Position numbers and translations under genes: made by a program. 64,000 bases of DNA from Pseudarthrobacter sp. W1I19 (GTDB lineage Bacteria; Actinomycetota; Actinomycetes; Actinomycetales; Micrococcaceae), in assembly GCF_030817835.1 (NCBI RefSeq), contig NZ_JAUSZR010000001.1, positions 3,534,001-3,598,000 of the forward strand, in the 5' to 3' direction. The notes beneath the pieces are model-generated. The model was not told where the DNA came from. It saw only the letters and a program-made list of their open reading frames with translations, and ran no database searches. Below, in pieces: positions 1-64,000 of the stretch. Numbering within the stretch: position 1 is the stretch's first letter; each line of letters opens with the position of its first letter.

Positions 1-1016
1 CCCACCACGCCCGAGAAGCCGACGATCAGCATCCGGCGCCGGCCGATGAAACCGAGCAGCCAGATGCCCAGGACGGTCATCAATACAGAGGTCACGCCGA
101 CGCCGATGGTGGCCACGAGCGACGCGCTGACACCGAGACCGCTCTTTTCCAGGATGGTGGGGGCGTAGTAGTTGACGGTGTTGATCCCGGTGGCCTGCTG
201 GACGGTGGCGAGGCCGATGCCGATCCACAGCAGCCGGCGCATCCAGGGGTTGTTGCGGAGGTCGCGCCAGGCGTGGCCGCGCTCCTTTTGGGCCGTCTGT
301 GCAGCCTGGGCAATCTCCTCGAACTCCCGGGCCGCTTCCTCCGGGTTACGGCTCAGGTTGAGCACGCGGCGGCTGTCCTCGAGCCGCCCGCGGATGGCGT
401 ACCAGCGCGGTGACTCGGGCAGCATCAGCATGCCGGCGAGCAGGGCCAGCGCCGGGATCGATGCGATGCCCAGCATGGTGCGCCAGACTTCGGTGTCGTG
501 GATCAGGGCGTCCAGGAGGGCGTTAATGGCGAAGGCCAGCATTTGGCCGGTGACGATCATCAGTTCGTTGATGGTCACCATCCGGCCGCGGAGGTGGGCC
601 GGGGCCATCTCCGCCAGGTACAGGGGGCAGGTGACGGCGGCCGCGCCGACGCCGAGGCCCAGCAGGATCCGGGCGGCAATCATCAAGGAAACGTTGGGTG
701 CGATGGCGCAGCCGATGGCTCCGAGCAGGAACAGCAGGGCGCACACCAGCAGGGAACCGCGGCGGCCGAGCTTGTCAGCCATCCGGCCGCCCGTGAGGGC
801 GCCTGCTGCGGCACCGGGAAACAGCAGCGCGCTCACTACTGTTGCTTCCTCGACGGCGTTCATGTTCAGGGAGTCGTTCATGTACAGCAGCGCGCCGGAG
901 ATAACACCGGTGTCATAGCCAAACAACAGGCCGCCAAGGGTGGAAATGACAGTGAGCCGGGCGAGGTACCCGCGGTGCTGGCCGGGGACGCTTTGGGTCG
1001 GTTTTTGCAACAGCAT
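1..1016 (-). CDS. MFS sugar porter, probable inositol transporter (C-terminus beyond window)
   Basis: Start ATG at 1016; the reading frame stays open to the left edge, giving 338 codons of a ~470-residue family, so the C-terminal third is missing here. The N-terminus has the sugar-porter signature GGLLFGYDTG (about residues 28-37), a DxxGRR-type loop after TM2 and PESPRW before the central loop. This is the sugar porter family (H+ symport of polyols/hexoses at the membrane). It is divergent from the iolR-like gene and iolB, and operator-like sites lie between them, so myo-inositol is the likely substrate (inference). It may be the only intact inositol transporter here, since the second one (5824-6754) is truncated. 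Confidence 0.85.
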   Translation of the reverse strand, partial: MLLQKPTQSVPGQHRGYLARLTVISTLGGLLFGYDTGVISGALLYMNDSLNMNAVEEATVVSALLFPGAAAGALTGGRMADKLGRRGSLLVCALLFLLGAIGCAIAPNVSLMIAARILLGLGVGAAAVTCPLYLAEMAPAHLRGRMVTINELMIVTGQMLAFAINALLDALIHDTEVWRTMLGIASIPALALLAGMLMLPESPRWYAIRGRLEDSRRVLNLSRNPEEAAREFEEIAQAAQTAQKERGHAWRDLRNNPWMRRLLWIGIGLATVQQATGINTVNYYAPTILEKSGLGVSASLVATIGVGVTSVLMTVLGIWLLGFIGRRRMLIVGFSGVV

Positions 1017-1079
1017 TGTTGCCTCTCAGATTCTTAGGGGACCGGAAGGACGACCGGTGAATGTGATGTGTGGCACTAA

Positions 1080-1097
1080 CGTTAGAGCGCTCTAACG
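1080..1097. promoter_or_regulatory. 18-bp perfect palindrome, LacI-type operator
   Basis: CGTTAGAGCGCTCTAACG is a perfect inverted repeat centred on a CG step (AGAGCGCTCT), the layout typical of LacI-family operators. It lies 64 bp upstream of the sugar-porter start. The LacI regulator at 3026 is the nearest candidate ligand-responsive repressor; that link is inferred. Confidence 0.6.
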
Positions 1098-1119
1098 GCG
1101 AGGTCAATAGAAAGACTTA

Positions 1120-1130
1120 ATGTCAGAACA
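1120..1130. promoter_or_regulatory. iolR-type operator motif, copy A
   Basis: ATGTCAGAACA. The same 11 bases occur inverted at 14899-14909 in the iolC promoter. It resembles the TGTC-N2-ACA-like consensus reported for C. glutamicum IolR (recalled, not looked up). Confidence 0.5.
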
Positions 1131-1174
1131 TTTACTTGCGGTTACTCCTGCGCCTCGAACGCAGGGAGGGACCC

Positions 1175-1202
1175 TTGACCGGCAAATCCGGCCTGCTACG
1201 AT
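1175..1202 (+). promoter_or_regulatory. Promoter of the GntR regulator-iolB operon
   Basis: TTGACC (1175-1180), 16-nt spacer, TACGAT (1197-1202). This gives five of six and four of six matches to sigma-70 consensus. It lies ~100 nt before the GTG start at 1303, with an operator-like inverted repeat in the leader. Confidence 0.5.
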
Positions 1203-1214
1203 CGAGGCAGGAAC

Positions 1215-1236
1215 TATGTCCTATCAAGAGAACATA
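1215..1236. promoter_or_regulatory. Operator-like imperfect palindrome in the iolR leader
   Basis: TATGT...ACATA, 22 bp, with 8 of 11 symmetric positions paired, just downstream of the predicted -10. Its left part ATGTCCTATCAA (1216-1227) matches 11 of 12 bases of 14882-14893, which overlaps the iolC -35 box. The position suggests autorepression. Confidence 0.5.
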
Positions 1237-1302
1237 TGGTGGCAAAGCAGCCGGCGCTTACAGGCCCGAACGGACTGCCACCAAGGAACAGGAAACGTAA
1301 AA

Positions 1303-2043
1303 GTGGCAAACAACCTGGGTCTCAGCATCGATCGCTCCTCCCCCGTCCCCCTTTATCACCAGGTGGTGCAGGGCATCGAAGCTGCCATCCACAGCGGCGT
1401 CCTGGAGCCCGGAAGCCGGCTGGACAACGAGATCGACCTCGCCGCCCAGCTGAATCTCTCCCGGCCCACCATGCGCAAGGCCATGGACGAACTGGTCAGG
1501 TCCGGGCTGCTGGTGCGCAAGCGCGGGGTGGGAACACAGGTGGTCTCCAGCCAGGTGCGCCGCCCGCTGGAACTGTCCAGCCTCTACGACGACCTCACCA
1601 ACAACGGCAAAAAGCCCACCACCGAGGTACTGAGCTTCTCCCATGTGGAAGCGGATGACGCCACCCTTGCCACCCTCCAGCTTCCCGCCGGCTCGAAGGT
1701 CTACCACTTCACCCGGCTGCGCAAAGTCGGCGGCAAACCCCTGGCACTCATGGAGAACTGGGTGCGTGATGATATCGCCGCCATGGATGAGGCGATGCTG
1801 TCAGCGGAAGGCCTGTACTCGATCCTCCGCAGGGGCGGGGTGAATTTCCGGCTGGCCACCCAGCGGATCGGCGCCATGACCGCCAACGACTACCAGGCTT
1901 CCATGCTGGACACCGGAGCCGGATCCGCCCTGGTCACCATGGAACGCACCGCGGTGGACGATACCGGCCGCCGGGTGGAGACAGGCCACCACGTCTACCG
2001 CGCCGATTCCTACAGCTTTGAAATGACACTCGTACAGCGCTAA
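1303..2043 (+). CDS. iolR: GntR-family regulator of inositol catabolism (IolR-like)
   Basis: 246 residues. An N-terminal winged HTH (about 8-75, including LSRPTMRKAMDELVRSGLL) is followed by a UTRA ligand-binding domain (about 90-240), so this is the HutC/GntR subfamily. GTG at 1303 is preferred over the upstream ATG at 1120: the extra 61 codons show no family similarity, and AGGAAA sits 7 nt before the GTG. It is followed after 18 nt by iolB, so the two are probably cotranscribed. C. glutamicum IolR is a GntR-type repressor of iol genes. The same role here is supported by motifs shared between its own promoter and the iolC promoter. Effector unknown. Confidence 0.8.
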   Translation: MANNLGLSIDRSSPVPLYHQVVQGIEAAIHSGVLEPGSRLDNEIDLAAQLNLSRPTMRKAMDELVRSGLLVRKRGVGTQVVSSQVRRPLELSSLYDDLTNNGKKPTTEVLSFSHVEADDATLATLQLPAGSKVYHFTRLRKVGGKPLALMENWVRDDIAAMDEAMLSAEGLYSILRRGGVNFRLATQRIGAMTANDYQASMLDTGAGSALVTMERTAVDDTGRRVETGHHVYRADSYSFEMTLVQR

Positions 2044-2061
2044 ACGCAAGGAGCCAACTCG

Positions 2062-2955
2062 ATGACCAACTGGGTCTATCCGCTCGGGACCGCTACTGAC
2101 GGAAAGTGGGATGTCTCCATCGGAACGTCCGACTCCTCCCTCGCCCTGGAGGGGTGGGCACATACCGGGCTGAAGGTGGCCACCCTGGCCGCAGGCGCCG
2201 ACGTCGTCCTTCCTGCAGCGCAGGAGGAGCGCATCGTGGTGCCGCTCAATGGATCCTTCACCGTCACGGTGGACGGGACCGGGTACCAGCTGAACGGCCG
2301 TGCGTCAGTATTCAACGGCCCCACGGACGTCCTCTACTCCGGCACCGGCCGTGCCCTGACCATCAGTTCAGCCGACGGCGGCCGGGTGGCCGTCGCGACT
2401 GCACCAGCCAATGCGTCGTACCCCACCCGGCTGGTAACGGCGGCGGAAACTCCGGTAGAGCTGCGGGGGGCGGGCAACTGCTCGCGCCAGGTCCACAACT
2501 TCGGTACACCGGCAGCGCTGGAAGCCGACCGGTTCATCGTGTGCGAGGTCCTCACGCCGGCCGGAAACTGGTCCTCCTATCCCCCGCACAAGCACGACGA
2601 GGAGAAGGACGGAGAGACCCACCTCGAGGAAATCTACTACTTCGAGACGCAGGTGGCCGCCGGTTCGGCAGCACCCGTGGATGCCGATGCAATCGGCTAC
2701 CAGCGCGTCTACGCCTCGGACGAGCGCCCCATCGATGTGTCCGCCGAGGTGCGCACGGGAGACGTGGTCCTGGTTCCGTACGGCTGGCACGGCCCTGCAA
2801 TGGCCGCACCCGGCTACGACTTGTACTACCTGAACGTGATGGCCGGCCCGGGCCCTGTCCGCGAGTGGCTGATCAGCGATGATCCGCACCACGGCTGGGT
2901 GCGGCAGACCTGGGAGACCCAGGACATCGACCCGCGGCTGCCCTTCGGCGGGTAG
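2062..2955 (+). CDS. iolB: 5-deoxy-glucuronate isomerase
   Basis: 297 residues, the usual IolB length. It converts 5-deoxy-D-glucuronate to 2-deoxy-5-keto-D-gluconate, after the IolD ring-opening step. The KduI/IolB cupin signature is clear: YPPHKHDE (about 173-180) and a THLEEIYYFE segment carrying the metal-binding His/Glu, then a second cupin half with YGWHGP. Strong AAGGAG site before the ATG. It is cotranscribed with the GntR regulator and separated from the main iol operon by ~10 kb, including a LacI gene and an MFS/MarR pair. Confidence 0.93.
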   Translation: MTNWVYPLGTATDGKWDVSIGTSDSSLALEGWAHTGLKVATLAAGADVVLPAAQEERIVVPLNGSFTVTVDGTGYQLNGRASVFNGPTDVLYSGTGRALTISSADGGRVAVATAPANASYPTRLVTAAETPVELRGAGNCSRQVHNFGTPAALEADRFIVCEVLTPAGNWSSYPPHKHDEEKDGETHLEEIYYFETQVAAGSAAPVDADAIGYQRVYASDERPIDVSAEVRTGDVVLVPYGWHGPAMAAPGYDLYYLNVMAGPGPVREWLISDDPHHGWVRQTWETQDIDPRLPFGG

Positions 2956-3025
2956 GCGGCGCACGGTCAGAGAGGCCCCACATGCGCAGGCCCGGCTCCC
3001 CGCCGCAATGGCATAGTGGTCTCTT

Positions 3026-4036
3026 GTGAATCCGACATCCTCCGCCCGCAGATCCGTCACTATGGAGGACGTGGCGCGTGAAGCCGGGGTGAGCCGGGCA
3101 CTGGTCTCGCTGGTGATGCGCGACTCCCCTAAAGTTTCACCGGCCAAGCGGACGGCTGTGCTGGAAAGCGCCGCAGCCCTGGGGTACTCGCCGAACCGGC
3201 TCGCCAGCCGGCTCGCGAGCCGGCGCACCAACACCCTGGGTGTGCTCTTCCTGGACCTGCACAACTCAGTCTTCGCCGACATGTACGACGGCATCCGCGA
3301 AGGGATTTCAGGCAGCGGCAACCAGCTGATGGTCGCCGTCGGCTCTGCCGACCCCCGCACCGAGCTCGAAGCGGTGCGGTCCTTCGTGGATCTGCGCGTG
3401 GACGGCGTGATCCTGGCCGGCTACACCGGTTCCTCCCCCGACCTGGCGGCGGCACTGCGCGGGACACCCGCCGTCGTGATCACCCGTGAGCTGGAGGTCG
3501 ACGGCGTCGATTCCGTCTTGACCGACGACTTCCGTTCCGGCGCACTCGCCGTGGAGCACCTGCACGGACTCGGGCACCGGCGGATAGCCCACGTGGACAT
3601 CTCGGACTGGCTGCCCTACACCGCCCGCCGGGAAGGCTACCTGGCGGCGATGCAACAGTTCGGGCTGGAACCGCAGCTGGTGCACAGCGATATGACCGAG
3701 CGCGGCGGGCGGGCGGTGATGGAGAACTTCCTGGCCTCCGGCGCCACCCTTCCCACTGCCATCTTCGCGCACAACGACCTTACGGCCATCGGCGTCATGG
3801 AAGCGCTGGCCGCGCATGGGTTGTCGGTGCCCGGCGACGTCGCAGTGGTGGGCTGCGACAACATCGAAGTGGCCGCGTCCCCGCTGATCGGACTGACGTC
3901 CATCGACCAGCATGCCGGCGAACTGGGCCGGCTGGCAGCGCAGGCGATGCTGGACCGGGCGGCGGGAACCTCAGGACCGGCGGTGACCCGCAAGCTCGAG
4001 CCCGCCCTGATGGTCCGGCGCTCCTCCGGCGCCTAG
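3026..4036 (+). CDS. LacI-family transcriptional regulator
   Basis: 336 residues, normal length. The LacI HTH is at about 11-35 (TMEDVAREAGVSRALVSLVM) and the hinge helix region contains SPNRLASRLASRRT. It is followed by a periplasmic-binding-like effector domain. GTG start. It stands alone, 70 bp after iolB on the same strand; its target is not shown by the sequence. The CG-centred palindrome at 1080-1097 is the best candidate operator nearby. Its last 66 bases overlap the tail of the convergent MFS gene. Confidence 0.9.
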   Translation: MNPTSSARRSVTMEDVAREAGVSRALVSLVMRDSPKVSPAKRTAVLESAAALGYSPNRLASRLASRRTNTLGVLFLDLHNSVFADMYDGIREGISGSGNQLMVAVGSADPRTELEAVRSFVDLRVDGVILAGYTGSSPDLAAALRGTPAVVITRELEVDGVDSVLTDDFRSGALAVEHLHGLGHRRIAHVDISDWLPYTARREGYLAAMQQFGLEPQLVHSDMTERGGRAVMENFLASGATLPTAIFAHNDLTAIGVMEALAAHGLSVPGDVAVVGCDNIEVAASPLIGLTSIDQHAGELGRLAAQAMLDRAAGTSGPAVTRKLEPALMVRRSSGA

Positions 4037-5191
4037 GGTATTGCTGCGCCTGGCAGCAGCGGCCGCAAACGCCATCACGGCCAGGCCCAGCAGCGTGATG
4101 CCGGCGCCGGCCCAAATAGGTGACGTATAGCCGAGGCCTGCGGTGATGGTGACACCGCCGAGCCAGGCTCCCAGGGCGTTACCCACGTTGAATGCACCGA
4201 TGTTGGCACCCGAAGCCAGGGTGGGGGCGGTGCTCGCGTAGGTCATGACCCGCATCTGCAGGCCGGGAACGGTGGCGAACCCAAAGCCGCCCATCAGCAC
4301 CAGGGATGCCACTGTGAGCACCTGGCTGGTGGCGGTGAGGGCAAAGAGCACCAGGACGGCGGTCAGGACGGCAAGGACCACCAGCAGGGTGCGGTCGATG
4401 TTGCGGTCGGCGGCTTTCCCGCCGATGGTATTGCCCGCGAAGAGGCCTACACCGAAGATGATCAGCAGCCATGGCACCGTGCTGGGGGCGAAGCCCGTGA
4501 CATCGGTGAGGGTGTACGCGATGTAGGTGAAGGCACCGAACATGCCGCCGAATCCCAGGATGGTGACGGCGATGGACAGCCAGACCTGGCCTGAGCGGAA
4601 GGCCCGGAGCTCGTGGCGCAGTCCCCCGGCTTCGGCTTTACCCCCTGCTGCCTTGGGGACGAGTGCCAGGATCCCGGCGAGCGCGGCCACGCCGATGACC
4701 GTGATGGCCCAGAAAGTGGCGCGCCAACCCGCGGCCTGGCCCAGGAGGGTTCCGAACGGGACCCCGAGGACGTTGGCTGCGGTGAGGCCGGTGAACATCA
4801 GCGCAATCGCACCGGCCTTCTTGTTGGGCGGCACCATGCCCGCGGCGACAACGGAGCCGATGCCGAAGAATGCTCCGTGTGCGAGGGCCGCGATGATGCG
4901 GCCGGCCATCATGGGCCAGTAGCCGGCGGCAGTGGCGGACAGCAGGTTGCCGGCCATAAACAGGACAAGCAGTGCCGCCAGCACGGGCTTGCGCTCAAGC
5001 CGGGTCACTGCGGCCGTGAGCCCGAGGGCGCCGACTACCACGGCGAGAGCGTAGCCGGAGATGAACCAGCCGGCCTGCGCTTCGGTGACCTGGAAGTCGG
5101 CTGCCACCTCGGGCAGGAGGCCCATAATGACGAATTCGGTGAGTCCAATGCCAAACCCGCCAAGGGCGAGGGCTATCAGTCCGACAGGCAT
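3971..5191 (-). CDS. MFS transporter, AraJ-type (drug/sugar efflux)
   Basis: 406 residues with 12 predicted TM segments. The N-terminus (LALGGFGIGLTEFVIMGLLPEVAADF) is typical of DHA1/AraJ exporters. ATG 5191 is chosen because GAAGGAG lies 7 nt upstream; a longer frame to 5290 would run through the operator. The last 66 bases run antisense to the 3' end of the LacI gene, giving a Gly/His-rich tail that may be a recent stop-codon extension. Divergent from a MarR gene over a nested palindrome, the usual arrangement for a MarR-controlled exporter. Substrate unknown. Confidence 0.85.
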   Translation of the reverse strand: MPVGLIALALGGFGIGLTEFVIMGLLPEVAADFQVTEAQAGWFISGYALAVVVGALGLTAAVTRLERKPVLAALLVLFMAGNLLSATAAGYWPMMAGRIIAALAHGAFFGIGSVVAAGMVPPNKKAGAIALMFTGLTAANVLGVPFGTLLGQAAGWRATFWAITVIGVAALAGILALVPKAAGGKAEAGGLRHELRAFRSGQVWLSIAVTILGFGGMFGAFTYIAYTLTDVTGFAPSTVPWLLIIFGVGLFAGNTIGGKAADRNIDRTLLVVLAVLTAVLVLFALTATSQVLTVASLVLMGGFGFATVPGLQMRVMTYASTAPTLASGANIGAFNVGNALGAWLGGVTITAGLGYTSPIWAGAGITLLGLAVMAFAAAAARRSNTLGAGGAPDHQGGLELAGHRRS

Positions 5192-5235
5192 GCCGGTGCT
5201 CCTTCGGGTTGTTTGGGGGTGCGGTCGGCGCCTAA

Positions 5236-5295
5236 GATAGTTGCAGACGCGGTATTTATTGTTGCACGTGCAAATATACCGCGCAAGCAACTATC
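5236..5295. promoter_or_regulatory. Nested palindromic operator between MFS and marR
   Basis: Outer arms GATAGTTGC (5236-5244) and GCAACTATC (5287-5295), middle arms CGCGGTAT (5248-5255) and ATACCGCG (5276-5283), and a central TTGCACGTGCAA (5262-5273). The central 12-mer is a typical MarR-family operator core. The full 60-bp element would cover both divergent promoters. Confidence 0.65.
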
Positions 5296-5369
5296 TCCGC
5301 GTGCAATGCTGGCTGGTTGGCCGCTGTACCTCACACCGGGCGGGGCTGCCCCCTTGAAGGAGCAATGAC

Positions 5370-5819
5370 ATGGGCATCAAGGACGACGCCGTTGAGGTCC
5401 GCGCGCAGGGTTGGCGCACCCTGGCCGCCCTCCACGGGCTGATCGAAACCGAACTGGAGCGTGCGCTCCAGGCGGAATCGAAGCTGTCCGTGGTTGAGTA
5501 CACGGTCCTGGATGCACTGAGCCGGCAGGACGGCTGGCACATGAGGATGCAGCAGCTTGCGCGTGCATCCGCTTTGAGCCCCAGCGCCACCACCCGGCTG
5601 GTCAACAGGCTGGAGGACCGGGGCCTCCTGACCCGCATCCTGTGCGCCGACGACCGCCGGGGAATCTACACGGAGCTGACTGCCAGTGGCCTGCGCCTGC
5701 TGGAGGACGTCCGGCCCGTGCATGACGCAACCCTTGAGCGCGCCTTGGACGAAGCGCTGGCTATCCCGGAACTGGCGCCCCTGGTGGATGCCCTCCCCCG
5801 GCTCCACGCCCCCGCTTGA
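5370..5819 (+). CDS. MarR-family regulator
   Basis: 149 residues, normal for MarR. The winged HTH spans about 35-105, with the recognition region LARASALSPSATTRLVNRLEDRGLL and the wing DDRRGIYTELT. AAGGAG is placed before the ATG. It is divergent from an AraJ-type MFS exporter with the palindrome at 5236-5295 between them, so local repression of both genes is likely. It ends only 4 bp from the convergent truncated transporter. Confidence 0.9.
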   Translation: MGIKDDAVEVRAQGWRTLAALHGLIETELERALQAESKLSVVEYTVLDALSRQDGWHMRMQQLARASALSPSATTRLVNRLEDRGLLTRILCADDRRGIYTELTASGLRLLEDVRPVHDATLERALDEALAIPELAPLVDALPRLHAPA

Positions 5820-5823
5820 GCCA

Positions 5824-6754
5824 TTAGGCAGGTACTGGTTTCCAGCCCGCAACGTTTTTGAAGTAGTGCTCCAGGTCCTCCAGGCTCTTGTCCTTGGTTT
5901 CAGGCACGTATTTGGCGGCAAAGGCGATGGCGCCCACGCCCAGCACCGCGAACACAAAGAAGGTGTTCGAGATGCCGATGGCTGCCAGGAGCTGCGGGAA
6001 GCCAAAGCCAATAAGGAAGTTGACCATCCACAGCAGGAAGGCCGATGCTCCCATACCCAGGCCGCGGATCTTCAGCGGAAAAATCTCCGAAAGCATCAGC
6101 CACGTGACCGGTGAAATCGCACCCTGCTGGAATGCCAGGAACGTCACCGTCAGCGAAAGGATAACGAAACCCCGGACCGAGCCTTCCGGCAGGATCAGTG
6201 AGAAAAGCCCGATCAGCAGCAGCGCCGTCGTCGTGCCTGCCTGGCCGGTGATCAGCATCCTGCGGCGCCCCACCTTGCCCAGCAGCCAGATGCCCACGAA
6301 GGTGGCGAGCACGGAAATGACGCCGTTGGCGATGTTGGCGGTCAGGGCAGCTTCCCGGCCAAATCCGGACTGCGCCAGGATCTGGGTGCCGTAGTACATG
6401 ATCGAGTTCACGCCGGTGATCTGCTGGATCACGGCCAGGCCGAGGCCCACAAAGAAGATCCGGCGCAGCCACGGAATGCCCAGGTCCTTCCACGAGCCCA
6501 TCTTGGACTTGTAGTCCTCCACGGCCATGGCTTTGACTTCTTCGAATTCGGTCCGCGCGTCGGCCTGGGACCGGATGCGCTGCAGGACGCTGAGGGTTTC
6601 GCCGAAGCTTCCCATTGAGGCGAGCCAGCGGGGGCTTTCGGGCATAAAGTTCATGCCGATCCACAGTGCGATGGCGGGGAGGGTGGCGATCACCAGCATC
6701 CAGCGCCAGATGCCGCCGGCTTCGCCGAAGGTGTTGCCGAGGTAGGCATTGAAG
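5824..6754 (-). pseudogene. 5'-truncated sugar porter (iolT-like) remnant
   Basis: About 310 codons corresponding to the C-terminal two thirds of an MFS sugar porter. It begins at FNAYLGNTFGEAGGIWRWML, which in full-length relatives sits about 170 residues in. The rest is intact to the stop: PESPRWL, QQITGVNSIMYYG, a GRR loop, and PETKDKSLEDLE near the end. It resembles C. glutamicum IolT1 more than the porter at 1-1016. The first six TM helices and the start region are missing because the DNA switches directly into an iolH-type gene near 6754/6755. A short out-of-frame restart upstream (ATG 6840) would not restore the N-terminus. Very likely non-functional. Confidence 0.8.
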
Positions 6755-7117
6755 CTCGGACTCTTCAGCTTTCTCCGGCCGGCCACTGAATTCGGTGTTG
6801 ATAGTGCTGACGCCAAGGTCGACGGTGATCTGGATGGCACGCTTCCAGTAACGCACTGCGGCCTCGCGGGCGTCCTCGTCGGGGCCGGACCAGCGCAGGA
6901 CCGGCAGGACGGACGCGATTTCGATTCCCGCGTCCCGGCAGGCCTTGTTCAGCTGGCCCACCAGTTCATCATCCGCTTTGGGGTGGTTGTAGAAAGGGAT
7001 GAAATCCCGGTGCGGAGTCATCTGCATGTACTTGTAGCCAAGGTCCGCCGCCACCTTCGGGAACTCAAGCAGGCTGTGCGAGTGGTGGAACGGGGTGGGG
7101 TCAAGTGCGATTTTCAC
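6755..7117 (-). pseudogene. 3'-truncated iolH-type sugar phosphate isomerase/epimerase
   Basis: 121 codons from GTG 7117 (GGAG 8 nt upstream), reading KIALDPTPFHHSHSLLEFPK and so on to EFSGRPEKAEESE. This is the N-terminal ~40% of an IolH/TIM-barrel (AP_endonuc_2 fold) protein of ~290 residues. It then runs into the transporter remnant in another frame. Reading on gives a spurious 414-residue frame with no family character after residue ~130. Last gene of the iol operon. The enzyme role of IolH is unsettled even in model organisms; here the barrel is incomplete, so no activity is expected. Confidence 0.8.
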
Positions 7118-7150
7118 GAAAAACACTCCATGTGGATCTGTCACGGGCGG

Positions 7151-7213
7151 GAGTTTTTGTCCAGATATGCAGGGCTAAAGGGCCTGAAAGTCTGCATATC
7201 TGGACAAAAGCTC
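7151..7213. repeat. 22-bp inverted repeat, hairpin between iolG and iolH'
   Basis: Arms 7151-7172 and 7192-7213 pair with one mismatch around a 19-nt loop; the core is GTCCAGATATGCAG. It lies between the iolG stop and the iolH' start, inside the operon. The outer A/T runs make it terminator-like in both directions. It could instead be a dispersed palindromic repeat. Confidence 0.6.
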
Positions 7214-7220
7214 CTAGGGG

Positions 7221-8234
7221 CTACTTGTAGAGGTCCGGTTTGGCGGCCAGTTTCACGGCCACCTTTTCGCCGTTCTTCTGCGCCTCCACGCCGGCTTCAC
7301 AGCATGCGGCGGTGGCGTAACCGTCCCAGGCGGTGGGGCCTCCGATTTCTCCGCGGAGTGCCGCGTCCACCCATGACTGGATTTCGACGTCGTAGGCCGC
7401 TCCAAAGCGCTCTTCGAAGCCGGGGGTGACGTTGCCGCCCCAGCGTCCGGCGCTGCGGGTGTAGGGGCCTTGGTCGCCGCCGATGCTGACGATTCCTTCT
7501 TCGAAGGATGCCTGGGTGGCCACTTCGTAGCCGTACTTGGCGTTGACGTAGATTTCGACGTCGGCCAGGACACCCGACTCGGTTTCGAGCAGGACATGCT
7601 GGGGATCGTGCTGGCCGGAGGGGGCGTTCTTGGTGGCCTTGCCCAGGCGGACCTGGACGCTGGTGATCTCCTCGCCGGTGAAGAAGCGGATGGCGTCAAA
7701 CTCGTGGACCACGGAATCGTTGATGAGCATTTCGTTAGTGAAGCCGGCCGGCGTGGTGGGGTTGCGGTGCTGGTGGTGCAGCATCAGCAGTTCGCCCAGT
7801 TCGTGGTCCCGGATGATCTTGCCCAGCGAGGCGTACTCGGCGTCGAAGCGGCGCATAAACCCGACCTGGATGCGCTTGTGGCCCAGCTGCACCTCGGCCT
7901 GGACAATCTTCCAGGAGGATTCGGCGTCGGGGGTGAGTGGCTTTTCGCAGAGGATCGGGATGTCCTTGGCGATGGCCTTGAGCAGGATGTCCTCGTGCAG
8001 GAAGCCGGGGGTGGCGATGAGGACGGCGTTGACGTCGCCGTTGTTGAGTGCTTCCTCGGCGTCGGCGAGGGCCACGGCGCCGGGGATGCCTTCGATGGCG
8101 GCCTGTGCGCGGGCGAGGTCGACGTCGACGACGGCGGCGACTTCGGCTCCGTGGATACGCGTGTGGAGGCGCTGGATGTGGTCGGCGCCCATGCGTCCGG
8201 CACCGATGACGGCTACGCGGAGGGTTTCAGTCAT
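7221..8234 (-). CDS. iolG: Inositol 2-dehydrogenase family oxidoreductase
   Basis: 337 residues, Gfo/Idh/MocA family. It oxidises myo-inositol to scyllo-inosose with NAD+. The Rossmann motif GAGRMGADHIQ is near residue 10, and the catalytic/cofactor EKPLTPD motif (CEKPL) is near 95. The C-terminal half is the usual alpha/beta dimerisation domain. ATG 8234 has GAAGGAGAG just upstream; a longer frame to 8375 would overlap the upstream gene. It sits in the iol operon between the iolE-like gene and the truncated iolH. Confidence 0.88.
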   Translation of the reverse strand: MTETLRVAVIGAGRMGADHIQRLHTRIHGAEVAAVVDVDLARAQAAIEGIPGAVALADAEEALNNGDVNAVLIATPGFLHEDILLKAIAKDIPILCEKPLTPDAESSWKIVQAEVQLGHKRIQVGFMRRFDAEYASLGKIIRDHELGELLMLHHQHRNPTTPAGFTNEMLINDSVVHEFDAIRFFTGEEITSVQVRLGKATKNAPSGQHDPQHVLLETESGVLADVEIYVNAKYGYEVATQASFEEGIVSIGGDQGPYTRSAGRWGGNVTPGFEERFGAAYDVEIQSWVDAALRGEIGGPTAWDGYATAACCEAGVEAQKNGEKVAVKLAAKPDLYK

Positions 8235-8268
8235 TGTTCTCTCCTTCATGTGTCTGGGATTAATGCAG

Positions 8269-9180
8269 TCAGCTGACGGCGGTGCGGGAGCCGCAGGACA
8301 GCAGGTAGTTGCGGGTGCGCTTGGCGATGGGCATGGGCACATCGAAGGCGACCGGGTACATGTCCTGCTCCACAATCCCGAAGATGGGGCGGTTCAGCGC
8401 TTCCACGGCTTCGATGACGGCGCGCAGGTCCGGCAGCCCGTTCGGGGGTTCGGTCATCACGCCGGCCAGGTTGGCGGCGGCCCAGGTCATGTTTTCCTCG
8501 TTGACCCGCCTCAGGATGTCCGGGTTGATTTGCTTCAGGTGCAGGTAGCCGATCCGGTCCGGGTAGTTCTTGATGAGATCAAGGCTGGAGGCGCCACAGT
8601 ATTCGGCGTGGCCGGTGTCCAGGCACAGGTTCAGGTACTGCGGGTCCGTGGCTGCCAGGAGGGTTTCGATGTCTTCCTGCGCACCCACGTGCGAATCGGC
8701 ATGGGAGTGGAACTGCTGCTTCAGGCCGAAGTCTTCCAGCAGGGTCTTGCCCAGGCGGTTGTGCCCTGTGAACAGGTCGCTCCAGGCCTTCTCGGTCAAC
8801 TCGCCGCTTTCCACGGCCTCGCCGGTGACGTCGTCGCGCCACATGGCCGGAATCACCACGATGTGCTCGCCGCCCATCGCGGCCGTGAGTTCGGCGACCT
8901 TGCGGGCGGGTTCCCAGGCTGTTTCCCACTGGTCCAGGCCGCGGTGGAAGGCGGTGAAAACGGTGCCGGCGGTGACCTTGAGGTCGCGCTGCTTCAGTTC
9001 TTCGGCCAGCCGGATGGGGTCGTTGGGGAGGTAGCCGTAGGGGCCAAGCTCGATCCACTTGTAGCCGGACTCGGCCACCTCATCGAGGAACCGCTCCCAC
9101 GGTGTCTGCTTGGGGTCATCCGCGAACCAGACACCCCAGGAGTCCGGTGCCGTGCCGATAATCAGTTTGTTCTCAGTCAT
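8269..9180 (-). CDS. iolE: TIM-barrel isomerase/epimerase, probable inosose dehydratase (IolE-like)
   Basis: 303 residues, AP_endonuc_2/xylose-isomerase-like barrel. Visible features are GTAPDSWGVWF at the start, WIELGPYGYLP, the metal-site-like FHSHADSHVG and LCLDTGHAEYCG, and GYLHLKQ. In this operon context the missing step is dehydration of scyllo-inosose to 3D-trihydroxycyclohexanedione, the IolE reaction. The assignment rests on context and fold, since sister iol epimerases (IolI, IolH) share the barrel. ATG 9180 has AAGGAG 5 nt upstream; the GTG two codons earlier would overlap that site. Confidence 0.72.
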   Translation of the reverse strand: MTENKLIIGTAPDSWGVWFADDPKQTPWERFLDEVAESGYKWIELGPYGYLPNDPIRLAEELKQRDLKVTAGTVFTAFHRGLDQWETAWEPARKVAELTAAMGGEHIVVIPAMWRDDVTGEAVESGELTEKAWSDLFTGHNRLGKTLLEDFGLKQQFHSHADSHVGAQEDIETLLAATDPQYLNLCLDTGHAEYCGASSLDLIKNYPDRIGYLHLKQINPDILRRVNEENMTWAAANLAGVMTEPPNGLPDLRAVIEAVEALNRPIFGIVEQDMYPVAFDVPMPIAKRTRNYLLSCGSRTAVS

Positions 9181-9195
9181 TTTCACTCCTTGTGG

Positions 9196-9237
9196 GTTTC
9201 GACAGGCTCAACCACCGGTGGTTGAGCCTGTCGAAAC
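9196..9237. repeat. 42-bp perfect palindrome between iolA and iolE
   Basis: 21-nt arms meet at CACC|GGTG (centre 9216/9217) with no loop; each arm contains TTTCGACAGGCTCAACCACC. Sequences of this TTTCGACA-GCTCAACCAC type recur in intergenic DNA of many actinobacteria (recalled). It is inside the operon, where it could act as a partial terminator or mRNA-stability hairpin. Confidence 0.8.
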
Positions 9238-9249
9238 TGAGGTACCGGG

Positions 9250-10764
9250 TCAGTTGGAGGGGAAGTTGTAGGAGGCGCCTGAGGCGTGGTGGGTTTCGGG
9301 CCAGCGGGACGTGATGACCTTGCCGTGGGTGTAGAAGGAGACGCCTTCGGGTCCGTAGATGTGCTTGTCGCCGAAGAGTGAGGCTTTCCAGCCGCCGAAG
9401 GAGTGGTAGGCCACGGGAACGGGCAGCGGTACGTTGATGCCGATCATTCCCACGGTGACAGACCGCTGGAACGTGCGGGCGTGGGCGCCGGAGGAGGTGA
9501 AGATGGCGGTGCCGTTGCCGTAAGGGTTGGCGTTAATCAGCTTGATGCCGTCTTCGAGGGTGTCGACGCGGACGACGACGAGGACCGGTCCGAAGATTTC
9601 CTCAGTGTAGGCGGTCATTTCGGTCTTCACGTGGTCGATGACGGTGGGGCCCACCCAGAAGCCGTCTTCATGGCCGGGGACCACGAGGTCGCGGCCGTCG
9701 ACGACCATGGCGGCGCCGGCGGCTTCGGCTTCGGTGACGATCCGTACGATGCGTTCCTTGGAGGCCGGGGTGATGACCGGGCCCATCTCGGCGTCGGGGG
9801 CCGTGCCGTTGTTGACCTTCACGGAGAGGGCGCGCTCCTCGACCTTCTTGACGATCAGGTCCGCGGCATCCCCGACCGCGACGGCGACGGAGATGGCCAT
9901 GCAGCGCTCCCCTGCGGAGCCGAACGCGGCGGCGGCGAGGTGGTCGGCGGCGTTGTCCAGGTCGGCGTCGGGCAGGATGATGGCGTGGTTCTTCGCCCCG
10001 CCCAGGGCCTGGACACGTTTGCCGTGCCTGGTGGCGGTTTCGTGGACGTACTGGGCGATCGGGGTGGAGCCGACGAAGGAGATGCCGTCCACGTCCGGGT
10101 GGGTCAGCAGTCCATCCACGGTTTCCTTGTCGCCGTGCAGGACCTGGAACACGCCGTCGGGCAGGCCTGCTTCCTTCCAGAGCTTGGCCAGCAGCATCGA
10201 GGCCGACGGGTCGCGTTCGGAGGGCTTGAGGATGAACGCGTTGCCCGTGGCGATGGCCATCGGGGCCATCCAGAGCGGCACCATCACGGGGAAGTTGAAC
10301 GGGGTGATGCCCGCCACCACGCCCAGGGGTTCGCGGAAGGAGAACACGTCGATGCCGGTGGAGACCTGGTCCGAGTAGTCACCCTTGAGCAGGGTGGGGA
10401 TGCCGCAGGCGTACTCGATGACTTCGAGGCCGCGGCCGATTTCGCCCTTGGCGTCAGAGAGGACCTTGCCGTGCTCGGCCGTGATCAGGGCCGCGAGTTC
10501 TTCGACGTGGGAAGCGACGAGTTCCCGGAATTTGAACAGCACGGCGGTGCGCTTGGCCAGGGAGATGTCGCCCCAGATGTCGGCGGCGGCGCGGGCGGCA
10601 GCAACGGTGACGTCCAGGTCGGCACGGTTGGCTAGGCGAAGCTCACCCGACACCCCGCCCGTGGCCGGGTTGTACACAGGCTGGGTGCGGGTACTGGTAC
10701 CGGCGTTTACGGTGCCATTGATGAAGTGGTTGATAACCATGGTCTCAGTGGTGGTGGCAGTCAT
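9250..10764 (-). CDS. iolA: Methylmalonate-semialdehyde dehydrogenase (CoA-acylating)
   Basis: 504 residues, MmsA/IolA class of the aldehyde dehydrogenase superfamily. It converts malonate semialdehyde to acetyl-CoA and CO2, the last step of inositol breakdown. Landmarks are N157 in TPFNFP, K180 in ILKPSERDP, the FVGSTP nucleotide turn, and catalytic C288 in AGERCMA, where the Arg-Cys-Met context is typical of MmsA. It is downstream of iolD by ~45 bp with an AAGGAAGAG site. Confidence 0.92.
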   Translation of the reverse strand: MTATTTETMVINHFINGTVNAGTSTRTQPVYNPATGGVSGELRLANRADLDVTVAAARAAADIWGDISLAKRTAVLFKFRELVASHVEELAALITAEHGKVLSDAKGEIGRGLEVIEYACGIPTLLKGDYSDQVSTGIDVFSFREPLGVVAGITPFNFPVMVPLWMAPMAIATGNAFILKPSERDPSASMLLAKLWKEAGLPDGVFQVLHGDKETVDGLLTHPDVDGISFVGSTPIAQYVHETATRHGKRVQALGGAKNHAIILPDADLDNAADHLAAAAFGSAGERCMAISVAVAVGDAADLIVKKVEERALSVKVNNGTAPDAEMGPVITPASKERIVRIVTEAEAAGAAMVVDGRDLVVPGHEDGFWVGPTVIDHVKTEMTAYTEEIFGPVLVVVRVDTLEDGIKLINANPYGNGTAIFTSSGAHARTFQRSVTVGMIGINVPLPVPVAYHSFGGWKASLFGDKHIYGPEGVSFYTHGKVITSRWPETHHASGASYNFPSN

Positions 10765-10808
10765 GGAGGACTCTTCCTTGAGTGGTTGAAGGGATCAAGT
10801 GGGGAGGT

Positions 10809-12797
10809 TCAGCCGAGCAGTTTGCGCTGGCGGTTCTTGTGGCCCGTGTAGGTCTGGAAGGCGGCCTTGGTGGAATCCAGTTCGGAAACCTGCGAGACGG
10901 GGACGTCCCACCAGGACTCGGAGGACGGTGCGTCCAGGAGCGGGTCGGATTCGACGTGGATCAGGATCGGGCCGCTGCCCTCGGGGGCTGCCTTGGCATC
11001 GCGGATGGCTTGTTCGAGTTCGGCGATGACCTTCTCGCCCGGTTCGATCCGGACCACCTTGACGCCCAGGGACTGGGCATTCAGGGCCAGGTCAACGGGG
11101 AGCGTTTCGCCGTCATCAAAACTGTGCTGTTCCTCGTCCAGGACCCGGTATTTTGTGCCGAAGCGCTGGGACCCGAGGGATTCGGACAGGGACCCAATGG
11201 AGGCGTAGCCATGGTTCTGGATCAGGACCACAATCAGCTTGATGCGTTCGGCGACGGCGGTGACCAGTTCGGTGTGCATCATCAGGTAGGAGCCATCCCC
11301 CACCATCACGACGACGTCCCGTACCTCCGCAGCGCCAGTCCCGTCAGTGCCGCCGTCCGCCGTCGTACGTGCCGCTTCGGCGAGGGCTGCACGCTTGACG
11401 CCCAGGCCGCCGGGGATTTCGTACCCCATGCAGGAGTATGCGTATTCGACGTGGTAGCCGAACGGGTCCCGGACCCGCCACATCTTGTGCAGGTCCCCTG
11501 GCAGGGACCCGGCGGCGCAGATCACCACGTCGCGGGCGTCCATGGCCCGGTTGGTGGCGCCGATGATCTCATTCTGCGCGGGCAGCGGGGTGTAGCGGGT
11601 GTCGAAGGCTTCGTCCACGGTGCCGTCCCAGCGCTGCTTCTCAGAAGCGATCTTCTGCTCCAGGTCCGCGCCGACACGGTAGCCGCCCAGCGCCTGGTTC
11701 AGCTTGACGAGTGCCTTGCGGGCGTCGGCAACGATCGGCAGCGGGGTGCCGTGCTTGTAGGCGTCGATCGGGGCGACATTGATGTTGATAAACTTCACGT
11801 CCGGGTTCTGGAACGCGGTCCGGGACGCGGTAGTGAAGTCCTCGTAGCGGGTGCCGATGCCAATGATCAAGTCCGCCTCGGCAGCGATGGCATTCGCCGC
11901 CGTCGTGCCCGTGGAACCGATCGCGCCAAGGCTGAACTTGTGGTCCCAAGGCAGGACACCGACGCCGGCCTGGGTGTTGCCCACCGGGATGCCGGTCAGC
12001 TCGACGAACTTCGCCAGTTCCTCGTTGGCGTAGGCATAGAGGACACCGCCGCCGGCGATGATCAGCGGCCGCTTGGCGGCGCGGATGGCAGCGGCGGCGC
12101 GGGCGATGTCGTCGTCGTCAGCCTCGGGGCGGCGGATCCGCCACTCCCGCTCAGCCAGGAACTCCTCCGGCACATCGAAGGCCTCGGCCTGGACGTCCTG
12201 CGGCAGCGAGATGGTCACGGCGCCGGTCTCGGCAGGGTCGGTCAGGACGCGCAGGCCGTGGTGGAATGCCGAGAACAGCTGCTCGGGCCGGTTGACCCGG
12301 TCGAAAAATTTGGACAGCGGCCGGAACGCATCATTGACCGTCAGGTCATAGGCGTAGGGCTGTTCCAGCTGCTGCAGGACCGGGTCCGCCGCGCGGGTCG
12401 CGAACGTGTCGGACGGCAGCAACAGCACCGGAAGCCGGTTCGTCGTGGCCAGCGCGGCGCCGGTCAGCAGGTTCGAGGACCCCGGCCCGATCGAGGTGCT
12501 GACCGCGAAGGTCTGGCGGCGGCGGGTGTGCCGGGCATACCCGACGGCCTGGTGGACCTGCGCCTGCTCGTTCCGGCCCTGGTAGTACGGCATGACCGCC
12601 GGATCCAGCTGCTGGTACTGCTTCAACGCCTGGCCCACCCCGGCCACGTTGCCATGCCCGAAGATGCCGAACATCCCCGGGATCAGACGCTCACGGTACT
12701 CAAGGCCGTTGATGAAATCGACCGTGTACTGCTTTGAAAGGTACTCGACGACGGCCTGGGCCACCGTCATCCTGCGTGTTCCTGATGTGGTTCCCAT
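10809..12797 (-). CDS. iolD: 3D-(3,5/4)-trihydroxycyclohexane-1,2-dione hydrolase
   Basis: 662 residues, ThDP-dependent acetolactate-synthase-like fold (N-terminal PYR, central, C-terminal PP domains). It opens the inositol ring to give 5-deoxy-glucuronate, the IolB substrate. Family marks are the N-terminal GIFGHGNVAGVGQAL with the activating Glu region nearby, and the ThDP/Mg2+ motif GDGSYLM followed by LIQNHGY (Asn ligand), about residues 500-535. It starts 6 bp after the aldolase stop and reads tightly into iolA. Confidence 0.93.
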   Translation of the reverse strand: MGTTSGTRRMTVAQAVVEYLSKQYTVDFINGLEYRERLIPGMFGIFGHGNVAGVGQALKQYQQLDPAVMPYYQGRNEQAQVHQAVGYARHTRRRQTFAVSTSIGPGSSNLLTGAALATTNRLPVLLLPSDTFATRAADPVLQQLEQPYAYDLTVNDAFRPLSKFFDRVNRPEQLFSAFHHGLRVLTDPAETGAVTISLPQDVQAEAFDVPEEFLAEREWRIRRPEADDDDIARAAAAIRAAKRPLIIAGGGVLYAYANEELAKFVELTGIPVGNTQAGVGVLPWDHKFSLGAIGSTGTTAANAIAAEADLIIGIGTRYEDFTTASRTAFQNPDVKFININVAPIDAYKHGTPLPIVADARKALVKLNQALGGYRVGADLEQKIASEKQRWDGTVDEAFDTRYTPLPAQNEIIGATNRAMDARDVVICAAGSLPGDLHKMWRVRDPFGYHVEYAYSCMGYEIPGGLGVKRAALAEAARTTADGGTDGTGAAEVRDVVVMVGDGSYLMMHTELVTAVAERIKLIVVLIQNHGYASIGSLSESLGSQRFGTKYRVLDEEQHSFDDGETLPVDLALNAQSLGVKVVRIEPGEKVIAELEQAIRDAKAAPEGSGPILIHVESDPLLDAPSSESWWDVPVSQVSELDSTKAAFQTYTGHKNRQRKLLG

Positions 12798-12803
12798 GGG
12801 GAG

Positions 12804-13739
12804 CTACTCCGATACTTCTGCGGTGTGGTGAAGGAGGGAAGCGGCGGTGGCGACGGCGCCTGCCACGTCCCCGTCAGCGGGGTACAAAAGCGTCCGGCCC
12901 ACGGTGAGGCCCTGAACCCCGGGCAACGCCAGCGCCGCCTGCCAGCTGGCGAAGACCTCGTCCTGGGTCCCTTCCGGATCGCCTCCCAACAGGACTGTGG
13001 GCATGGTGGTCGCGGCCATGACGCGTTCCATCTCCGCCACGACCGGGAGCTTCATCCAGGTGTAAGCGCTGGTGGAGCCCAGTCCTTCGGCAATGGCGAT
13101 CGACTTGATCACGGCATTCGTGGAGAGGTCGTTGCGGACCCGGCCGTTCTCCCGGACCGACAGGAAGGGCTCCACCATGGCGATCAGTTTTCGCTCGGCG
13201 AGGGAGTCGATGGCCTTGGCGGTGGCCTCCAGGGTGGCCACAGTGTCCGGGTCGCCCAGGCAGATGCGGGTCAGCATCTTGCCGCCGTCCGCGCCCAAGG
13301 CCGCCAAAGCTGCGGCGGTGTGGCCGGTGAAACGGTCATCGAGCTCATTGACCAGCCCGGACAACCCGCCCCGGTTCATCGAACCAAACACCAGCTTGCC
13401 ATCCAAGGCACCCAGCAACAGCAGGTCGTCCATGATGTCCGGGGACGCCAGGACCCCGTCCACCGCAGGGTTCGCCAGCGCGATCTGCAGCCGGTCCAGG
13501 AGTTGGCGGCGGTCCGCCATCGCCACCGGGTCGCTGCCTACAGCCAGGGCGCCGCGGGCGGGGTGGTCTGCGGCGACAATGAAGTTCTGCCGGCCGGATT
13601 TCAGTTCGGGGTGGCGTCGGCGGGATTTAGCGGCACGGGCCACGGCGTCGGGGTCTTCGAGCCGGATGGTGCTCAAGTGCGCATACCGGCGCGGATCGTC
13701 GTTGAGCGCCTGATTGGCGGCGATCGGGGTGAGTGTCAC
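12804..13739 (-). CDS. Cgl0159-type (beta/alpha)8 aldolase, probable DKGP aldolase
   Basis: 311 residues, related to class I aldolases of the DeoC/FbaB type. KLIAMVEPF and YTWMKLP carry candidate active-site Lys/Glu positions. It sits directly after iolC with a GTGA overlap (start GTG 13739 over the iolC stop) and an AAGGAG site. In many actinobacteria this family is in iol operons or fused to IolC. The pathway needs cleavage of 2-deoxy-5-keto-gluconate-6-phosphate to DHAP and malonate semialdehyde, and no iolJ-like class II aldolase is present in the window. That role is therefore inferred here. Confidence 0.75.
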   Translation of the reverse strand: MTLTPIAANQALNDDPRRYAHLSTIRLEDPDAVARAAKSRRRHPELKSGRQNFIVAADHPARGALAVGSDPVAMADRRQLLDRLQIALANPAVDGVLASPDIMDDLLLLGALDGKLVFGSMNRGGLSGLVNELDDRFTGHTAAALAALGADGGKMLTRICLGDPDTVATLEATAKAIDSLAERKLIAMVEPFLSVRENGRVRNDLSTNAVIKSIAIAEGLGSTSAYTWMKLPVVAEMERVMAATTMPTVLLGGDPEGTQDEVFASWQAALALPGVQGLTVGRTLLYPADGDVAGAVATAASLLHHTAEVSE

Positions 13740-14776
13740 AGTGCTGCTCCTTCGGTGGCAAGCTGCACACTGGGATCAGCAACAGCGGCGCCAGGAACAG
13801 TGCCTGGCACAAGGCGGCCGCGTTCGGCCAGCAGCGAGGTGACTTCGTCCGGCGTCGGCATCGCGTCGGCGCAGGACAAACGGGAGGCGACGATCGCGCC
13901 CGCGGCATTGGCGTAGTCCAGGACCTGGGCCAGCGTCCAGCCCGAGAGCAGCCCGTGGCAGAAGGCCCCGCCAAAGGAATCCCCGGCACCCAGTCCGTTG
14001 ACAGTTTCCACGGGGACCGGGGCAGAGACCACACGCTCGGTGCGGGTCTTGGCCATCACACCCTCAGGTCCAAGCTTGACCACGGCGATCTCCACACCGG
14101 CTGCCAGCAAGCGGTCCGCCTGCTCATCCGGCGTGCCTTCCCCCACTGCGACGGCGCATTCCTTGTCATTGCCGATGGCGACAGTCACGTGCGGGAGGAT
14201 CTTGGCAACCTCTGCCCGGGCTTCCTCTTCCGAAGCCCAGAACATGGGCCGGTAATCCAGGTCCAGGATAGTGAACTGCCCCTCGGCGAGACCGGTGCGG
14301 GGCCGCGCCTGGTGGGCGGCGGCGTGCGCGCTGCGACTGGGCTCCTGGCACAGGCCCGTCACCGTAGACCAGAAGATGCCGGCCTCCCGGATCGCGTCCA
14401 GGTCCAGCTCCTCAACCTTGATCTGCAGGTCAGGTGCGGTGGGGAACCGGCCGTAGAAGTACAGTGGGAACTCGTCCGTCGCCGGCTTGATTGCGCAGAA
14501 AGTAACCGCCGTCGGATACTCCTTGACAGGGGAAACGAAGGAGTCATCGACGTTGAACTTGTGCAGTTCGCGGTGCAGGTAGTTGCCGAACGCGTCCTCG
14601 CCCGTGCGGGTGATAACCCCGGTCCGGCGCCCGTGGCGGGCAGCGGCGACGGCAACATTGGACGGGGAACCACCAAGGTATTTCCCGAAGGACGTCACGT
14701 CCTCCAGGTCTACCCCGATGTCGTTCGGGTAAATATCAACGCTGATGCGCCCGATGGTGAGAAGCTCGTGGGTCAC
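13736..14776 (-). CDS. iolC: 5-dehydro-2-deoxygluconokinase
   Basis: 346 residues, PfkB/ribokinase family; phosphorylates 2-deoxy-5-keto-gluconate. The N-terminal ELLTIGRISVDIYP with the GG-motif (YLGGSPSNVAVAAARHG) and C-terminal anion hole/catalytic NGLGAGDSFGGAF (D near 290) are all present. GTG 14776 matches where the family begins; the frame remains open upstream to 14863, but those 29 codons are unlike the family. First gene of the operon. The -35 box TTGACA (14888-14893, minus strand) is overlapped by an operator motif shared with the iolR promoter. Confidence 0.88.
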   Translation of the reverse strand: MTHELLTIGRISVDIYPNDIGVDLEDVTSFGKYLGGSPSNVAVAAARHGRRTGVITRTGEDAFGNYLHRELHKFNVDDSFVSPVKEYPTAVTFCAIKPATDEFPLYFYGRFPTAPDLQIKVEELDLDAIREAGIFWSTVTGLCQEPSRSAHAAAHQARPRTGLAEGQFTILDLDYRPMFWASEEEARAEVAKILPHVTVAIGNDKECAVAVGEGTPDEQADRLLAAGVEIAVVKLGPEGVMAKTRTERVVSAPVPVETVNGLGAGDSFGGAFCHGLLSGWTLAQVLDYANAAGAIVASRLSCADAMPTPDEVTSLLAERGRLVPGTVPGAAVADPSVQLATEGAAL

Positions 14777-14881
14777 GATGATCGTGGACCTTTCTGATCT
14801 GAAAACTGCGGACCCCTGAACTGCTGGCTTCGGTCCGGATGGCGTGGTGCCGGCCACAGGCACTACTCTGCCCTAGATCTC

Positions 14882-14909
14882 ATGTCCTGTCAAAGGTTTG
14901 TTCTGACAT
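14882..14909 (-). promoter_or_regulatory. iolC operon promoter -35 with iolR-type operator motifs
   Basis: On the minus strand TTGACA (14893-14888) is a perfect -35; the matching -10 (CAGAGT, 14870-14865, 17-nt spacer) is weak. ATGTCCTGTCAA (plus strand, 14882-14893) overlaps the -35, and TGTTCTGACAT (14899-14909) lies just upstream. Both motifs recur in the GntR gene's promoter region (1216-1227, 1120-1130). Confidence 0.6.
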
Positions 14910-14951
14910 ACTTACAACCCTTTTAGCGCGCGCTATTCGTTGCCACGAGTG

Positions 14952-15356
14952 CTACTTCTTCGGCACTGCCAACTCTCCGGTGATGTACTGCGCCCGGCCG
15001 AACCCGAAAGACCAATCGCCGGGCGAGTTTTCCACGTAACCGATAAAGACATCCTCACCGGCAACGCCAAGCGTGGAAAGCTTGTTTGCAACGGCGGCGA
15101 AAAGCTGCTGCTTCGCTTCCTGCGTTCGCCCGCCCTGGGTAAAGATCTGGATCATCACCACAGCCCGGCTCCGCTCGAACCCGAGGCCGGCATCCTGGGC
15201 AAAGATCTGCCCCTGCGGGTGTTCCGTGAGGATGTGGAAGTAGTCCCGCTCGGGAATGGCGTACTCGGCGAGGATCGCGTCATGGATCCCCCGGCTCAGC
15301 CGCTGCAACTCCTCCTGGCCGCGTCCTTCGTTGACATCAATACGTACAAGTGGCAT
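14952..15356 (-). CDS. Tautomerase-family protein
   Basis: 134 residues. It begins Met-Pro-Leu-Val-Arg, and the exposed Pro1 after Met removal is the catalytic base of the tautomerase/MIF superfamily. The length and the FxxxDxGLGFERS..AVVMIQIFTQGGRT pattern fit the Tautomerase_2 group (~130 residues, double beta-alpha-beta). Substrate unknown. It is divergent from the ArsR/SRPBCC pair and lies between two copies of a TGACATACT-type motif (14904-14919, 15383-15398). Confidence 0.85.
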   Translation of the reverse strand: MPLVRIDVNEGRGQEELQRLSRGIHDAILAEYAIPERDYFHILTEHPQGQIFAQDAGLGFERSRAVVMIQIFTQGGRTQEAKQQLFAAVANKLSTLGVAGEDVFIGYVENSPGDWSFGFGRAQYITGELAVPKK

Positions 15357-15382
15357 GTTCTTCTCCCTAGCAAATTTTGTAT

Positions 15383-15398
15383 TGACATACTAACAAAC
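15383..15398. promoter_or_regulatory. Repeated motif upstream of tautomerase gene
   Basis: TGACATACTAACAAAC; a second copy, TGACATACTTACAACC, is at 14904-14919 (14 of 16 identical, same orientation). TTTGT and ACAAA also form an inverted pair around this copy. It may be a binding site of the adjacent ArsR-type regulator. The copy at 14904 partly overlaps the iol operator. Confidence 0.35.
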
Positions 15399-15508
15399 TG
15401 GCTTGCAAAAAGAACAAGAACAAAGGTCTTGCAACAAACCGGCCGCAGTCCTATCCTTAAACAACCACCAGGTTGATAAAAGGGAAGGTTGATTACGAAA
15501 GGCCGACC

Positions 15509-15868
15509 ATGGACTCTGAAAGCGCGGCACTGGACTCGGCTTTTATGGCCCTGGCCGACCCCGTGCGGCGGAGCATCATTGCCCGGCTCAGCCGGGGCCC
15601 GGCCACTGTTAATGAATTGGCAGAACCGTTCGCGATCTCCAAACAGGCGGTCTCGAAACATATCCAGGTACTCGAGCAGGCGGAACTGGTGACCCGGACC
15701 AGGGACGCACAGCGCCGGCCCGTCCACCTGAACCCGGCACGGCTTGAGGCGCTCACTGCCTGGATCGACCAGTACAGGCTGGTCCGCGAAGGGCAGTTCC
15801 GCAGCCTCGACGCCGTACTCAGATCAAAAGCTGCGGCCAGCAGCGACAAACCCAAGGAGTCATCATGA
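15509..15868 (+). CDS. ArsR-family HTH regulator
   Basis: 119 residues. The ArsR winged HTH covers most of the protein (ALADPVRRSIIARLSRGPATVNELAE, then ISKQAVSKHIQVLEQAELV). There is no metal-binding ELCVCDL-type motif, so it belongs to the non-metal ArsR branch that pairs with SRPBCC proteins. ATG 15509 has GAAAGG 6 nt upstream. The stop overlaps the next start (ATGA), which implies translational coupling with the SRPBCC gene. Confidence 0.9.
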   Translation: MDSESAALDSAFMALADPVRRSIIARLSRGPATVNELAEPFAISKQAVSKHIQVLEQAELVTRTRDAQRRPVHLNPARLEALTAWIDQYRLVREGQFRSLDAVLRSKAAASSDKPKESS

Positions 15869-16347
15869 GCAATTCCCTGAAACTCAGCGTTCCTGAGGGC
15901 GTCCCCTTCATCGATTACGAGCGCGAGTTTGATTTCCCGGTCGCGGACGTGTTCCGCGCCCACAAGGAACCGGACCTGATCGTTCAGTGGCTGGGCCCCC
16001 GGGGCTACAAGATGGACATCGACCACTACGATTTCCGCACGGGCGGCAGCTACAGCTACCTGCACACCGGGCCCGAGGGCGTGCCCTACGAGTTCAAGGG
16101 CATCTTCCACACTGTCCGCGAGAACGAGTTCGCCATCCAGACCTTTGAGTTCGGCGGGTACCCGGATGTAGTGAGCTTGGAATTCATGACGTTCGAGGAC
16201 CTTGGCAACGGCCGGACCCGGCTGCGCGGCCATTCCGTCTATCCCAGCCAGGAGGCACGCGACGGCATGGCGCAGTCCGGAATGGAGGGCGGCATGAGCG
16301 AAGGCTACGAGCGGCTGGAGGAGCTGCTGAGCGGCGCCAAGGTGTAG
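15865..16347 (+). CDS. SRPBCC / AHSA1-family protein
   Basis: 160 residues, START/Bet v1-like fold of the AHSA1 (activator of Hsp90 ATPase homologue) family. Typical features are the FPVADVFRAHKEPDLIVQWLGP start and a FRTGGSYSYLHTGPEG turn. Ligand-binding cavity protein with no defined reaction; pairs of ArsR regulator plus SRPBCC protein are common in actinobacteria. It overlaps the regulator by 4 bp. Confidence 0.88.
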   Translation: MSNSLKLSVPEGVPFIDYEREFDFPVADVFRAHKEPDLIVQWLGPRGYKMDIDHYDFRTGGSYSYLHTGPEGVPYEFKGIFHTVRENEFAIQTFEFGGYPDVVSLEFMTFEDLGNGRTRLRGHSVYPSQEARDGMAQSGMEGGMSEGYERLEELLSGAKV

Positions 16348-16358
16348 GACCTGAAAGT

Positions 16359-16407
16359 ACGACGACGGCAGGTCACCTTTCCTGGAAAGGTGACCTGCCG
16401 TCGTCGT
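16359..16407. terminator. 22-bp perfect hairpin between convergent genes
   Basis: Arms 16359-16380 and 16386-16407 are perfectly complementary (core GACGGCAGGTCACCTTT) with a 5-nt loop. It lies 12 bp after the SRPBCC stop and before the sucD stop, so it can end transcription from both sides, although it lacks a long T tract. Confidence 0.65.
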
Positions 16408-16419
16408 GCTTAAACAGCA

Positions 16420-16478
16420 ACGCGGGGTCACTTCGCGCCCATCCCACTGTGTGGAACGGGCGGAAAGTGACCCCGCGT
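16420..16478. repeat. Second, branched inverted repeat
   Basis: Outer arms ACGCGGGGTCACTT (16420-16433) and AAGTGACCCCGCGT (16465-16478). Nested inside are GCCC/GGGC (16437-16440 with 16458-16461) and CCAC/GTGG (16444-16447 with 16451-16454). The symmetric internal helices suggest a REP-like element as much as a terminator. Confidence 0.6.
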
Positions 16479-16493
16479 GTGTGCTGGTGGATC

Positions 16494-17396
16494 CTAGAGG
16501 GCTGCGTAAACTTCGCGCAGCAGCTTCGCGGTCTCGGACGGCGTCTTGCCGACCTTCACGCCTGCAGCTTCGAGGGCTTCCTTCTTGGCCTGTGCGGTTC
16601 CGGCGGAACCGGAGACGATGGCGCCGGCGTGGCCCATGGTCTTGCCTTCGGGAGCGGTAAAGCCTGCCACGTAGCCGACAACCGGCTTGGTGACGTTGGC
16701 CTTGATGAAGTCGGCTGCGCGCTCTTCGGCGTCGCCGCCGATTTCGCCGATCATCACGATCGCCTTGGTCTCGGGATCAGCCTCGAACGCGGCCAGGGCG
16801 TCGATGTGCGTGGTGCCGATGATGGGGTCGCCGCCGATGCCGATGGCGGTGGAGAAGCCCAGGTCGCGCAGTTCGTACATCATCTGGTAGGTCAGGGTGC
16901 CTGACTTGGAGACCAGGCCGATGGGGCCCTTGCCCGTGATGTTGGCCGGGGTAATGCCCACCAGGGCCTCGCCCGGGGTGATGATGCCGGGGCAGTTCGG
17001 GCCGATGATGCGGGTTACCTGGTTGCCGTCGGCGTCCAGCTTGGACTGGGCCAGTGCCCAGAATTCAGCGGAGTCCTGGACCGGCACGCCTTCGGTGATG
17101 ACCACAACGAGGCCGATGCCGGCTTCGATGGCTTCAACAACAGCGTTCTTGGTGAATGCCGGCGGCACGAAGACGATGGAAACGTCTGCGCCGGTTTCGG
17201 CAATGGCTTCCTTGACGGTGCCGTAGACGTTGATTTCGTTGTCGCCGTGCAGGACGGTGGTGCCGGCCTTGCGGGCGTTGACGCCGCCCACGATGTTGGT
17301 GCCGGCCTTCAGCATCAGGGCGGTGTGCTTGGTGCCTTCGCCGCCGGTGATGCCCTGGACGATGACCTTTGAGTCTTTGTTCAGATAGATAGACAT
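16494..17396 (-). CDS. sucD: Succinyl-CoA synthetase alpha subunit (ADP-forming)
   Basis: 300 residues, full length. TCA-cycle enzyme making ATP (or GTP) from succinyl-CoA together with SucC. The CoA-binding Rossmann domain is at the start ([15 protein letters not shown]). GPNCPG lies near 125 and the phosphohistidine loop GHAGAIVSG near 250. It begins 11 bp after the sucC stop in a two-gene operon. Confidence 0.97.
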
Positions 17397-17407
17397 GGTG
17401 CGTCCCT

Positions 17408-18577
17408 TTACTTCGCTGCGTTGGCGAGCTCGGCGGCCTTGTCGGCGCCCTCGTCCATGGTGGCGGCCAGGGTAACCAGCGGGTGGTTGGCCTCGTTCAG
17501 GATGCGGCGGCCTTCTTCGACGTTGTTGCCGTCGAGACGGACCACCAGCGGCTTGTTGGCGGTGTGGCCGAGTTCGGCCAGTGCGCCGACGATGCCCTTG
17601 GCAACCGCGTCACAGGCGGTGATGCCGCCGAAGACGTTCACGAAGACGGACTTGACCTGCTCGTCGCCGAGGATGACGTCCAGGCCTGCAGCCATGACCT
17701 CAGCGGAGGCTCCGCCGCCGATGTCCAGGAAGTTCGCGGGCTTGACGTTGCCGTGGTTCTCGCCGGCGTAGGCAACGACGTCCAGGGTGGACATGACCAG
17801 GCCTGCACCGTTGCCGATAATGCCCACTTCGCCGTCCAGCTTGACGTAGTTGAGGTCCTGCGCCTTTGCCTTGGCCTCAAGCGGGTCGGCTGCGTCCTTG
17901 TCCTCAAGGAGGGCGTGCTTGGCGTGGCGGAAGTCGGCGTTCTCGTCGAGGGAGACCTTGCCGTCAAGTGCCACGATCTCCCCGGCGCCGGTCTTGACCA
18001 GCGGGTTGACCTCCACAAGGGTGGCGTCTTCCTTCTTGAAGACGTCCCAGAGCTTGAGGATCACGTCGGCGACTTTGCCGCGGAGTTCCTCAGCGAAGCC
18101 TGCGGCTGCGACGATTTCGTCTGCCTTCGCCTGGTCGATGCCCACGGCGGGGTCGATGGCGATCTTGGCCAGCGCTTCGGGGCGTTCGACGGCGAGCTGT
18201 TCGATTTCCATGCCGCCTTCAACCGAGCACATGGCCAGGTAGTTGCGGTTGGCCCGGTCCAGCAGGACGGAGAAGTAGTACTCCTCGGCGATGTCAGCAC
18301 CCTGGGCGATCATCACCTTGTTGACGGTGTGGCCCTTGATGTCCATGCCCAGGATGTTGGTGGCGTGCTCAAGTGCCTCGTCAGCGGACTTTGCGACCTT
18401 GACGCCGCCGGCTTTGCCGCGGCCGCCAACCTTGACCTGTGCTTTGACGACAGTTACGCCGCCGATCTTCTCGGCAGCTGCCTTTGCTTCTTCTGGGGTG
18501 TGCGCCACGATGCCGGCAAGCACGGGTACACCGTGCGCCTCGAACATATCGCGCGCCTGGTATTCAAACAGGTCCAC
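17408..18577 (-). CDS. sucC: Succinyl-CoA synthetase beta subunit
   Basis: 389 residues. An ATP-grasp N-terminal half ([37 protein letters not shown]) and the C-terminal ligase domain with [18 protein letters not shown] and [11 protein letters not shown] start with AAGGA upstream. First gene of sucCD. The 220 bp upstream contain a candidate -10 (TAGAAT on the minus strand, 18776-18771) without a convincing -35. Confidence 0.97.
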
Positions 18578-18786
18578 GGTTTAGTGTCCTTCTACGTCGA
18601 AGTAGTTTCTGTACAGTCGGACACCATCGAAGACGATGACCGGGCTGCGGAATTGCACGCACCGGCGGCCTGTTGGAAACGAGCCACGCGGCGTGATGCT
18701 CCACTGGGAACTCTAGTCCTTTGGAGGGACCGGCCCGTCCCAGAGTACCGCTTATGTGAGTAAGGACACTATTCTATGGAGCGTAG

Positions 18787-18812
18787 AAAAACCGCGGAAT
18801 TACGGGGTTTTT
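18787..18812 (-). terminator. Intrinsic terminator of the lipoprotein gene
   Basis: AAAAACC (18787-18793) pairs with GGTTTTT (18806-18812), with a GC-rich centre and a T run in the minus-strand direction. It overlaps the last codons and stop of the lipoprotein gene. Confidence 0.55.
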
Positions 18813-19498
18813 GAGCCCTCTGCGGGCGTCGGGGAGGCACTTTCCGCGGGCCCGGAAATTAGCTCGTAATGGTCCGGGGAAACAAAGAATCCGACGCCGG
18901 CGGAGACGTTTCCGCACGCCACCCCGCCGTTGTAGGCCGAACAGCGCAGTCCGTTCCCTTCGAGGTTCTGCCCCTCCCCGAGCACCTGCAGTTCCGTTAT
19001 GTCACCGGTTTTGGTTCCTTTGGGGCTATAGGTTGCTTCCATTTGTGTGACGCCGGACCGGCATTCCCCGTAGGTGGCGCTGTCCGGGGTGAGCAGCGCA
19101 ACGCCGCCCAGGTAGCCCAGGTTGGTTCCCGCGCAGTCGTCCTTGGCGTCCCCGGCCTTCGGCGGGGGGTACTTGGCAAGTTGGCAGTGTGCCACAGGCA
19201 CCGTTGCCAGTTTGTTGTTGGCCGAATCACTGAAGTTGTTCTGTTCGTAGGGCAGATTCACATGCTCTCCCCTGGCGGCGGTCAGCGAACAGGCAACCGT
19301 CCGGTCTGCGGTGATAAAGGAGACAACCCCATCACCGTTGGAGAAGCCTTTGGCGTCCACCAAAGCGGCCTGTTCCAACTGTTCCAGAGGCGGCAGCGGT
19401 GGCGGCGGGACGTAGCCGGGATCCTGGGTGGTGATGGTGCAGGCCGTGGCCGCCGCCAGGATCAGGGCGGCGAAGATCCCCAGAACAGTCCGTCGCAT
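18800..19498 (-). CDS. Putative secreted lipoprotein, unknown function
   Basis: 232 residues from ATG 19498. Signal peptide MRRTVLGIFAALILAAATAC with lipobox Cys at about 20, then a Pro-rich linker (PPPPLPPLEQLEQ). The C-terminal ~170 residues contain six Cys that could form disulfides and end in a Ser/Thr/Pro tail. I recognise no domain. ATG 19498 is preferred over 19507 because CATAAT (minus strand, 19511-19506) lies 7 nt before it, a leaderless arrangement. Extracytoplasmic, membrane-anchored; downstream of a glycosyltransferase gene but with its own promoter. Confidence 0.75.
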   Translation of the reverse strand: MRRTVLGIFAALILAAATACTITTQDPGYVPPPPLPPLEQLEQAALVDAKGFSNGDGVVSFITADRTVACSLTAARGEHVNLPYEQNNFSDSANNKLATVPVAHCQLAKYPPPKAGDAKDDCAGTNLGYLGGVALLTPDSATYGECRSGVTQMEATYSPKGTKTGDITELQVLGEGQNLEGNGLRCSAYNGGVACGNVSAGVGFFVSPDHYELISGPAESASPTPAEGSKTP

Positions 19499-19526
19499 GC
19501 GCCCCATTATGCTTTACGCCGGTGCT

Positions 19527-20834
19527 TTATCTTTTGCTGAATACGTCTTCCACCACTTTGGCGGCAGCCTCGGCAGGATTGTCGGAGCCAAAATCGGCGC
19601 GCATCTGCTGGGCCCGGTGCTTCCATGCGGGATCAGCCAGGATGCTGTTCACGGCGTTGCCAATGCTCTCTGCGGAGGGGTTGTCCGTCCGCAGGTTGAT
19701 GCCCACTCCGGCGTACTCCACCCTGGCGTTGACATCGTTCTTTCCCTCGTTGATCCCGGACACCACCAGGGGGACTCCCTTGGAAAGCGCGAGCTGCACG
19801 CCGCCAAATCCGCCGTTGGTGACAAAGACGTCCGTATGGTCGAAGACGGCGGCAAAGTCGATGTAGTCGTGGATCTGGATGTTCGGTTGAGGATAGCGTT
19901 CACGGAGTTCCTCCGTACCGCGGCCTGCCGTCGCCACCATCACTATGGTGTCCGTGTCCTTCAGTGCCTCTACTGCGGGAATGATCAGTTTGTTCGGGTC
20001 CAGGTTGTCCACCGTGCCCTGGGTGACCACTATTGTCCTGGCAAGACCTCTACCGGCGGAACCTTGCGGATCCATGTGCGGCTCCCCTTGCAGGCCGGAC
20101 GTATCCGCGAGCCGGTACGGCAGGAGCGCCCCGACGTAGTGGACTTTGGGGTTGTCCTTTCTTCGCGGAAAATCGAGGGACCTGGAGCCGGTCTGGATGA
20201 CGGCGTCCGAGCAGCGGTAGGGCTCGTCGGTGAGCCGGCCTCTTTTGGGCACCTCCTGGCCGTAGAACGCGTGCTGCCGTCGGTAGCTTTGGCTGGCGGG
20301 GCGAAGAATGACCTTGTCGGAGAGAAGCCCGGCCGCGGCCTGCAGGACCTTTTCCCCTGCGTTGCGCGCGGGGAGGAAACCGAAAAAGAGCGGGGGCACC
20401 AGTGGATCGCTTTCCATATTGGGAATCGCAACAAAGGCCACCACCCGCTTTCCCATCAGGTGCGCAACGAGCCGGTGGATGAACATGGAACTGTCCGCCA
20501 CCAGGACATCAAAAGGGAAGGCCCGGTCCAGTTCCAGGATGTCCTCGAAGAAGCTGCTGATGTTGCTTGCGAAGATTTTCTCCCCGTCAAAGCCGATGGC
20601 GGGGGGCCCTTTCAGCTTGGCTCGTTCCGGGTAGAGCTCACTGAGGTTGTCGGCGCGGTGTTCGATGGCGCGATTGAAGGGGAACAGCGGAATCCCGAGT
20701 TCACGGAGCTTGCCGGCGAGGACCGGGCCCGTGTACCAGCGGACATCATGCCCCCGTTTTGCGAGCTCCGCCGCCACCCCGGTCATCGGGTTGAAATGGC
20801 CGTCGATGGCCTGGCTGGCAAACAGAATCTTCAC
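19527..20834 (-). CDS. GT1-family glycosyltransferase (MGT/UGT-like)
   Basis: 435 residues. Rossmann N-terminus VKILFASQAIDGHFNPMTGVAAELAKRGH, and a C-terminal donor-binding domain with VVTQGTVDN, IDFAAVFDHTDVFVTNGGFGGVQLALSKGVPLVV and PNIQIHDYIDF. This matches the nucleotide-sugar-binding signature of GT-B natural-product/UDP-sugar transferases. GTG 20834 is preferred over ATG 20849: GGAG sits 6 nt before it and the family starts at this motif. Acceptor unknown; neighbours give no biosynthetic cluster. Confidence 0.82.
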   Translation of the reverse strand: MKILFASQAIDGHFNPMTGVAAELAKRGHDVRWYTGPVLAGKLRELGIPLFPFNRAIEHRADNLSELYPERAKLKGPPAIGFDGEKIFASNISSFFEDILELDRAFPFDVLVADSSMFIHRLVAHLMGKRVVAFVAIPNMESDPLVPPLFFGFLPARNAGEKVLQAAAGLLSDKVILRPASQSYRRQHAFYGQEVPKRGRLTDEPYRCSDAVIQTGSRSLDFPRRKDNPKVHYVGALLPYRLADTSGLQGEPHMDPQGSAGRGLARTIVVTQGTVDNLDPNKLIIPAVEALKDTDTIVMVATAGRGTEELRERYPQPNIQIHDYIDFAAVFDHTDVFVTNGGFGGVQLALSKGVPLVVSGINEGKNDVNARVEYAGVGINLRTDNPSAESIGNAVNSILADPAWKHRAQQMRADFGSDNPAEAAAKVVEDVFSKR

Positions 20835-20902
20835 GGCCCACTCCGTCATGTTGTTTACGGCTGCTGGGAAAAGGTTCCTGAACTGTAAACCCGCCTGACG
20901 GG

Positions 20903-20927
20903 CCGGACAAGGGCGGACCTTGTCCGG
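20903..20927 (-). terminator. Hairpin downstream of the pcrA-type gene
   Basis: CCGGACAAGG (20903-20912) and CCTTGTCCGG (20918-20927), 10-bp perfect stem, 5-nt loop. On the minus strand it is followed by a second small stem CCCG/CGGG and TTTA. It sits 9 bp after the helicase stop. Confidence 0.55.
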
Positions 20928-20935
20928 CTCCGCTC

Positions 20936-23437
20936 CTAGGCGTCGAGCTTGGTGAGCGGCGCGTACCGGAGCAGCAGCCGTTTTTCGCCGACGTCGAACT
21001 TCACCTTTGCCACGGTCTTGTCCCCGGCCCCCTCGAGGGCCAGCACCGTCCCGTTTCCGAAACTCGTGTGGTTGACCTTGTCCCCCACACTGACCGCGAC
21101 GATCTCTTTTTGCGGCTGCACACGGTTGCGGGCGATCACAGCGGGGACATCGGCATTGAAGCCCGCCGAGGGATCGGCGGCAGCACCGCGGGAAGTCCCG
21201 GCGCCCCAGAAGGATCCGCTGTAGCGGCCCGAACTGATGGATCCGCCGCCCCAGTTGGACTGCCTGCTGGTTCCTTCACGCTTCCATTCCAGGAGATCAG
21301 CGGGGATCTCCTCAAGGAACTGGCTGGCAGGGTTGTACTGGCTCTGCCCCCACATGCTGCGGACCTCGGAACGGGTCACGTAGAGCCGCTTCCGGGCACG
21401 GGTGAGCCCTACGTAGGCGAGGCGGCGTTCTTCCGCCAGTTCCTTCGGATCCGTTGCTGAACGCTGGTGCGGGAACAGGCCATGTTCCATGCCCGTCAGG
21501 AACACCACCGGGAATTCGAGCCCCTTGGCCGTGTGCAGGGTCATGAGGGTGACCACGCCCAGCCGTTTTGCCTCCGCGACGGCGGCAGCTGTTTCTTCGG
21601 CGGTTCCCGCCGGGGCATCCGGGATCTGGTCGGCATCCGCCACCAGGGACACCTGTTCCAGGAAGGCCTCCAGAGACCCTTCCGGATTCTCCTGTTCGTA
21701 TTCACGGACGACGGCGACGAGTTCGGCGAGGTTTTCCACCCGGGACTCGTCCTGCGGATCCGTGCTGGAGCGCAGCGCGGCCAGATAACCGGTCTGCTCC
21801 AGGACGGCTTCCAGTGCTGCCGCCGCGCCCGAGCCCGCGGCCACTTCTGCCAGGTCATCCAGCAACTTCACGAACCCAAGCACGGCATTCACGGACCGGG
21901 TTGCCATGCCCGGAGCCTGCTCGGCCCGGCGTGCGGCGGCCATAAACGACGTCCGTTCACGCTGGGCAAGCGCGGCCACGGCGCCCTCGGCGCGGTCACC
22001 GATGCCGCGCTTTGGTTCGTTGAGCACCCGCCGCAGGTTGACGTCGTCGTCCGGATTAACCAGGACACGCAGGTAGGCGAGGGCGTCCTTGATCTCCTTG
22101 CGCTCGTAGAAGCGCGTGCCGCCCACCACCTTGTAGGGCAGGCCAACCCGGACCAGCACGTCTTCGATGGAGCGCGACTGGGCGTTGGTCCGGTAGAAGA
22201 TGGCGACGTCGCCGGGGCGGAGGTTTTCCTCGTCCTGGAGCCGGTCAATTTCCTTGGCGATGAACTGGGCTTCGTCATGCTCGTTCTCGCCCACGTAGCC
22301 GATGATCTTGTGACCTTCGCCCTCGGCGGTCCACAGCCGCTTTTCCGGACGGTTCGGATTCCGTGAGATCACCGAATTGGCCGCGCTGAGGATGTTCTGG
22401 GTGGAGCGGTAGTTCTGCTCCAGCTTGATGGTCCGCGCCTCGGGGTAGTCTTTCTCGAACTCCACGATGTTGCGGATATCGGCACCGCGGAAAGCATAGA
22501 TGGACTGGTCCGAGTCACCAACCACGGTCAGCTCGGAAGCCCCGGGCCCCTCCCCCACAATTTCGCGGACCAGGGCGTACTGGGCGTGGTTGGTGTCCTG
22601 GTATTCGTCCACCAGCACGTGCCGGAACCGCCGGCGGTAGGACTCCGCGAGGGCAGGGAAGGCCCGGAACATGTAGACGGTCTCGGCGATGAGGTCGTCG
22701 AAGTCCATGGCGTTCGCCTGCCGCAGCCGCTGCGTGTAGCCCTTGAAGACATCAGCAACAGCCTGCTCGAAGGGATCGTTGTAGTTGGCGGCCGAGGCGA
22801 ATGAATCGGCGTCGATAAGTTCGTTCTTCAGCGCCGAGATCTTGTGCTGGATAGCCTTGGGCGCAAACTTCTTGGGGTCCAGGTCAAGGGCTTTAGAGAC
22901 CTGGGTGACCAGCCGCAGGGAGTCGGCGGAGTCGTAGATGGAGAAGTTCGATTTCAGCCCCACATTGGCCGCCTCCTGCCGGAGAATGCGGACGCAGGAT
23001 GAGTGGAAGGTGGAGATCCACATGATCTTGGCGCGTCCGCCCACCAGTTTTTCGATGCGTTCCCGCATTTCCGCGGCGGCCTTGTTCGTGAAGGTGATGG
23101 CCAGGATTTCGCCGTAGTGGGCCCGTCCTGTGGCGATCAGGTAGGCGATCCTGTTGCTGAGTACACGGGTCTTTCCCGAACCGGCACCGGCCACGATGAG
23201 CAGGGCGCCACCAGCATGTTTGACGGCTTCCTCCTGCTGGGGGTTGAGCCCCTGCAGCAGCTTGGCCGGGTCCATGCCGTGGCTTCGGTGAGCCTTCCCT
23301 TCCGGCACCTGTGCGCGGACGCTTCCGCCCGTCCCCGGCGCCGCAGCTACGCCCTCGGAAGGCGACTTGGTGCGGGCAGCGGCGGTGGGAGCGGCTTTAA
23401 AGGGTCCGTCAGAGTACGGGTCAAACAACATATCCAT
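20936..23437 (-). CDS. pcrA: ATP-dependent DNA helicase PcrA/UvrD
   Basis: 833 residues, superfamily 1A 3'-5' helicase used in repair and replication-fork clearing. Landmarks in order: Walker A AGAGSGKT after NPQQEEAV, DEYQDTNHAQY (motif II), GDSDQSIYAFRGAD, EQNYRST (motif IV region), LMTLHTAKGLEFPVVFL and VGLTRARKRL. The last ~50 residues (VGDKVNHTSFGNGTVLAL) form the Tudor-like PcrA C-terminal domain that binds RNA polymerase. ATG 23437 starts a ~75-residue low-complexity lead before the helicase core; the frame is open further upstream but without similarity. Confidence 0.95.
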   Translation of the reverse strand: MDMLFDPYSDGPFKAAPTAAARTKSPSEGVAAAPGTGGSVRAQVPEGKAHRSHGMDPAKLLQGLNPQQEEAVKHAGGALLIVAGAGSGKTRVLSNRIAYLIATGRAHYGEILAITFTNKAAAEMRERIEKLVGGRAKIMWISTFHSSCVRILRQEAANVGLKSNFSIYDSADSLRLVTQVSKALDLDPKKFAPKAIQHKISALKNELIDADSFASAANYNDPFEQAVADVFKGYTQRLRQANAMDFDDLIAETVYMFRAFPALAESYRRRFRHVLVDEYQDTNHAQYALVREIVGEGPGASELTVVGDSDQSIYAFRGADIRNIVEFEKDYPEARTIKLEQNYRSTQNILSAANSVISRNPNRPEKRLWTAEGEGHKIIGYVGENEHDEAQFIAKEIDRLQDEENLRPGDVAIFYRTNAQSRSIEDVLVRVGLPYKVVGGTRFYERKEIKDALAYLRVLVNPDDDVNLRRVLNEPKRGIGDRAEGAVAALAQRERTSFMAAARRAEQAPGMATRSVNAVLGFVKLLDDLAEVAAGSGAAAALEAVLEQTGYLAALRSSTDPQDESRVENLAELVAVVREYEQENPEGSLEAFLEQVSLVADADQIPDAPAGTAEETAAAVAEAKRLGVVTLMTLHTAKGLEFPVVFLTGMEHGLFPHQRSATDPKELAEERRLAYVGLTRARKRLYVTRSEVRSMWGQSQYNPASQFLEEIPADLLEWKREGTSRQSNWGGGSISSGRYSGSFWGAGTSRGAAADPSAGFNADVPAVIARNRVQPQKEIVAVSVGDKVNHTSFGNGTVLALEGAGDKTVAKVKFDVGEKRLLLRYAPLTKLDA

Positions 23438-23528
23438 GGTGCCTACAAGTCTAGGCGGTGGGGCCGACACCCAGCTCCAGCCTGTGGATGACGGGACGTT
23501 ATCCACATACGGCTGATGTCGTGATCCT

Positions 23529-24359
23529 CTACGCCACCGAACCGGACTCGAGGGCGGCACGCAACTCACGAACCGCCGTCGTTCCCCCGGCCATAAACCA
23601 CTCCAGGCCGTTTACTCGAACTGTGTCCACGGCTCCGCCGGCAGCCCGGACGATCGCTTTGCCCGGAAGCCAGTCCCACTCGGGGCAGCTGTGCTGGAAC
23701 CAGCATCCAAGCTGCCCGTCGGCCACCCGGCCCAGGTCACAGGAACCGGAACCCAGCATGCGCAGCGCGGCGGCGGATGTAGCGGCCGCGTGCCACGGCA
23801 TCGCGCACAGTGGATCCATCAGCCAGCTCGGGTGGATGTACGTTGCGGCCCCCAGTTCAGCCACGGCGGTGCTGTTGCGGGCGCCCCGGTCCTGGTGGAA
23901 CACCGTGAGGGGTTCGCCGTTCAACGTTGCAGGGCGGGCCTTGCCCCCGAGCCAAAGCTTGTCCTCCTCCGGCTGGAAGATGGCTCCGAGCATTACATCG
24001 GAGGAATCCTTCAGGGCAATCGCGGAGCACCAGTACGTTGAACCATGCAGGAAGTTGTAGGTGCCATCCACCGGGTCAATCACCCAGGTCCGGCCACTTG
24101 TCCCCTGGACCGAGGCGCCCTCCTCCCCCAGGATGCCGTCGTCCGGCCGGCAACGCCGCAGCTGCTCAAGCACGTAGGCCTCGGCGGCATGGTCGGCAGC
24201 TGTCACCACGTCGGAAACCGACGTCTTCTGTTCGGACTGCAGGCCCGCCATCCGCATCAGCAATGCAAGCTGCCCTGCTTCGCGGACCAAAGCCGCCGCC
24301 AGCTCGTAGTCGTCAAGGGAGGGGTCAAGTTCAACAGCGCTGTGCCGGCCAATGGTCAT
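23529..24359 (-). CDS. Inositol monophosphatase-family phosphatase (HisN-like)
   Basis: 276 residues, Li+-sensitive phosphatase fold. The metal sites are visible: GEEG near 85, WVIDPVDGTYNF near 105, and the C-terminal CPEWDWLPG. Family members act on inositol phosphate, histidinol phosphate (actinobacterial HisN) or PAP. The distance from the iol operon and lack of his genes leave the substrate open. Minus-strand TAAACT lies 6 nt before the ATG, a leaderless-type start. Divergent from a small membrane protein starting only 32 bp away. Confidence 0.85.
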   Translation of the reverse strand: MTIGRHSAVELDPSLDDYELAAALVREAGQLALLMRMAGLQSEQKTSVSDVVTAADHAAEAYVLEQLRRCRPDDGILGEEGASVQGTSGRTWVIDPVDGTYNFLHGSTYWCSAIALKDSSDVMLGAIFQPEEDKLWLGGKARPATLNGEPLTVFHQDRGARNSTAVAELGAATYIHPSWLMDPLCAMPWHAAATSAAALRMLGSGSCDLGRVADGQLGCWFQHSCPEWDWLPGKAIVRAAGGAVDTVRVNGLEWFMAGGTTAVRELRAALESGSVA

Positions 24360-24391
24360 GGCTTCAGTTTATGGGGCGGGATAATGGTGCC

Positions 24392-25027
24392 ATGGCCAAA
24401 ACCCCCGCCCAGCGGATCAAGAAGCACGGCTCCAAGGCGGCGGTGCCGCAGCACCACCTTCCGCCAGTGGTGAACCCCAGCACGAACCGCACACCGCAGA
24501 AGGCCGAGAACAACAGCAACCTGATCCTGATCGCCGGAGTGGTGGCCAGCCTGTTCCTGTTCTGGTACCTGCACCTGCTCACGCTGGACCAGCTGCGGCA
24601 GCTCACCACGGGCGGCCTGGCCATGCCGGACTCCCTCATCGGCGGGTTCGATGCCCACTACATCGGCCAGCTGCACGCCACCATGGATGACGACGCCCGC
24701 GGCCAGCTCAACTACGTCCACAAAACCGCCGGCACCCTGTTCCCGCTGATCTTCGGGTTCACCTGGCTGCTGCTCATCGGGACAAGTGTTCCCAGGAAGG
24801 CACTGCGCTGGGCGCTGTGGGCACTTCCGCTGCTTTTTGTTGTGGTCCGGCTCTGGGCCAACGTGGCCATCGACGGCGTGTTGGCGTCAGAAACGCCCGA
24901 CGCCGGCCAGGTGGCACTCGCGTCCGGCCTCACCATAGCCGGCTGGGTCCTCCTGGTCCTGAGCCTGCTCGCAGGCGCAGCCGCCGTGCTCCTTAAACCC
25001 CGTAAGGCCAAAGCGACAGAATCCTAG
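24392..25027 (+). CDS. Small integral membrane protein, unknown function
   Basis: 211 residues. A basic N-terminal tail (MAKTPAQRIKKHGSKAAVPQ) is followed by four predicted TM helices: about 44-66, 114-132, 143-160 and 179-200. The loop between TM1 and TM2 is long and probably external. I do not recognise the family. GATAAT lies 6 nt before the ATG, so a leaderless mRNA is likely. Its stop overlaps the tail of the convergent DUF998-like gene by 4 bp. Confidence 0.7.
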   Translation: MAKTPAQRIKKHGSKAAVPQHHLPPVVNPSTNRTPQKAENNSNLILIAGVVASLFLFWYLHLLTLDQLRQLTTGGLAMPDSLIGGFDAHYIGQLHATMDDDARGQLNYVHKTAGTLFPLIFGFTWLLLIGTSVPRKALRWALWALPLLFVVVRLWANVAIDGVLASETPDAGQVALASGLTIAGWVLLVLSLLAGAAAVLLKPRKAKATES

Positions 25028-25785
25028 AGCGGCTGGCGAAGCGACGCCGCGGCACGGACCTGCTTCCGGTGCCGGTGGACGCGCTGCGCGATGACCAGTC
25101 CGGCGGCAGCCATCCCCACCGTGACCGGGTAGCCCATGAGCCGTTCCAGTGTGCCGGGTTCCGGCACAGCCATCCGGGTCAGTCCGCCGGTGACCAGGGC
25201 AGCCAGCGAAACCGAACCGCAGGCCAGAATGAACCACGCCATGGCTGTTTTCCGCAGCCAGAGGAATCCCAGCACCAGCAGGGCGGCTGCCCCGGCAATG
25301 AAGTACGTCACGGCACCGGTGTAGTGCCAGCCGGAGCCGGCATCCTCCGGCACCAGTCCCACAATCACCGTCCCGGCCCCGGCCGTTCCGGTCAGCAGCC
25401 GCACCCAGACAGCCGCGAGCCAGGGCCGCCGCCGCTGTACACGGGCCCCGGCCAAGGCGGCCACGCACAGCAGTCCCGAGCTCAGCAGCAGCGCACCGAG
25501 CAGCATCCCGAGGCCCTGAACCACAAAGGAGGCATTCATGAGCCAGTTCAAGGGAGAACACACCGGGCGCCCGTCAAAGACACCACAGCGGAGGGCTCCG
25601 AGGTCACTGATGTAGCCCGTGCGCAGGTCGTAGGGCTGCGGGCCTGCCCAGGCCAGGATCACTGCAGCCTCCGCCGCGAAATACTGCAGCACGCTGAGCA
25701 CTGACCATGCTCCGATGTACTGCCGGGTGGAGGTGGTGTCCGGAATAACGGCAGCGGCTGACGATGTGGACGGCGCTGAACTCAT
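25024..25785 (-). CDS. DUF998-type integral membrane protein
   Basis: 253 residues, six or seven predicted TM helices. The pattern WSVLQYFAAEAAVILAW, YISDLGAL, WLMNASFVVQGLGMLLGALLL and GLVPED matches the DUF998 family (function unknown). ATG 25785 is preferred; the frame runs upstream through the tRNA gene, which rules out the longer version. Convergent with the small membrane protein gene. Confidence 0.8.
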   Translation of the reverse strand: MSSAPSTSSAAAVIPDTTSTRQYIGAWSVLSVLQYFAAEAAVILAWAGPQPYDLRTGYISDLGALRCGVFDGRPVCSPLNWLMNASFVVQGLGMLLGALLLSSGLLCVAALAGARVQRRRPWLAAVWVRLLTGTAGAGTVIVGLVPEDAGSGWHYTGAVTYFIAGAAALLVLGFLWLRKTAMAWFILACGSVSLAALVTGGLTRMAVPEPGTLERLMGYPVTVGMAAAGLVIAQRVHRHRKQVRAAASLRQPL

Positions 25786-25869
25786 GCATTGAGCGTAGTA
25801 CGGCTCCACACCTTGTATGCTTGTATCCGTGTCCGACGCGGACCGGCTCTGCCGATCCAATGGATGCCC

Positions 25870-25942
25870 GCCCTCGTAGCTCAGTGGATAGAGCACGGCT
25901 CTCCTAAAGCCGGTGTCGTTGGTTCGATTCCAATCGAGGGCA
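25870..25942 (+). tRNA. tRNA-Arg (anticodon CCU)
   Basis: 73-nt cloverleaf. Acceptor GCCCTCG (25870-25876) pairs with CGAGGGC (25935-25941) and the discriminator A is 25942. The D arm is GCTC...GAGC. The anticodon stem CGGCT/AGCCG holds loop CTCCTAA, and the T arm has GGTTCGATTCC. Reads AGG, a rare codon in high-GC actinobacteria. No encoded CCA. A protein frame starts 2 nt downstream. Confidence 0.95.
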
Positions 25943-25943
25943 C

Positions 25944-26438
25944 TTGGACTTTCCTCCCCCGGAGTTCGACCTCCGCGCCTACCTGCTGGGCCCCGCCGCG
26001 GCCATTGGGGGCGCCGCTCCGGGAACCGGCCAGTGGAGCGTTCAGCGTGACCTGCTGGACCGCGCCACCGGCACCCGCGGAACCTTCTCCGGCGTCGTCC
26101 ATTTTGCTTCCAGGGACGACGGCGGCCTGGACCTCCGCGAGGAAGGCACCATGCACTGGCCTACTTTCACCGGCCCCGCCACCCGCGAATATGTCCTGGC
26201 AACCACCCCGCGCGCAGACACCATGGATGTCTCCTTCCCGGACGGCCGCCCCTTCCACAGCATGAGCTTCACTCCCCGCGAAAATTTGGACCAGCACTGG
26301 TGCGATCCCGACACGTACCGCGTCACCTACACCTACGAGGGTCCAAACAGCTTCAGCTACAGCTGGGACGTCACCGGGCCACGGAAGGATCTCCTGCTGA
26401 CATCACGGCTGGTCCGGCTGCAGAAAGAGGAAGCATGA
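25944..26438 (+). CDS. DUF6314-family protein
   Basis: 164 residues from TTG 25944. The family pattern is visible: DLRAYLLG at the start, WSVQRDLLDRATGTRGTFSGVVHF, LDLREEGTM, FPDGRPFH, and a His/Asp-rich HWCDPDTYRVTYTY near the end. Lipocalin-like fold is suspected for the family; function unknown. No better in-frame start exists, which would make translation begin 2 nt after the tRNA 3' end. Its TGA overlaps the Nudix start (ATGA). Confidence 0.75.
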   Translation: MDFPPPEFDLRAYLLGPAAAIGGAAPGTGQWSVQRDLLDRATGTRGTFSGVVHFASRDDGGLDLREEGTMHWPTFTGPATREYVLATTPRADTMDVSFPDGRPFHSMSFTPRENLDQHWCDPDTYRVTYTYEGPNSFSYSWDVTGPRKDLLLTSRLVRLQKEEA

Positions 26439-26851
26439 ATAACCGCATCGTCGTCTCCGCAGTCTGCGTCTTTGACAACACCGGCCGGCTCCTGACCGTC
26501 AGGAAGCGCGGCACTGCGATGTTTATGCATCCGGGCGGTAAGCCCGAAGCGGGCGAAAGCGCCGTCCAGGCTGCTGCCCGTGAGCTCGCCGAAGAGGTGG
26601 GGATAGTCCTGGACCCGGGCGAACTGCAGCTGATGGGCGTCTGGATCGCCGACGCCGCCAACGAAGCCGCCACGGATATCGAGGCGACGGTGTTTATGGC
26701 GCCGGGGACGTGGGAGGCCCATCCTTCCGCCGAGATTGCGGAGATCCGGTGGCTTGACCTGGCTGCCCTTGACGGCGGCGCCGAGTTGCCTGGCGACCTT
26801 GCCCCCCTGCTGACGGACCATATCCTGCCCGAGCTGGCCCGCCAGGCCTGA
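26435..26851 (+). CDS. Nudix hydrolase
   Basis: 138 residues, one Nudix domain. The Nudix box GX5EX7REUXEEXGU is present as GGKPEAGES...ARELAEEVGI (about 32-54). It hydrolyses nucleoside diphosphates linked to a second moiety; substrate not predictable. ATGA overlap with the DUF6314 gene shows translational coupling; the frame is open upstream but without family residues. Confidence 0.9.
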   Translation: MNNRIVVSAVCVFDNTGRLLTVRKRGTAMFMHPGGKPEAGESAVQAAARELAEEVGIVLDPGELQLMGVWIADAANEAATDIEATVFMAPGTWEAHPSAEIAEIRWLDLAALDGGAELPGDLAPLLTDHILPELARQA

Positions 26852-26892
26852 AGCGCCCAGCCTGTACCGTCGGACCTGAAGCCGCAGCACAC

Positions 26893-28806
26893 CTAGAGTT
26901 CAGGAACTGCTTCCTGTGCCACGGCGGTGGCTTCGGCGAACTGCGTCCTGTACAGCTCGGCATACCGGCCTTCGGCGGCCAGCAGTTCGGTGTGGGTGCC
27001 GCGCTCCACAATCCGGCCGTCCTCCACCACCAGGATCGCGTCGGCGGCGCGGATGGTGGAGAGCCGGTGGGCAATCACGACGGCGGTGCGCCCCTCGAGC
27101 GCAGCACCCAGGGCAGCCTGCACGGCTGCTTCGTTGGTGGAGTCCAGCGCGGCCGTGGCCTCATCGAGGATGACAACGCGGGGCTGGGAGATGAGAAGCC
27201 GGGCGATGGTCAGCCGCTGGCGTTCCCCGCCGGAAAGCCGGTAGCCGCGTTCACCCACCACCGTGTCCAGCCCATCAGGCAGTGACCGGATCATCGTTTC
27301 GAGCCGGGCTTGGCGGACGGCCTCCCACATGTCCTTCTCAGTGGCGTCCGGCTTGGCGAGCCGGAGGTTGGAGGCGATGGTTTCGTGGAAAAGGTGGCCG
27401 TCCTGCGTCACCATGCCCAGGGTGTCCCGGAGGGAATCGAAGGTGGCGTCACGGACATCGAGGCCGGTTCCCGGGACGGTGCCGCCGAGGCGTACGGCGC
27501 CGGAATCGACGTCGTACAGCCGGGCAAGCAGCTGCGCGACTGTCGATTTTCCGGCGCCGGAGGATCCCACCAGCGCCACGGTCTGCCCGGGCTCAACCCG
27601 GAAGCTGATGCCGTGCAGCACCTCCTCGCCACCGCGGGTGTCCAGCGTGGACACCTCCTCCAGCGAGGCAAGCGACACCTTTTCCGCGGAAGGGTAGGCG
27701 AAGCGGACATCGTCGAACTCCACGGAGACCGGGCCCGGCGGAACCGCCACGGCGTCCGGCTTCTGCTGGATCAGCGGCTTGAGGTCCAGGATTTCAAAGA
27801 CCCGCTCAAAGCTGACCAGCGCGCTCATGATTTCCACCCGTGCGTTGGACAGCGCGGTGAGCGGGGCGTAGAGCCGGGTAAGCAGCAGTGCCAGCACCAC
27901 AACGTCGCCGGCCGCCAGCTGGCCGGTGATGGCCAGCCAGCCGCCCAGCCCGTACACGAGGGCCAGTGCGAGCGCGGAGACCAATGTCAGGGCAGTCACG
28001 AAGGTGAACTGCAGCATGGCTGTACGGACCCCAATGTCGCGGACGCGGCCGGCACGGACGGCAAATTCGTGGGATTCCTCATCCGGCCGGCCGAAGAGCT
28101 TAACCAGCGTGGCCCCCGGGGCGGAGAACCGCTCGGTCATCTGGGTGCCCATGGCGGCGTTGTGTTCGGCAGCCTCGCGGCGCAGGTCCGCAAGCCTGGA
28201 ACCCATTCTCCGGGCCGGAATGAGGAACACCGGCAGCAGGATCATGGCCAGGACGGTCACCTGCCAGGACGTCCCCAGCATCACCACGAGCGTGAGGATC
28301 AATGCCACCACGTTGCTGACGACTCCGGAGAGCGTGCCGGCGAAAGCGGACTGGGCGCCGATGACGTCGTTGTTCAGCCTGCTGACCAGGGCGCCTGTGC
28401 GGGTCCTGGTGAAGAAGGCGATGGGCATTTTCTGCACATGGTCGAAAACCCGGGTGCGCAAGTCCACGATCACGCCCTCGCCGATGGTGGAGGAGAGCCA
28501 GCGGCTCACCAGTCCCAGGCCCGCTTCGGCTACTGCGACGACGGCGATCAGCACCGCCAGGCGGACAACCTCCTCCGTGGCGGCCTTGGCGACGATCGCG
28601 TCCACCACTTGCCCTGCCAGGACTGGGGTTGCCACAGCCAGGAATGCCATCACAACGGACAACGCCACGAACGCCACCAGTTTGCCCTGATGGGGGCGGG
28701 CGAAGCCCAGGACGCGCTTCAGCGTGGCTTTAGAAAAGGGTTGGGAACCGCTTTTGGCCCGGGTGATCTTGTACAGGGAGTTCCAGGCCACCCCTTCCAT
28801 GCTCAT
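26893..28806 (-). CDS. ABC transporter, fused permease/ATPase (exporter half-transporter)
   Basis: 637 residues. An ABC transmembrane type-1 domain with six TM helices (about 50-330) is fused to one ABC ATPase domain with Walker A GSSGAGKST, signature LSGGERQRL, Walker B VVILDEAT and an H-loop IAHRLST. Type IV (MsbA/LmrA-like) exporter, working as a homodimer or with a partner. The ATG overlaps the stop of the ABC-F gene by 4 bp (GAGGAG 8 nt upstream), so expression is coupled to it. A drug- or stress-related export role is inferred. Confidence 0.92.
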   Translation of the reverse strand: MSMEGVAWNSLYKITRAKSGSQPFSKATLKRVLGFARPHQGKLVAFVALSVVMAFLAVATPVLAGQVVDAIVAKAATEEVVRLAVLIAVVAVAEAGLGLVSRWLSSTIGEGVIVDLRTRVFDHVQKMPIAFFTRTRTGALVSRLNNDVIGAQSAFAGTLSGVVSNVVALILTLVVMLGTSWQVTVLAMILLPVFLIPARRMGSRLADLRREAAEHNAAMGTQMTERFSAPGATLVKLFGRPDEESHEFAVRAGRVRDIGVRTAMLQFTFVTALTLVSALALALVYGLGGWLAITGQLAAGDVVVLALLLTRLYAPLTALSNARVEIMSALVSFERVFEILDLKPLIQQKPDAVAVPPGPVSVEFDDVRFAYPSAEKVSLASLEEVSTLDTRGGEEVLHGISFRVEPGQTVALVGSSGAGKSTVAQLLARLYDVDSGAVRLGGTVPGTGLDVRDATFDSLRDTLGMVTQDGHLFHETIASNLRLAKPDATEKDMWEAVRQARLETMIRSLPDGLDTVVGERGYRLSGGERQRLTIARLLISQPRVVILDEATAALDSTNEAAVQAALGAALEGRTAVVIAHRLSTIRAADAILVVEDGRIVERGTHTELLAAEGRYAELYRTQFAEATAVAQEAVPEL

Positions 28807-30446
28807 TGCTGCTGCTCCTCTACCATTCCGTTCTCGACATTCCAACGTACATCCAGCCGCACGTTTTCCAGCAGCCGCCGATCGTGCGTGACCAGCAGCA
28901 GGGCGCCGTCGTAGCTTTCCAGCGCTTCCTCCAGCTGCTCGATGGCCGGCAGGTCGAGGTGGTTGGTTGGCTCGTCCAGGACAAGGAGGTTCACGCCGCG
29001 GGCCTGCAGCAGGGCCAGGGCGGCCCTGGTGCGTTCGCCCGGGGACAGCGAATCGATGGTCCTGGCGGTGTGATCCGCTTTGAGGCCGAACTTTGCCAGC
29101 AGCGTCCGGACCTCCGCGGGGGTCAGGTCCACCAGGACCGCCTCGACGGCGTCAGCCAGCGCAAGGTGGCCGGCCAGCAGTCCGCGGGCCTGGTCGATTT
29201 CGCCGATGGCCACCGAGGCACCCATGGCAGCGCTGCCGGACTCCAGTGCGATGTCGCCCAGCAAGAGGCGGAGCAGGGTGGACTTGCCGGCGCCGTTGGG
29301 GCCTGTGATACCGATCCGCTCCCCCGCGTTGAGCTGGAGATTGACGGGACCCAGGGTGAAGCTGCCCTGCCGCACCACGGCGTCGCGGAGGGTGGCCACT
29401 ACTGAGCTGGAGCGGGGCGCCTGGCCGATGGAGAACTGGAGCTGCCATTCCTTCCGCGGCTCTTCCACGACATCCAGCCGGGCAATCCGCGATTCCATCT
29501 GCCGCACTTTCTGGGCCTGCTTTTCCGAAGACTCGGTGCTCGCGGCGCGCCGGATCTTGTCGTTGTCGGGACTCTTCTTCATGGCGTTCCGCACGCCCTG
29601 GGAGCTCCATTCGCGCTGGGTCCGGGCCCGTGACACCAGGTCCGCCTTCGTGGCAGCGAACTCCTCATATTTCTCGCGCGCGTGCCGCCGCGCAACGGCG
29701 CGTTCTTCGAGGAAGGCATCATAGCCGCCGTCATAAACTGCCACCGAATTCTGCGCCAGGTCCAGCTCCACCACGGTAGTGACGCAGCGGGCCAGGAACT
29801 CCCGGTCGTGGCTGACCAGCACAACACCGCCGCGCAGGCCGCGGACAAAGTCCTCCAGCTTCGCCAAGCCGGCCAGATCGAGGTCATTCGTGGGTTCGTC
29901 CAGGAGCACCACGTCGAACCGGCTGAGCAGCAGGGCGGCGAGCGCCACCCGGGCGGCCTGCCCGCCGGACAGGCCGGTCATCACGGCATCGGCACCCGTG
30001 TCGAGGCCCAGTTCGGCCAGGACGGCAGGGATGCGTTCATCAAGGTCCGCGGCGCCTGAGGCCATCCAGCGGTCGAAGGCCCGGGAGTAGGCGTCATCGG
30101 CACCGGGCGCCCCGGAACCAAGGGCTTCAGCGGTGGACTCCATCTCCGCTGTCGCAACCGCACAGCCGGTTCGCCGGGCGATGTATCCGGCCACGGTTTC
30201 ACCTGGAATGCGCTCGTGTTCCTGGGGAAGCCAGCCCACGAATGCGTCTGCCGGGGCAAGGCTGACCGTTCCGTCCTGCGGCTGGTCGACGCCGGCCAGG
30301 AGCCGCAGCAGGGTGGACTTGCCGGCGCCGTTGGCACCCACCACGCCCACCACGTCGCCCGGGGCGACAGTCAGGGAGAGCCTGGAGAAAAGCTGCCGGT
30401 GGTCGTGACCGCCGGAAACATCCTTGGCAACAAGGGTCGCAGTCAT
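28803..30446 (-). CDS. ABC-F family ATPase (ribosome-associated)
   Basis: 547 residues, two ABC ATPase domains and no TM helix. Walker A GANGAGKST and GPNGAGKST; Walker B LLDEPTNDLDL and VLDEPTNHLDL. The domains are joined by a charged linker (about 230-320). ABC-F proteins act on the ribosome, either resolving translation stalls or giving antibiotic protection. ATG 30446 with AAAGG upstream; earlier in-frame codons are leader. It is preceded by an intrinsic terminator in the leader and coupled downstream to an ABC exporter. That leader arrangement suggests the antibiotic-protection type, but the subfamily cannot be fixed by eye. Confidence 0.88.
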   Translation of the reverse strand: MTATLVAKDVSGGHDHRQLFSRLSLTVAPGDVVGVVGANGAGKSTLLRLLAGVDQPQDGTVSLAPADAFVGWLPQEHERIPGETVAGYIARRTGCAVATAEMESTAEALGSGAPGADDAYSRAFDRWMASGAADLDERIPAVLAELGLDTGADAVMTGLSGGQAARVALAALLLSRFDVVLLDEPTNDLDLAGLAKLEDFVRGLRGGVVLVSHDREFLARCVTTVVELDLAQNSVAVYDGGYDAFLEERAVARRHAREKYEEFAATKADLVSRARTQREWSSQGVRNAMKKSPDNDKIRRAASTESSEKQAQKVRQMESRIARLDVVEEPRKEWQLQFSIGQAPRSSSVVATLRDAVVRQGSFTLGPVNLQLNAGERIGITGPNGAGKSTLLRLLLGDIALESGSAAMGASVAIGEIDQARGLLAGHLALADAVEAVLVDLTPAEVRTLLAKFGLKADHTARTIDSLSPGERTRAALALLQARGVNLLVLDEPTNHLDLPAIEQLEEALESYDGALLLVTHDRRLLENVRLDVRWNVENGMVEEQQQ

Positions 30447-30610
30447 GATCCATCCTTTCGCCGGAGCATCCGCAGCCGGCCTTCCCCGTTGCAGCGCGCA
30501 AGTGCCTTGCTGATCCGCAGCAGGGAGGGCGCCAGAGCCGGCGGACATAAAAGAACCCGCTGGTCCGGACTTGGGGGGTGTACGGACCAACGGGCTCGAC
30601 CATCAAGCAT
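30443..30610 (-). CDS. Possible leader ORF upstream of ABC-F (uncertain)
   Basis: ATG 30610 opens a 55-codon frame starting MLDGRARW. It crosses the terminator hairpin and stops with TGA overlapping the ABC-F start (ATGA). An alternative leader begins at ATG 30603 (MVEPVGPYTPQVRTSGFF). Neither has a clear ribosome-binding site, and the -10-like TATGCT overlaps the first. Listed because translation through this stretch would disrupt the hairpin. Confidence 0.3.
   Translation of the reverse strand: MLDGRARWSVHPPSPDQRVLLCPPALAPSLLRISKALARCNGEGRLRMLRRKDGS
30554..30598 (-). terminator. Intrinsic terminator in the ABC-F leader (attenuator)
   Basis: On the minus strand, arms 30598-30584 and 30568-30554 pair over 15 positions (two G-U) with a 15-nt loop, followed at once by UUUU (30553-30550). 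It lies ~110 nt before the ABC-F ATG and ~7 nt after a candidate start region (TATGCT at 30611-30606, TTTACC 17 nt earlier). There is no T tract on the plus side, so it acts on the ABC-F transcript. Confidence 0.7.
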
Positions 30611-30694
30611 AGTCGAAACCGGGGCGCGGGTAAAACCGGCGGCAAAATTAGCAGGATAAAATCGACAAATCATCCGTTCTGCAGAGAGCCCTCC

Positions 30695-31432
30695 ATGACC
30701 CTCCCCGCCAAGGCGTTCCAGCGCTGGCTGCAAGGCGTTGCGCCGGAGGCCAGCACGGCTGACGTCTGCAGGATCTCCGGGATCAAGCGGACCACCCTTG
30801 CCCAGCAGCTGGTGCGTGGGAAAGTATCAGTTTCCACCGTGGTCAGCATCAGCCGGGCCTACGGCATCAATCCGGTGTCCGCCCTGGCCGATTTCGACGC
30901 CTACCGGCAGCTGGCCAATCCGCAGCCTGGCCCCACGCGCTGTGAACTGGTGAGCCAGATTTCCACCGCGGACCTGCTGCACGCCATGCTGGCGCGTCCC
31001 GCGATGGACCCCGGAGGAAAAGCCGGCCCTGAGCCGCCCGCTCTTTCGCCGGCGCCGCACTCCACTTCGGTAAAGAACTGGGTTGATGCAATTGACGACG
31101 GCGAGGTGCGGCACCGGGTATCCGCCGCCACTGGCATCGCCCCACAAAACTATTCAGCGCAGCTGACCGCCAACCGCCTGACGGCCGAGCTGGCCGTGGC
31201 CACGGCGCGGGCCGCCGGCGTTGGCCTGGCCAACGGCCTGGTGGCCACCGGACTGGTCACCGAGGAAGAGGTCGGCTGGGCCCCCGGCGCACGCCGGGCC
31301 GCCCTGGAGAGCCTGTCCGACGGCGACCTTGCCGTTCTCACCGGTGACCGGCTGCAGGCATTGGGCAAGGTGTTGCGACGCCAGGAGCAGGACCAGGCGC
31401 AAACGGAAAAGATCTGGGAGAACCTGGGATGA
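30695..31432 (+). CDS. HTH protein with internal duplication
   Basis: 245 residues. Residues ~8-68 look like an XRE/Cro-type HTH (WLQGVAPEAS, SGIKRTTLAQQL, ISRAYGINP). Residues ~126-186 repeat the pattern without gaps at an offset of 118: W11/W129, G29-I30/G147-I148, Q38-L39/Q156-L157, R54-A-x-G57/R172-A-x-G175. A Pro-rich linker (~105-122) separates the halves. Probably a DNA-binding regulator with two HTH-like domains. It is coupled by ATGA to a 7-TM protein and divergent from the ABC-F/ABC exporter operon. Confidence 0.7.
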   Translation: MTLPAKAFQRWLQGVAPEASTADVCRISGIKRTTLAQQLVRGKVSVSTVVSISRAYGINPVSALADFDAYRQLANPQPGPTRCELVSQISTADLLHAMLARPAMDPGGKAGPEPPALSPAPHSTSVKNWVDAIDDGEVRHRVSAATGIAPQNYSAQLTANRLTAELAVATARAAGVGLANGLVATGLVTEEEVGWAPGARRAALESLSDGDLAVLTGDRLQALGKVLRRQEQDQAQTEKIWENLG

Positions 31433-32166
31433 TCGAAATACTTCAATGGTCAACGCTGGCCACGTGCGGCCTCATCGCGGCAGCCCGCGTGCCCAGCGCC
31501 ATCCGCGGCGAGAACAGGTCCCTCTTCTACATTTTTGCGTTGTTGACCGCTGCCATCCTCTTGAGCATCGAGGCACCGTACGTCGCCGTGGACACCGCGC
31601 TGGGTGGCATCAACCTTGCCAACCTGCTGCTGCGCTTTATCATTTTCGCTGCCATCTACTTCGTGGGCATCCGCGTGACGCGGGGTTTCGGCGCCGACCA
31701 TGCTTACCGGCTCATTACCGGCAAAACCGGGATGACCGTCCTGCTGGTGATCTCCCTGGTGATGGTGTTCGTGTTCTTCCTGATGGACACTGCGGGATCG
31801 TCCGCAGGGTTGAGTGCGGTGGCGGGAAAGGACCCGTGGCACGGGGCCCTGGTGGAGTACTACGGCGCTGCCGGCCGCGCATATCCCTCCTACGTGTCCC
31901 TGGTGCTGTTGCCCGCAATGGTCCGCGCCGTGGGCAGCAGGTTGCCGGTGCTGGTGCGGTTTGCCGCCGGGCTCCTGGCAGTGGGCGGGGTGGCCATAGC
32001 GCTCACCCTGTTGTTTCCTGTGGTGCCGCCGGAACTGGGCGCCATTGAGTTCATCATCAACTACACCGCAGTGCTCTGCTTCGTGGTTGGCCTGGCGCTG
32101 ATCTGGGCTGCGCGGGTGAGGAACAAAAGGGCCGCCGGTCCCGGAAGGACATCTACCGAAACGTAA
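31429..32166 (+). CDS. 7-TM integral membrane protein coupled to HTH gene
   Basis: 245 residues with seven predicted TM helices: about 6-22, 32-54, 62-84, 99-119, 146-166, 173-200 and 206-227. The long segment between TM4 and TM5 (AGSSAGLSAVAGKDPWHGALVEYYGAAGRAYP) is likely on one face. No transporter signature. Actinobacteria carry similar HTH-plus-multi-TM pairs of unknown role (for example next to MAB_1171c-type proteins); that likeness is only loose. Its ATG overlaps the HTH gene's TGA. Confidence 0.7.
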   Translation: MIEILQWSTLATCGLIAAARVPSAIRGENRSLFYIFALLTAAILLSIEAPYVAVDTALGGINLANLLLRFIIFAAIYFVGIRVTRGFGADHAYRLITGKTGMTVLLVISLVMVFVFFLMDTAGSSAGLSAVAGKDPWHGALVEYYGAAGRAYPSYVSLVLLPAMVRAVGSRLPVLVRFAAGLLAVGGVAIALTLLFPVVPPELGAIEFIINYTAVLCFVVGLALIWAARVRNKRAAGPGRTSTET

Positions 32167-32415
32167 CCTCAGGGGCTTTCACAAATTCATTAGAATGTGG
32201 AACAATCATGGATGTGTGAAGGTGGGAGTTGCCGGGCGTTTACGAACGGGGATAATTTCTTGAACGTGGCACCTCCCGGGGGCCTTTGCACGCTTTGGGG
32301 GGATGAGTGGTGGCGGCCGTTGGGGACCGCCCCCACTCAGCCATTTAAGGCCCCTTTCACACTTCAAGCTTTCCACGCCCGTGGCGGCCGTTTCCACCTT
32401 GGCGGAAGCTTGGCC
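32167..32415. other. Convergent intergenic region with a hairpin
   Basis: No supported gene. An inverted repeat at about 32303-32338 (TGAGTGGTGGCGG with CCGCCCCCACTCA, one mismatch) probably ends transcription from both sides. TTCACA with AACAAT 17 nt on (near 32176-32204) resembles a promoter, but the short open frame after it has no convincing start or coding character. Confidence 0.4.
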
Positions 32416-35400
32416 CTAACTCCCGGCCGCAGCGCGGACAAACCGCAGCGTCACCAGCTGGAACGGGCGCAGGAGCAGGTCGGCACCGCCCGAACCGGCC
32501 TCCACCCCAACGGCCTCGATGGGCCGCTCCAGCAGGTCCATTGAAGCGACGCGCCGGACTGGGAAGTTGGCGGTGATGCTGCCGGCGGAACGCTGGCCCA
32601 ACGATTCGTACAACCTGACGATCACGTCCCCGGAGCCGTCCTCTGCAAGCTTCACTGCCTCGATAACAACCGCCGGGTTGGACACGGCAAACAGTGGCTC
32701 CGCGGGTGAACCGCCGCTGACCAGGCGGGGCTCAAGGTTGGTCCCGTAACCCTCCTGGACCGCATCGGCGATGTCGGCTCCCGGGCGAACGGTCATCGTC
32801 AGTTCGTGGTGCCCGCGATCCGATTCCGGGTCAGGGAACTTCGGGGCGCGCAGCAGTGACAAGCGGACGGTGGTGGTGGTGCCGCCGTCGGCCTCCCTGA
32901 TGCTCCTGGTGACATCGTGCCCGTAGGTGGACGAGTTGGATACAGCGACGCCGTAACCGGGTTCGGCGACGTGGATCCAGCGGTGCGCGCAGATTTCGAA
33001 CTTCGCTGCTTCCCAGGACGTGTTGGTGTGGGTGGCGCGGAAGACATGCCCAAACTGCGTCTCGGCAGCAGACCGGTCAGCCCGCACATCGAGGGCAAAT
33101 CCGAGCTTCAGCAGCTTTTCGCGCTCCTGCCAGTCGACAGTTGTGGTGATCGACAGCGAAGGGCTGCCTGCGGCAAGGCTGATGCGCTGGGAAATGGCAG
33201 AAGATCCTGCCACCCGTTCCACCACTACAGCCGCTTCCTCCTGGTCCTTTGCCAGCCGTACGCACTGGGCGGTTGTCAACGGCGTGACGTTGCGCCGGTA
33301 GAACTCGTCGATATCCCAGGCATCCCACTCATTGGGCGTGTCCCGGTGCAGCTCAAGCAGGTTGCCGCGCTCCCCCGGGGCGATCGCTTCGCGGCCGCTG
33401 GCGTAGTCCCGGAGGGAGCTGATCAGTCCGTCAGCATCCACCACTGCGCGGATGATGCCGTTGTCCAGGACGTAGCCGCCCTCCTGTGCAGCGGCCCGGG
33501 CAGGAAGCGCCGGGACGGCAGGTTCCGCTGCCCCAAGCGCCTCCACTCCCGCCCGCGCATGCGGCGCGGCATTGAGCAGGAAAGTCCGCTCCCCGTTGCC
33601 AAGGATGGCGGCCGCAGCCTCGGCGATGAGAGCTTCGAGGGCAACCTCGATGGCCTGGTAGTTGCGTTCGGCGTCCTGGTGCACCCAGGCGATGGAACTG
33701 CCCGGCAGGATGTCATGGAACTGCTGCATCAGCACCAGCCGCCACAACCGCTTGAGCTCGGCGGCCGGATAAACAAACGAGTCCGTCCGGACAGCGGCAG
33801 TGGCACACCACAATTCCGCTTCGCGGAGGAGGTGCTCGCTGCGCCGGTTGCCCTTCTTGGTCCGCGCCTGGCTGGTGTAGGTACCGCGGTGCAGTTCGAG
33901 GTACATCTCACCCACCCAGACCGGCAGGGACGGATACTCTGCCTCGGCCTGCTCAAAGAAGCTCTGAGCCGATCCGGTCCGAACCTTTGGTGATCCTTCC
34001 AGGTCCGCTGTCCTGGCAGCGGCGGCAAGCATTTCCCTGGTGGGCCCGCCACCGCCGTCGCCATAGCCGAAAGGCACCAGCGACACCGTACCGCGGCCGT
34101 GGTCACGGTAGTTGCGCTCCGCGTGGGCCAGCTCGCGTCCGCTGAGCTGGGAATTGTAGGTATCCACGGGCGGGAAGTGCGTAAAGAGCCGGGTGCCGTC
34201 GATGCCCTCCCAGTTGAAAGTGTGGTGCGGCATCCTGTTGGTCTGGTTCCAGGAGATCTTTTGTGTGAGGAACCACCTGCTGCCGGCAGCTTTTACGATC
34301 TGCGGCAGGGCCGCGGAGTACCCGAAGGAGTCCGGCAGCCAGGCTTCCTGGCAGTCCACTCCGAACTCCGCCAGGAAGAAGCTCTTGCCCTCAACAAACT
34401 GCCGGGCCATGGCTTCCCCGCCGGGCATATTCGTATCGGATTCCACCCACATCCCGCCAACGGGAACAAACTGGCCTGCCCGCACCTTTTCCCGGATCCG
34501 GCCGAAAAGTTCGGGGTAGTACTCCTTGATCCAGGCGAGCTGCTGTGCCGAGGAGCAGGAAAAGACGAAATCCGGGTATTCATCCATCAGGGCCACCACG
34601 TTGGAGAACGTCCTGGCACACTTGCGGATGGTCTCCCGGACTGGCCACAGCCAGGCAGAGTCGATGTGGGCGTGACCGGTGGCCACCAGCTGGTGCGCGG
34701 ACGCATAGGCTGGCCGGGCCAGGACCTCGGCGAGCGCTTCGCGTCCGGCTGCTGCCGTTCCGGCGACATCGTCAGGATCCATCGCATCCAACATGCGCTC
34801 GAGGGCGCGGAGGATCTCATGCCGCCGCGGCTGTTCCCACGGCAGTTCCGCCATCAGCCCGGACAGCGTCCAGATGTCCTGCTGGAGCTCCCACACTGTC
34901 TGGTTCAGTTCGGCAATGGCAATGGTACCCAGTCGGTACTGCGGCGCCGTTCCCGCCGTGGACTTGTCCCCATACGGTGTGGCCGCGAAGGTCCAGCCCT
35001 GGGCGACGTCGGGGTTGGCAGCTGCCTCCACGTAAAAGTCCACAGCCATGCCGCCACCGAGCAGCTTCAGCGGGATGTACTGGTTGCGGGGCGAGAGCGC
35101 TTTGATAATGGTGCCGTCGGCCCGCCAGGCTATCCCTTCGCATTGGAAACCCGGGACTTCGGTGGTGAAGCCCAGGTCCACCACCACTTCAACCGTGGTG
35201 TCCGGCCCGGCACCCCAGAATTCCGGCACCTCGCCTTGAAGGCGGAGCCATTTGGTGCCCCATGGCTTCCCCCAGGGAGCACCGTGGTCCTGCGGGTGGA
35301 AGTCCTGCCGCATGGCCTCGAGGGCCGGGACCGGCTCGTCGGGGACATCCCAGCTGCTCAAGGCCAGAGGCAGGCTCCTGCTGTAAACAGCAGGGATGAT

Positions 35401-35457
35401 ACGTTCGCGGACGAACCTTTCGAGGCGGACTTCCGTGATCCGGCGGTCGTCATGCAA
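32416..35457 (-). CDS. Alpha-mannosidase, glycoside hydrolase family 38
   Basis: 1013 residues, normal for bacterial GH38. An N-terminal beta domain (galactose-binding-like) is followed by the GH38 catalytic barrel with GHAHIDSAWLWPVRET (metal-binding His/Asp, about 255-270) and WLPDSFGYSAALPQI, a helical bundle with QFHDILPGSSI, then the C-terminal beta-sandwich. Removes alpha-mannosyl residues; no signal peptide, so cytoplasmic. TTG 35457 has AGAGGG 6 nt upstream. It stands alone; no mannoside transporter is adjacent. Confidence 0.93.
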   Translation of the reverse strand: MHDDRRITEVRLERFVRERIIPAVYSRSLPLALSSWDVPDEPVPALEAMRQDFHPQDHGAPWGKPWGTKWLRLQGEVPEFWGAGPDTTVEVVVDLGFTTEVPGFQCEGIAWRADGTIIKALSPRNQYIPLKLLGGGMAVDFYVEAAANPDVAQGWTFAATPYGDKSTAGTAPQYRLGTIAIAELNQTVWELQQDIWTLSGLMAELPWEQPRRHEILRALERMLDAMDPDDVAGTAAAGREALAEVLARPAYASAHQLVATGHAHIDSAWLWPVRETIRKCARTFSNVVALMDEYPDFVFSCSSAQQLAWIKEYYPELFGRIREKVRAGQFVPVGGMWVESDTNMPGGEAMARQFVEGKSFFLAEFGVDCQEAWLPDSFGYSAALPQIVKAAGSRWFLTQKISWNQTNRMPHHTFNWEGIDGTRLFTHFPPVDTYNSQLSGRELAHAERNYRDHGRGTVSLVPFGYGDGGGGPTREMLAAAARTADLEGSPKVRTGSAQSFFEQAEAEYPSLPVWVGEMYLELHRGTYTSQARTKKGNRRSEHLLREAELWCATAAVRTDSFVYPAAELKRLWRLVLMQQFHDILPGSSIAWVHQDAERNYQAIEVALEALIAEAAAAILGNGERTFLLNAAPHARAGVEALGAAEPAVPALPARAAAQEGGYVLDNGIIRAVVDADGLISSLRDYASGREAIAPGERGNLLELHRDTPNEWDAWDIDEFYRRNVTPLTTAQCVRLAKDQEEAAVVVERVAGSSAISQRISLAAGSPSLSITTTVDWQEREKLLKLGFALDVRADRSAAETQFGHVFRATHTNTSWEAAKFEICAHRWIHVAEPGYGVAVSNSSTYGHDVTRSIREADGGTTTTVRLSLLRAPKFPDPESDRGHHELTMTVRPGADIADAVQEGYGTNLEPRLVSGGSPAEPLFAVSNPAVVIEAVKLAEDGSGDVIVRLYESLGQRSAGSITANFPVRRVASMDLLERPIEAVGVEAGSGGADLLLRPFQLVTLRFVRAAAGS

Positions 35458-35601
35458 TGTTGGCCCTCTTCAGCGCTGGAAATGTGGACCAAGGTGTCCA
35501 TTCGGTGGATTAACTACCCACTGGTAGCTTACTAGCCAACGACTATCCGGGGAACAATTCCGCAGCGGTTTGTGGACCGATTCGCAGGACGGCCCGTTGC
35601 A

Positions 35602-36489
35602 TCAAGGAACTGCGGCGGCAGGAACCTGTACAGCGGGCCTGATGATGCGCTGGTCCCCGGTATAGATATTCAGGCTGGTTCCCCGGCTGAAACCGGCCAG
35701 GGTCATGCCGCTTGCTTCCGCGAGTTCCACGGCAAGGCTGGACGGCGCGCTGACGGCTGCCAGCACGGGGATTCCTGCCAGCGCCGCTTTCTGCACCAGC
35801 TCGAAGGAGGCCCGGCCGGACACCTGGAGAACGGTCCCGCGCAGCGGGAGCAGTCCTTCACGCAAAGCCCAGCCCACAACCTTATCCACGGCGTTATGGC
35901 GCCCTACGTCCTCGCGGAGGCACATAAGGTCCGCAGCGCCGTCGTCCGTGATCTTGAACAGACCTGCCGCGTGCACTCCCCCGGTGTCCTCAAAAACCCG
36001 CTGGGATTTCCGCAGCAGCCCCGGCAGCGATGCCAGGAGTCCGGCCTCGAGGTTCAGGGAATCCTCATCCAGGCTGTAGCGCGATGATTTCCGCACGGAC
36101 TCCACCGAATCAGTGCCGCAAATGCCGCAGGAGCTGGACGTGTAGATGTGGCGCCCGATGGAGGGAATGGTGACGTCCGGCCGCAGTTGGACCTCCACCA
36201 CATTGAAGGTCTGCACCCCGTTCTCGTCTTCGCCCGCGCAGAAACGCAGCGACACAAGCTGCTCGGCGCTCCAGATGATGCCCTCCGACACCAGGAACCC
36301 GGCCACCAGGTCAAAATCGTCACCCGGGGTGCGCATGGTCACCGAGAAGGACAACTGGCCCAGCCGGATCTCCAGCGGCTCCTCCACCGCGAGGACATCC
36401 TCGCGGTGCCGTACCGGAAATTCGAGGGCCTTCGGAGAGCCATCGAGGACATATTTGTGCACCTTGCGGCGCTGGGTCACGCGGCCCAT
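35602..36489 (-). CDS. fdhD: Formate dehydrogenase accessory sulfurtransferase FdhD
   Basis: 295 residues. Transfers sulfur from IscS to the molybdenum centre of formate dehydrogenase. The catalytic Cys motif SSSCGICG is at ~120-127, and RMRTPGDDFDLVAGFL and EDVGRHNAVDK are family blocks. ATG 36489 preferred (AGGGG 5 nt upstream) over GTG 36495. Last gene of a minus-strand molybdenum cofactor set (mobA, DUF6457, moeA, fdhD). The formate dehydrogenase itself is not in the window. Confidence 0.93.
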   Translation of the reverse strand: MGRVTQRRKVHKYVLDGSPKALEFPVRHREDVLAVEEPLEIRLGQLSFSVTMRTPGDDFDLVAGFLVSEGIIWSAEQLVSLRFCAGEDENGVQTFNVVEVQLRPDVTIPSIGRHIYTSSSCGICGTDSVESVRKSSRYSLDEDSLNLEAGLLASLPGLLRKSQRVFEDTGGVHAAGLFKITDDGAADLMCLREDVGRHNAVDKVVGWALREGLLPLRGTVLQVSGRASFELVQKAALAGIPVLAAVSAPSSLAVELAEASGMTLAGFSRGTSLNIYTGDQRIIRPAVQVPAAAVP

Positions 36490-36564
36490 GGCCACCCCTG
36501 CCTGTTCATAGGTCCATCATGACAACTGCCGGTGCCGGATGCCAGCGCGCTTGCCCGGCGACGG

Positions 36565-37944
36565 TCAGCCAAGCAGCGCGCTCCAGTCCACGGGGCCACT
36601 GGCCGCCGGCTTGGCAGGGGTCCGTCCGGGCCGCGCAGCATTTCTGGGTTTCGCCTTGGAACCGGGCTCTGCAAGCGCCGGAATGGGCGGTCCCCAGGGC
36701 AGCGCGAAGGCTGGCACCAGTTCGCCGAGCTGGACACCATGCGGCGGCACCACCAGCACACCGTCTGCCGATGCGAGTCCCCGCATCATGCCGGGGCCCG
36801 TATGCTGCGCCGGCGACGCCATTCCGTACAGCAGGCGGAACGGCATCAGGCGGGTACGCCCCGGGTCGGGTTCGATGATGCTCCCACAGGGCACCTCCTG
36901 GATGTCCGGCAGTTTGCCGTGGCCCAGTGCGGCGAGCAGTGGCGCCCCCACGGTGGACAGCGCCATCATCGCGGCGAGGGGATTCCCCGGCAGGCCCAGC
37001 ACAAAGCGCCCGTCCGGCAGCTCCGCGAGGACGGCCGGATGCCCCGGCCGCATGGCTATGCCATCGATGATGAGCCTTCCGCCCAGTTCAGCAACCGCCT
37101 GGCGGAGGTGGTCCGTACCTGACTGTCCGGTCCCTCCCGTGGTGATTACGACGTCGGCCGGCAGGTCCGGTGCGCCCGGCGCCTCCGGGACCACATCTTC
37201 CAGTGCTGCAAGCCACTCCGCGTAAGAGTCGCCAATCCGCTGCTGTTCGCCTGCGATCCCGCCGAGCATGTTCACGACGGCCGGCAGTTGCGGACCGAAG
37301 GTGTCCCGCACCTTGCCGGGAACCGGGACGCCGTGGCCGATCACTTCGGAGCCCGTCAGCAGCAGCCGCACCATGGGCTTGCCCTGGACGGGCAGCTCGT
37401 CATATCCGGCCAAGGCAGCCAGGGCCAGATGCGCGGGGTTAAGCTGCACTCCGGCCTTCACCAGGACGTCTCCCGCCAGCGCCTCTTCCCCGGCTTTCCG
37501 GATGTGCTGGCCGCTGCGCGGCTCACCGGGCCTGGCGCTGCCGCCGGTCAGCAGCACCGGCAGTCCGTCCTCATCCTTGCCCAGCAGTGCACTCTCGCTG
37601 CGAAGTATCGCTTTCCCGCCGGGGGGAATGAGTCCGCCGGTCACAATGGGGCTTGCCTGGTGGGGTGCAAGGCGCGTGCCCGGTTCCACGAGGATCCACG
37701 GCCCCGTCCCGTTGACCGCCCAGCCGTCCATGGCCGACGACGCGTAGTGCGGCATGTCCTGCAGTGCCACGATATCCCGGTCCAACGTGCGGCCCAGGGC
37801 CAGGTGCAATGGCACGGGTCCGGCTGGAATTGGAGTTGCCGCCTCGAAGGCAGCCTGCCGCGCCTCATCCCAGGTATGGGCCAGGTGCCGCGTCTCCTCC
37901 GGCTGGTCTGCTGAACTCCGTTCTTCCCCGGGTTCTTCAGTCAT
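36565..37944 (-). CDS. moeA: Molybdopterin molybdotransferase MoeA
   Basis: 459 residues. Inserts molybdate into adenylated molybdopterin. N-terminal MoeA domain with SAMDGWAV; central MogA-like domain with VVITTGGTGQSGTDHL, GRLIIDGIAMRPGHP and VLGLPGNPLAAMMAL; C-terminal domain IV. There is a ~30-residue Pro/Ala/Lys tail after the usual end. Overlaps the DUF6457 gene by 4 bp (ATGA). Confidence 0.94.
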   Translation of the reverse strand: MTEEPGEERSSADQPEETRHLAHTWDEARQAAFEAATPIPAGPVPLHLALGRTLDRDIVALQDMPHYASSAMDGWAVNGTGPWILVEPGTRLAPHQASPIVTGGLIPPGGKAILRSESALLGKDEDGLPVLLTGGSARPGEPRSGQHIRKAGEEALAGDVLVKAGVQLNPAHLALAALAGYDELPVQGKPMVRLLLTGSEVIGHGVPVPGKVRDTFGPQLPAVVNMLGGIAGEQQRIGDSYAEWLAALEDVVPEAPGAPDLPADVVITTGGTGQSGTDHLRQAVAELGGRLIIDGIAMRPGHPAVLAELPDGRFVLGLPGNPLAAMMALSTVGAPLLAALGHGKLPDIQEVPCGSIIEPDPGRTRLMPFRLLYGMASPAQHTGPGMMRGLASADGVLVVPPHGVQLGELVPAFALPWGPPIPALAEPGSKAKPRNAARPGRTPAKPAASGPVDWSALLG

Positions 37945-38234
37945 TCGCCAGAAGCCCCGGCGGCTTCAGCGTCGTAATCGGCAGCCAGTGAACGTGCAAC
38001 GGCCAAGGCGTCCTCCATGGACGAAGCCTCGGTGCCTTGCCCGGAGCCCGAGGCAAGGCCGGCTGCGTAGCCGGCTATGAAGGTGGTCAGGGGCGCCGCC
38101 GGCCGCACAACGGAGTGCGCAGCAACGCCCGCGAGGGCAAGGATGGCATTAACGTCCACCTGGACGTCCTCAAGCTCATAGGCCTGGAGGAGGGACCTGC
38201 ACCATTCCTCCAGTGTTTCATCCTGGCTTTTCAC
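37941..38234 (-). CDS. DUF6457 protein
   Basis: 97 residues, all-helical, acidic. The family is small, actinobacterial and found beside mobA/moeA; function unknown. Visible pattern: LEEWCRSLLQAYELEDVQVDVNAIL, GVAAHSVVRPAAPLTTFIAGYAAG. It overlaps mobA by 17 bp and moeA by 4 bp, so it is made together with them and probably assists cofactor assembly (inference). Confidence 0.85.
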   Translation of the reverse strand: MKSQDETLEEWCRSLLQAYELEDVQVDVNAILALAGVAAHSVVRPAAPLTTFIAGYAAGLASGSGQGTEASSMEDALAVARSLAADYDAEAAGASGE

Positions 38235-38898
38235 TCTTTGCCTCCCAATTCAACTGCTGCCGCGCCGGTCCTGGCGCACGTCCGGCTGCCCCGGCGTCAA
38301 CTCCTAATGCGGCGGCATCATCCCAGGTATCCACATCATCTGTGGTTCCGGCGGGGACGGTGACAAGCTGCACGTCCAGACTAGCAAGGAGGGACCGCAT
38401 GGAACCGTTGATTAAGCCGTCCCGAGCAGCCAGCGCCTGCGCCGATCTTTTTAACCCGGCCGTGCGGTAAAAACCCAGCAGCATTTGGGCAGTTCCGTCT
38501 TCGGAACAGGCCATCACTCCGTCCCCGGCATCAGCCAAGGAAACAAGGCATTGCGCCAAAGTTTCCACCGCGCCCGAGGCCCTGGGCATATCGCAGGCCA
38601 GCACCAGGGTGAATTCGCGCCCGCCGCCGGCGCGGCCCAGCGCTTCCAGCCCGGCGGCGACTGCCGCAGCCGGTCCTGCGAACTCGGGCTGCTCGCGGCA
38701 GGCGACCACCCCTGCAGGCAACGGACCGGAATCCGGACCCACCACAGCAATGAGGGACGCCGGGGAGCAGGCAGCAAGCGAATGCTGCAGCAGCGTGGCG
38801 CCCTCAAAGACGAGCCCCTGCTTGGGTACCCCACCCAGGCGGGAGGAACGGCCGCCCGCAAGGATCAGGGCGTCGAAGGCCAGTCTGTCTGATTCCAC
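38218..38898 (-). CDS. mobA: Molybdenum cofactor guanylyltransferase MobA
   Basis: 226 residues. Adds GMP to molybdenum cofactor. NTP-transferase N-terminus DALILAGGRSSRLGGVPKQ (the LAGGxSxRxG loop), with the metal Asp in LACDMP near 105. The C-terminal ~20 residues are a low-complexity extension running into the overlapping DUF6457 gene. First gene of the operon. Confidence 0.88.
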   Translation of the reverse strand: MESDRLAFDALILAGGRSSRLGGVPKQGLVFEGATLLQHSLAACSPASLIAVVGPDSGPLPAGVVACREQPEFAGPAAAVAAGLEALGRAGGGREFTLVLACDMPRASGAVETLAQCLVSLADAGDGVMACSEDGTAQMLLGFYRTAGLKRSAQALAARDGLINGSMRSLLASLDVQLVTVPAGTTDDVDTWDDAAALGVDAGAAGRAPGPARQQLNWEAKSEKPG

Positions 38899-38947
38899 TC
38901 CACCAGCTTAATCCGGAGCGGGCCCAGGCCAGACCAGGCAGGCTATG

Positions 38948-39448
38948 TCAGGCAGCGCGCTCCGGAAGCAGGAACGGATCCCAGGCAGGAGTGGGCTTCT
39001 CCAGTTCCTTGATCTGCCAAATGGTGCCGTGCGGAGGCTCGGGCACGAACCGCAGCTTCCAGCCCATCTCCGCCGGGGTGTGATCGCCCTTAACGTTGTT
39101 GCACCGCAGGCATGCCGCCACGAGGTTCTCCCACGAATCCGCACCGCCGCGGGACTTGGGATGGACATGGTCGATAGTGTGCGCAGCTTTTCCGCAATAG
39201 GCGCATTTGTGCCCGTCGCGCCGGAGCACCCCGCGTCTGCTCACCGCCGTGGATTGGTTGTATCTGGGGCGGATGTAGCGGTTCAGGAGAATCACGGACG
39301 GGCGGCCCAGGATCTCCTGGGGACCCACCACAGGATCGTCCCCTTCGGCCACAACGCTCGCCTTGTTCGTCAGCACAAGCACCAGCGCCCGGCGGAAAGA
39401 AATAACCGCCAGCGGTTCATATCCAGCATTCAGAACGAGAGTGCGCAT
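38948..39448 (-). CDS. HNH endonuclease family protein
   Basis: 166 residues. The HNH fold has a zinc-ribbon Cys pair CAYCGKAA, HTIDHVHPKSRGG with the catalytic His, then LVAACLRCNNVKGDHTP (Asn/second Cys pair/His). This form (MRTLVLNAGYEPLAV start) is a conserved single-copy actinobacterial protein of unknown biological role, not a restriction enzyme with a partner. No methylase nearby. Confidence 0.92.
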   Translation of the reverse strand: MRTLVLNAGYEPLAVISFRRALVLVLTNKASVVAEGDDPVVGPQEILGRPSVILLNRYIRPRYNQSTAVSRRGVLRRDGHKCAYCGKAAHTIDHVHPKSRGGADSWENLVAACLRCNNVKGDHTPAEMGWKLRFVPEPPHGTIWQIKELEKPTPAWDPFLLPERAA

Positions 39449-39626
39449 GCACGTACCTCTTCACGGCCGCACCCGTCAGGGGCACGAGGGCCGGCTGCCC
39501 TCGGCATGTCCGGGCTATGGATCGACACCACAAGAGTAAACAAAGAAGTGCGCTATCGGCTAATTCCGGTGAAGGGACAGGCCGTGTCCGCTCGCGACGG
39601 CTGCCGCGACCTGCCTGCTTAAACAA

Positions 39627-39660
39627 ACACAGCCCCTGCCTTCCAAGGCAGGGGCTGTGT
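39627..39660 (-). terminator. Intrinsic terminator of the NlpC/P60 gene
   Basis: ACACAGCCCCTGCCTT (39627-39642) pairs perfectly with 39645-39660, with a 2-nt gap (effectively a small loop). On the minus strand it is followed by TTTGTTTAA. It lies 37 bp after the peptidase stop. Confidence 0.8.
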
Positions 39661-39696
39661 TCGATGCTGATGCGTCCGATCAAACGGACCGGGTTG

Positions 39697-40467
39697 TCAG
39701 TTGACGCGGATGAAGACCGGGCCGGAACCAACGTTTGCGCTGAAAACAACGGTCTGGTTGCCGTTGTAGCCGCCGTGTACCGCCTGGCCGTTTCCGGCGT
39801 AGACAGCGATGTGGGCCATGCCGGCGCCGCCATCGGCGTAGTAGATCAGGTCGCCCGGCTGAGCTTCAGCGGCGCTCACGGTGCGCCCCAGGGAGAGGTA
39901 ACCCGCGGGCCAGTCGTGGAAGTTGATTCCGACGGCGGCCAGGGAGTTGGTGACCAGCATGGTGCAGTCCTGCATCACACCAAGCTGGGCGTAGGCGGCG
40001 GAAAGGATGGCTGCACCCTTGCCGCTTGCCGAAGCCTGGGCTGCGGGAGCCGCGGCAGGAGCCGAGGCGGTCACCTTGGCGGCAAGAGCCGGCTTGGCGG
40101 CCGGGGCCGCCGGGGCGGCTGCTTCCTGGACCTCAACCTCAGGTTCCGGAGCTTCCACCACAGGAGCCGGAGTGGTGGTCACCGCGGGCTTCTCGAAGGA
40201 AATGGCGATGGTGGACTCAGCCGAAATCGGAGCCTCAACCGTTGATTCAACTTCCAGGTTGGAAGCCGGAGCGGAGTCACGCTGGACGTTGGCGTCTGCA
40301 GCGTTGGCTGCCAGGCCGCTGGTCAGGACCAGTCCGGAAGCAGCAGCGATCACTGCAGCCTGGCGGCCGACGCCGCCTGCGTTGTCGCCGACAGCCTTGG
40401 CAATGATGGCGAGCGAATTGGTTTTGGTGACCTCGGCGCGATGCCGTGCGGTTGCACGAGTAGTCAT
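39697..40467 (-). CDS. Secreted NlpC/P60 (C40) peptidoglycan endopeptidase, divergent
   Basis: 256 residues. Basic N-terminus (MTTRATARHRAEVTKTN), a hydrophobic signal segment (~38-58, ending ANAADA), a Pro/Ala-rich linker (~95-155), and the C-terminal NlpC/P60 domain. The catalytic Cys lies in MQDCTMLV, His in GMAHIAVYAGN and the third polar residue in AVHGG. The usual DCSG is DCTM here. Cleaves peptide stems in the wall. Its leader lacks the riboswitch seen upstream of its paralogue, so it may be read from that transcript. Confidence 0.85.
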   Translation of the reverse strand: MTTRATARHRAEVTKTNSLAIIAKAVGDNAGGVGRQAAVIAAASGLVLTSGLAANAADANVQRDSAPASNLEVESTVEAPISAESTIAISFEKPAVTTTPAPVVEAPEPEVEVQEAAAPAAPAAKPALAAKVTASAPAAAPAAQASASGKGAAILSAAYAQLGVMQDCTMLVTNSLAAVGINFHDWPAGYLSLGRTVSAAEAQPGDLIYYADGGAGMAHIAVYAGNGQAVHGGYNGNQTVVFSANVGSGPVFIRVN

Positions 40468-40627
40468 CAGTTCTCTCTTTCGTATTCCCCCGTCGCCTTG
40501 TAGGCAGACAGGGGGTTTGGACGTGCCGGCATCTTGGGGGTACGCCGGCACGCCCCGAACGGGGATGTGTGATTTAGCGAAAAGCTTGGGGGCAAAGAAA
40601 AAGCCCTTGGACCCGGAGGTCGAAGAA

Positions 40628-41368
40628 CTAGTTCATTGTGAAGAACGCGGAGGAGCCGGTGGCGGCTACCGCGTGCAGCAGCGTTCCCTGGGAGGGGTTC
40701 AGTGCGCTGATCATCATGCCGTTGCCAACGTAGATGCCAACGTGGGCGCCGCCGTTCTGCATAACGAGGTCACCGGGCTGCGGAGTGGAAGTCGGCTTCA
40801 TGGCAGTCCACGCGTTGATGCGGGGGATGCTGATGCCGGCCTGGGCATAAACCCACTGCGTGAAGCCCGAGCAGTCCCAGCCCGTGACGGGGCTGGTGCC
40901 GCCCCATACGTACGAGTGGCCGATTCCGGTGTAGGCGATTGCAGCGATGCCCGAGGTGGAAGCAGAAGAGACAGTCTCGGCCAGCTTCTCAGTAGCGGAG
41001 GCAGCAGTACCGGTGGCAGCGTTTCCATTGGCGGAGGCGGTGGACTGGGTGCGTACGGTCTGCACCTTGGGAGCGGCTGTGGTCTTGACCACCGGGCGCT
41101 CGAAGGAAACGGTGGCCGTGGGGGCCGCAGTAACTGCAAGCGCGCTCTGGGCTGACCCGGACTCGGTGGAGGCGGAAACACCAGCGGTGTTGTCCGCGGC
41201 AGTGGCCGGCAGGCCCATGCTCAGGATCAGGCCGGAGGCAGCTGCGATGACTGCAGCCTGGCGACCAACTGTCCCGGCATTGGCACTAACGGCCTTGGAC
41301 ACAGTGTCCAGGGGGTTGGTACGAACCGTTTGCGCACGGTGGCGCGCAGAATTATGGCGTGAAGACAC
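40628..41368 (-). CDS. Secreted NlpC/P60 (C40) peptidoglycan endopeptidase
   Basis: 246 residues from GTG 41368 (GAGAGG 8 nt upstream). Basic N-terminus, signal segment GRQAAVIAAASGLILSMGLPATAADN, Ala/Thr-rich linker, then NlpC/P60 with GHSYVWGGTSPVTGWDCSGFTQWVY (catalytic Cys), GAHVGIYVGN (His). A paralogue of the next gene: both share RQAAVIAAASGL and SFE(K/R)P. Transcribed behind a c-di-AMP riboswitch. Confidence 0.92.
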   Translation of the reverse strand: MSSRHNSARHRAQTVRTNPLDTVSKAVSANAGTVGRQAAVIAAASGLILSMGLPATAADNTAGVSASTESGSAQSALAVTAAPTATVSFERPVVKTTAAPKVQTVRTQSTASANGNAATGTAASATEKLAETVSSASTSGIAAIAYTGIGHSYVWGGTSPVTGWDCSGFTQWVYAQAGISIPRINAWTAMKPTSTPQPGDLVMQNGGAHVGIYVGNGMMISALNPSQGTLLHAVAATGSSAFFTMN

Positions 41369-41380
41369 GAAGGTAGCCTC

Positions 41381-41560
41381 TCCCAATGCCTGCGAGGTGA
41401 GCTGTCGGATTCGGATGGGAGTCACCCGGCCGCGCTGCTTCCAAGGAAGCTTTGCGACTTAACCCCAAGGTCTTTCCATGGAAAGGCCAAAATTGGTTCC
41501 CCCGCCCCTGCCAGACGATGTCATGCGAACGGACCTTGAGCGGTGGCAGAGCTAGGCAAT
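41381..41560 (-). promoter_or_regulatory. c-di-AMP riboswitch (ydaO-yuaA type), copy 1
   Basis: The conserved blocks occur in order on the minus strand: GGGGGAACCA (41503-41494), TTGGGGTTAAG (41468-41458), ACTCCCATCCGAATCCGACAG (to ~41403, quoted in part: CCGACAGCT), CACCTCGCAGG (to 41389). It directly precedes the GTG of an NlpC/P60 gene. In actinobacteria this class senses c-di-AMP and controls wall hydrolases. Confidence 0.9.
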
Positions 41561-41570
41561 CCGCACAAGA

Positions 41571-41595
41571 GCGTCAACTTCGGAAAAGTTGACGC
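41571..41595. terminator. Hairpin between M23 gene and riboswitch 1
   Basis: GCGTCAACTT (41571-41580) and AAGTTGACGC (41586-41595), 10-bp perfect stem. It lies between the M23 stop and the next riboswitch, consistent with termination of the M23 transcript. A 17-bp palindrome, CTGAATGTCACATTCAG (41621-41637), lies just before it. Confidence 0.5.
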
Positions 41596-41680
41596 GAGTT
41601 AGACGGTACAGCAGTTTTGACTGAATGTCACATTCAGGTCACGGCAAGTCAAGACCATCTGATAGTTCACCGTCACTTGA

Positions 41681-42508
41681 CTAGAGCCAGCCAGTGGGAT
41701 CAACCACTTCGCCATTGACCTGGACTTCGAAGTGAAGGTGGCAGCCTGTGGAGGCTCCCGTAGTGCCGCTGAGCGCGATGGCTTCCCCGCGCGATACGGT
41801 CTGCCCTTCCTTCACGCTGAAGGACGACAGGTGGTTGTAGGTGGTTTCCAGGCCGTTGCCATGGTCGATCACAACGCGGTTCCCGCCACCGAACTGGTGC
41901 CAGCCCACAAAGGTCACGGTTCCGGTGGCGGCGGCCATGACGGAGGTGCCGCATTGCGCCACATAGTCCTGTCCGCGGTGGAAGTCGCCGTTGCCGCCGG
42001 TGATGGGGCTCACGCGGTAGCCAAAGGGCGAGGCGGTGGTCATCACGGCGAGCGGAGCGCCGAGGCTGCCGGTCGAGGCTGCGCGGCTGATGGCGCCCGC
42101 CGACTGGGCACTGAGCAGCTGCTTCAGCTTGCCGTCCGGATCAGCCTGGGTAACCACGGCGGAGCGGCTGAAGTCGATCTGGGCGCCCGCTTCCGCTGAG
42201 ATTTGCGGCTGGGGCGCCACGGCAGAGGCGGCAACAGGCGTGGCGCCCGAAGCATCGTTGGCCATAACGGGACTGGTGGCCGGAACCGTGACAGTGAGGA
42301 CCAGGCCGGTGGCGGCAAGGGCAACGCCGGCCTTTTGGCCGATCCCGCTGGCGGACGCGAACTCGGTGATCTGGCGGAGGGGACCCCGACGGCGGCGCGC
42401 ATCACGGTGGAGATCGCGGGGGCGCTCCGAGGTGATGACTTCGACAACACGCGGTGTCGAAGCAGGGCCCGCCGCGCGGCGGCGTCCCCTGGAATTCTGC
42501 ATGGTCAA
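41681..42508 (-). CDS. Secreted M23-family metallopeptidase
   Basis: 275 residues from TTG 42508. Basic N-terminus with RRRRGP, a signal/TM segment (~58-80), a linker, and a C-terminal peptidase M23 (LytM) domain. Zn ligands are in HRGQDYVA (H, D), and catalytic/Zn His in GCHLHFEV; TYNHLSS also fits. Peptidoglycan endopeptidase. TTG is chosen because GAGAGG-N9-TTG matches the leader layout of the NlpC/P60 gene at 41368. Transcribed behind riboswitch copy 2. Confidence 0.92.
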   Translation of the reverse strand: MTMQNSRGRRRAAGPASTPRVVEVITSERPRDLHRDARRRRGPLRQITEFASASGIGQKAGVALAATGLVLTVTVPATSPVMANDASGATPVAASAVAPQPQISAEAGAQIDFSRSAVVTQADPDGKLKQLLSAQSAGAISRAASTGSLGAPLAVMTTASPFGYRVSPITGGNGDFHRGQDYVAQCGTSVMAAATGTVTFVGWHQFGGGNRVVIDHGNGLETTYNHLSSFSVKEGQTVSRGEAIALSGTTGASTGCHLHFEVQVNGEVVDPTGWL

Positions 42509-42524
42509 GAAGGGTTCCTCTCTG

Positions 42525-42745
42525 GAAAGCCTGCGAAGTTAGCTGTCGGATTCGGGTCAGAGAGTTCAAAGACCCGGTCCGCCGTAAGCAAGCTTCGGCA
42601 CAGAGATATCCCGGTAGGGATCCTTCACTGGAAGAGGCTTGCTGCTGACGGACTTCACCCCAAGGCAGTCCCCCGCTGCCGCTTGTGGTTCCCCCGCCTC
42701 TGCCAGTTACGACTCGTGCTCCTGATCCGCTGGCAGAGCTCGGCT
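42525..42745 (-). promoter_or_regulatory. c-di-AMP riboswitch (ydaO-yuaA type), copy 2
   Basis: Minus strand: GGGGGAACCA (42695-42686), CCTTGGGGTGAAG (near 42664-42653), ACCCGAATCCGACAGCTAAC (to ~42538), TTCGCAGGC (to ~42529). A long variable arm lies in the middle (42565-42650). Upstream CTCTGCCAG and CTGGCAGAG form a closing helix (42700-42735). Ends next to the M23 ribosome-binding site. Confidence 0.9.
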
Positions 42746-42858
42746 CCAGATCAGGTAACGCTTTAATATCAACGTTTGGTTCAACTATAGGGGCTTAAGG
42801 CCCTTAGTAACAATTCCGTTATCTTTGGGTATATGCCCTGTGATGGGGTAGTCAGCCC

Positions 42859-43566
42859 CTAAGCTGCAGGCTGGCGGATGGCGACAAACACGTGCGCGGC
42901 CACCTCGGGCGGCAGTTCCAGCGCCCCTTCAATGCCCGGAACCCGTACCGAAATGTAATCGCCCACCCGCTCCAGAGTCACGGTGGCGCCCGGACGGATA
43001 CCGCCTTCATCGAGCTGGGACAGCAGTTCCGGTTCCACCTGGATGGGCTCTGCAAGCCGGCTCACGGTCACCTCTGATGCCGGACCATAGGACTTCATCG
43101 CATCCAGGAGGCTGATGGCGCCGTCGGCAAAACCCAGGGACGGCGCGCCACCCAGGGCTGCCAGGCCGGGAATCGGATTTCCGTAGGGTGATTCGGTGGG
43201 GTGGTTGAGCAGCTCATAGATGCGCCGCTCCACCCGTTCGCTCATCACATGCTCCCAGCGGCAGGCTTCGTCATGGACGTAGGCCCAGTCCAGGCCGATC
43301 ACATCGGCGAGCAGGCGCTCGGCGAGGCGGTGCTTGCGCATAACCTCCGTTGCACGCTTGCGGCCCGTTTCAGTGAGTTCCAGATGCCGGTCTCCAGAGA
43401 CAATCACCAGCCCGTCCCGCTCCATCCTGCCGATGGTCTGGGAGACGGTGGGCCCGGAGTGGCGGAGCCGTTCGGCGATGCGCGCACGAAGAGCAACGAT
43501 GTTCTCTTCCTCAAGCTCCAATATGGTCCGAAGGTACATCTCCGTAGTGTCGATCAGATCCGTCAT
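42859..43566 (-). CDS. DtxR-family metal-dependent regulator
   Basis: 235 residues. N-terminal HTH (TTEMYLRTILELEEENIVALRARIAERL, SGPTVSQTIGRMERDGLV), metal-binding/dimerisation region (HRLAERLLADVIGL, HDEACRWEHVMS with His/Glu/Cys ligands) and a C-terminal SH3-like FeoA domain. Length and the ACRWEH motif fit the DtxR/IdeR iron type rather than short MntR. A plausible target in the window is the iron-box-like site at 61625. Alone between riboswitch 2 and serC. Confidence 0.92.
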   Translation of the reverse strand: MTDLIDTTEMYLRTILELEEENIVALRARIAERLRHSGPTVSQTIGRMERDGLVIVSGDRHLELTETGRKRATEVMRKHRLAERLLADVIGLDWAYVHDEACRWEHVMSERVERRIYELLNHPTESPYGNPIPGLAALGGAPSLGFADGAISLLDAMKSYGPASEVTVSRLAEPIQVEPELLSQLDEGGIRPGATVTLERVGDYISVRVPGIEGALELPPEVAAHVFVAIRQPAA

Positions 43567-44976
<1,410 letters not shown>

Positions 44977-44996
44977 CCAGGACGCTTTAACGTACG

Positions 44997-45031
44997 ACGG
45001 CGCCGCCCGGGTTCACCCCGGACGGCGCCGT
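44997..45031 (+). terminator. Intrinsic terminator after serC
   Basis: ACGGCGCCG (44997-45005) with CGGCGCCGT (45023-45031), inner GC pairs, loop around 45012-45016, then TTCGTTT. It also serves the convergent DUF3027 gene, which ends at 45042. Confidence 0.75.
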
Positions 45032-45041
45032 TCGTTTGTGG

Positions 45042-45743
45042 TCAGGAAGTCCTTGCTTCGTCGCCGCGCTGCCCGCCGTCGTCGTCAGGCTCCCCGTCCC
45101 CGGACTCCTGGTCCTGGTCCTGGTCCTGCAAAGAGTCCTGGTCCTGCAAAGGTTGTGGGCCCTGTTCCTGTTCCCCTGCGGCCGGCTCAGCCGCTGCATC
45201 CTCCGCCGCAGCTGGTTCCGCCGAAGCTGGCTCCTGGACGCCAGGCTCAACCTCAGCAGTCTCCTGTTCCGGTTCCTGCTCATCTTCGGGCCGGACCCGC
45301 TCCGCCCACGGAACCCATTCCGGGGCAAGGATGGAGTCCTCGGAAGGCAGCAGGCCCAACTCGTTGACCGTGACCACCTTTGAGCGTGAGTTCCGGGTCA
45401 GGACCGCGAACCATTGCCAGCCACCGTAGCCCGGCAGCCGGGACTCAAAAAGATGCGTCACCAGGCGGTCACCTTCGCTCTTGGCTGCCAGGTGCCGCCC
45501 AATATCCTTTGCTGCCGTAATGCCTTCAATTGCAGTCCGGGCAGTGTCCACGGCTGCGGCAAGGAAGGCGTCGGGCTTGCCGGTCCGCCATACCGGCACA
45601 CCTGCACGCGGCTTGGCGCTCCGCACCGGCGCAGGCGCGGAGGCCCGTGACTCGGCGACGGCCGTAACAGGGTGCTCCGGTTCCCGGGACACCAACTCCT
45701 GCGACTCAACTGCCGGCTGCGGCTGATCAGCTTCCGAACTCAT
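45042..45743 (-). CDS. DUF3027 protein
   Basis: 233 residues. The conserved core is at ~55-150 (AVDTARTAIEG, GDRLVTHLFESRLPGYGGWQWFAVLTR, ILAPEWVPWAERV). The core is flanked by a Pro/Ala/Glu N-terminus and an acidic, Gln/Asp-rich C-terminal tail with LQDQD repeats. Actinobacterial family of unknown function, often beside a csp-like gene as here (7 bp apart). The tail repeats at DNA level too (near 45105-45150), so its length may vary between strains. Confidence 0.85.
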   Translation of the reverse strand: MSSEADQPQPAVESQELVSREPEHPVTAVAESRASAPAPVRSAKPRAGVPVWRTGKPDAFLAAAVDTARTAIEGITAAKDIGRHLAAKSEGDRLVTHLFESRLPGYGGWQWFAVLTRNSRSKVVTVNELGLLPSEDSILAPEWVPWAERVRPEDEQEPEQETAEVEPGVQEPASAEPAAAEDAAAEPAAGEQEQGPQPLQDQDSLQDQDQDQESGDGEPDDDGGQRGDEARTS

Positions 45744-45749
45744 CAGGGC

Positions 45750-46133
45750 CTAAACATCCAGCTCGTCGGCAACCTTACGCAGGGCGGCGGCGATGGCCTT
45801 GCCCTTGTTGCCTTCCGGATATTTGCCTTTGGAGAGCGTTCCGGACAGGTTGTCCAGTACTGTCACCAGGTCCTGGACCAGAGGCGCAAGATCGCGGGCG
45901 CTGGGCCGCTTCGCCTTGGCGATGGACGGCGTCTTATCCAGCACGCGAAGCCCCAGGGCCTGGGCACCCTTGCGTCCGTCGGCGACTCCGAACTCAACGC
46001 GGGTGCCGGCCTTCAGCTCCGTGACACCCTCGGGCAGCGAGGATTTGGGCAGGAACACTTCCTGGCCGTCTTCGCCCGCAAGGAATCCGAAGCCTTTGTC
46101 CTTGTCATACCACTTGACCTTGCCGGTAGGCAC
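45750..46133 (-). CDS. Cold-shock-domain protein with C-terminal extension
   Basis: 127 residues. N-terminal cold-shock domain (PTGKVKWYDKDKGFGFLAGEDG; RNP1-like KGFGFL, RNP2-like EVFLPKS), then ~60 extra residues with Lys/Leu-rich helices (ARDLAPLVQDLVTVLDNLSG). GTG 46133 has GAAGAAGG 8 nt upstream and matches where such proteins begin; the ATG 12 codons earlier has no site. Nucleic-acid-binding, cytoplasmic. Probably cotranscribed with the DUF3027 gene. Confidence 0.88.
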   Translation of the reverse strand: MPTGKVKWYDKDKGFGFLAGEDGQEVFLPKSSLPEGVTELKAGTRVEFGVADGRKGAQALGLRVLDKTPSIAKAKRPSARDLAPLVQDLVTVLDNLSGTLSKGKYPEGNKGKAIAAALRKVADELDV

Positions 46134-46363
46134 GTAATCAACCTTCTTCGTTCTGACGTCTTGAGACACGGCCAGCCGTCACCGCATCCACATTGTTGTG
46201 CGGGTTCAGGGTATGACGGCTGAAGACCGTGTTGGTCTGTATCCCTCAAGGTTATCCTGCCCGATGCCCTAACCCTGCTTTCAACGGCGCCCTCCCCGCC
46301 CGTGCCCTAGCCTCCCGGGAACGCATGCCCGCACTGTCGGACCGGGCTGTTAGCGTTACGTCC

Positions 46364-46597
46364 ATGACTCCCTCGCGTTACCGGCGGCTCCTGACGATTT
46401 TCGCCGCGGTTATAGCCGTGCTCTCACTGGCGGCGGTGGCTGCCGTCATGGCGTTTGCGTTCGCCCGTGCGGTGGCGCCCGCCTGGGTCACCTATACCGC
46501 GCTGTACGGCCTGCCGCTGGCGTTCCTCCTGATGCTGTTCCTTGTCCTGGACAGCGTCGCCGGGCGCCGCCGGGCAGGAAAACCGGACGGGCGGTAA
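46364..46597 (+). CDS. Small two-TM membrane protein
   Basis: 77 residues from ATG 46364: MTPSRYRRLL, TM helices ~10-33 and ~42-62, then a basic tail RRRAGKPDGR. No known family. TAGCGT lies 7 nt before the ATG, a leaderless layout. Its stop TAA is part of the TAACGT box in front of the next gene. Confidence 0.65.
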   Translation: MTPSRYRRLLTIFAAVIAVLSLAAVAAVMAFAFARAVAPAWVTYTALYGLPLAFLLMLFLVLDSVAGRRRAGKPDGR

Positions 46598-46607
46598 CGT
46601 TGGACTG

Positions 46608-49088
46608 ATGTCCCTTATTCGCGCGCTCAGCAAGGACCTGGAGGCCCGCAGCGACGACTCGTTGCGGTCCCTGTTCGACGCGCGGCCGGACCTCATCTCC
46701 CCCGCCGTTCCCGATTTCGCCGCCCTCGCTGCCAGGGCCAGCGGGAGGGTCAGCGTCCAGCGCGCCCTGGAGCGCCTCAACCGGCCCCAGATGCAGGTCC
46801 TGGAAACCCTCCATCTGTGTACAAACACCGATACCAAGCACAGCGCGTCAGCCGCGGGCCTGCGCAGCCTTATTTCGGGGTCCACCCTTGCGGCGGTGGA
46901 ACGCATCCTGGCCTCGCTGCAGGAACTGGCGCTGGTACACCGCGCCGATCCGCCGCACGGAACTCCCGCCGGCAAGCAGCGCTACTACCTTCCGGTGGGC
47001 AGCCTTAAGGACGTGGTGGGGATATACCCGGCCGGGCTGGGGCGGAGCTATACGGAACTGGTGCGCCTCCAGCCCGCGTTCGCGCAACGGGCCGTCCAGC
47101 TTGTTTCCGAACTCCACCGCAGCGGTGTGGCCATCCATGGCGCCACAACGCCCATGGAGGCGGCGTTGGCGCTGCAGCACTGGACGTCCTCCCCCGAGGC
47201 ACTGCACAACATCCTGTCCACGGCTCCGGAGCGGACCACCACGCTGCTCGCCAAATTCCGTAACTGGGCCATGGGTGCCGTCCCCCAGGCCCAGCGCAAA
47301 GCATCCATCGCCACTGAGGGATCCGACGTCGGGCCGGTCGACTGGCTCCTGGCCCGCGGCCTGCTGGTGCCGCTGGACGCCGCCCACGTGGAACTGCCGC
47401 ACAGCGTGGGACTGTCCCTTCGCGGTGGCGCCATTATCAATGACTTCACGTTGTCGCCGCCGGTCCCCGAACTGGGCCGCACCAGCGCCGCCCTCCGCCG
47501 CAACGCCGCGCTGGGCGCCATCGCGGAAACCCTTCGGCTGGTGGGCGAAATGCTCCATGCCGTGAAGGAACAGCCGCTGGCCACGCTCCGCAGCGGAGGC
47601 GTAGGCGTCCGGGAGATGAGGCGGCTCGCTGACGTCCTCAGGATCGACCAGCAACGCGTCGGGCTGCTCCTGGAGCTCTGCGGGCTTGCCGGCCTGATCC
47701 GTCTCGACGTCGACTCGTCGTCCTGGATGCAGCCGCCCGAATTGGAGTGGCTGGTCCTGCCCCGGCAGGAACAATGGCTCTGGCTGGTGAACGCCTGGCT
47801 GGCCAGCGAGCGCGTACCGTCCATGGTGGGCCAACCCATCAGCGGGACGCCCGGAGCAGCGGCAGGGCACCGCGCTGCATCGGGGAGCACCGTCATAGCG
47901 TTGTCGGCCGAAGCACAGCGGCCCGACGCCCCCGTGGTGCGCAAACGGATCCTGGAAATCCTCAACGAACTCACCCAGGAAGCTGCAGCACCGGACGGAA
48001 CCGCGCCGGTCCTTGATGCTGCCGCAGTCCTGCAGCGCGCCGAATGGGCGCAGCCGCGGATGGCCCGGCGCTTCAGCTCCCTGATCCGCGGTGTACTGGC
48101 CGAAGCGGAAATCCTCGGTTTGCTGGGTTCCGGAGCGCTCAGCCAGCTGGGAAGCGCCATCGCCGGCGACGATCCCGACGCCGCACTCACCATCCTTGGT
48201 GAGCACCTGCCGGCAGAACTGAACCACGTGCTGCTCCAGGCGGATCTTACTGCGGTGGCTCCCGGCTACCTCGCTCCGGCGCTCAGCGAGAAACTGCTGC
48301 TGATGGCGGACGCGGAAGGTCAGGGCCCGGCCACCATCTACCGGTTCTCACCGGAGTCCATCCGCCGCGCTTTGGACGCCGGGCACGATGCCGCAGCCTT
48401 GCTGGACATTCTGCGGGAGCACTCGGCCACAGCCGTCCCGCAACCGCTGCAGTACCTTGTGGAGGATACGGCAGCACGCCACGGCCGGCTGCGGGTGGGT
48501 GTGGCGGCCAGCTTCATCCAGAGCGAGGATGAGGCGGGCCTGCTTGAACTGCTGCGGGGGCCCAAAGCTGAGGGGCTCGGCCTAGTCCGGATTGCACCCA
48601 CGGTCCTGATTTCTTCGGCTCCCCCGCGCGAAACAGCCCAGGTGTTGCGAAGCCTGGGTCTCTCACCGTCGCTGGATGAATCAGAACAACCCGTACTCCG
48701 GCTCCGGCGTGCACCCGCCCCACATACGCCGTCCCGGCCCGTCTACACCGCCCCGCGGACCGCACCGGAGCCCGAGGAAGTACAAGCCCAACTGGACGTG
48801 CTCCGCCACCGCCCGGCCGCCGTCGTAAGCCCTGCCGGCCAGGCGGATTTCGGCTCGGAAGCGGCCACCCAGCTGGGTCTGGAGGCCCTGCAGCGCGCCA
48901 TCCGGCTGAAGCAGCGGATCAGCATGAACGTGGTGGACGGCATGGGGAATGCCAACCTGGAGATCGTTGTTCCACTCTCAGTTAGCGGCGGGCGCGTCCG
49001 GGTCTTCGACCCCGCGAAGGACACCGAACGGGTGCTGTCCATCCATCGCATCATCGATATAGAGGCTGCAGAGGAACTGCACCAGTGA
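46608..49088 (+). CDS. Helicase-associated protein (XPB/Ssl2 partner, Helicase_C_3)
   Basis: 826 residues. It has no helicase motifs of its own. The C-terminal ~130 residues (DVLRHRPAAVVSP...LEALQRAIRLKQRISMNVVDG) match the Helicase_C_3/XPB-associated domain; the N-terminal part is helical, likely winged-helix repeats. Found immediately before bacterial XPB genes in actinobacteria (13 bp apart here). Likely a partner or regulator of that helicase (inference). TAACGT at 46595-46600, 7 nt before the ATG, suggests a leaderless start. Confidence 0.82.
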   Translation: MSLIRALSKDLEARSDDSLRSLFDARPDLISPAVPDFAALAARASGRVSVQRALERLNRPQMQVLETLHLCTNTDTKHSASAAGLRSLISGSTLAAVERILASLQELALVHRADPPHGTPAGKQRYYLPVGSLKDVVGIYPAGLGRSYTELVRLQPAFAQRAVQLVSELHRSGVAIHGATTPMEAALALQHWTSSPEALHNILSTAPERTTTLLAKFRNWAMGAVPQAQRKASIATEGSDVGPVDWLLARGLLVPLDAAHVELPHSVGLSLRGGAIINDFTLSPPVPELGRTSAALRRNAALGAIAETLRLVGEMLHAVKEQPLATLRSGGVGVREMRRLADVLRIDQQRVGLLLELCGLAGLIRLDVDSSSWMQPPELEWLVLPRQEQWLWLVNAWLASERVPSMVGQPISGTPGAAAGHRAASGSTVIALSAEAQRPDAPVVRKRILEILNELTQEAAAPDGTAPVLDAAAVLQRAEWAQPRMARRFSSLIRGVLAEAEILGLLGSGALSQLGSAIAGDDPDAALTILGEHLPAELNHVLLQADLTAVAPGYLAPALSEKLLLMADAEGQGPATIYRFSPESIRRALDAGHDAAALLDILREHSATAVPQPLQYLVEDTAARHGRLRVGVAASFIQSEDEAGLLELLRGPKAEGLGLVRIAPTVLISSAPPRETAQVLRSLGLSPSLDESEQPVLRLRRAPAPHTPSRPVYTAPRTAPEPEEVQAQLDVLRHRPAAVVSPAGQADFGSEAATQLGLEALQRAIRLKQRISMNVVDGMGNANLEIVVPLSVSGGRVRVFDPAKDTERVLSIHRIIDIEAAEELHQ

Positions 49089-49101
49089 AGGACTTTCCCG
49101 C

Positions 49102-50748
49102 GTGAACGACGGACCCCTGATTGTCCAGAGCGACAAAACCATCCTCCTCGAGGTGGACCATGACCTCGCCACCGAAGCCCGGCATGCCATAGCGCCGTTC
49201 GCCGAACTGGAACGCGCGCCCGAGCATGTGCACAGCTACCGGCTGACGCCGCTGGGACTGTGGAACGCCCGCGCCGCTGGACTGGACGCCGAAAAGGTCC
49301 TGGACACGTTGCTGAAGTATTCGCGCTTTCCGGTGCCGCACTCGCTGCTGATTGACGTCGAGGAAACCATGTCGCGGTACGGCCGGCTGCGCCTGGAAAA
49401 AGACCCGCAGCATGGGCTGGTCATGCGCACGGACGACTACCCCGTCCTCGAAGAAGTGATCCGGTCCAAGAAGATCCAGCCGCTCCTGGGGCCGCGGATT
49501 GACGGCGAAACGGTAGTTGTTCACGCTTCCCAGCGCGGGCAGCTCAAGCAGCTGCTGCTTAAGATCGGCTGGCCGGCCGAGGATCTGGCCGGCTACGTGG
49601 ATGGCACCCCGCACCTGATCGCCCTCAACGAGGACGGCTGGAAACTGCGGCCCTACCAGCAGATGGCCAGCGACAATTTCTGGGCCGGCGGCAGTGGCGT
49701 GGTGGTGCTTCCCTGCGGGGCGGGCAAAACCCTGGTGGGCGCGGCGGCGATGGCCACCGGCTCCACCACCACCCTGATCCTGGTCACCAACACCGTTGCC
49801 GCCCGGCAGTGGAAGGACGAGCTGCTCAAGCGCACGTCCCTCACAGAAGACGAGATCGGCGAATACTCGGGGGCTCTGAAGGAAGTCCGCCCCGTCACCA
49901 TTGCCACGTACCAGGTGCTCACCACCAAGCGCGGCGGGCTGTATCCGCACCTGGAACTGGTGGACGGGCATGACTGGGGCCTGATCATCTACGACGAGGT
50001 CCATTTGCTGCCGGCCCCGATCTTCCGGATGACGGCGGACCTGCAGGCCCGGCGCCGCCTGGGCCTCACCGCAACCCTGGTGCGTGAAGACGGCCGCGAG
50101 GGCGAGGTCTTCAGCCTGATCGGGCCGAAGCGCTACGACGCGCCCTGGAAGGACATCGAGTCCCAGGGCTACATCGCTCCTGCTGACTGCGTAGAGGTCC
50201 GTGTGGACCTGCCGCGGGATGAGCGCGTTGCCTACGCCATGGCCGAGGACGCGGACAAGTACCGGCTTTGCGCCACGTCAGAGTCCAAGACACAGGTGGT
50301 GGAGCAGCTGGTGGCCCTGCACAGCGGGGAGCAGCTGCTGGTGATCGGCCAGTACATCGACCAGCTGGATGAGCTCGGTGAGCGCCTCCACGCGCCGGTG
50401 ATCAAGGGCGATACCCCGGTCAAGGTGCGCCAGAAGCTTTTTGACGCCTTCCGGGCCGGGGAGCTACAGACGCTGGTGGTGTCCAAGGTGGCCAACTTTT
50501 CCATCGACCTTCCGGAGGCGTCGGTGGCGATCCAGGTGTCGGGGTCCTTCGGGTCGCGGCAGGAGGAAGCGCAGCGGCTGGGACGGTTGCTGCGCCCGAA
50601 GAAGGACGGCCGGGCTGCCCGCTTCTACTCGCTGGTGGCCCGGGACACTTTGGACCAGGACTTCGCCGCCAAGCGCCAGCGGTTCCTCGCCGAACAGGGT
50701 TATGCCTACCGAATCATGGACGCCAAGGACGTGGAAAAAGCGGAATAG
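49102..50748 (+). CDS. DNA repair helicase XPB (SF2)
   Basis: 548 residues. N-terminal damage-recognition-like domain (~1-170), then RecA domains: LRPYQQMASDNFW (Q region), Walker A LPCGAGKT, DEVH in IIYDEVHLLPA, LGLTATLVRED (motif III), and motif VI QEEAQRLGRLLRP. Bacterial XPBs unwind DNA 3'-5' and are linked to repair. GTG start. Forms a tight pair with the upstream helicase-associated gene. Confidence 0.95.
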   Translation: MNDGPLIVQSDKTILLEVDHDLATEARHAIAPFAELERAPEHVHSYRLTPLGLWNARAAGLDAEKVLDTLLKYSRFPVPHSLLIDVEETMSRYGRLRLEKDPQHGLVMRTDDYPVLEEVIRSKKIQPLLGPRIDGETVVVHASQRGQLKQLLLKIGWPAEDLAGYVDGTPHLIALNEDGWKLRPYQQMASDNFWAGGSGVVVLPCGAGKTLVGAAAMATGSTTTLILVTNTVAARQWKDELLKRTSLTEDEIGEYSGALKEVRPVTIATYQVLTTKRGGLYPHLELVDGHDWGLIIYDEVHLLPAPIFRMTADLQARRRLGLTATLVREDGREGEVFSLIGPKRYDAPWKDIESQGYIAPADCVEVRVDLPRDERVAYAMAEDADKYRLCATSESKTQVVEQLVALHSGEQLLVIGQYIDQLDELGERLHAPVIKGDTPVKVRQKLFDAFRAGELQTLVVSKVANFSIDLPEASVAIQVSGSFGSRQEEAQRLGRLLRPKKDGRAARFYSLVARDTLDQDFAAKRQRFLAEQGYAYRIMDAKDVEKAE

Positions 50749-50784
50749 GGCCTCACAACCGGCTTCCACCCAATATCCAGACAA

Positions 50785-50801
50785 CTCCCAGAGTCTGGGA
50801 G
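50785..50801. promoter_or_regulatory. 17-bp palindrome before the response-regulator gene
   Basis: CTCCCAGAGTCTGGGAG, symmetric about 50793, 13 bp upstream of the ATG. It could be a binding site or a small hairpin controlling the start. A candidate for autoregulation by the response regulator; OmpR-type regulators more often use direct repeats. Confidence 0.4.
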
Positions 50802-50813
50802 CATGATGGGAAC

Positions 50814-51524
50814 ATGAACAAGAACGGCCCTGAAGCGAAGCTCCTTGTGGTGGACGACGAGCCCAACATCCGCGAACTGCTGTCCACCTCCCTGCGGTTC
50901 GCCGGATTCGACGTCGTCTCAGCAGCCAACGGACGCGACGCCCTTGCCGCCGCCGACCTGCATTCACCGGACCTCGCCGTCCTGGACGTGATGCTCCCGG
51001 ACATGGACGGGTTCACCGTCACCCGGCGCCTCCGCGCTTCAGGCAAGCACTTCCCCGTCCTGTTCCTGACCGCCAAGGACGACACCGAGGACAAAGTCAC
51101 CGGCCTCACCGTTGGAGGCGACGATTATGTCACCAAGCCCTTCAGCCTGGACGAGGTAGTGGCCAGGATCCGCGCCGTCCTGCGCCGCACGCAGCCCTTG
51201 CTCGACGACGACGCCGTGATCCGGGTGGATGACCTGGAACTCGACGACGACGCCCACGAAGTCCGCCGTGGCGGCACCGTCATCGAACTCTCCCCCACCG
51301 AGTTCAAGCTGCTCCGCTACCTCATGCTCAACCCCAACCGGGTGCTGTCCAAGTCGCAGATCCTGGACCACGTGTGGGAATACAACTTCAACGGTGACGC
51401 CTCCATCGTCGAGTCCTACATCTCCTACCTCCGCCGGAAGGTGGACATCGATCCTGAAGCTCCAGCCCTGATCCAGACCAAGCGTGGCGTGGGGTACGTG
51501 CTTCGGACGGCAGAAAAGCGCTGA
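50814..51524 (+). CDS. OmpR/PhoB-family response regulator
   Basis: 236 residues. Receiver domain with acidic pocket DDEP, phosphoacceptor Asp in LAVLDVMLPDMDGF (~58), T and K in FLTAKDD; then a trans_reg_C winged HTH (LSPTEFKLLRYLMLN, VESYISYLRRKVD). Partner of the kinase that starts 2 nt later. The pair resembles TcrA/MprA-type actinobacterial systems; signal and targets unknown. Confidence 0.95.
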   Translation: MNKNGPEAKLLVVDDEPNIRELLSTSLRFAGFDVVSAANGRDALAAADLHSPDLAVLDVMLPDMDGFTVTRRLRASGKHFPVLFLTAKDDTEDKVTGLTVGGDDYVTKPFSLDEVVARIRAVLRRTQPLLDDDAVIRVDDLELDDDAHEVRRGGTVIELSPTEFKLLRYLMLNPNRVLSKSQILDHVWEYNFNGDASIVESYISYLRRKVDIDPEAPALIQTKRGVGYVLRTAEKR

Positions 51525-51526
51525 CC

Positions 51527-53002
51527 TTGCTCCAGCGTTGGAAGTCGGCCTCCCTCAGGACGCAGCTCGTGGCCATGATCATGGCCCTGCTGATCGTTGC
51601 CCTGACAGTGACCGGGGCGGGAACCCTGACCCTCCTTCACAGCTACCTGCAAGGCCAGGTGGATGACAAGCTGTATGCCGCCGTCGAGCTGGCGGGGAAG
51701 CAGCGCTCCTTCACGCAGCTGCAGACCCCCAATCCTCCGGTTCCCACCGACTACTCGTTGATACTTTTTGTCCCGGGACAGGACCCCTACCCGTTTGGTG
51801 GTGACGCCGAGAAGCATCCGGACATCAGCTCCATCAGCGTTGAGCAAGCCCAGGCCCGCGGAGTCGTCCCGTACCAGGTGAGGGGTACCGACGGGCAGAA
51901 CTGGCGGGTTGTAGCGGTGACCGTCCAGACCAACCAGACCACGGCTGTTGTTGTCATCGGGCTGCCGCTGCAGAGCGTGGATGATGTGCTGAAGCACGCC
52001 ACGCTGGTGGTGACCGGCGTTGGCCTCCTGACCCTTCTGCTGGCGTCCCTGATCGCAAGCTGGACCGTGTCGCGTTCCTTCCGGCCGCTGGCCCGGGTGG
52101 AGAAGACGGCAGCCGCGATCGCCGCCGGTGACCTGTCCCGCCGCGTGGACGTGGAGAACCCCGGCACCGAGCTGGGCCGGCTGAGCAGTTCGCTGAATGC
52201 CATGCTCGCCCACATCGAAACGGCCTTCGCCGCCCGGACGGCCTCGGAGGCGAGGATGCGCCGGTTCGCTGCCGACGCCTCGCACGAACTGCGGACCCCG
52301 CTGGTGACCATCCGCGGCTTCTCCGAGCTGTACCGGCACGGTGCGTTAACCAGCGACGAGGACGTTGCCACCGCCATGGGAAGGATCGAGAGCGAAGCCA
52401 AACGCATGGGCTCCATGGTGGAGGACCTGTTGCTGCTGGCCCGCCTTGACGAGCAGCGGCCGTTGCAGCAAAAGCCGGTGGACCTGCAACTGATCGCCCA
52501 CGATGCGGTGGTGGATACGCAGGCCAGCTCGCGTTCGCGGGTGATTACGCTGGTCGGACTCAACGGCGGCTCCGCAGCTCCCGCGCCCGTGCTGGGCGAC
52601 GAGGCCAAGCTCCGCCAGGTGGTGGGCAACCTGGTGGGCAACGCCCTGCGCTACACGCCAGAAGACAGCCCCATTGAACTGGCCGTTGGCATCCACGTTT
52701 CAGCGGACGGGCAGGAGCGGTCCGTTATCGAAGTCCGCGACCACGGACCGGGTATCTCCGAGGAGGATGCGTCCAAGGTTTTCGAACGCTTCTACCGTGC
52801 CGACACATCCCGCACCCGGGAGACCGGCGGCAGCGGCCTGGGCCTGGCCATCGTGGCCGCAATTGTGGGATCCCACGGCGGTTCTGTCCGGGTGGCCACT
52901 ACCGACGGCGGCGGTGCAACCCTGGTGGTCAGCCTTCCAAAGCGCGAAGACGCGCCAACGGCGGCCAAGGCCGAGGGCAGCGACGAGGTTATCCACATAT
53001 AG
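51527..53002 (+). CDS. Sensor histidine kinase
   Basis: 491 residues from TTG 51527, no clear ribosome-binding site, 2 nt after the regulator stop. Two TM helices (~13-35 and ~158-180) flank an ~120-residue extracellular sensor with no named domain. HAMP follows (SRSFRPLARVEKTAAAIAAGDLSRRV), then H-box DASHELRTPL, N-box VGNLVGNALRYTPE, G1 DHGPGI, G2 GSGLGLAIV. Orthodox kinase of the adjacent regulator. Confidence 0.95.
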   Translation: MLQRWKSASLRTQLVAMIMALLIVALTVTGAGTLTLLHSYLQGQVDDKLYAAVELAGKQRSFTQLQTPNPPVPTDYSLILFVPGQDPYPFGGDAEKHPDISSISVEQAQARGVVPYQVRGTDGQNWRVVAVTVQTNQTTAVVVIGLPLQSVDDVLKHATLVVTGVGLLTLLLASLIASWTVSRSFRPLARVEKTAAAIAAGDLSRRVDVENPGTELGRLSSSLNAMLAHIETAFAARTASEARMRRFAADASHELRTPLVTIRGFSELYRHGALTSDEDVATAMGRIESEAKRMGSMVEDLLLLARLDEQRPLQQKPVDLQLIAHDAVVDTQASSRSRVITLVGLNGGSAAPAPVLGDEAKLRQVVGNLVGNALRYTPEDSPIELAVGIHVSADGQERSVIEVRDHGPGISEEDASKVFERFYRADTSRTRETGGSGLGLAIVAAIVGSHGGSVRVATTDGGGATLVVSLPKREDAPTAAKAEGSDEVIHI

Positions 53003-53109
53003 CCTTCGGCGGTAGCCCCGGTAGGAGGCGCATCCCTAGGCTCATTGCAGACGTCCGGACCAGCCGGGCATGGGAGCACACGCTGCCAGCTACAGCGAAA
53101 GGCACTGCC

Positions 53110-53397
53110 ATGAGCATCATCTCTGTCGATACCGAACTCCTGCAGCTCAAGTCGGCCAACGTCCAGGCCACAGTGGACCGGATCAGCGCCGACGTCCAAA
53201 CCATGAAACGGGGACTGGACGAGCTCCAGGGCTCCTGGCGGGGCTCCGCAGCCACCAACTTCCAGGCGCTGGTCACGGAATGGACCATCACGCAGGGCCG
53301 GGTGGAGGCTTCACTGGCGTCCATCAACATGGCACTGGCGTCGGCGGCCGCTACTTACGCGCAGGCAGAGCAGGGGAATACCCAGCGGTTCAGCTAG
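53110..53397 (+). CDS. WXG100-family protein (ESAT-6-like)
   Basis: 95 residues, helix-turn-helix hairpin with the W-x-G turn in LQGSWRGSAATNF (~43). It lacks a clear C-terminal YxxxD/E export signal: YAQAEQG is near the end. WXG100 proteins are substrates of type VII secretion, but no eccC/essC or second WXG100 gene is present here. Solitary gene following the two-component system. Confidence 0.85.
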   Translation: MSIISVDTELLQLKSANVQATVDRISADVQTMKRGLDELQGSWRGSAATNFQALVTEWTITQGRVEASLASINMALASAAATYAQAEQGNTQRFS

Positions 53398-53428
53398 GCC
53401 CACCGCCGCAGACCCGCTCGTGCCTTCG

Positions 53429-54442
53429 TCAGGCTTCGGGCGTGCCCTGGTGGAACCGCAGCCGCCAGCGCTCACCGTCGAGCACCCACAGGGAGCTCCG
53501 GAGGGTTGTGCCTGAGCGCGCGAAGCTCCGGTAGGTCAGCAGCACGGCGCCAGGGCCCACACGGTCCGCGCCGATGATCTCGATATCGGTCCGCTCCCCC
53601 GGGTCCTCTTCCAGCGCCATCATCATGGCATCGCGCGTCCAGACCCGGCCGGAGCTGCCGATCTCCAGGAAGTCAGGGTGCAGGAGGACTGCTGTCCTGC
53701 CAATATCACCGCGCACCAGGGGGCCCAGCAGTTCCCGCTCCAGCTCCTCCACGAGTGCTTCGGGCGGCGCAGTTTCAGCCGGGCCGGTTCCGGCGAGGTC
53801 AAAAGCCCCGTCACCAAGCTGGGCGAAATCCAGCTGGGCGTAGTCCTGGCTGGTGTCCTGCCGGGTCAGCTCCTGCTGGTTGAACAGGTCGGGCTCACGG
53901 GTGGCTGCTGCGGGAGTGTGGACCGGGGTTGACGCTGTCCCGGCAGTACGCGCTCCCGAGGCGGACAGGTGGTGCGCCCCGGGAAAGCCGGGTCCTGAGC
54001 GGGCGGCCACACCCTGCTGGTAGGCAGTGGCAGCAGCCCGGGCACGCTCGTCCGCGGCTTCGTTCAGGTCATGCCCGGCGTGGCCCTTGACCCATTCAAA
54101 CCTGTATTTGCGCCCCGCCAGTTCCCGGTCCAGTTCCTTGAGCAGGTCAACGTTCAGCACGGGTTTGCCGTCGGCCTTACGCCAGCCCTTCCGCTTCCAA
54201 CCTGGCATCCACTTGGTGATGGAGTTGATGACGTACTGGCTGTCGCAGAGGATGTGCAGGTCCTCCTCGGGAAGATGGGCAGTGGCCCGCAGCAGATCCA
54301 GGACAGCCATCAGCTCGCCCTGGTTGTTGGTCCCGTGCGGCCATCCGCCGGCGCGCCAGCAGTCGTCGTTCACGTACCAGGCCCAGCCCGCCGGGCCGGG
54401 ATTTCCCAAAGCCGAACCGTCGGCCGCTGCTGTAATCGTCAC
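53429..54442 (-). CDS. rnhA: RNase HI fused to an NTF2-like (DUF4440) domain
   Basis: 337 residues. N-terminal RNase HI (~1-140) with the catalytic set D8, E43, D67, D131 (AADGSALGNPGP, NNQGELMAV, CDSQYV, NEAADERA) and the basic WKRKGWRKADG handle. A ~75-residue linker is followed by a DUF4440/SnoaL-like NTF2 domain (~220-337; LEIGSSGRVWTRDAM, ILT-like YRSFARSG, SSLWVLDGERWRLRFHQGTP). The first half cuts RNA in RNA-DNA hybrids; the role of the second is unknown. Confidence 0.9.
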   Translation of the reverse strand: MTITAAADGSALGNPGPAGWAWYVNDDCWRAGGWPHGTNNQGELMAVLDLLRATAHLPEEDLHILCDSQYVINSITKWMPGWKRKGWRKADGKPVLNVDLLKELDRELAGRKYRFEWVKGHAGHDLNEAADERARAAATAYQQGVAARSGPGFPGAHHLSASGARTAGTASTPVHTPAAATREPDLFNQQELTRQDTSQDYAQLDFAQLGDGAFDLAGTGPAETAPPEALVEELERELLGPLVRGDIGRTAVLLHPDFLEIGSSGRVWTRDAMMMALEEDPGERTDIEIIGADRVGPGAVLLTYRSFARSGTTLRSSLWVLDGERWRLRFHQGTPEA

Positions 54443-54557
54443 CGGTCCATCCTGCCAGAAGACACCGACAAACAGATGGTCGGGCTCCGCTTCCGACCGC
54501 TGCTGCCTGCTGTGACCGCTGCGCGCCCCGCGGCGTCCGAAGAAACACCAGCGGCAG

Positions 54558-54633
54558 GAAAGCGTTTACCGAAACTTCTTGACGGTGGCACCGGCGCCCG
54601 GCACAATCGGATGTCATACGAGAAAACGCTTTC
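54558..54633 (+). promoter_or_regulatory. Promoter flanked by two LacI-type operators
   Basis: TTGACG (54579-54584), 17-nt spacer, CACAAT (54602-54607). GAAAGCGTTT (54558-54567) lies upstream and AAACGCTTTC (54624-54633) downstream, the same 10-mer in opposite orientations. CG-centred AAAnCG-like boxes are typical LacI-family sites. Two sites around one promoter would allow looping repression. Confidence 0.65.
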
Positions 54634-54717
54634 TTAGAGTTTTGGCGAGGCGGCCGAGGATGCCCCCTTTGCCAGCAAGGGAGAAGGCGTTTCCACCAGA
54701 ACAAGGAAGGCATATCG

Positions 54718-56028
54718 ATGACGATTCCAACCGGCAGGCGGAGGAAATTCCAGCTGGGTGCAGTAGCTGTGGCTCTCTCCCTCCTGGCAACAGGATGCGG
54801 CGCGTCCGGCGGTTCGGGCAACAGTGAGGAAGTGACGCTGCGGTTTGCCTGGTGGGGAAACGAGTACCTCAACGCGCAGACCGAAAAGGTCATTGACGCT
54901 TTCGAAGCCGAACACCCGAATATCAAGATCGAATCCGAGCCCGGCGAGTGGGCCAGCTACTGGGACAAGCTGGCCACCAAGACTGCTGCGAACGACGCGC
55001 CGGACGTCATCCAGATGGACCAGAAGTACATCGCCGAATACGGCGGACGCGGTGCCCTCCTGGATCTGTCCAAGCAGAAGGGTATTGATATCTCCAAGCT
55101 GGACAAGGAGGCGCTGGCATCAGGCCAGTACGACGACGCCCAGTATGGCCTCAGCACAGGCCAAAACGCCTACGTGGTCATGGCTAACACCAAAGTCTTT
55201 GAGGCCGCCAATGTTCCCCTCCCGGATGACAGGAAGTGGACCTGGGATGACTTCATGGCCACGGCCGCCAAGATCAGCGCCGCGGGCGACGGCAAGAACT
55301 ACGGTGCGGCCTATGGTACGAACGAAGCCGACCTGATTATCTGGCTGCGGCAGCACGGCGAGAACCTCTATTCAGAGGACGGCAAGCTGGACTTCGCCAC
55401 CTCCACTGCTGCCTCCTTCTGGGAGCGCCTGAAGGAACAGCGTGATTCGAAGGCGAGCCCGCCGGCAACCGTCGCCACCGAAGATTCCGGTGCAGGGCTG
55501 GAGGAAAGCCTCTTCGGCACCAACAGGGTGGGCATGGCCTGGTGGTGGACAAACCAGCTCGGCTCCCTTGAGGCGACCACCGGCAGCAGCATCAAAATGC
55601 TCCGCGCTCCCAGCACAGACGGCTCCGCTGCAGGGAACGGCATGTACTACAAGCCCACCATGTTCTGGTCCGCCTCCTCCCGCTCAAAGCATCCGGAAGA
55701 GGCAGCCACCTTCATCAACTACCTGGCCAACAGCCCTGAAGCCGGGGCGATCCTCATGACCGACCGGGGCGTACCCACCAACCCGGAGATCGTGGAGGGC
55801 ATCACCCCCTCGCTGAAGCCCGCGGACACCACGGTGGTCAGCTTCCTGAAGGACATCGCCCCCGACATCAAGGAAGCGCCGCCGGTTCCGCCGGTGGGTG
55901 CGGGCAGCGTGCAGAACGTCATCAAGCGGTATACCGATGAAGTCCTTTACGACCGCCTGACGCCGCAGGCAGCTGCTGACGCGTTCAAGAAGGAAGTTGA
56001 AGGAATGCTGGCCAGCGCCAGGAAGTAG
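54718..56028 (+). CDS. ABC sugar-transport solute-binding lipoprotein
   Basis: 436 residues. Lipoprotein signal with LLATGCGASGG (Cys ~24), then a family 1 extracellular solute-binding fold (LRFAWWGNEYLN, FEAEHPNIKIESEPGEW, ANDAPDVIQMDQKYIAEYG, GRVGMAWWW-like loop). Binds a mono- or oligosaccharide. No permease or ATPase gene follows; the next gene is groEL on the other strand, so it must use subunits encoded elsewhere. AAGGAAGG 7 nt before the ATG. Confidence 0.92.
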   Translation: MTIPTGRRRKFQLGAVAVALSLLATGCGASGGSGNSEEVTLRFAWWGNEYLNAQTEKVIDAFEAEHPNIKIESEPGEWASYWDKLATKTAANDAPDVIQMDQKYIAEYGGRGALLDLSKQKGIDISKLDKEALASGQYDDAQYGLSTGQNAYVVMANTKVFEAANVPLPDDRKWTWDDFMATAAKISAAGDGKNYGAAYGTNEADLIIWLRQHGENLYSEDGKLDFATSTAASFWERLKEQRDSKASPPATVATEDSGAGLEESLFGTNRVGMAWWWTNQLGSLEATTGSSIKMLRAPSTDGSAAGNGMYYKPTMFWSASSRSKHPEEAATFINYLANSPEAGAILMTDRGVPTNPEIVEGITPSLKPADTTVVSFLKDIAPDIKEAPPVPPVGAGSVQNVIKRYTDEVLYDRLTPQAAADAFKKEVEGMLASARK

Positions 56029-56049
56029 AACTCCCGCTGGACACAAAAC

Positions 56050-56084
56050 AAATGCGGCCCCCCTCGAAAGAGGGGGCCGCATTT
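56050..56084. terminator. Bidirectional terminator between SBP gene and groEL
   Basis: AAATGCGGCC... (56050-56065) pairs with ...GGCCGCATTT (56070-56084), GAAA loop, one bulged C. T-rich on both outer sides, so it can stop both converging transcripts. Confidence 0.85.
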
Positions 56085-56118
56085 ATGTATTCGCGGGACC
56101 AGGCCCGGCAGGGAAGGC

Positions 56119-57985
<1,867 letters not shown>

Positions 57986-58027
57986 CGAATAAGACCCTGC
58001 TTTGCCCCGTTTAGCCGACGGCGAAGC

Positions 58028-59308
58028 TCAGCCCGCTGCCCGTCCGGCGGTCTCCCGGCCACTGGGCACGGGATTGTTGTCGGCCCCGTAGGTATAGACA
58101 GTGAACGTGGCGGTGGTGATGTCCCCCTTGGCGTCGAAGGCAATCGAGCCCGATTCGCCGTCGTAATTAATATCCGGGCGGGTCATGAGCCCTGCCCGGC
58201 AGTCCTTGTAGGTGAGGCAGGCTTCGGCCTCCGGTTTTCCGGAGGATCCTTCCACCGCTCCTCCGGAGGCGGAGATCAGGTTGGCGGCGATGGAGCGGCC
58301 CGCGTCATCCTGCGCCCTGGCGGCGGCGAGGGCAGCAACGGTGACGGCGTCGTAGGCCTCGGCGGCGAACGACACGTCCTTCAGGCCTGGGTCCACCGTG
58401 AGCAGCCTGGCCTGGAAATCAGCATCCGGAAGCTGGCCGGCAACCACCGCGCGGGCGCCGTCGAGGGACTTGGCGGGCAGGCGGGAACTGTAGCGGGCAA
58501 AGGCGCCGTCGCTGAGGATTATCCGCTTCCCGTCCACATCGGCATTGCTGAGTTCAGCCAGGGCGCCCTGCGCACCGTCCCGGGCGATGACAATGACCGC
58601 ATCCGCTCCGGCCTTGGCCATTTCCGCGGCAGCAGTGCCAGCCTCGCCCGGCTTGAAGTCTTTGGTTGCTGCCACGTTCATTCCGGCCTGTTCAGCAGCG
58701 GTGGCGACGGCGGCTGACACGTCCGTGCCGTAGGAGCCGTCCTGGTACATCACGGCCACCGTTGTGGCGCCGGCGTCCTTTGCGAGCTTCACGAGGACGG
58801 GGCCCTGGGCGACGTCGGCAGCTGCGGTCCGGAAGTAGTAGCCGCCGCTGTTGGAGGTGCTGAGGCCAGCGGCCGTGTTGGCGGGCGAGATGAGGGGGGT
58901 CCGGGCGCGGGACAGGATGTCGATGGCAGCGGCGGCGTGGCTCGAATCGGTGGGGCCGACCACAACGTCAGCCTTTGCGGAAACGAGTGCCTGCGCCTGC
59001 CCGGCTGCATCCTGCCCCGTTTCGGTAGGCAGCAGCTCCACCGGCTTGCCTTTGTGGCCGCCTGCGGCGTTGATCTCCTGCACGGCGAGCCTGGCGGCAG
59101 CCAGCTGCGGTGCGTTCAGGAAGGCGTTCCCGCCGGTGCTGTCCAGGATCAGCCCGATCCGCAACGTGCCGTCCCCGGACGCCTCCGCCGGTTCAACCCT
59201 CGCGTTGCCGGCGGCGCCGGAACAGGCCGTCAGGGCGAGGGTTGAGCAGGCGGCAGCTGTGACGAGCGTCCGGCGGATGCCCGCGGGACGGAAGAAAGCG
59301 CTGTTCAC
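58028..59308 (-). CDS. Periplasmic-binding-type lipoprotein (branched-chain amino acid-like)
   Basis: 426 residues from GTG 59308. Lipoprotein signal with LALTACSG (Cys ~22), then a type I periplasmic binding fold (Peripla_BP_6: [65 protein letters not shown]). No liv permease genes are adjacent. Start GTG overlaps the stop of the csp gene (GTGA), a strong sign of coupling. Ligand unknown. Confidence 0.88.
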
Positions 59309-59511
59309 TCCGCCGGCCGGACGCTTTCGGCCTGCGGGCCCTTCTCGCCTTCGCCGACTTCGAGCTCCACGCGCTGGCCTTCGTCGAGGGCCCGGTAGCC
59401 TTCGCCCTGGATGGCGGACCAATGGACAAAGATGTCATCACCCGTGCCGTCCACGGTGATGAAGCCGTAGCCCTTTTCCGCGTTGAACCATTTGACGGTC
59501 CCCAGTGCCAT
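59305..59511 (-). CDS. Cold-shock protein (CspA family)
   Basis: 68 residues, one cold-shock domain: [15 protein letters not shown] (RNP1 KGYGFI) and DIFVHWSAI (RNP2 DIFVHW), then [14 protein letters not shown]. Single-stranded nucleic acid binding, RNA chaperone. Start ATG 59511 matches the family N-terminus. Overlaps the downstream binding-protein gene by 4 bp. Confidence 0.95.
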
Positions 59512-59706
59512 GTCCGACCACTCTTTCCATTGTGTCCGGGTGTCCACGCCGCGGTGTTCCGGCTGGCCCGAACCGAACCTGAAAATCACTCTAGCCAACT
59601 CCGCGCCCGCCGGGGCAGGACGGCTCCGGGACAGCCGGCAATAGTTATTCAGGCGTAACAGCCGGGACGGCAGGCAGGTGCGTGGCCGCCCCGGGACGGA
59701 CGCTGT

Positions 59707-60345
59707 CTACCGGTAGCCGGGACCCAGCACCACAACCAAGGGCACCTGGAATTCCGTGCTGTTCACCAGGGTGGGGATACCGAGGAGCTCTGCCAGGGCC
59801 TGGGCGTTGGCGAGCTGGCCTGCTCCCGAGTAGAAAATGGTGGACCTTTGCTGCGGCGAGCCGGCCCAGTTGCCCACCTGCCCCAGCGTCCAGCCGTCAG
59901 CCTGGACCGTGCCGCCAACCCGGCTTGCCAGCCCTGCGGTGCCCGCGGCGTTGTAGATGGCCACGCCCTGGGATTTGTTGATCGGCGCAGGGGCGTCGGC
60001 AGAGGCGCTCGGCTCGGGTTCGGCCTTGGCGGTTGCTTCGGGTTCAGCCGACGCGGAAGGCTGCACCTCAGCGGAGGGAGAAGCGTCCGGAGTCGCCGAG
60101 GGCGTGGACCCGGTACCGGCCAATGCTGCTGCCTCCTGGCTGACGGAGGCCTGGTCGCCGGCCGTGGCGAAACCCAGCTTGGGAAGGATCAGGAAGGACA
60201 CCAGTCCTATGACCAGTGCGGCCACGCCCACGGCGAGGATAGGCCACAGCCGCACCCGGGCGGGGGCGGAAGCCGTGCGGTGGACACCTTGTCGCGAAGC
60301 AGTCTCCGGGACCTTGTCGAATTCATCGCGGGCATATCTGGTCAT
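59707..60345 (-). CDS. LytR C-terminal-domain (LytR_C) membrane protein
   Basis: 212 residues. A short cytoplasmic part, one TM helix (~35-57, WPILAVGVAALVIGLVSFLIL), a Ser/Ala/Pro/Glu-rich stalk (~70-125), then a LytR_C domain (QGVAIYNAAGTAGLASRVGG...STIFYSGAGQLANAQALAELLG). Membrane-anchored, outside-facing; function unknown, often in wall assembly. ATG 60345 (MTRYARDEF) with AAGGA upstream preferred over two earlier ATGs. Downstream of the DUF3263 gene, 51 bp. Confidence 0.85.
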   Translation of the reverse strand: MTRYARDEFDKVPETASRQGVHRTASAPARVRLWPILAVGVAALVIGLVSFLILPKLGFATAGDQASVSQEAAALAGTGSTPSATPDASPSAEVQPSASAEPEATAKAEPEPSASADAPAPINKSQGVAIYNAAGTAGLASRVGGTVQADGWTLGQVGNWAGSPQQRSTIFYSGAGQLANAQALAELLGIPTLVNSTEFQVPLVVVLGPGYR

Positions 60346-60396
60346 GGTGGATGACATCCTTGTTGGTTTGCTGCTGGAGGGCACAGCGGGAGCGTC

Positions 60397-60726
60397 TTAC
60401 GCGTCGGACCCCAGGCGCCGTGCGGTACGTGCACGGTGACGCGACGTACGTAGTCTACGCAATCGCTTGACCAGCATGGGATCGTGGGCCAGCGCATCCT
60501 CGGTATCGATGAGGGCATTGAGCAGCTGGTAATAGTGCGTCGCGGAGAGGTCAAAGAGCTCCCGGATGGCCTGCTCCTTGGCACCGGCGTACTTCCACCA
60601 CTGCCGTTCGAGGGCGAGCATCTGCTGCTCCCGCTCGCTCAGCGGCGAGTCACGGAGCGAGAAATCCGCCAGGAGTGAATGCCGTGGTTCCTGCTCCGGC
60701 AGGTGCTCCCGGGCTGGCTCCGCCAC
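60397..60726 (-). CDS. DUF3263 protein
   Basis: 109 residues. The DUF3263 core is [46 protein letters not shown] (about 28-75), a probable small HTH, with a basic Arg-rich C-terminus. Actinobacterial, unknown function; usually next to a LytR_C gene, as here. GTG 60726 has AAAGGAG 6 nt upstream. Confidence 0.92.
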
Positions 60727-60852
60727 TGCATACTCCTTTGCTGGTTTACAAAAATGTCTGACCCCATGCTACGGGCGAATAACACCAATGTCATTTGCGG
60801 CATGGCCCGGCTGCCGGCCCCTCACCCGGGGCGTCCCTGCAAGAATGGGACG

Positions 60853-61623
60853 GTGTTTGAATCAGATGCCTTGTTCGACCTGGCCCAGCAACCCGCGGAT
60901 GCGCTGGGTTTCGCGGAGCTGGCGCGGCTCCCACTGGATGAGCTTATGGCACCTGACTGGGCTGAGGCTCTGGCGGGAATGGAAAGCGAACTCCGCCACG
61001 TGCTCACCTTCCTTGCCGGCGAAGTGGAAGCGGGGCACCAGGTCCTGCCGGCGCCGTCGAACGTCCTGCGCGCTTTCCGGCAGCCGCTCGCCGATGTCAA
61101 GGTGCTGATTGTTGGCCAGGACCCCTACCCCACACCCGGCCACGCGGTGGGGCTGTCCTTTTCGGTTGCGCCGAACACGCGGCCCATTCCGCGGAGCCTT
61201 GCGAATATCTACCGGGAGCTGGAAGAGGACCTCGGAGTCCCTTCGCGGGTGCACGGGGACTTGTCCGCCTGGGCTGACCAGGGCGTGCTGCTGCTGAACC
61301 GGGTTATGACGGTGCGGGCGGGCTCAGCCGGTTCGCACCGGGGCAAAGGCTGGGAGAAGATCACGACGGCGGCCGTCGCCGCCGTCGCAGGCCGGCGCCG
61401 GCCGGACGGGTCACGGCAGCCCCTCGTTGCCGTGCTGTGGGGCAAGGACGCTGAAAGCGTCCGGACACTCATGGACGGGGCCCCCGCCGTGGCGAGCGCC
61501 CACCCCAGCCCGCTATCCGCGTCCCGCGGTTTCTTTGGCTCCCGTCCCTTCAGCCGCGTCAACGAACTCCTGCGCAGCCAGGGTGCGCCGGACGTAACCT
61601 GGGAGCTCCCGCCGGTCCCCTAG
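60853..61623 (+). CDS. ung: Uracil-DNA glycosylase, family 1
   Basis: 256 residues from GTG 60853. Removes uracil from DNA. Water-activating loop [18 protein letters not shown] (~89-106), and the minor-groove loop [13 protein letters not shown] near 217. It is ~25 residues longer than the usual ~230. GTG is preferred because AAGAAT lies 6 nt upstream (leaderless layout); in-frame ATGs upstream add residues without similarity. Stop is 15 bp before the next ATG. Confidence 0.93.
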
Positions 61624-61624
61624 C

Positions 61625-61638
61625 TTAGGCTTGCCTTA
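61625..61638 (+). promoter_or_regulatory. Iron-box-like site overlapping -10 and start codon
   Basis: TTAGGCTTGCCTTA, a near-palindrome with 11 of 14 matches to the core of the IdeR/DtxR box (TTAGGCTAACCTAA, recalled). It contains TAGGCT (61626-61631) as a -10, 6 nt before the ATG whose A is its last base. Confidence 0.5.
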
Positions 61639-62477
61639 TGAGCACCGTGCCGGCCGCCACCAGCGCCACCAAAAAAAGCCGTCCGCAGGTCAATCTCACT
61701 GTGATCCGGAGGGAAGAACTGTCCCCGCACATGGTCCGCATTGTTGCCGGCGGGGACGGCTTCGCGGACTTCTCCAACAACGATTTCGTTGACCGCTACG
61801 TCAAGATTGTTTTCCCTCAGCCGGGCATTGAGTACCCCTCCCCCCTGGACCTGTGGAGCATCCGCGAAACCATGCCGCGCGAACAATGGCCGTTCACCCG
61901 CACGTATACCGTCCGCTGGGTGGATGAGACGGCCCGCGAACTGGCCATCGACTTTGTGGTGCACGGCGACGAGGGCCTGGCAGGTCCGTGGGCGGCGCAG
62001 GCACAGCCGGGCGACGTCTTGACGTTCACCGGCCCGGGTGGTGCCTACAATCCCGCACCCGATGCGGACTGGTACCTTTTCGCCGGGGACGAGGCTGCGC
62101 TGCCGGCCATCGCGGCAGTCATCGAGTCGCTGCCGGCGGAAGCCGCCGGCCTGGCCTTCCTTGAGGTGGATTCCGACGCCGACATCCAACCCATCGCTGC
62201 CCCGGCGGGATTGGAACTGCGCTGGCTCACCCGCAACGGCGTCCCCGCCGGCGACAGCAACCTCCTGGTCGAGGCCGTGGCGGAGGCCGCGTGGCCTGCC
62301 GGCCGCGTGGACGTGTTCGCCCATGGCGAGCGTGGCTACATGAAAGCCCTGCGCGACGTCTTTTTCAAGCAGCGCGGCCTGGACCGCAAGCAGGTCTCGC
62401 TCTCCGGCTACTGGGCCAAGGGCCGGGTGGAGGACGTGTTCCAGGCGGAGAAGAAGCTGCCGGTCGGCCAGATCTAG
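61638..62477 (+). CDS. Siderophore-interacting protein (FAD flavoprotein)
   Basis: 279 residues, SIP/ViuB family. Reductively releases iron from siderophores. FAD-binding barrel with TRTYTVRWVDE (RxYTxR), the HGDEGLAGPWAAQAQPGD motif, and a C-terminal NAD(P)H-reductase part with WYLFAGDEAALPAIAAVIESLP and ending SGYWAKGRVED. Likely leaderless and iron-regulated through the site at 61625-61638; a DtxR-family gene is at 42859. Its stop touches the stop of the convergent ThrE-type gene. Confidence 0.92.
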   Translation: MSTVPAATSATKKSRPQVNLTVIRREELSPHMVRIVAGGDGFADFSNNDFVDRYVKIVFPQPGIEYPSPLDLWSIRETMPREQWPFTRTYTVRWVDETARELAIDFVVHGDEGLAGPWAAQAQPGDVLTFTGPGGAYNPAPDADWYLFAGDEAALPAIAAVIESLPAEAAGLAFLEVDSDADIQPIAAPAGLELRWLTRNGVPAGDSNLLVEAVAEAAWPAGRVDVFAHGERGYMKALRDVFFKQRGLDRKQVSLSGYWAKGRVEDVFQAEKKLPVGQI

Positions 62478-63965
62478 TCAGCGGCGGCGGGCGCGGCGCC
62501 GCTCGTTGCTCGCCAGGCTCCGGGTCAGCGGCCGGGCAAGCGTGTCGCCGAGGACGATCCCGCCCGCCGTCCCCAGGACGATCGCACCGGCGTTGAGCAT
62601 CCCGCCGGCGCCGAGGAGGATCTCGGCTTCCTCGATGGTGAGCACATACATGGACCGGAAGATGGTCAGGCCCGGCAGCAGGATCAAAGCTGCCGGCACG
62701 GCCACCACAAGCTGCGGTGCCCCCATCCGCAGGGCAACCACGCGGGCCAGCAGGCCGATCACCACGGCGGCCAGCGCGGGCGAGAACCGGTCCCCGACTC
62801 CCAGCTGGTTCGCTGCGAGCAGGACGAAGTAGCCCGCCACTCCCACCCCCGCCGTGGGCAGCAGCAGCTTCCAGGTGGTCTGTTCCGTAATCCCGATGGC
62901 CATCACGGCCACCGCCACGAAGAGCACCAGGACCCAGAGGTCGTAGGCGGGCGGGAACGTCTCCGTGACGTCGATGCGCTGCATGCCCGTCAGCTCTCCC
63001 ACCACAAAGGCGACGGCGATGCCCGCCACGATGGCGCCGAACGTCAGCAGCGTTGACAGGAACCGTCCCGCAGCGGTGACGGGGAAGCCGTTGATCGCAT
63101 CCTGCACCGAGGAGACGAGGCGTCCCGTGGGCAGAAGCAGGAGGATGCCGCCCACCACCACGATGGCCGGCGATGTTGTCAGCCCGAACTGCCACAGCAC
63201 CAGCGCCAGCTGTGTCACCACAAATGAACAGCTGGCGGTGATGAAGAAGTCCGGCACCCGCCACCGGCCCAGCTGGCGGGCCAGCAGGCTGATGCCGATG
63301 TTGGCCACAAAGGCGATGGCCGAGGACACCGGCCCGCCGCCCAGGACGCCCACAAAGACCGCCGCGAAGGTTCCGAACGCCACCGTGACCAGCCATCGCG
63401 GGAACGGCTTGGGGCTGGTGATGGCCTCATCCAGCCGGCGGATGGCTTCGTCACGGCCCACTCCCCCCGCCACGATATCCGTGACGAGCTGGTGGACCTT
63501 GGCCAGGCCCGCGTAGTTGTTGGTCCAGGAGCGGACCACGCGCAGCAGCGCGATCGGTGTCTGGTCCTTGGGAGCGTAGTTGATGCCGACGGACTGGTTG
63601 GTGATGTCCACTTCGATGTTCTTCAGTCCCAGCGCTGCGGTGACGGCGATGATGCTGGTTTCCACCTCCAGTGCACCGGCTCCATAGCGGAACATGGTCT
63701 CGGCCAGGTGCAGGACAAAGTCGAGGGTCTTGCGGGCAGAGGTGTCGACGCCGCCCACCTGGATCATCGGGTTGGCATACGGGCTGCCTGTGAGCCGGTC
63801 CACGATGCTCAAGGGGGCGGTGGGCGGGCTTTCACCCTGGACCAGGCGCCGCAGCATTCTTTTCGCGGCGGCGTTCTGGCGCACCTGGGAGGGGGTCAGT
63901 GGTTCGGTTTTGGGCAAGCCGTCCGTCCGCGGCCTGCGCCCGGGGTACTCGGGCCGGTCAGTCAT
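62478..63965 (-). CDS. Threonine/serine exporter family protein (ThrE-type)
   Basis: 495 residues, complete. N-terminal ThrE domain with a hydrophilic part (~60-200; LDFVLHLAETMFRYGAGALEVETSI, VDITNQSVGINY) carrying the proposed protease-like region, then ten predicted TM helices through the C-terminal ThrE_2 part (GGILLLLPTGRLVSSVQDAINGFPVTA, LILLPGLTIFRSMY). C. glutamicum ThrE exports threonine and serine by proton motive force. Arg-rich C-terminus. GGAGGCAACA before the ATG. Confidence 0.92.
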   Translation of the reverse strand: MTDRPEYPGRRPRTDGLPKTEPLTPSQVRQNAAAKRMLRRLVQGESPPTAPLSIVDRLTGSPYANPMIQVGGVDTSARKTLDFVLHLAETMFRYGAGALEVETSIIAVTAALGLKNIEVDITNQSVGINYAPKDQTPIALLRVVRSWTNNYAGLAKVHQLVTDIVAGGVGRDEAIRRLDEAITSPKPFPRWLVTVAFGTFAAVFVGVLGGGPVSSAIAFVANIGISLLARQLGRWRVPDFFITASCSFVVTQLALVLWQFGLTTSPAIVVVGGILLLLPTGRLVSSVQDAINGFPVTAAGRFLSTLLTFGAIVAGIAVAFVVGELTGMQRIDVTETFPPAYDLWVLVLFVAVAVMAIGITEQTTWKLLLPTAGVGVAGYFVLLAANQLGVGDRFSPALAAVVIGLLARVVALRMGAPQLVVAVPAALILLPGLTIFRSMYVLTIEEAEILLGAGGMLNAGAIVLGTAGGIVLGDTLARPLTRSLASNERRRARRR

Positions 63966-64000
63966 TGTTGCCTCCTCCCAGTGCGGCGCGGTGTCCCAGT

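Follow-up and report, generated by a model that had tools for sequence, protein, structure and literature searches.

The window, i.e. the whole 64,000-nucleotide stretch of Pseudarthrobacter sp. W1I19 DNA that was analysed, carries an iol gene cluster (Table 1) in which a truncated iolH gene is followed directly, on the minus strand, by a truncated gene for an IolT-type sugar porter. The products of iolB, iolD, iolC (N-terminal domain model) and iolA (methylmalonate-semialdehyde dehydrogenase) scored over their NCBIfam cut-offs, and iolE and iolG were named by their best NCBIfam match, with scores below the curated cut-off. The second IolT-type transporter, which lies 5 kb away from the junction, is intact and 49% identical to the IolT protein of strain OV608. 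Between iolD and iolC, the gene for a 311-amino-acid protein (12804-13739, minus strand) matched no NCBIfam model at E 1e-10; judging by its place, we would guess that it may encode the aldolase of the pathway.

Table 1. Features of the iol cluster and of the iolH-iolT junction in the window.
Feature	Position	Strand	Basis or remark
Second IolT-type transporter, running over the edge of the window	1..1016	-	Complete (471 aa) when read beyond the window
iolB, intact	2062..2955	+	NCBIfam
3' remnant of iolT (MFS sugar porter), from codon 166 to the stop	5824..6753	-	Alignment, Pfam
Putative deletion join, one shared base (C)	6754	-	Intact pairs are about 1.0 kb longer
iolH 5' remnant, GTG start, 121 codons of about 291	6755..7117	-	Direct reading, alignment, Pfam
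Out-of-frame chimeric reading frame, 405 aa	5900..7117	-	Reading frame and PF01261 match
iolG-type dehydrogenase, intact, 337 aa, directly upstream of iolH	7221..8234	-	NCBIfam best match
iolE, iolA, iolD, unnamed 311-aa protein, iolC, all open	8269..14863	-	Frames, NCBIfam

Read directly from the window, positions 7117-6755 (minus strand) translate as an IolH-type protein (VKIALDPTPF...GRPEKAEESE), and positions 6753-5824 (minus strand) as a sugar porter (FNAYLGNTFGEAGG...GWKPVPA*) in a frame that differs from that of the iolH remnant, the sense codons occupying 6753-5827 and the stop codon ending at 5824. In agreement with the initial annotation, which had described an IolH-type N-terminus running to about 6755 and passing without a gap, at FNAYLG, into a sugar porter read in another frame, the first piece comprises 121 codons and a single base (C, 6754) stands between it and the second one. 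In protein alignments to OV608 (locus L039), the window matched residues 1-121 of IolH (96% identity) and residues 166-470 of IolT (97%), with a single base separating both alignments and the first 165 codons of iolT absent from the remnant. The frame opened at the iolH start encodes 121 IolH residues followed by about 284 residues derived from iolT in the wrong frame; the only Pfam match of this chimera is the cut PF01261 domain (residues 21-124), and its product is presumably non-functional.

The domain profiles are cut accordingly. The PF01261 TIM barrel of the iolH remnant ends after profile position 96 of 249, with a score of 58.2 bits that is above the cut-off (31.1) and compares to 154.1 bits for an intact relative. 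The iolT remnant matches PF00083 from profile position 166 on, and its score against the TIGR00879 sugar porter model (207.6 bits) falls below the cut-off of 237.8 bits, versus 344.1 bits for the intact OV608 IolT and 363.5 bits for the second transporter of the window. The name IolH comes from the source labels of the protein matches, and PF01261 and the place beside iolG agree with it; no NCBIfam equivalog for IolH exceeded its cut-off. Each piece is 94-98% identical to its orthologues in strains 9AX and OV608 (one similarity search, best 80 of 324 matches), and these identities, together with flanks that are collinear with those of 9AX, exclude a chance likeness.

In these close relatives the two genes form an intact pair, which lies in the same place and order in OV608 and 9AX (locus L038). 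Both genes are full-length in OV608 (iolH, 291 aa; iolT, 471 aa), with a 4-bp overlap (ATGA). Both flanks are the same in 9AX as in the window, with iolD, iolA, iolE and iolG on one side, and regulators, an MFS gene, iolB and the second transporter on the other. The regulators of that other flank we take, from their sequences, to be of the MarR type (before the MFS gene), the LacI type (between the MFS gene and iolB) and the GntR type (between iolB and the second transporter), and the MFS gene is likewise our assignment; for the MarR-type gene, NCBIfam gave no match at E 1e-10. Compared with the OV608 and 9AX pairs, about 1.0 kb across the overlap of iolH and iolT is missing from the window, as expected from the out-of-frame deletion initially proposed for this locus, and the intact iolH-iolT pair to be looked for in close relatives is indeed present there, in a collinear setting.

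The absent stretch, measured at the join, is 1,003 bp long in OV608 and 994 bp long in 9AX, and ranges from 991 to 1033 bp, each length being 1 mod 3, in 37 of the 38 relatives measured in this way (the exception, L085, gave 1074 bp with a coarse alignment). Since the 37 lengths are all 1 mod 3, any of those relatives, taken as the ancestor, would give an out-of-frame join. In 69 loci, the two pieces stand in order and 990-1139 bp apart, 65 of these loci having a gap of 980-1060 bp (duplicate records of one genome being included in the count); the pieces occur in another order in six distant loci, and the iolT piece occurs alone in 34. In 150 genus genomes, the matches to the query break near its position 547 from either side, and no match other than the window's own crossed that position among the matches listed. 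The extent of the loss had been put at the rest of iolH, any spacer and about 170 codons of the transporter, more than 1 kb in all. The rest of iolH and the N-terminal codons of the transporter are indeed gone, the latter numbering 165, whereas there was no spacer to lose, because iolH and iolT overlap in OV608, and the size is 1,003 bp by OV608 or 994 bp by 9AX.

We rejected a translocation of the lost piece, which was not found elsewhere in the genome. In the strain's own genome, neither residues 122-291 of IolH nor residues 1-139 of IolT had a close match (the best one for the latter was the second transporter, 49%), and no close IolH was found besides the remnant, the next match having an E value of 7.4e-5 and 20% identity.

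Among the genomes searched, the junction is private to this one. A 37-mer of the junction, sought with up to three mismatches, occurred in one of the 206 genus genomes, i.e. the window's own, and no fused relative was found among the best 120 of 2,445 proteins with the chimeric frame, or among the best 120 of 3,362 proteins with the transporter frame (the listed proteins stand for clusters at 90% identity, and the search for fused relatives is not exhaustive). Relatives with the same fused arrangement, which had been named as one observation that would speak against a deletion scar, did not turn up among the other 205 genus genomes, and an arrangement common to relatives was rejected on this ground and from the two protein lists. 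Functional gene fusions are conserved in relatives and read in a single frame, and the window shows neither feature. We thus see hardly any room for a fusion that works through a programmed frameshift, or for a working C-terminal part of the transporter: it would fit an iolT remnant that is free of stops and still conserved, and a wrong frame that stays open for 284 codons, but the arrangement is confined to that single genome with no fused protein in either search, the porter lacks its first 165 residues, conservation is explained by youth alone, and the window holds so many long overlapping frames that frames open by chance are common in its DNA.

Regarding the age of the event, the remnants show no relaxed selection. 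First, the median dN/dS values between the window and 25 relatives (iolT piece, 0.050; iolH piece, 0.048) are not raised over those among the relatives themselves (0.057 and 0.059, respectively), the medians being little affected by one relative, L048, whose frameshifted iolH led to a misalignment of the iolH piece. Second, the window has one private amino-acid change per piece. Third, parsimony with seven outgroup loci assigned 35 silent and 5 replacement changes to the window branch since 9AX (1 replacement remained unassigned), and 50 silent and 10 replacement changes to the branch of 9AX itself. Knowing that a fully neutral window branch would be expected to give about 106 replacements, at most 10-11% of that branch can have been neutral. 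From this lack of relaxed selection, the deletion appears young on the scale of the split from 9AX, an estimate that does not tell a natural event from one in culture. These values, with the absence of the junction from the other genomes, bear out the earlier view that both halves are well conserved (96% and 97% versus OV608) and that the junction is recent. Low dN/dS values could also result from an old deletion whose remnants selection has retained for another role; this is nevertheless a very remote prospect, as 9AX (91% DNA identity over the iolT piece) and OV608, the nearest relatives, are intact, no other genome of the 206 has the scar, and selection before a recent event yields the same pattern at less cost.

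At the join, the two ends have one base in common. Within 60 bp of both breakpoints, exact words in common reach at most 6 bp (OV608) and 7 bp (9AX), and neither of these words lies at the join; in a control of 291 random piece pairs of the OV608 locus, words of at least 6 bp were shared in 289 pairs and words of at least 7 bp in 210. The microhomology to be looked for around 6750-6760 thus comes down to a single base, the longer words being within chance. One shared base makes recombination between repeats, or an assembly collapse on a repeat, unlikely, and the former finds no support as a route since the breakpoints have no repeat beyond the chance level. The single shared base and the presence of a Ku gene in the strain's own genome point to end joining without repeats, possibly with the help of Ku, as the likely mechanism.

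The assembly collapse that had been offered as the alternative to a recent junction is unlikely, and a collapse on a repeat is rejected, the breakpoints being without a repeat. More generally, an assembly or consensus error, by which about 1 kb would have been dropped from DNA that is intact in the strain, is improbable. It would agree with both pieces being as conserved as in relatives, and a single assembly lies behind the window; nevertheless, the genome was assembled into a single contig (100% completeness, 0.18% contamination), the iol genes around the junction have open frames, and a collapse needs a long repeat, where the breakpoints offer 6-7 bp words within chance and 1 bp at the join.

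Together, these data lead us to regard it as very likely that one deletion event, recent and about 1.0 kb in size, across the overlapping iolH and iolT genes, with ends joined at one shared base, gave rise to the present arrangement. Such a deletion would have taken roughly the last 170 codons of iolH along with the first 165 codons of iolT, the ancestral length being estimated from relatives and the evidence coming from one assembly of the species. Of this account, the data show the ends, the size relative to relatives, the frameshift, the lack of a close copy of the lost parts elsewhere in the genome and the youth. Ribosomes starting at iolH would read about 284 codons in the wrong frame, and the transporter would be left without its N-terminal third; we infer that IolH and this IolT are both non-functional. 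The mechanism of the deletion is ordinary gene decay. Neither remnant should be annotated as a functional IolH or IolT, and, pending a test, inositol uptake by the strain should be ascribed to the second transporter.

On this reading, the loss would be tolerated because iolH is dispensable, a property carried over from other organisms, and because a second IolT-type transporter remains beside the cluster. In a study of Corynebacterium glutamicum, mutants lacking iolT1 or iolT2 alone grew comparably on myo-inositol, and the iolT1 iolT2 double mutant did not grow on it (PMC9603128). Similarly to the window strain, C. glutamicum thus has two inositol transporters, the single loss of which is tolerated on myo-inositol, but this redundancy was demonstrated with mutants in C. 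glutamicum and is only presumed for the window strain (PMC9603128). In Salmonella, the iolD2-iolH region is termed not essential for myo-inositol degradation in vitro, and iolH is described as uncharacterised (PMC10783015), and a large survey places transporters outside the core genes and notes clusters without iolH (PMC9430895). Given these sources on C. glutamicum, Salmonella and the survey, the second transporter and the intact iol genes, the strain would be expected by analogy to use myo-inositol still.

We also looked at other losses of iolH in a set of related loci drawn by similarity to iolT, which is not a census: 103 of the 111 loci given were above 75% identity (L083, L085-L089, L091 and L092, at 75% or less, were left out), and 66 were distinct after duplicate removal, the window not being counted. 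A full-length iolH lies just upstream of iolT, with no stop inside the match, in 52 of the 66 loci, and 14 are without it. In nine loci, iolG is upstream and iolT open, and iolH is gone or reduced to a scar: a recognisable iolH piece is kept in seven of them (L033, L037, L059, L069, L075, L081 and L082), and none in the other two (L077 and L150). No full-length iolH was found elsewhere in any of these nine genomes. In four of the 14 loci (L074/L152, L076, L078 and L154), iolT is away from iolG, and a Cryobacterium genome of this out-of-cluster group has a full-length iolH elsewhere. In L048 (4640-5500, Arthrobacter nitrophenolicus SJCon), iolH is broken by one-base gaps relative to OV608, which may be decay or sequencing error.

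In the slot that the remnant occupies in the window, iolH is destroyed, leaving a scar, in Pseudarthrobacter Fe7 (L059), C4D7 (L069), Arthrobacter 135MFCol5.1 (L082), P. enclensis CC222 (L075), G017/G011 (L033/L037) and Paenarthrobacter DKR-5 (L081). In these seven relatives iolT is open from its N-terminal region on, whereas its first third is gone in the window; the iolT match starts at residue 17 or earlier in all 66 loci, so that a deletion extending into iolT, with loss of its first 165 codons, is particular to the window within this set. In L059 (5488-6945), L069 and L082, the iolH start and an inner iolH piece (HASHGLR-like) are fused in frame, in contrast to the window, to the iolT N-terminus; judged by eye, the fusion point to iolT is a shared PGN motif. 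These fusions keep the iolT domain whole (checked with Pfam on L059 only), and the transporter seems to be started there from the iolH start codon and leader. In L075, a double deletion inside iolH (around 5391-5506) leaves the iolH end and the iolT start in place; by eye, its first join is common with L059, L069 and L082 and its second join is different, so that L075 looks like an intermediate stage. The iolT gene itself is interrupted by a stop codon (alignment column 47, counted from 0) in L049 (Arthrobacter liuii CGMCC 1.12778; identical to L020). This iolT is otherwise 93% identical and lies beside an intact iolH, and a second iolT-type gene is found further along the locus, so that the loss of the window's iolT has a parallel.

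On a tree of the iolT piece (69 sequences, 54 labelled intact and 15 lost, including the window, L048 with its possible sequencing errors and the four loci where iolT is not behind iolG), 13 label changes were counted, 11 of them forced by well-supported branches, versus 13.8 on average with shuffled labels; the lost label is thus not clustered. We do not read this as 13 separate origins of iolH loss, the tree being a gene tree and not a species tree. Although L059, L069, L082 and L075 do not group on it, they probably share the origin of their common inner junction, and about six distinct scar forms, that of the window included, can be told apart by eye. We propose, with evenly balanced confidence, that iolH has been shed repeatedly through different deletions, that in one group iolT took over the iolH start, and that the window is the newest case, in which the deletion overshot into iolT. 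If true, iolH would be neutral or mildly harmful in Arthrobacter-type iol clusters, iolH-null strains beside intact species would provide a natural experiment on the role of IolH, and a group that loses iolH yet keeps the neighbouring pathway genes would offer a direct route to when iolH is needed. This pattern was absent from the titles and abstract openings of the papers listed for iolH, the Arthrobacter iol genes and iol pseudogenes, and we make no claim that it is unreported.

Finally, the iolG-iolH spacer contains a long near-perfect palindrome (7151-7214; fold -37.8 kcal/mol, z -7.4). We rejected it as the cause of the deletion, since some 400 bp separate it from the join and, by eye, intact OV608 has a similar element at the same place. 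It belongs to a dispersed family in which 18-base arms (TTTTGTCCAGATATGCAG and its complement) flank a variable middle of about 19 bases, the element being mostly 55 bases long (47-57 in 11 listed copies of the strain's own genome). With up to three mismatches, the arm occurs 33 times in that genome, versus 0 for the reversed-pattern control. None of the Rfam matches reached the gathering score. In full length and with exact arms, the element is present in 9 of 204 genus genomes, including the strain's own, with up to 15 copies per genome, and may be of a REP-like or terminator-like kind.
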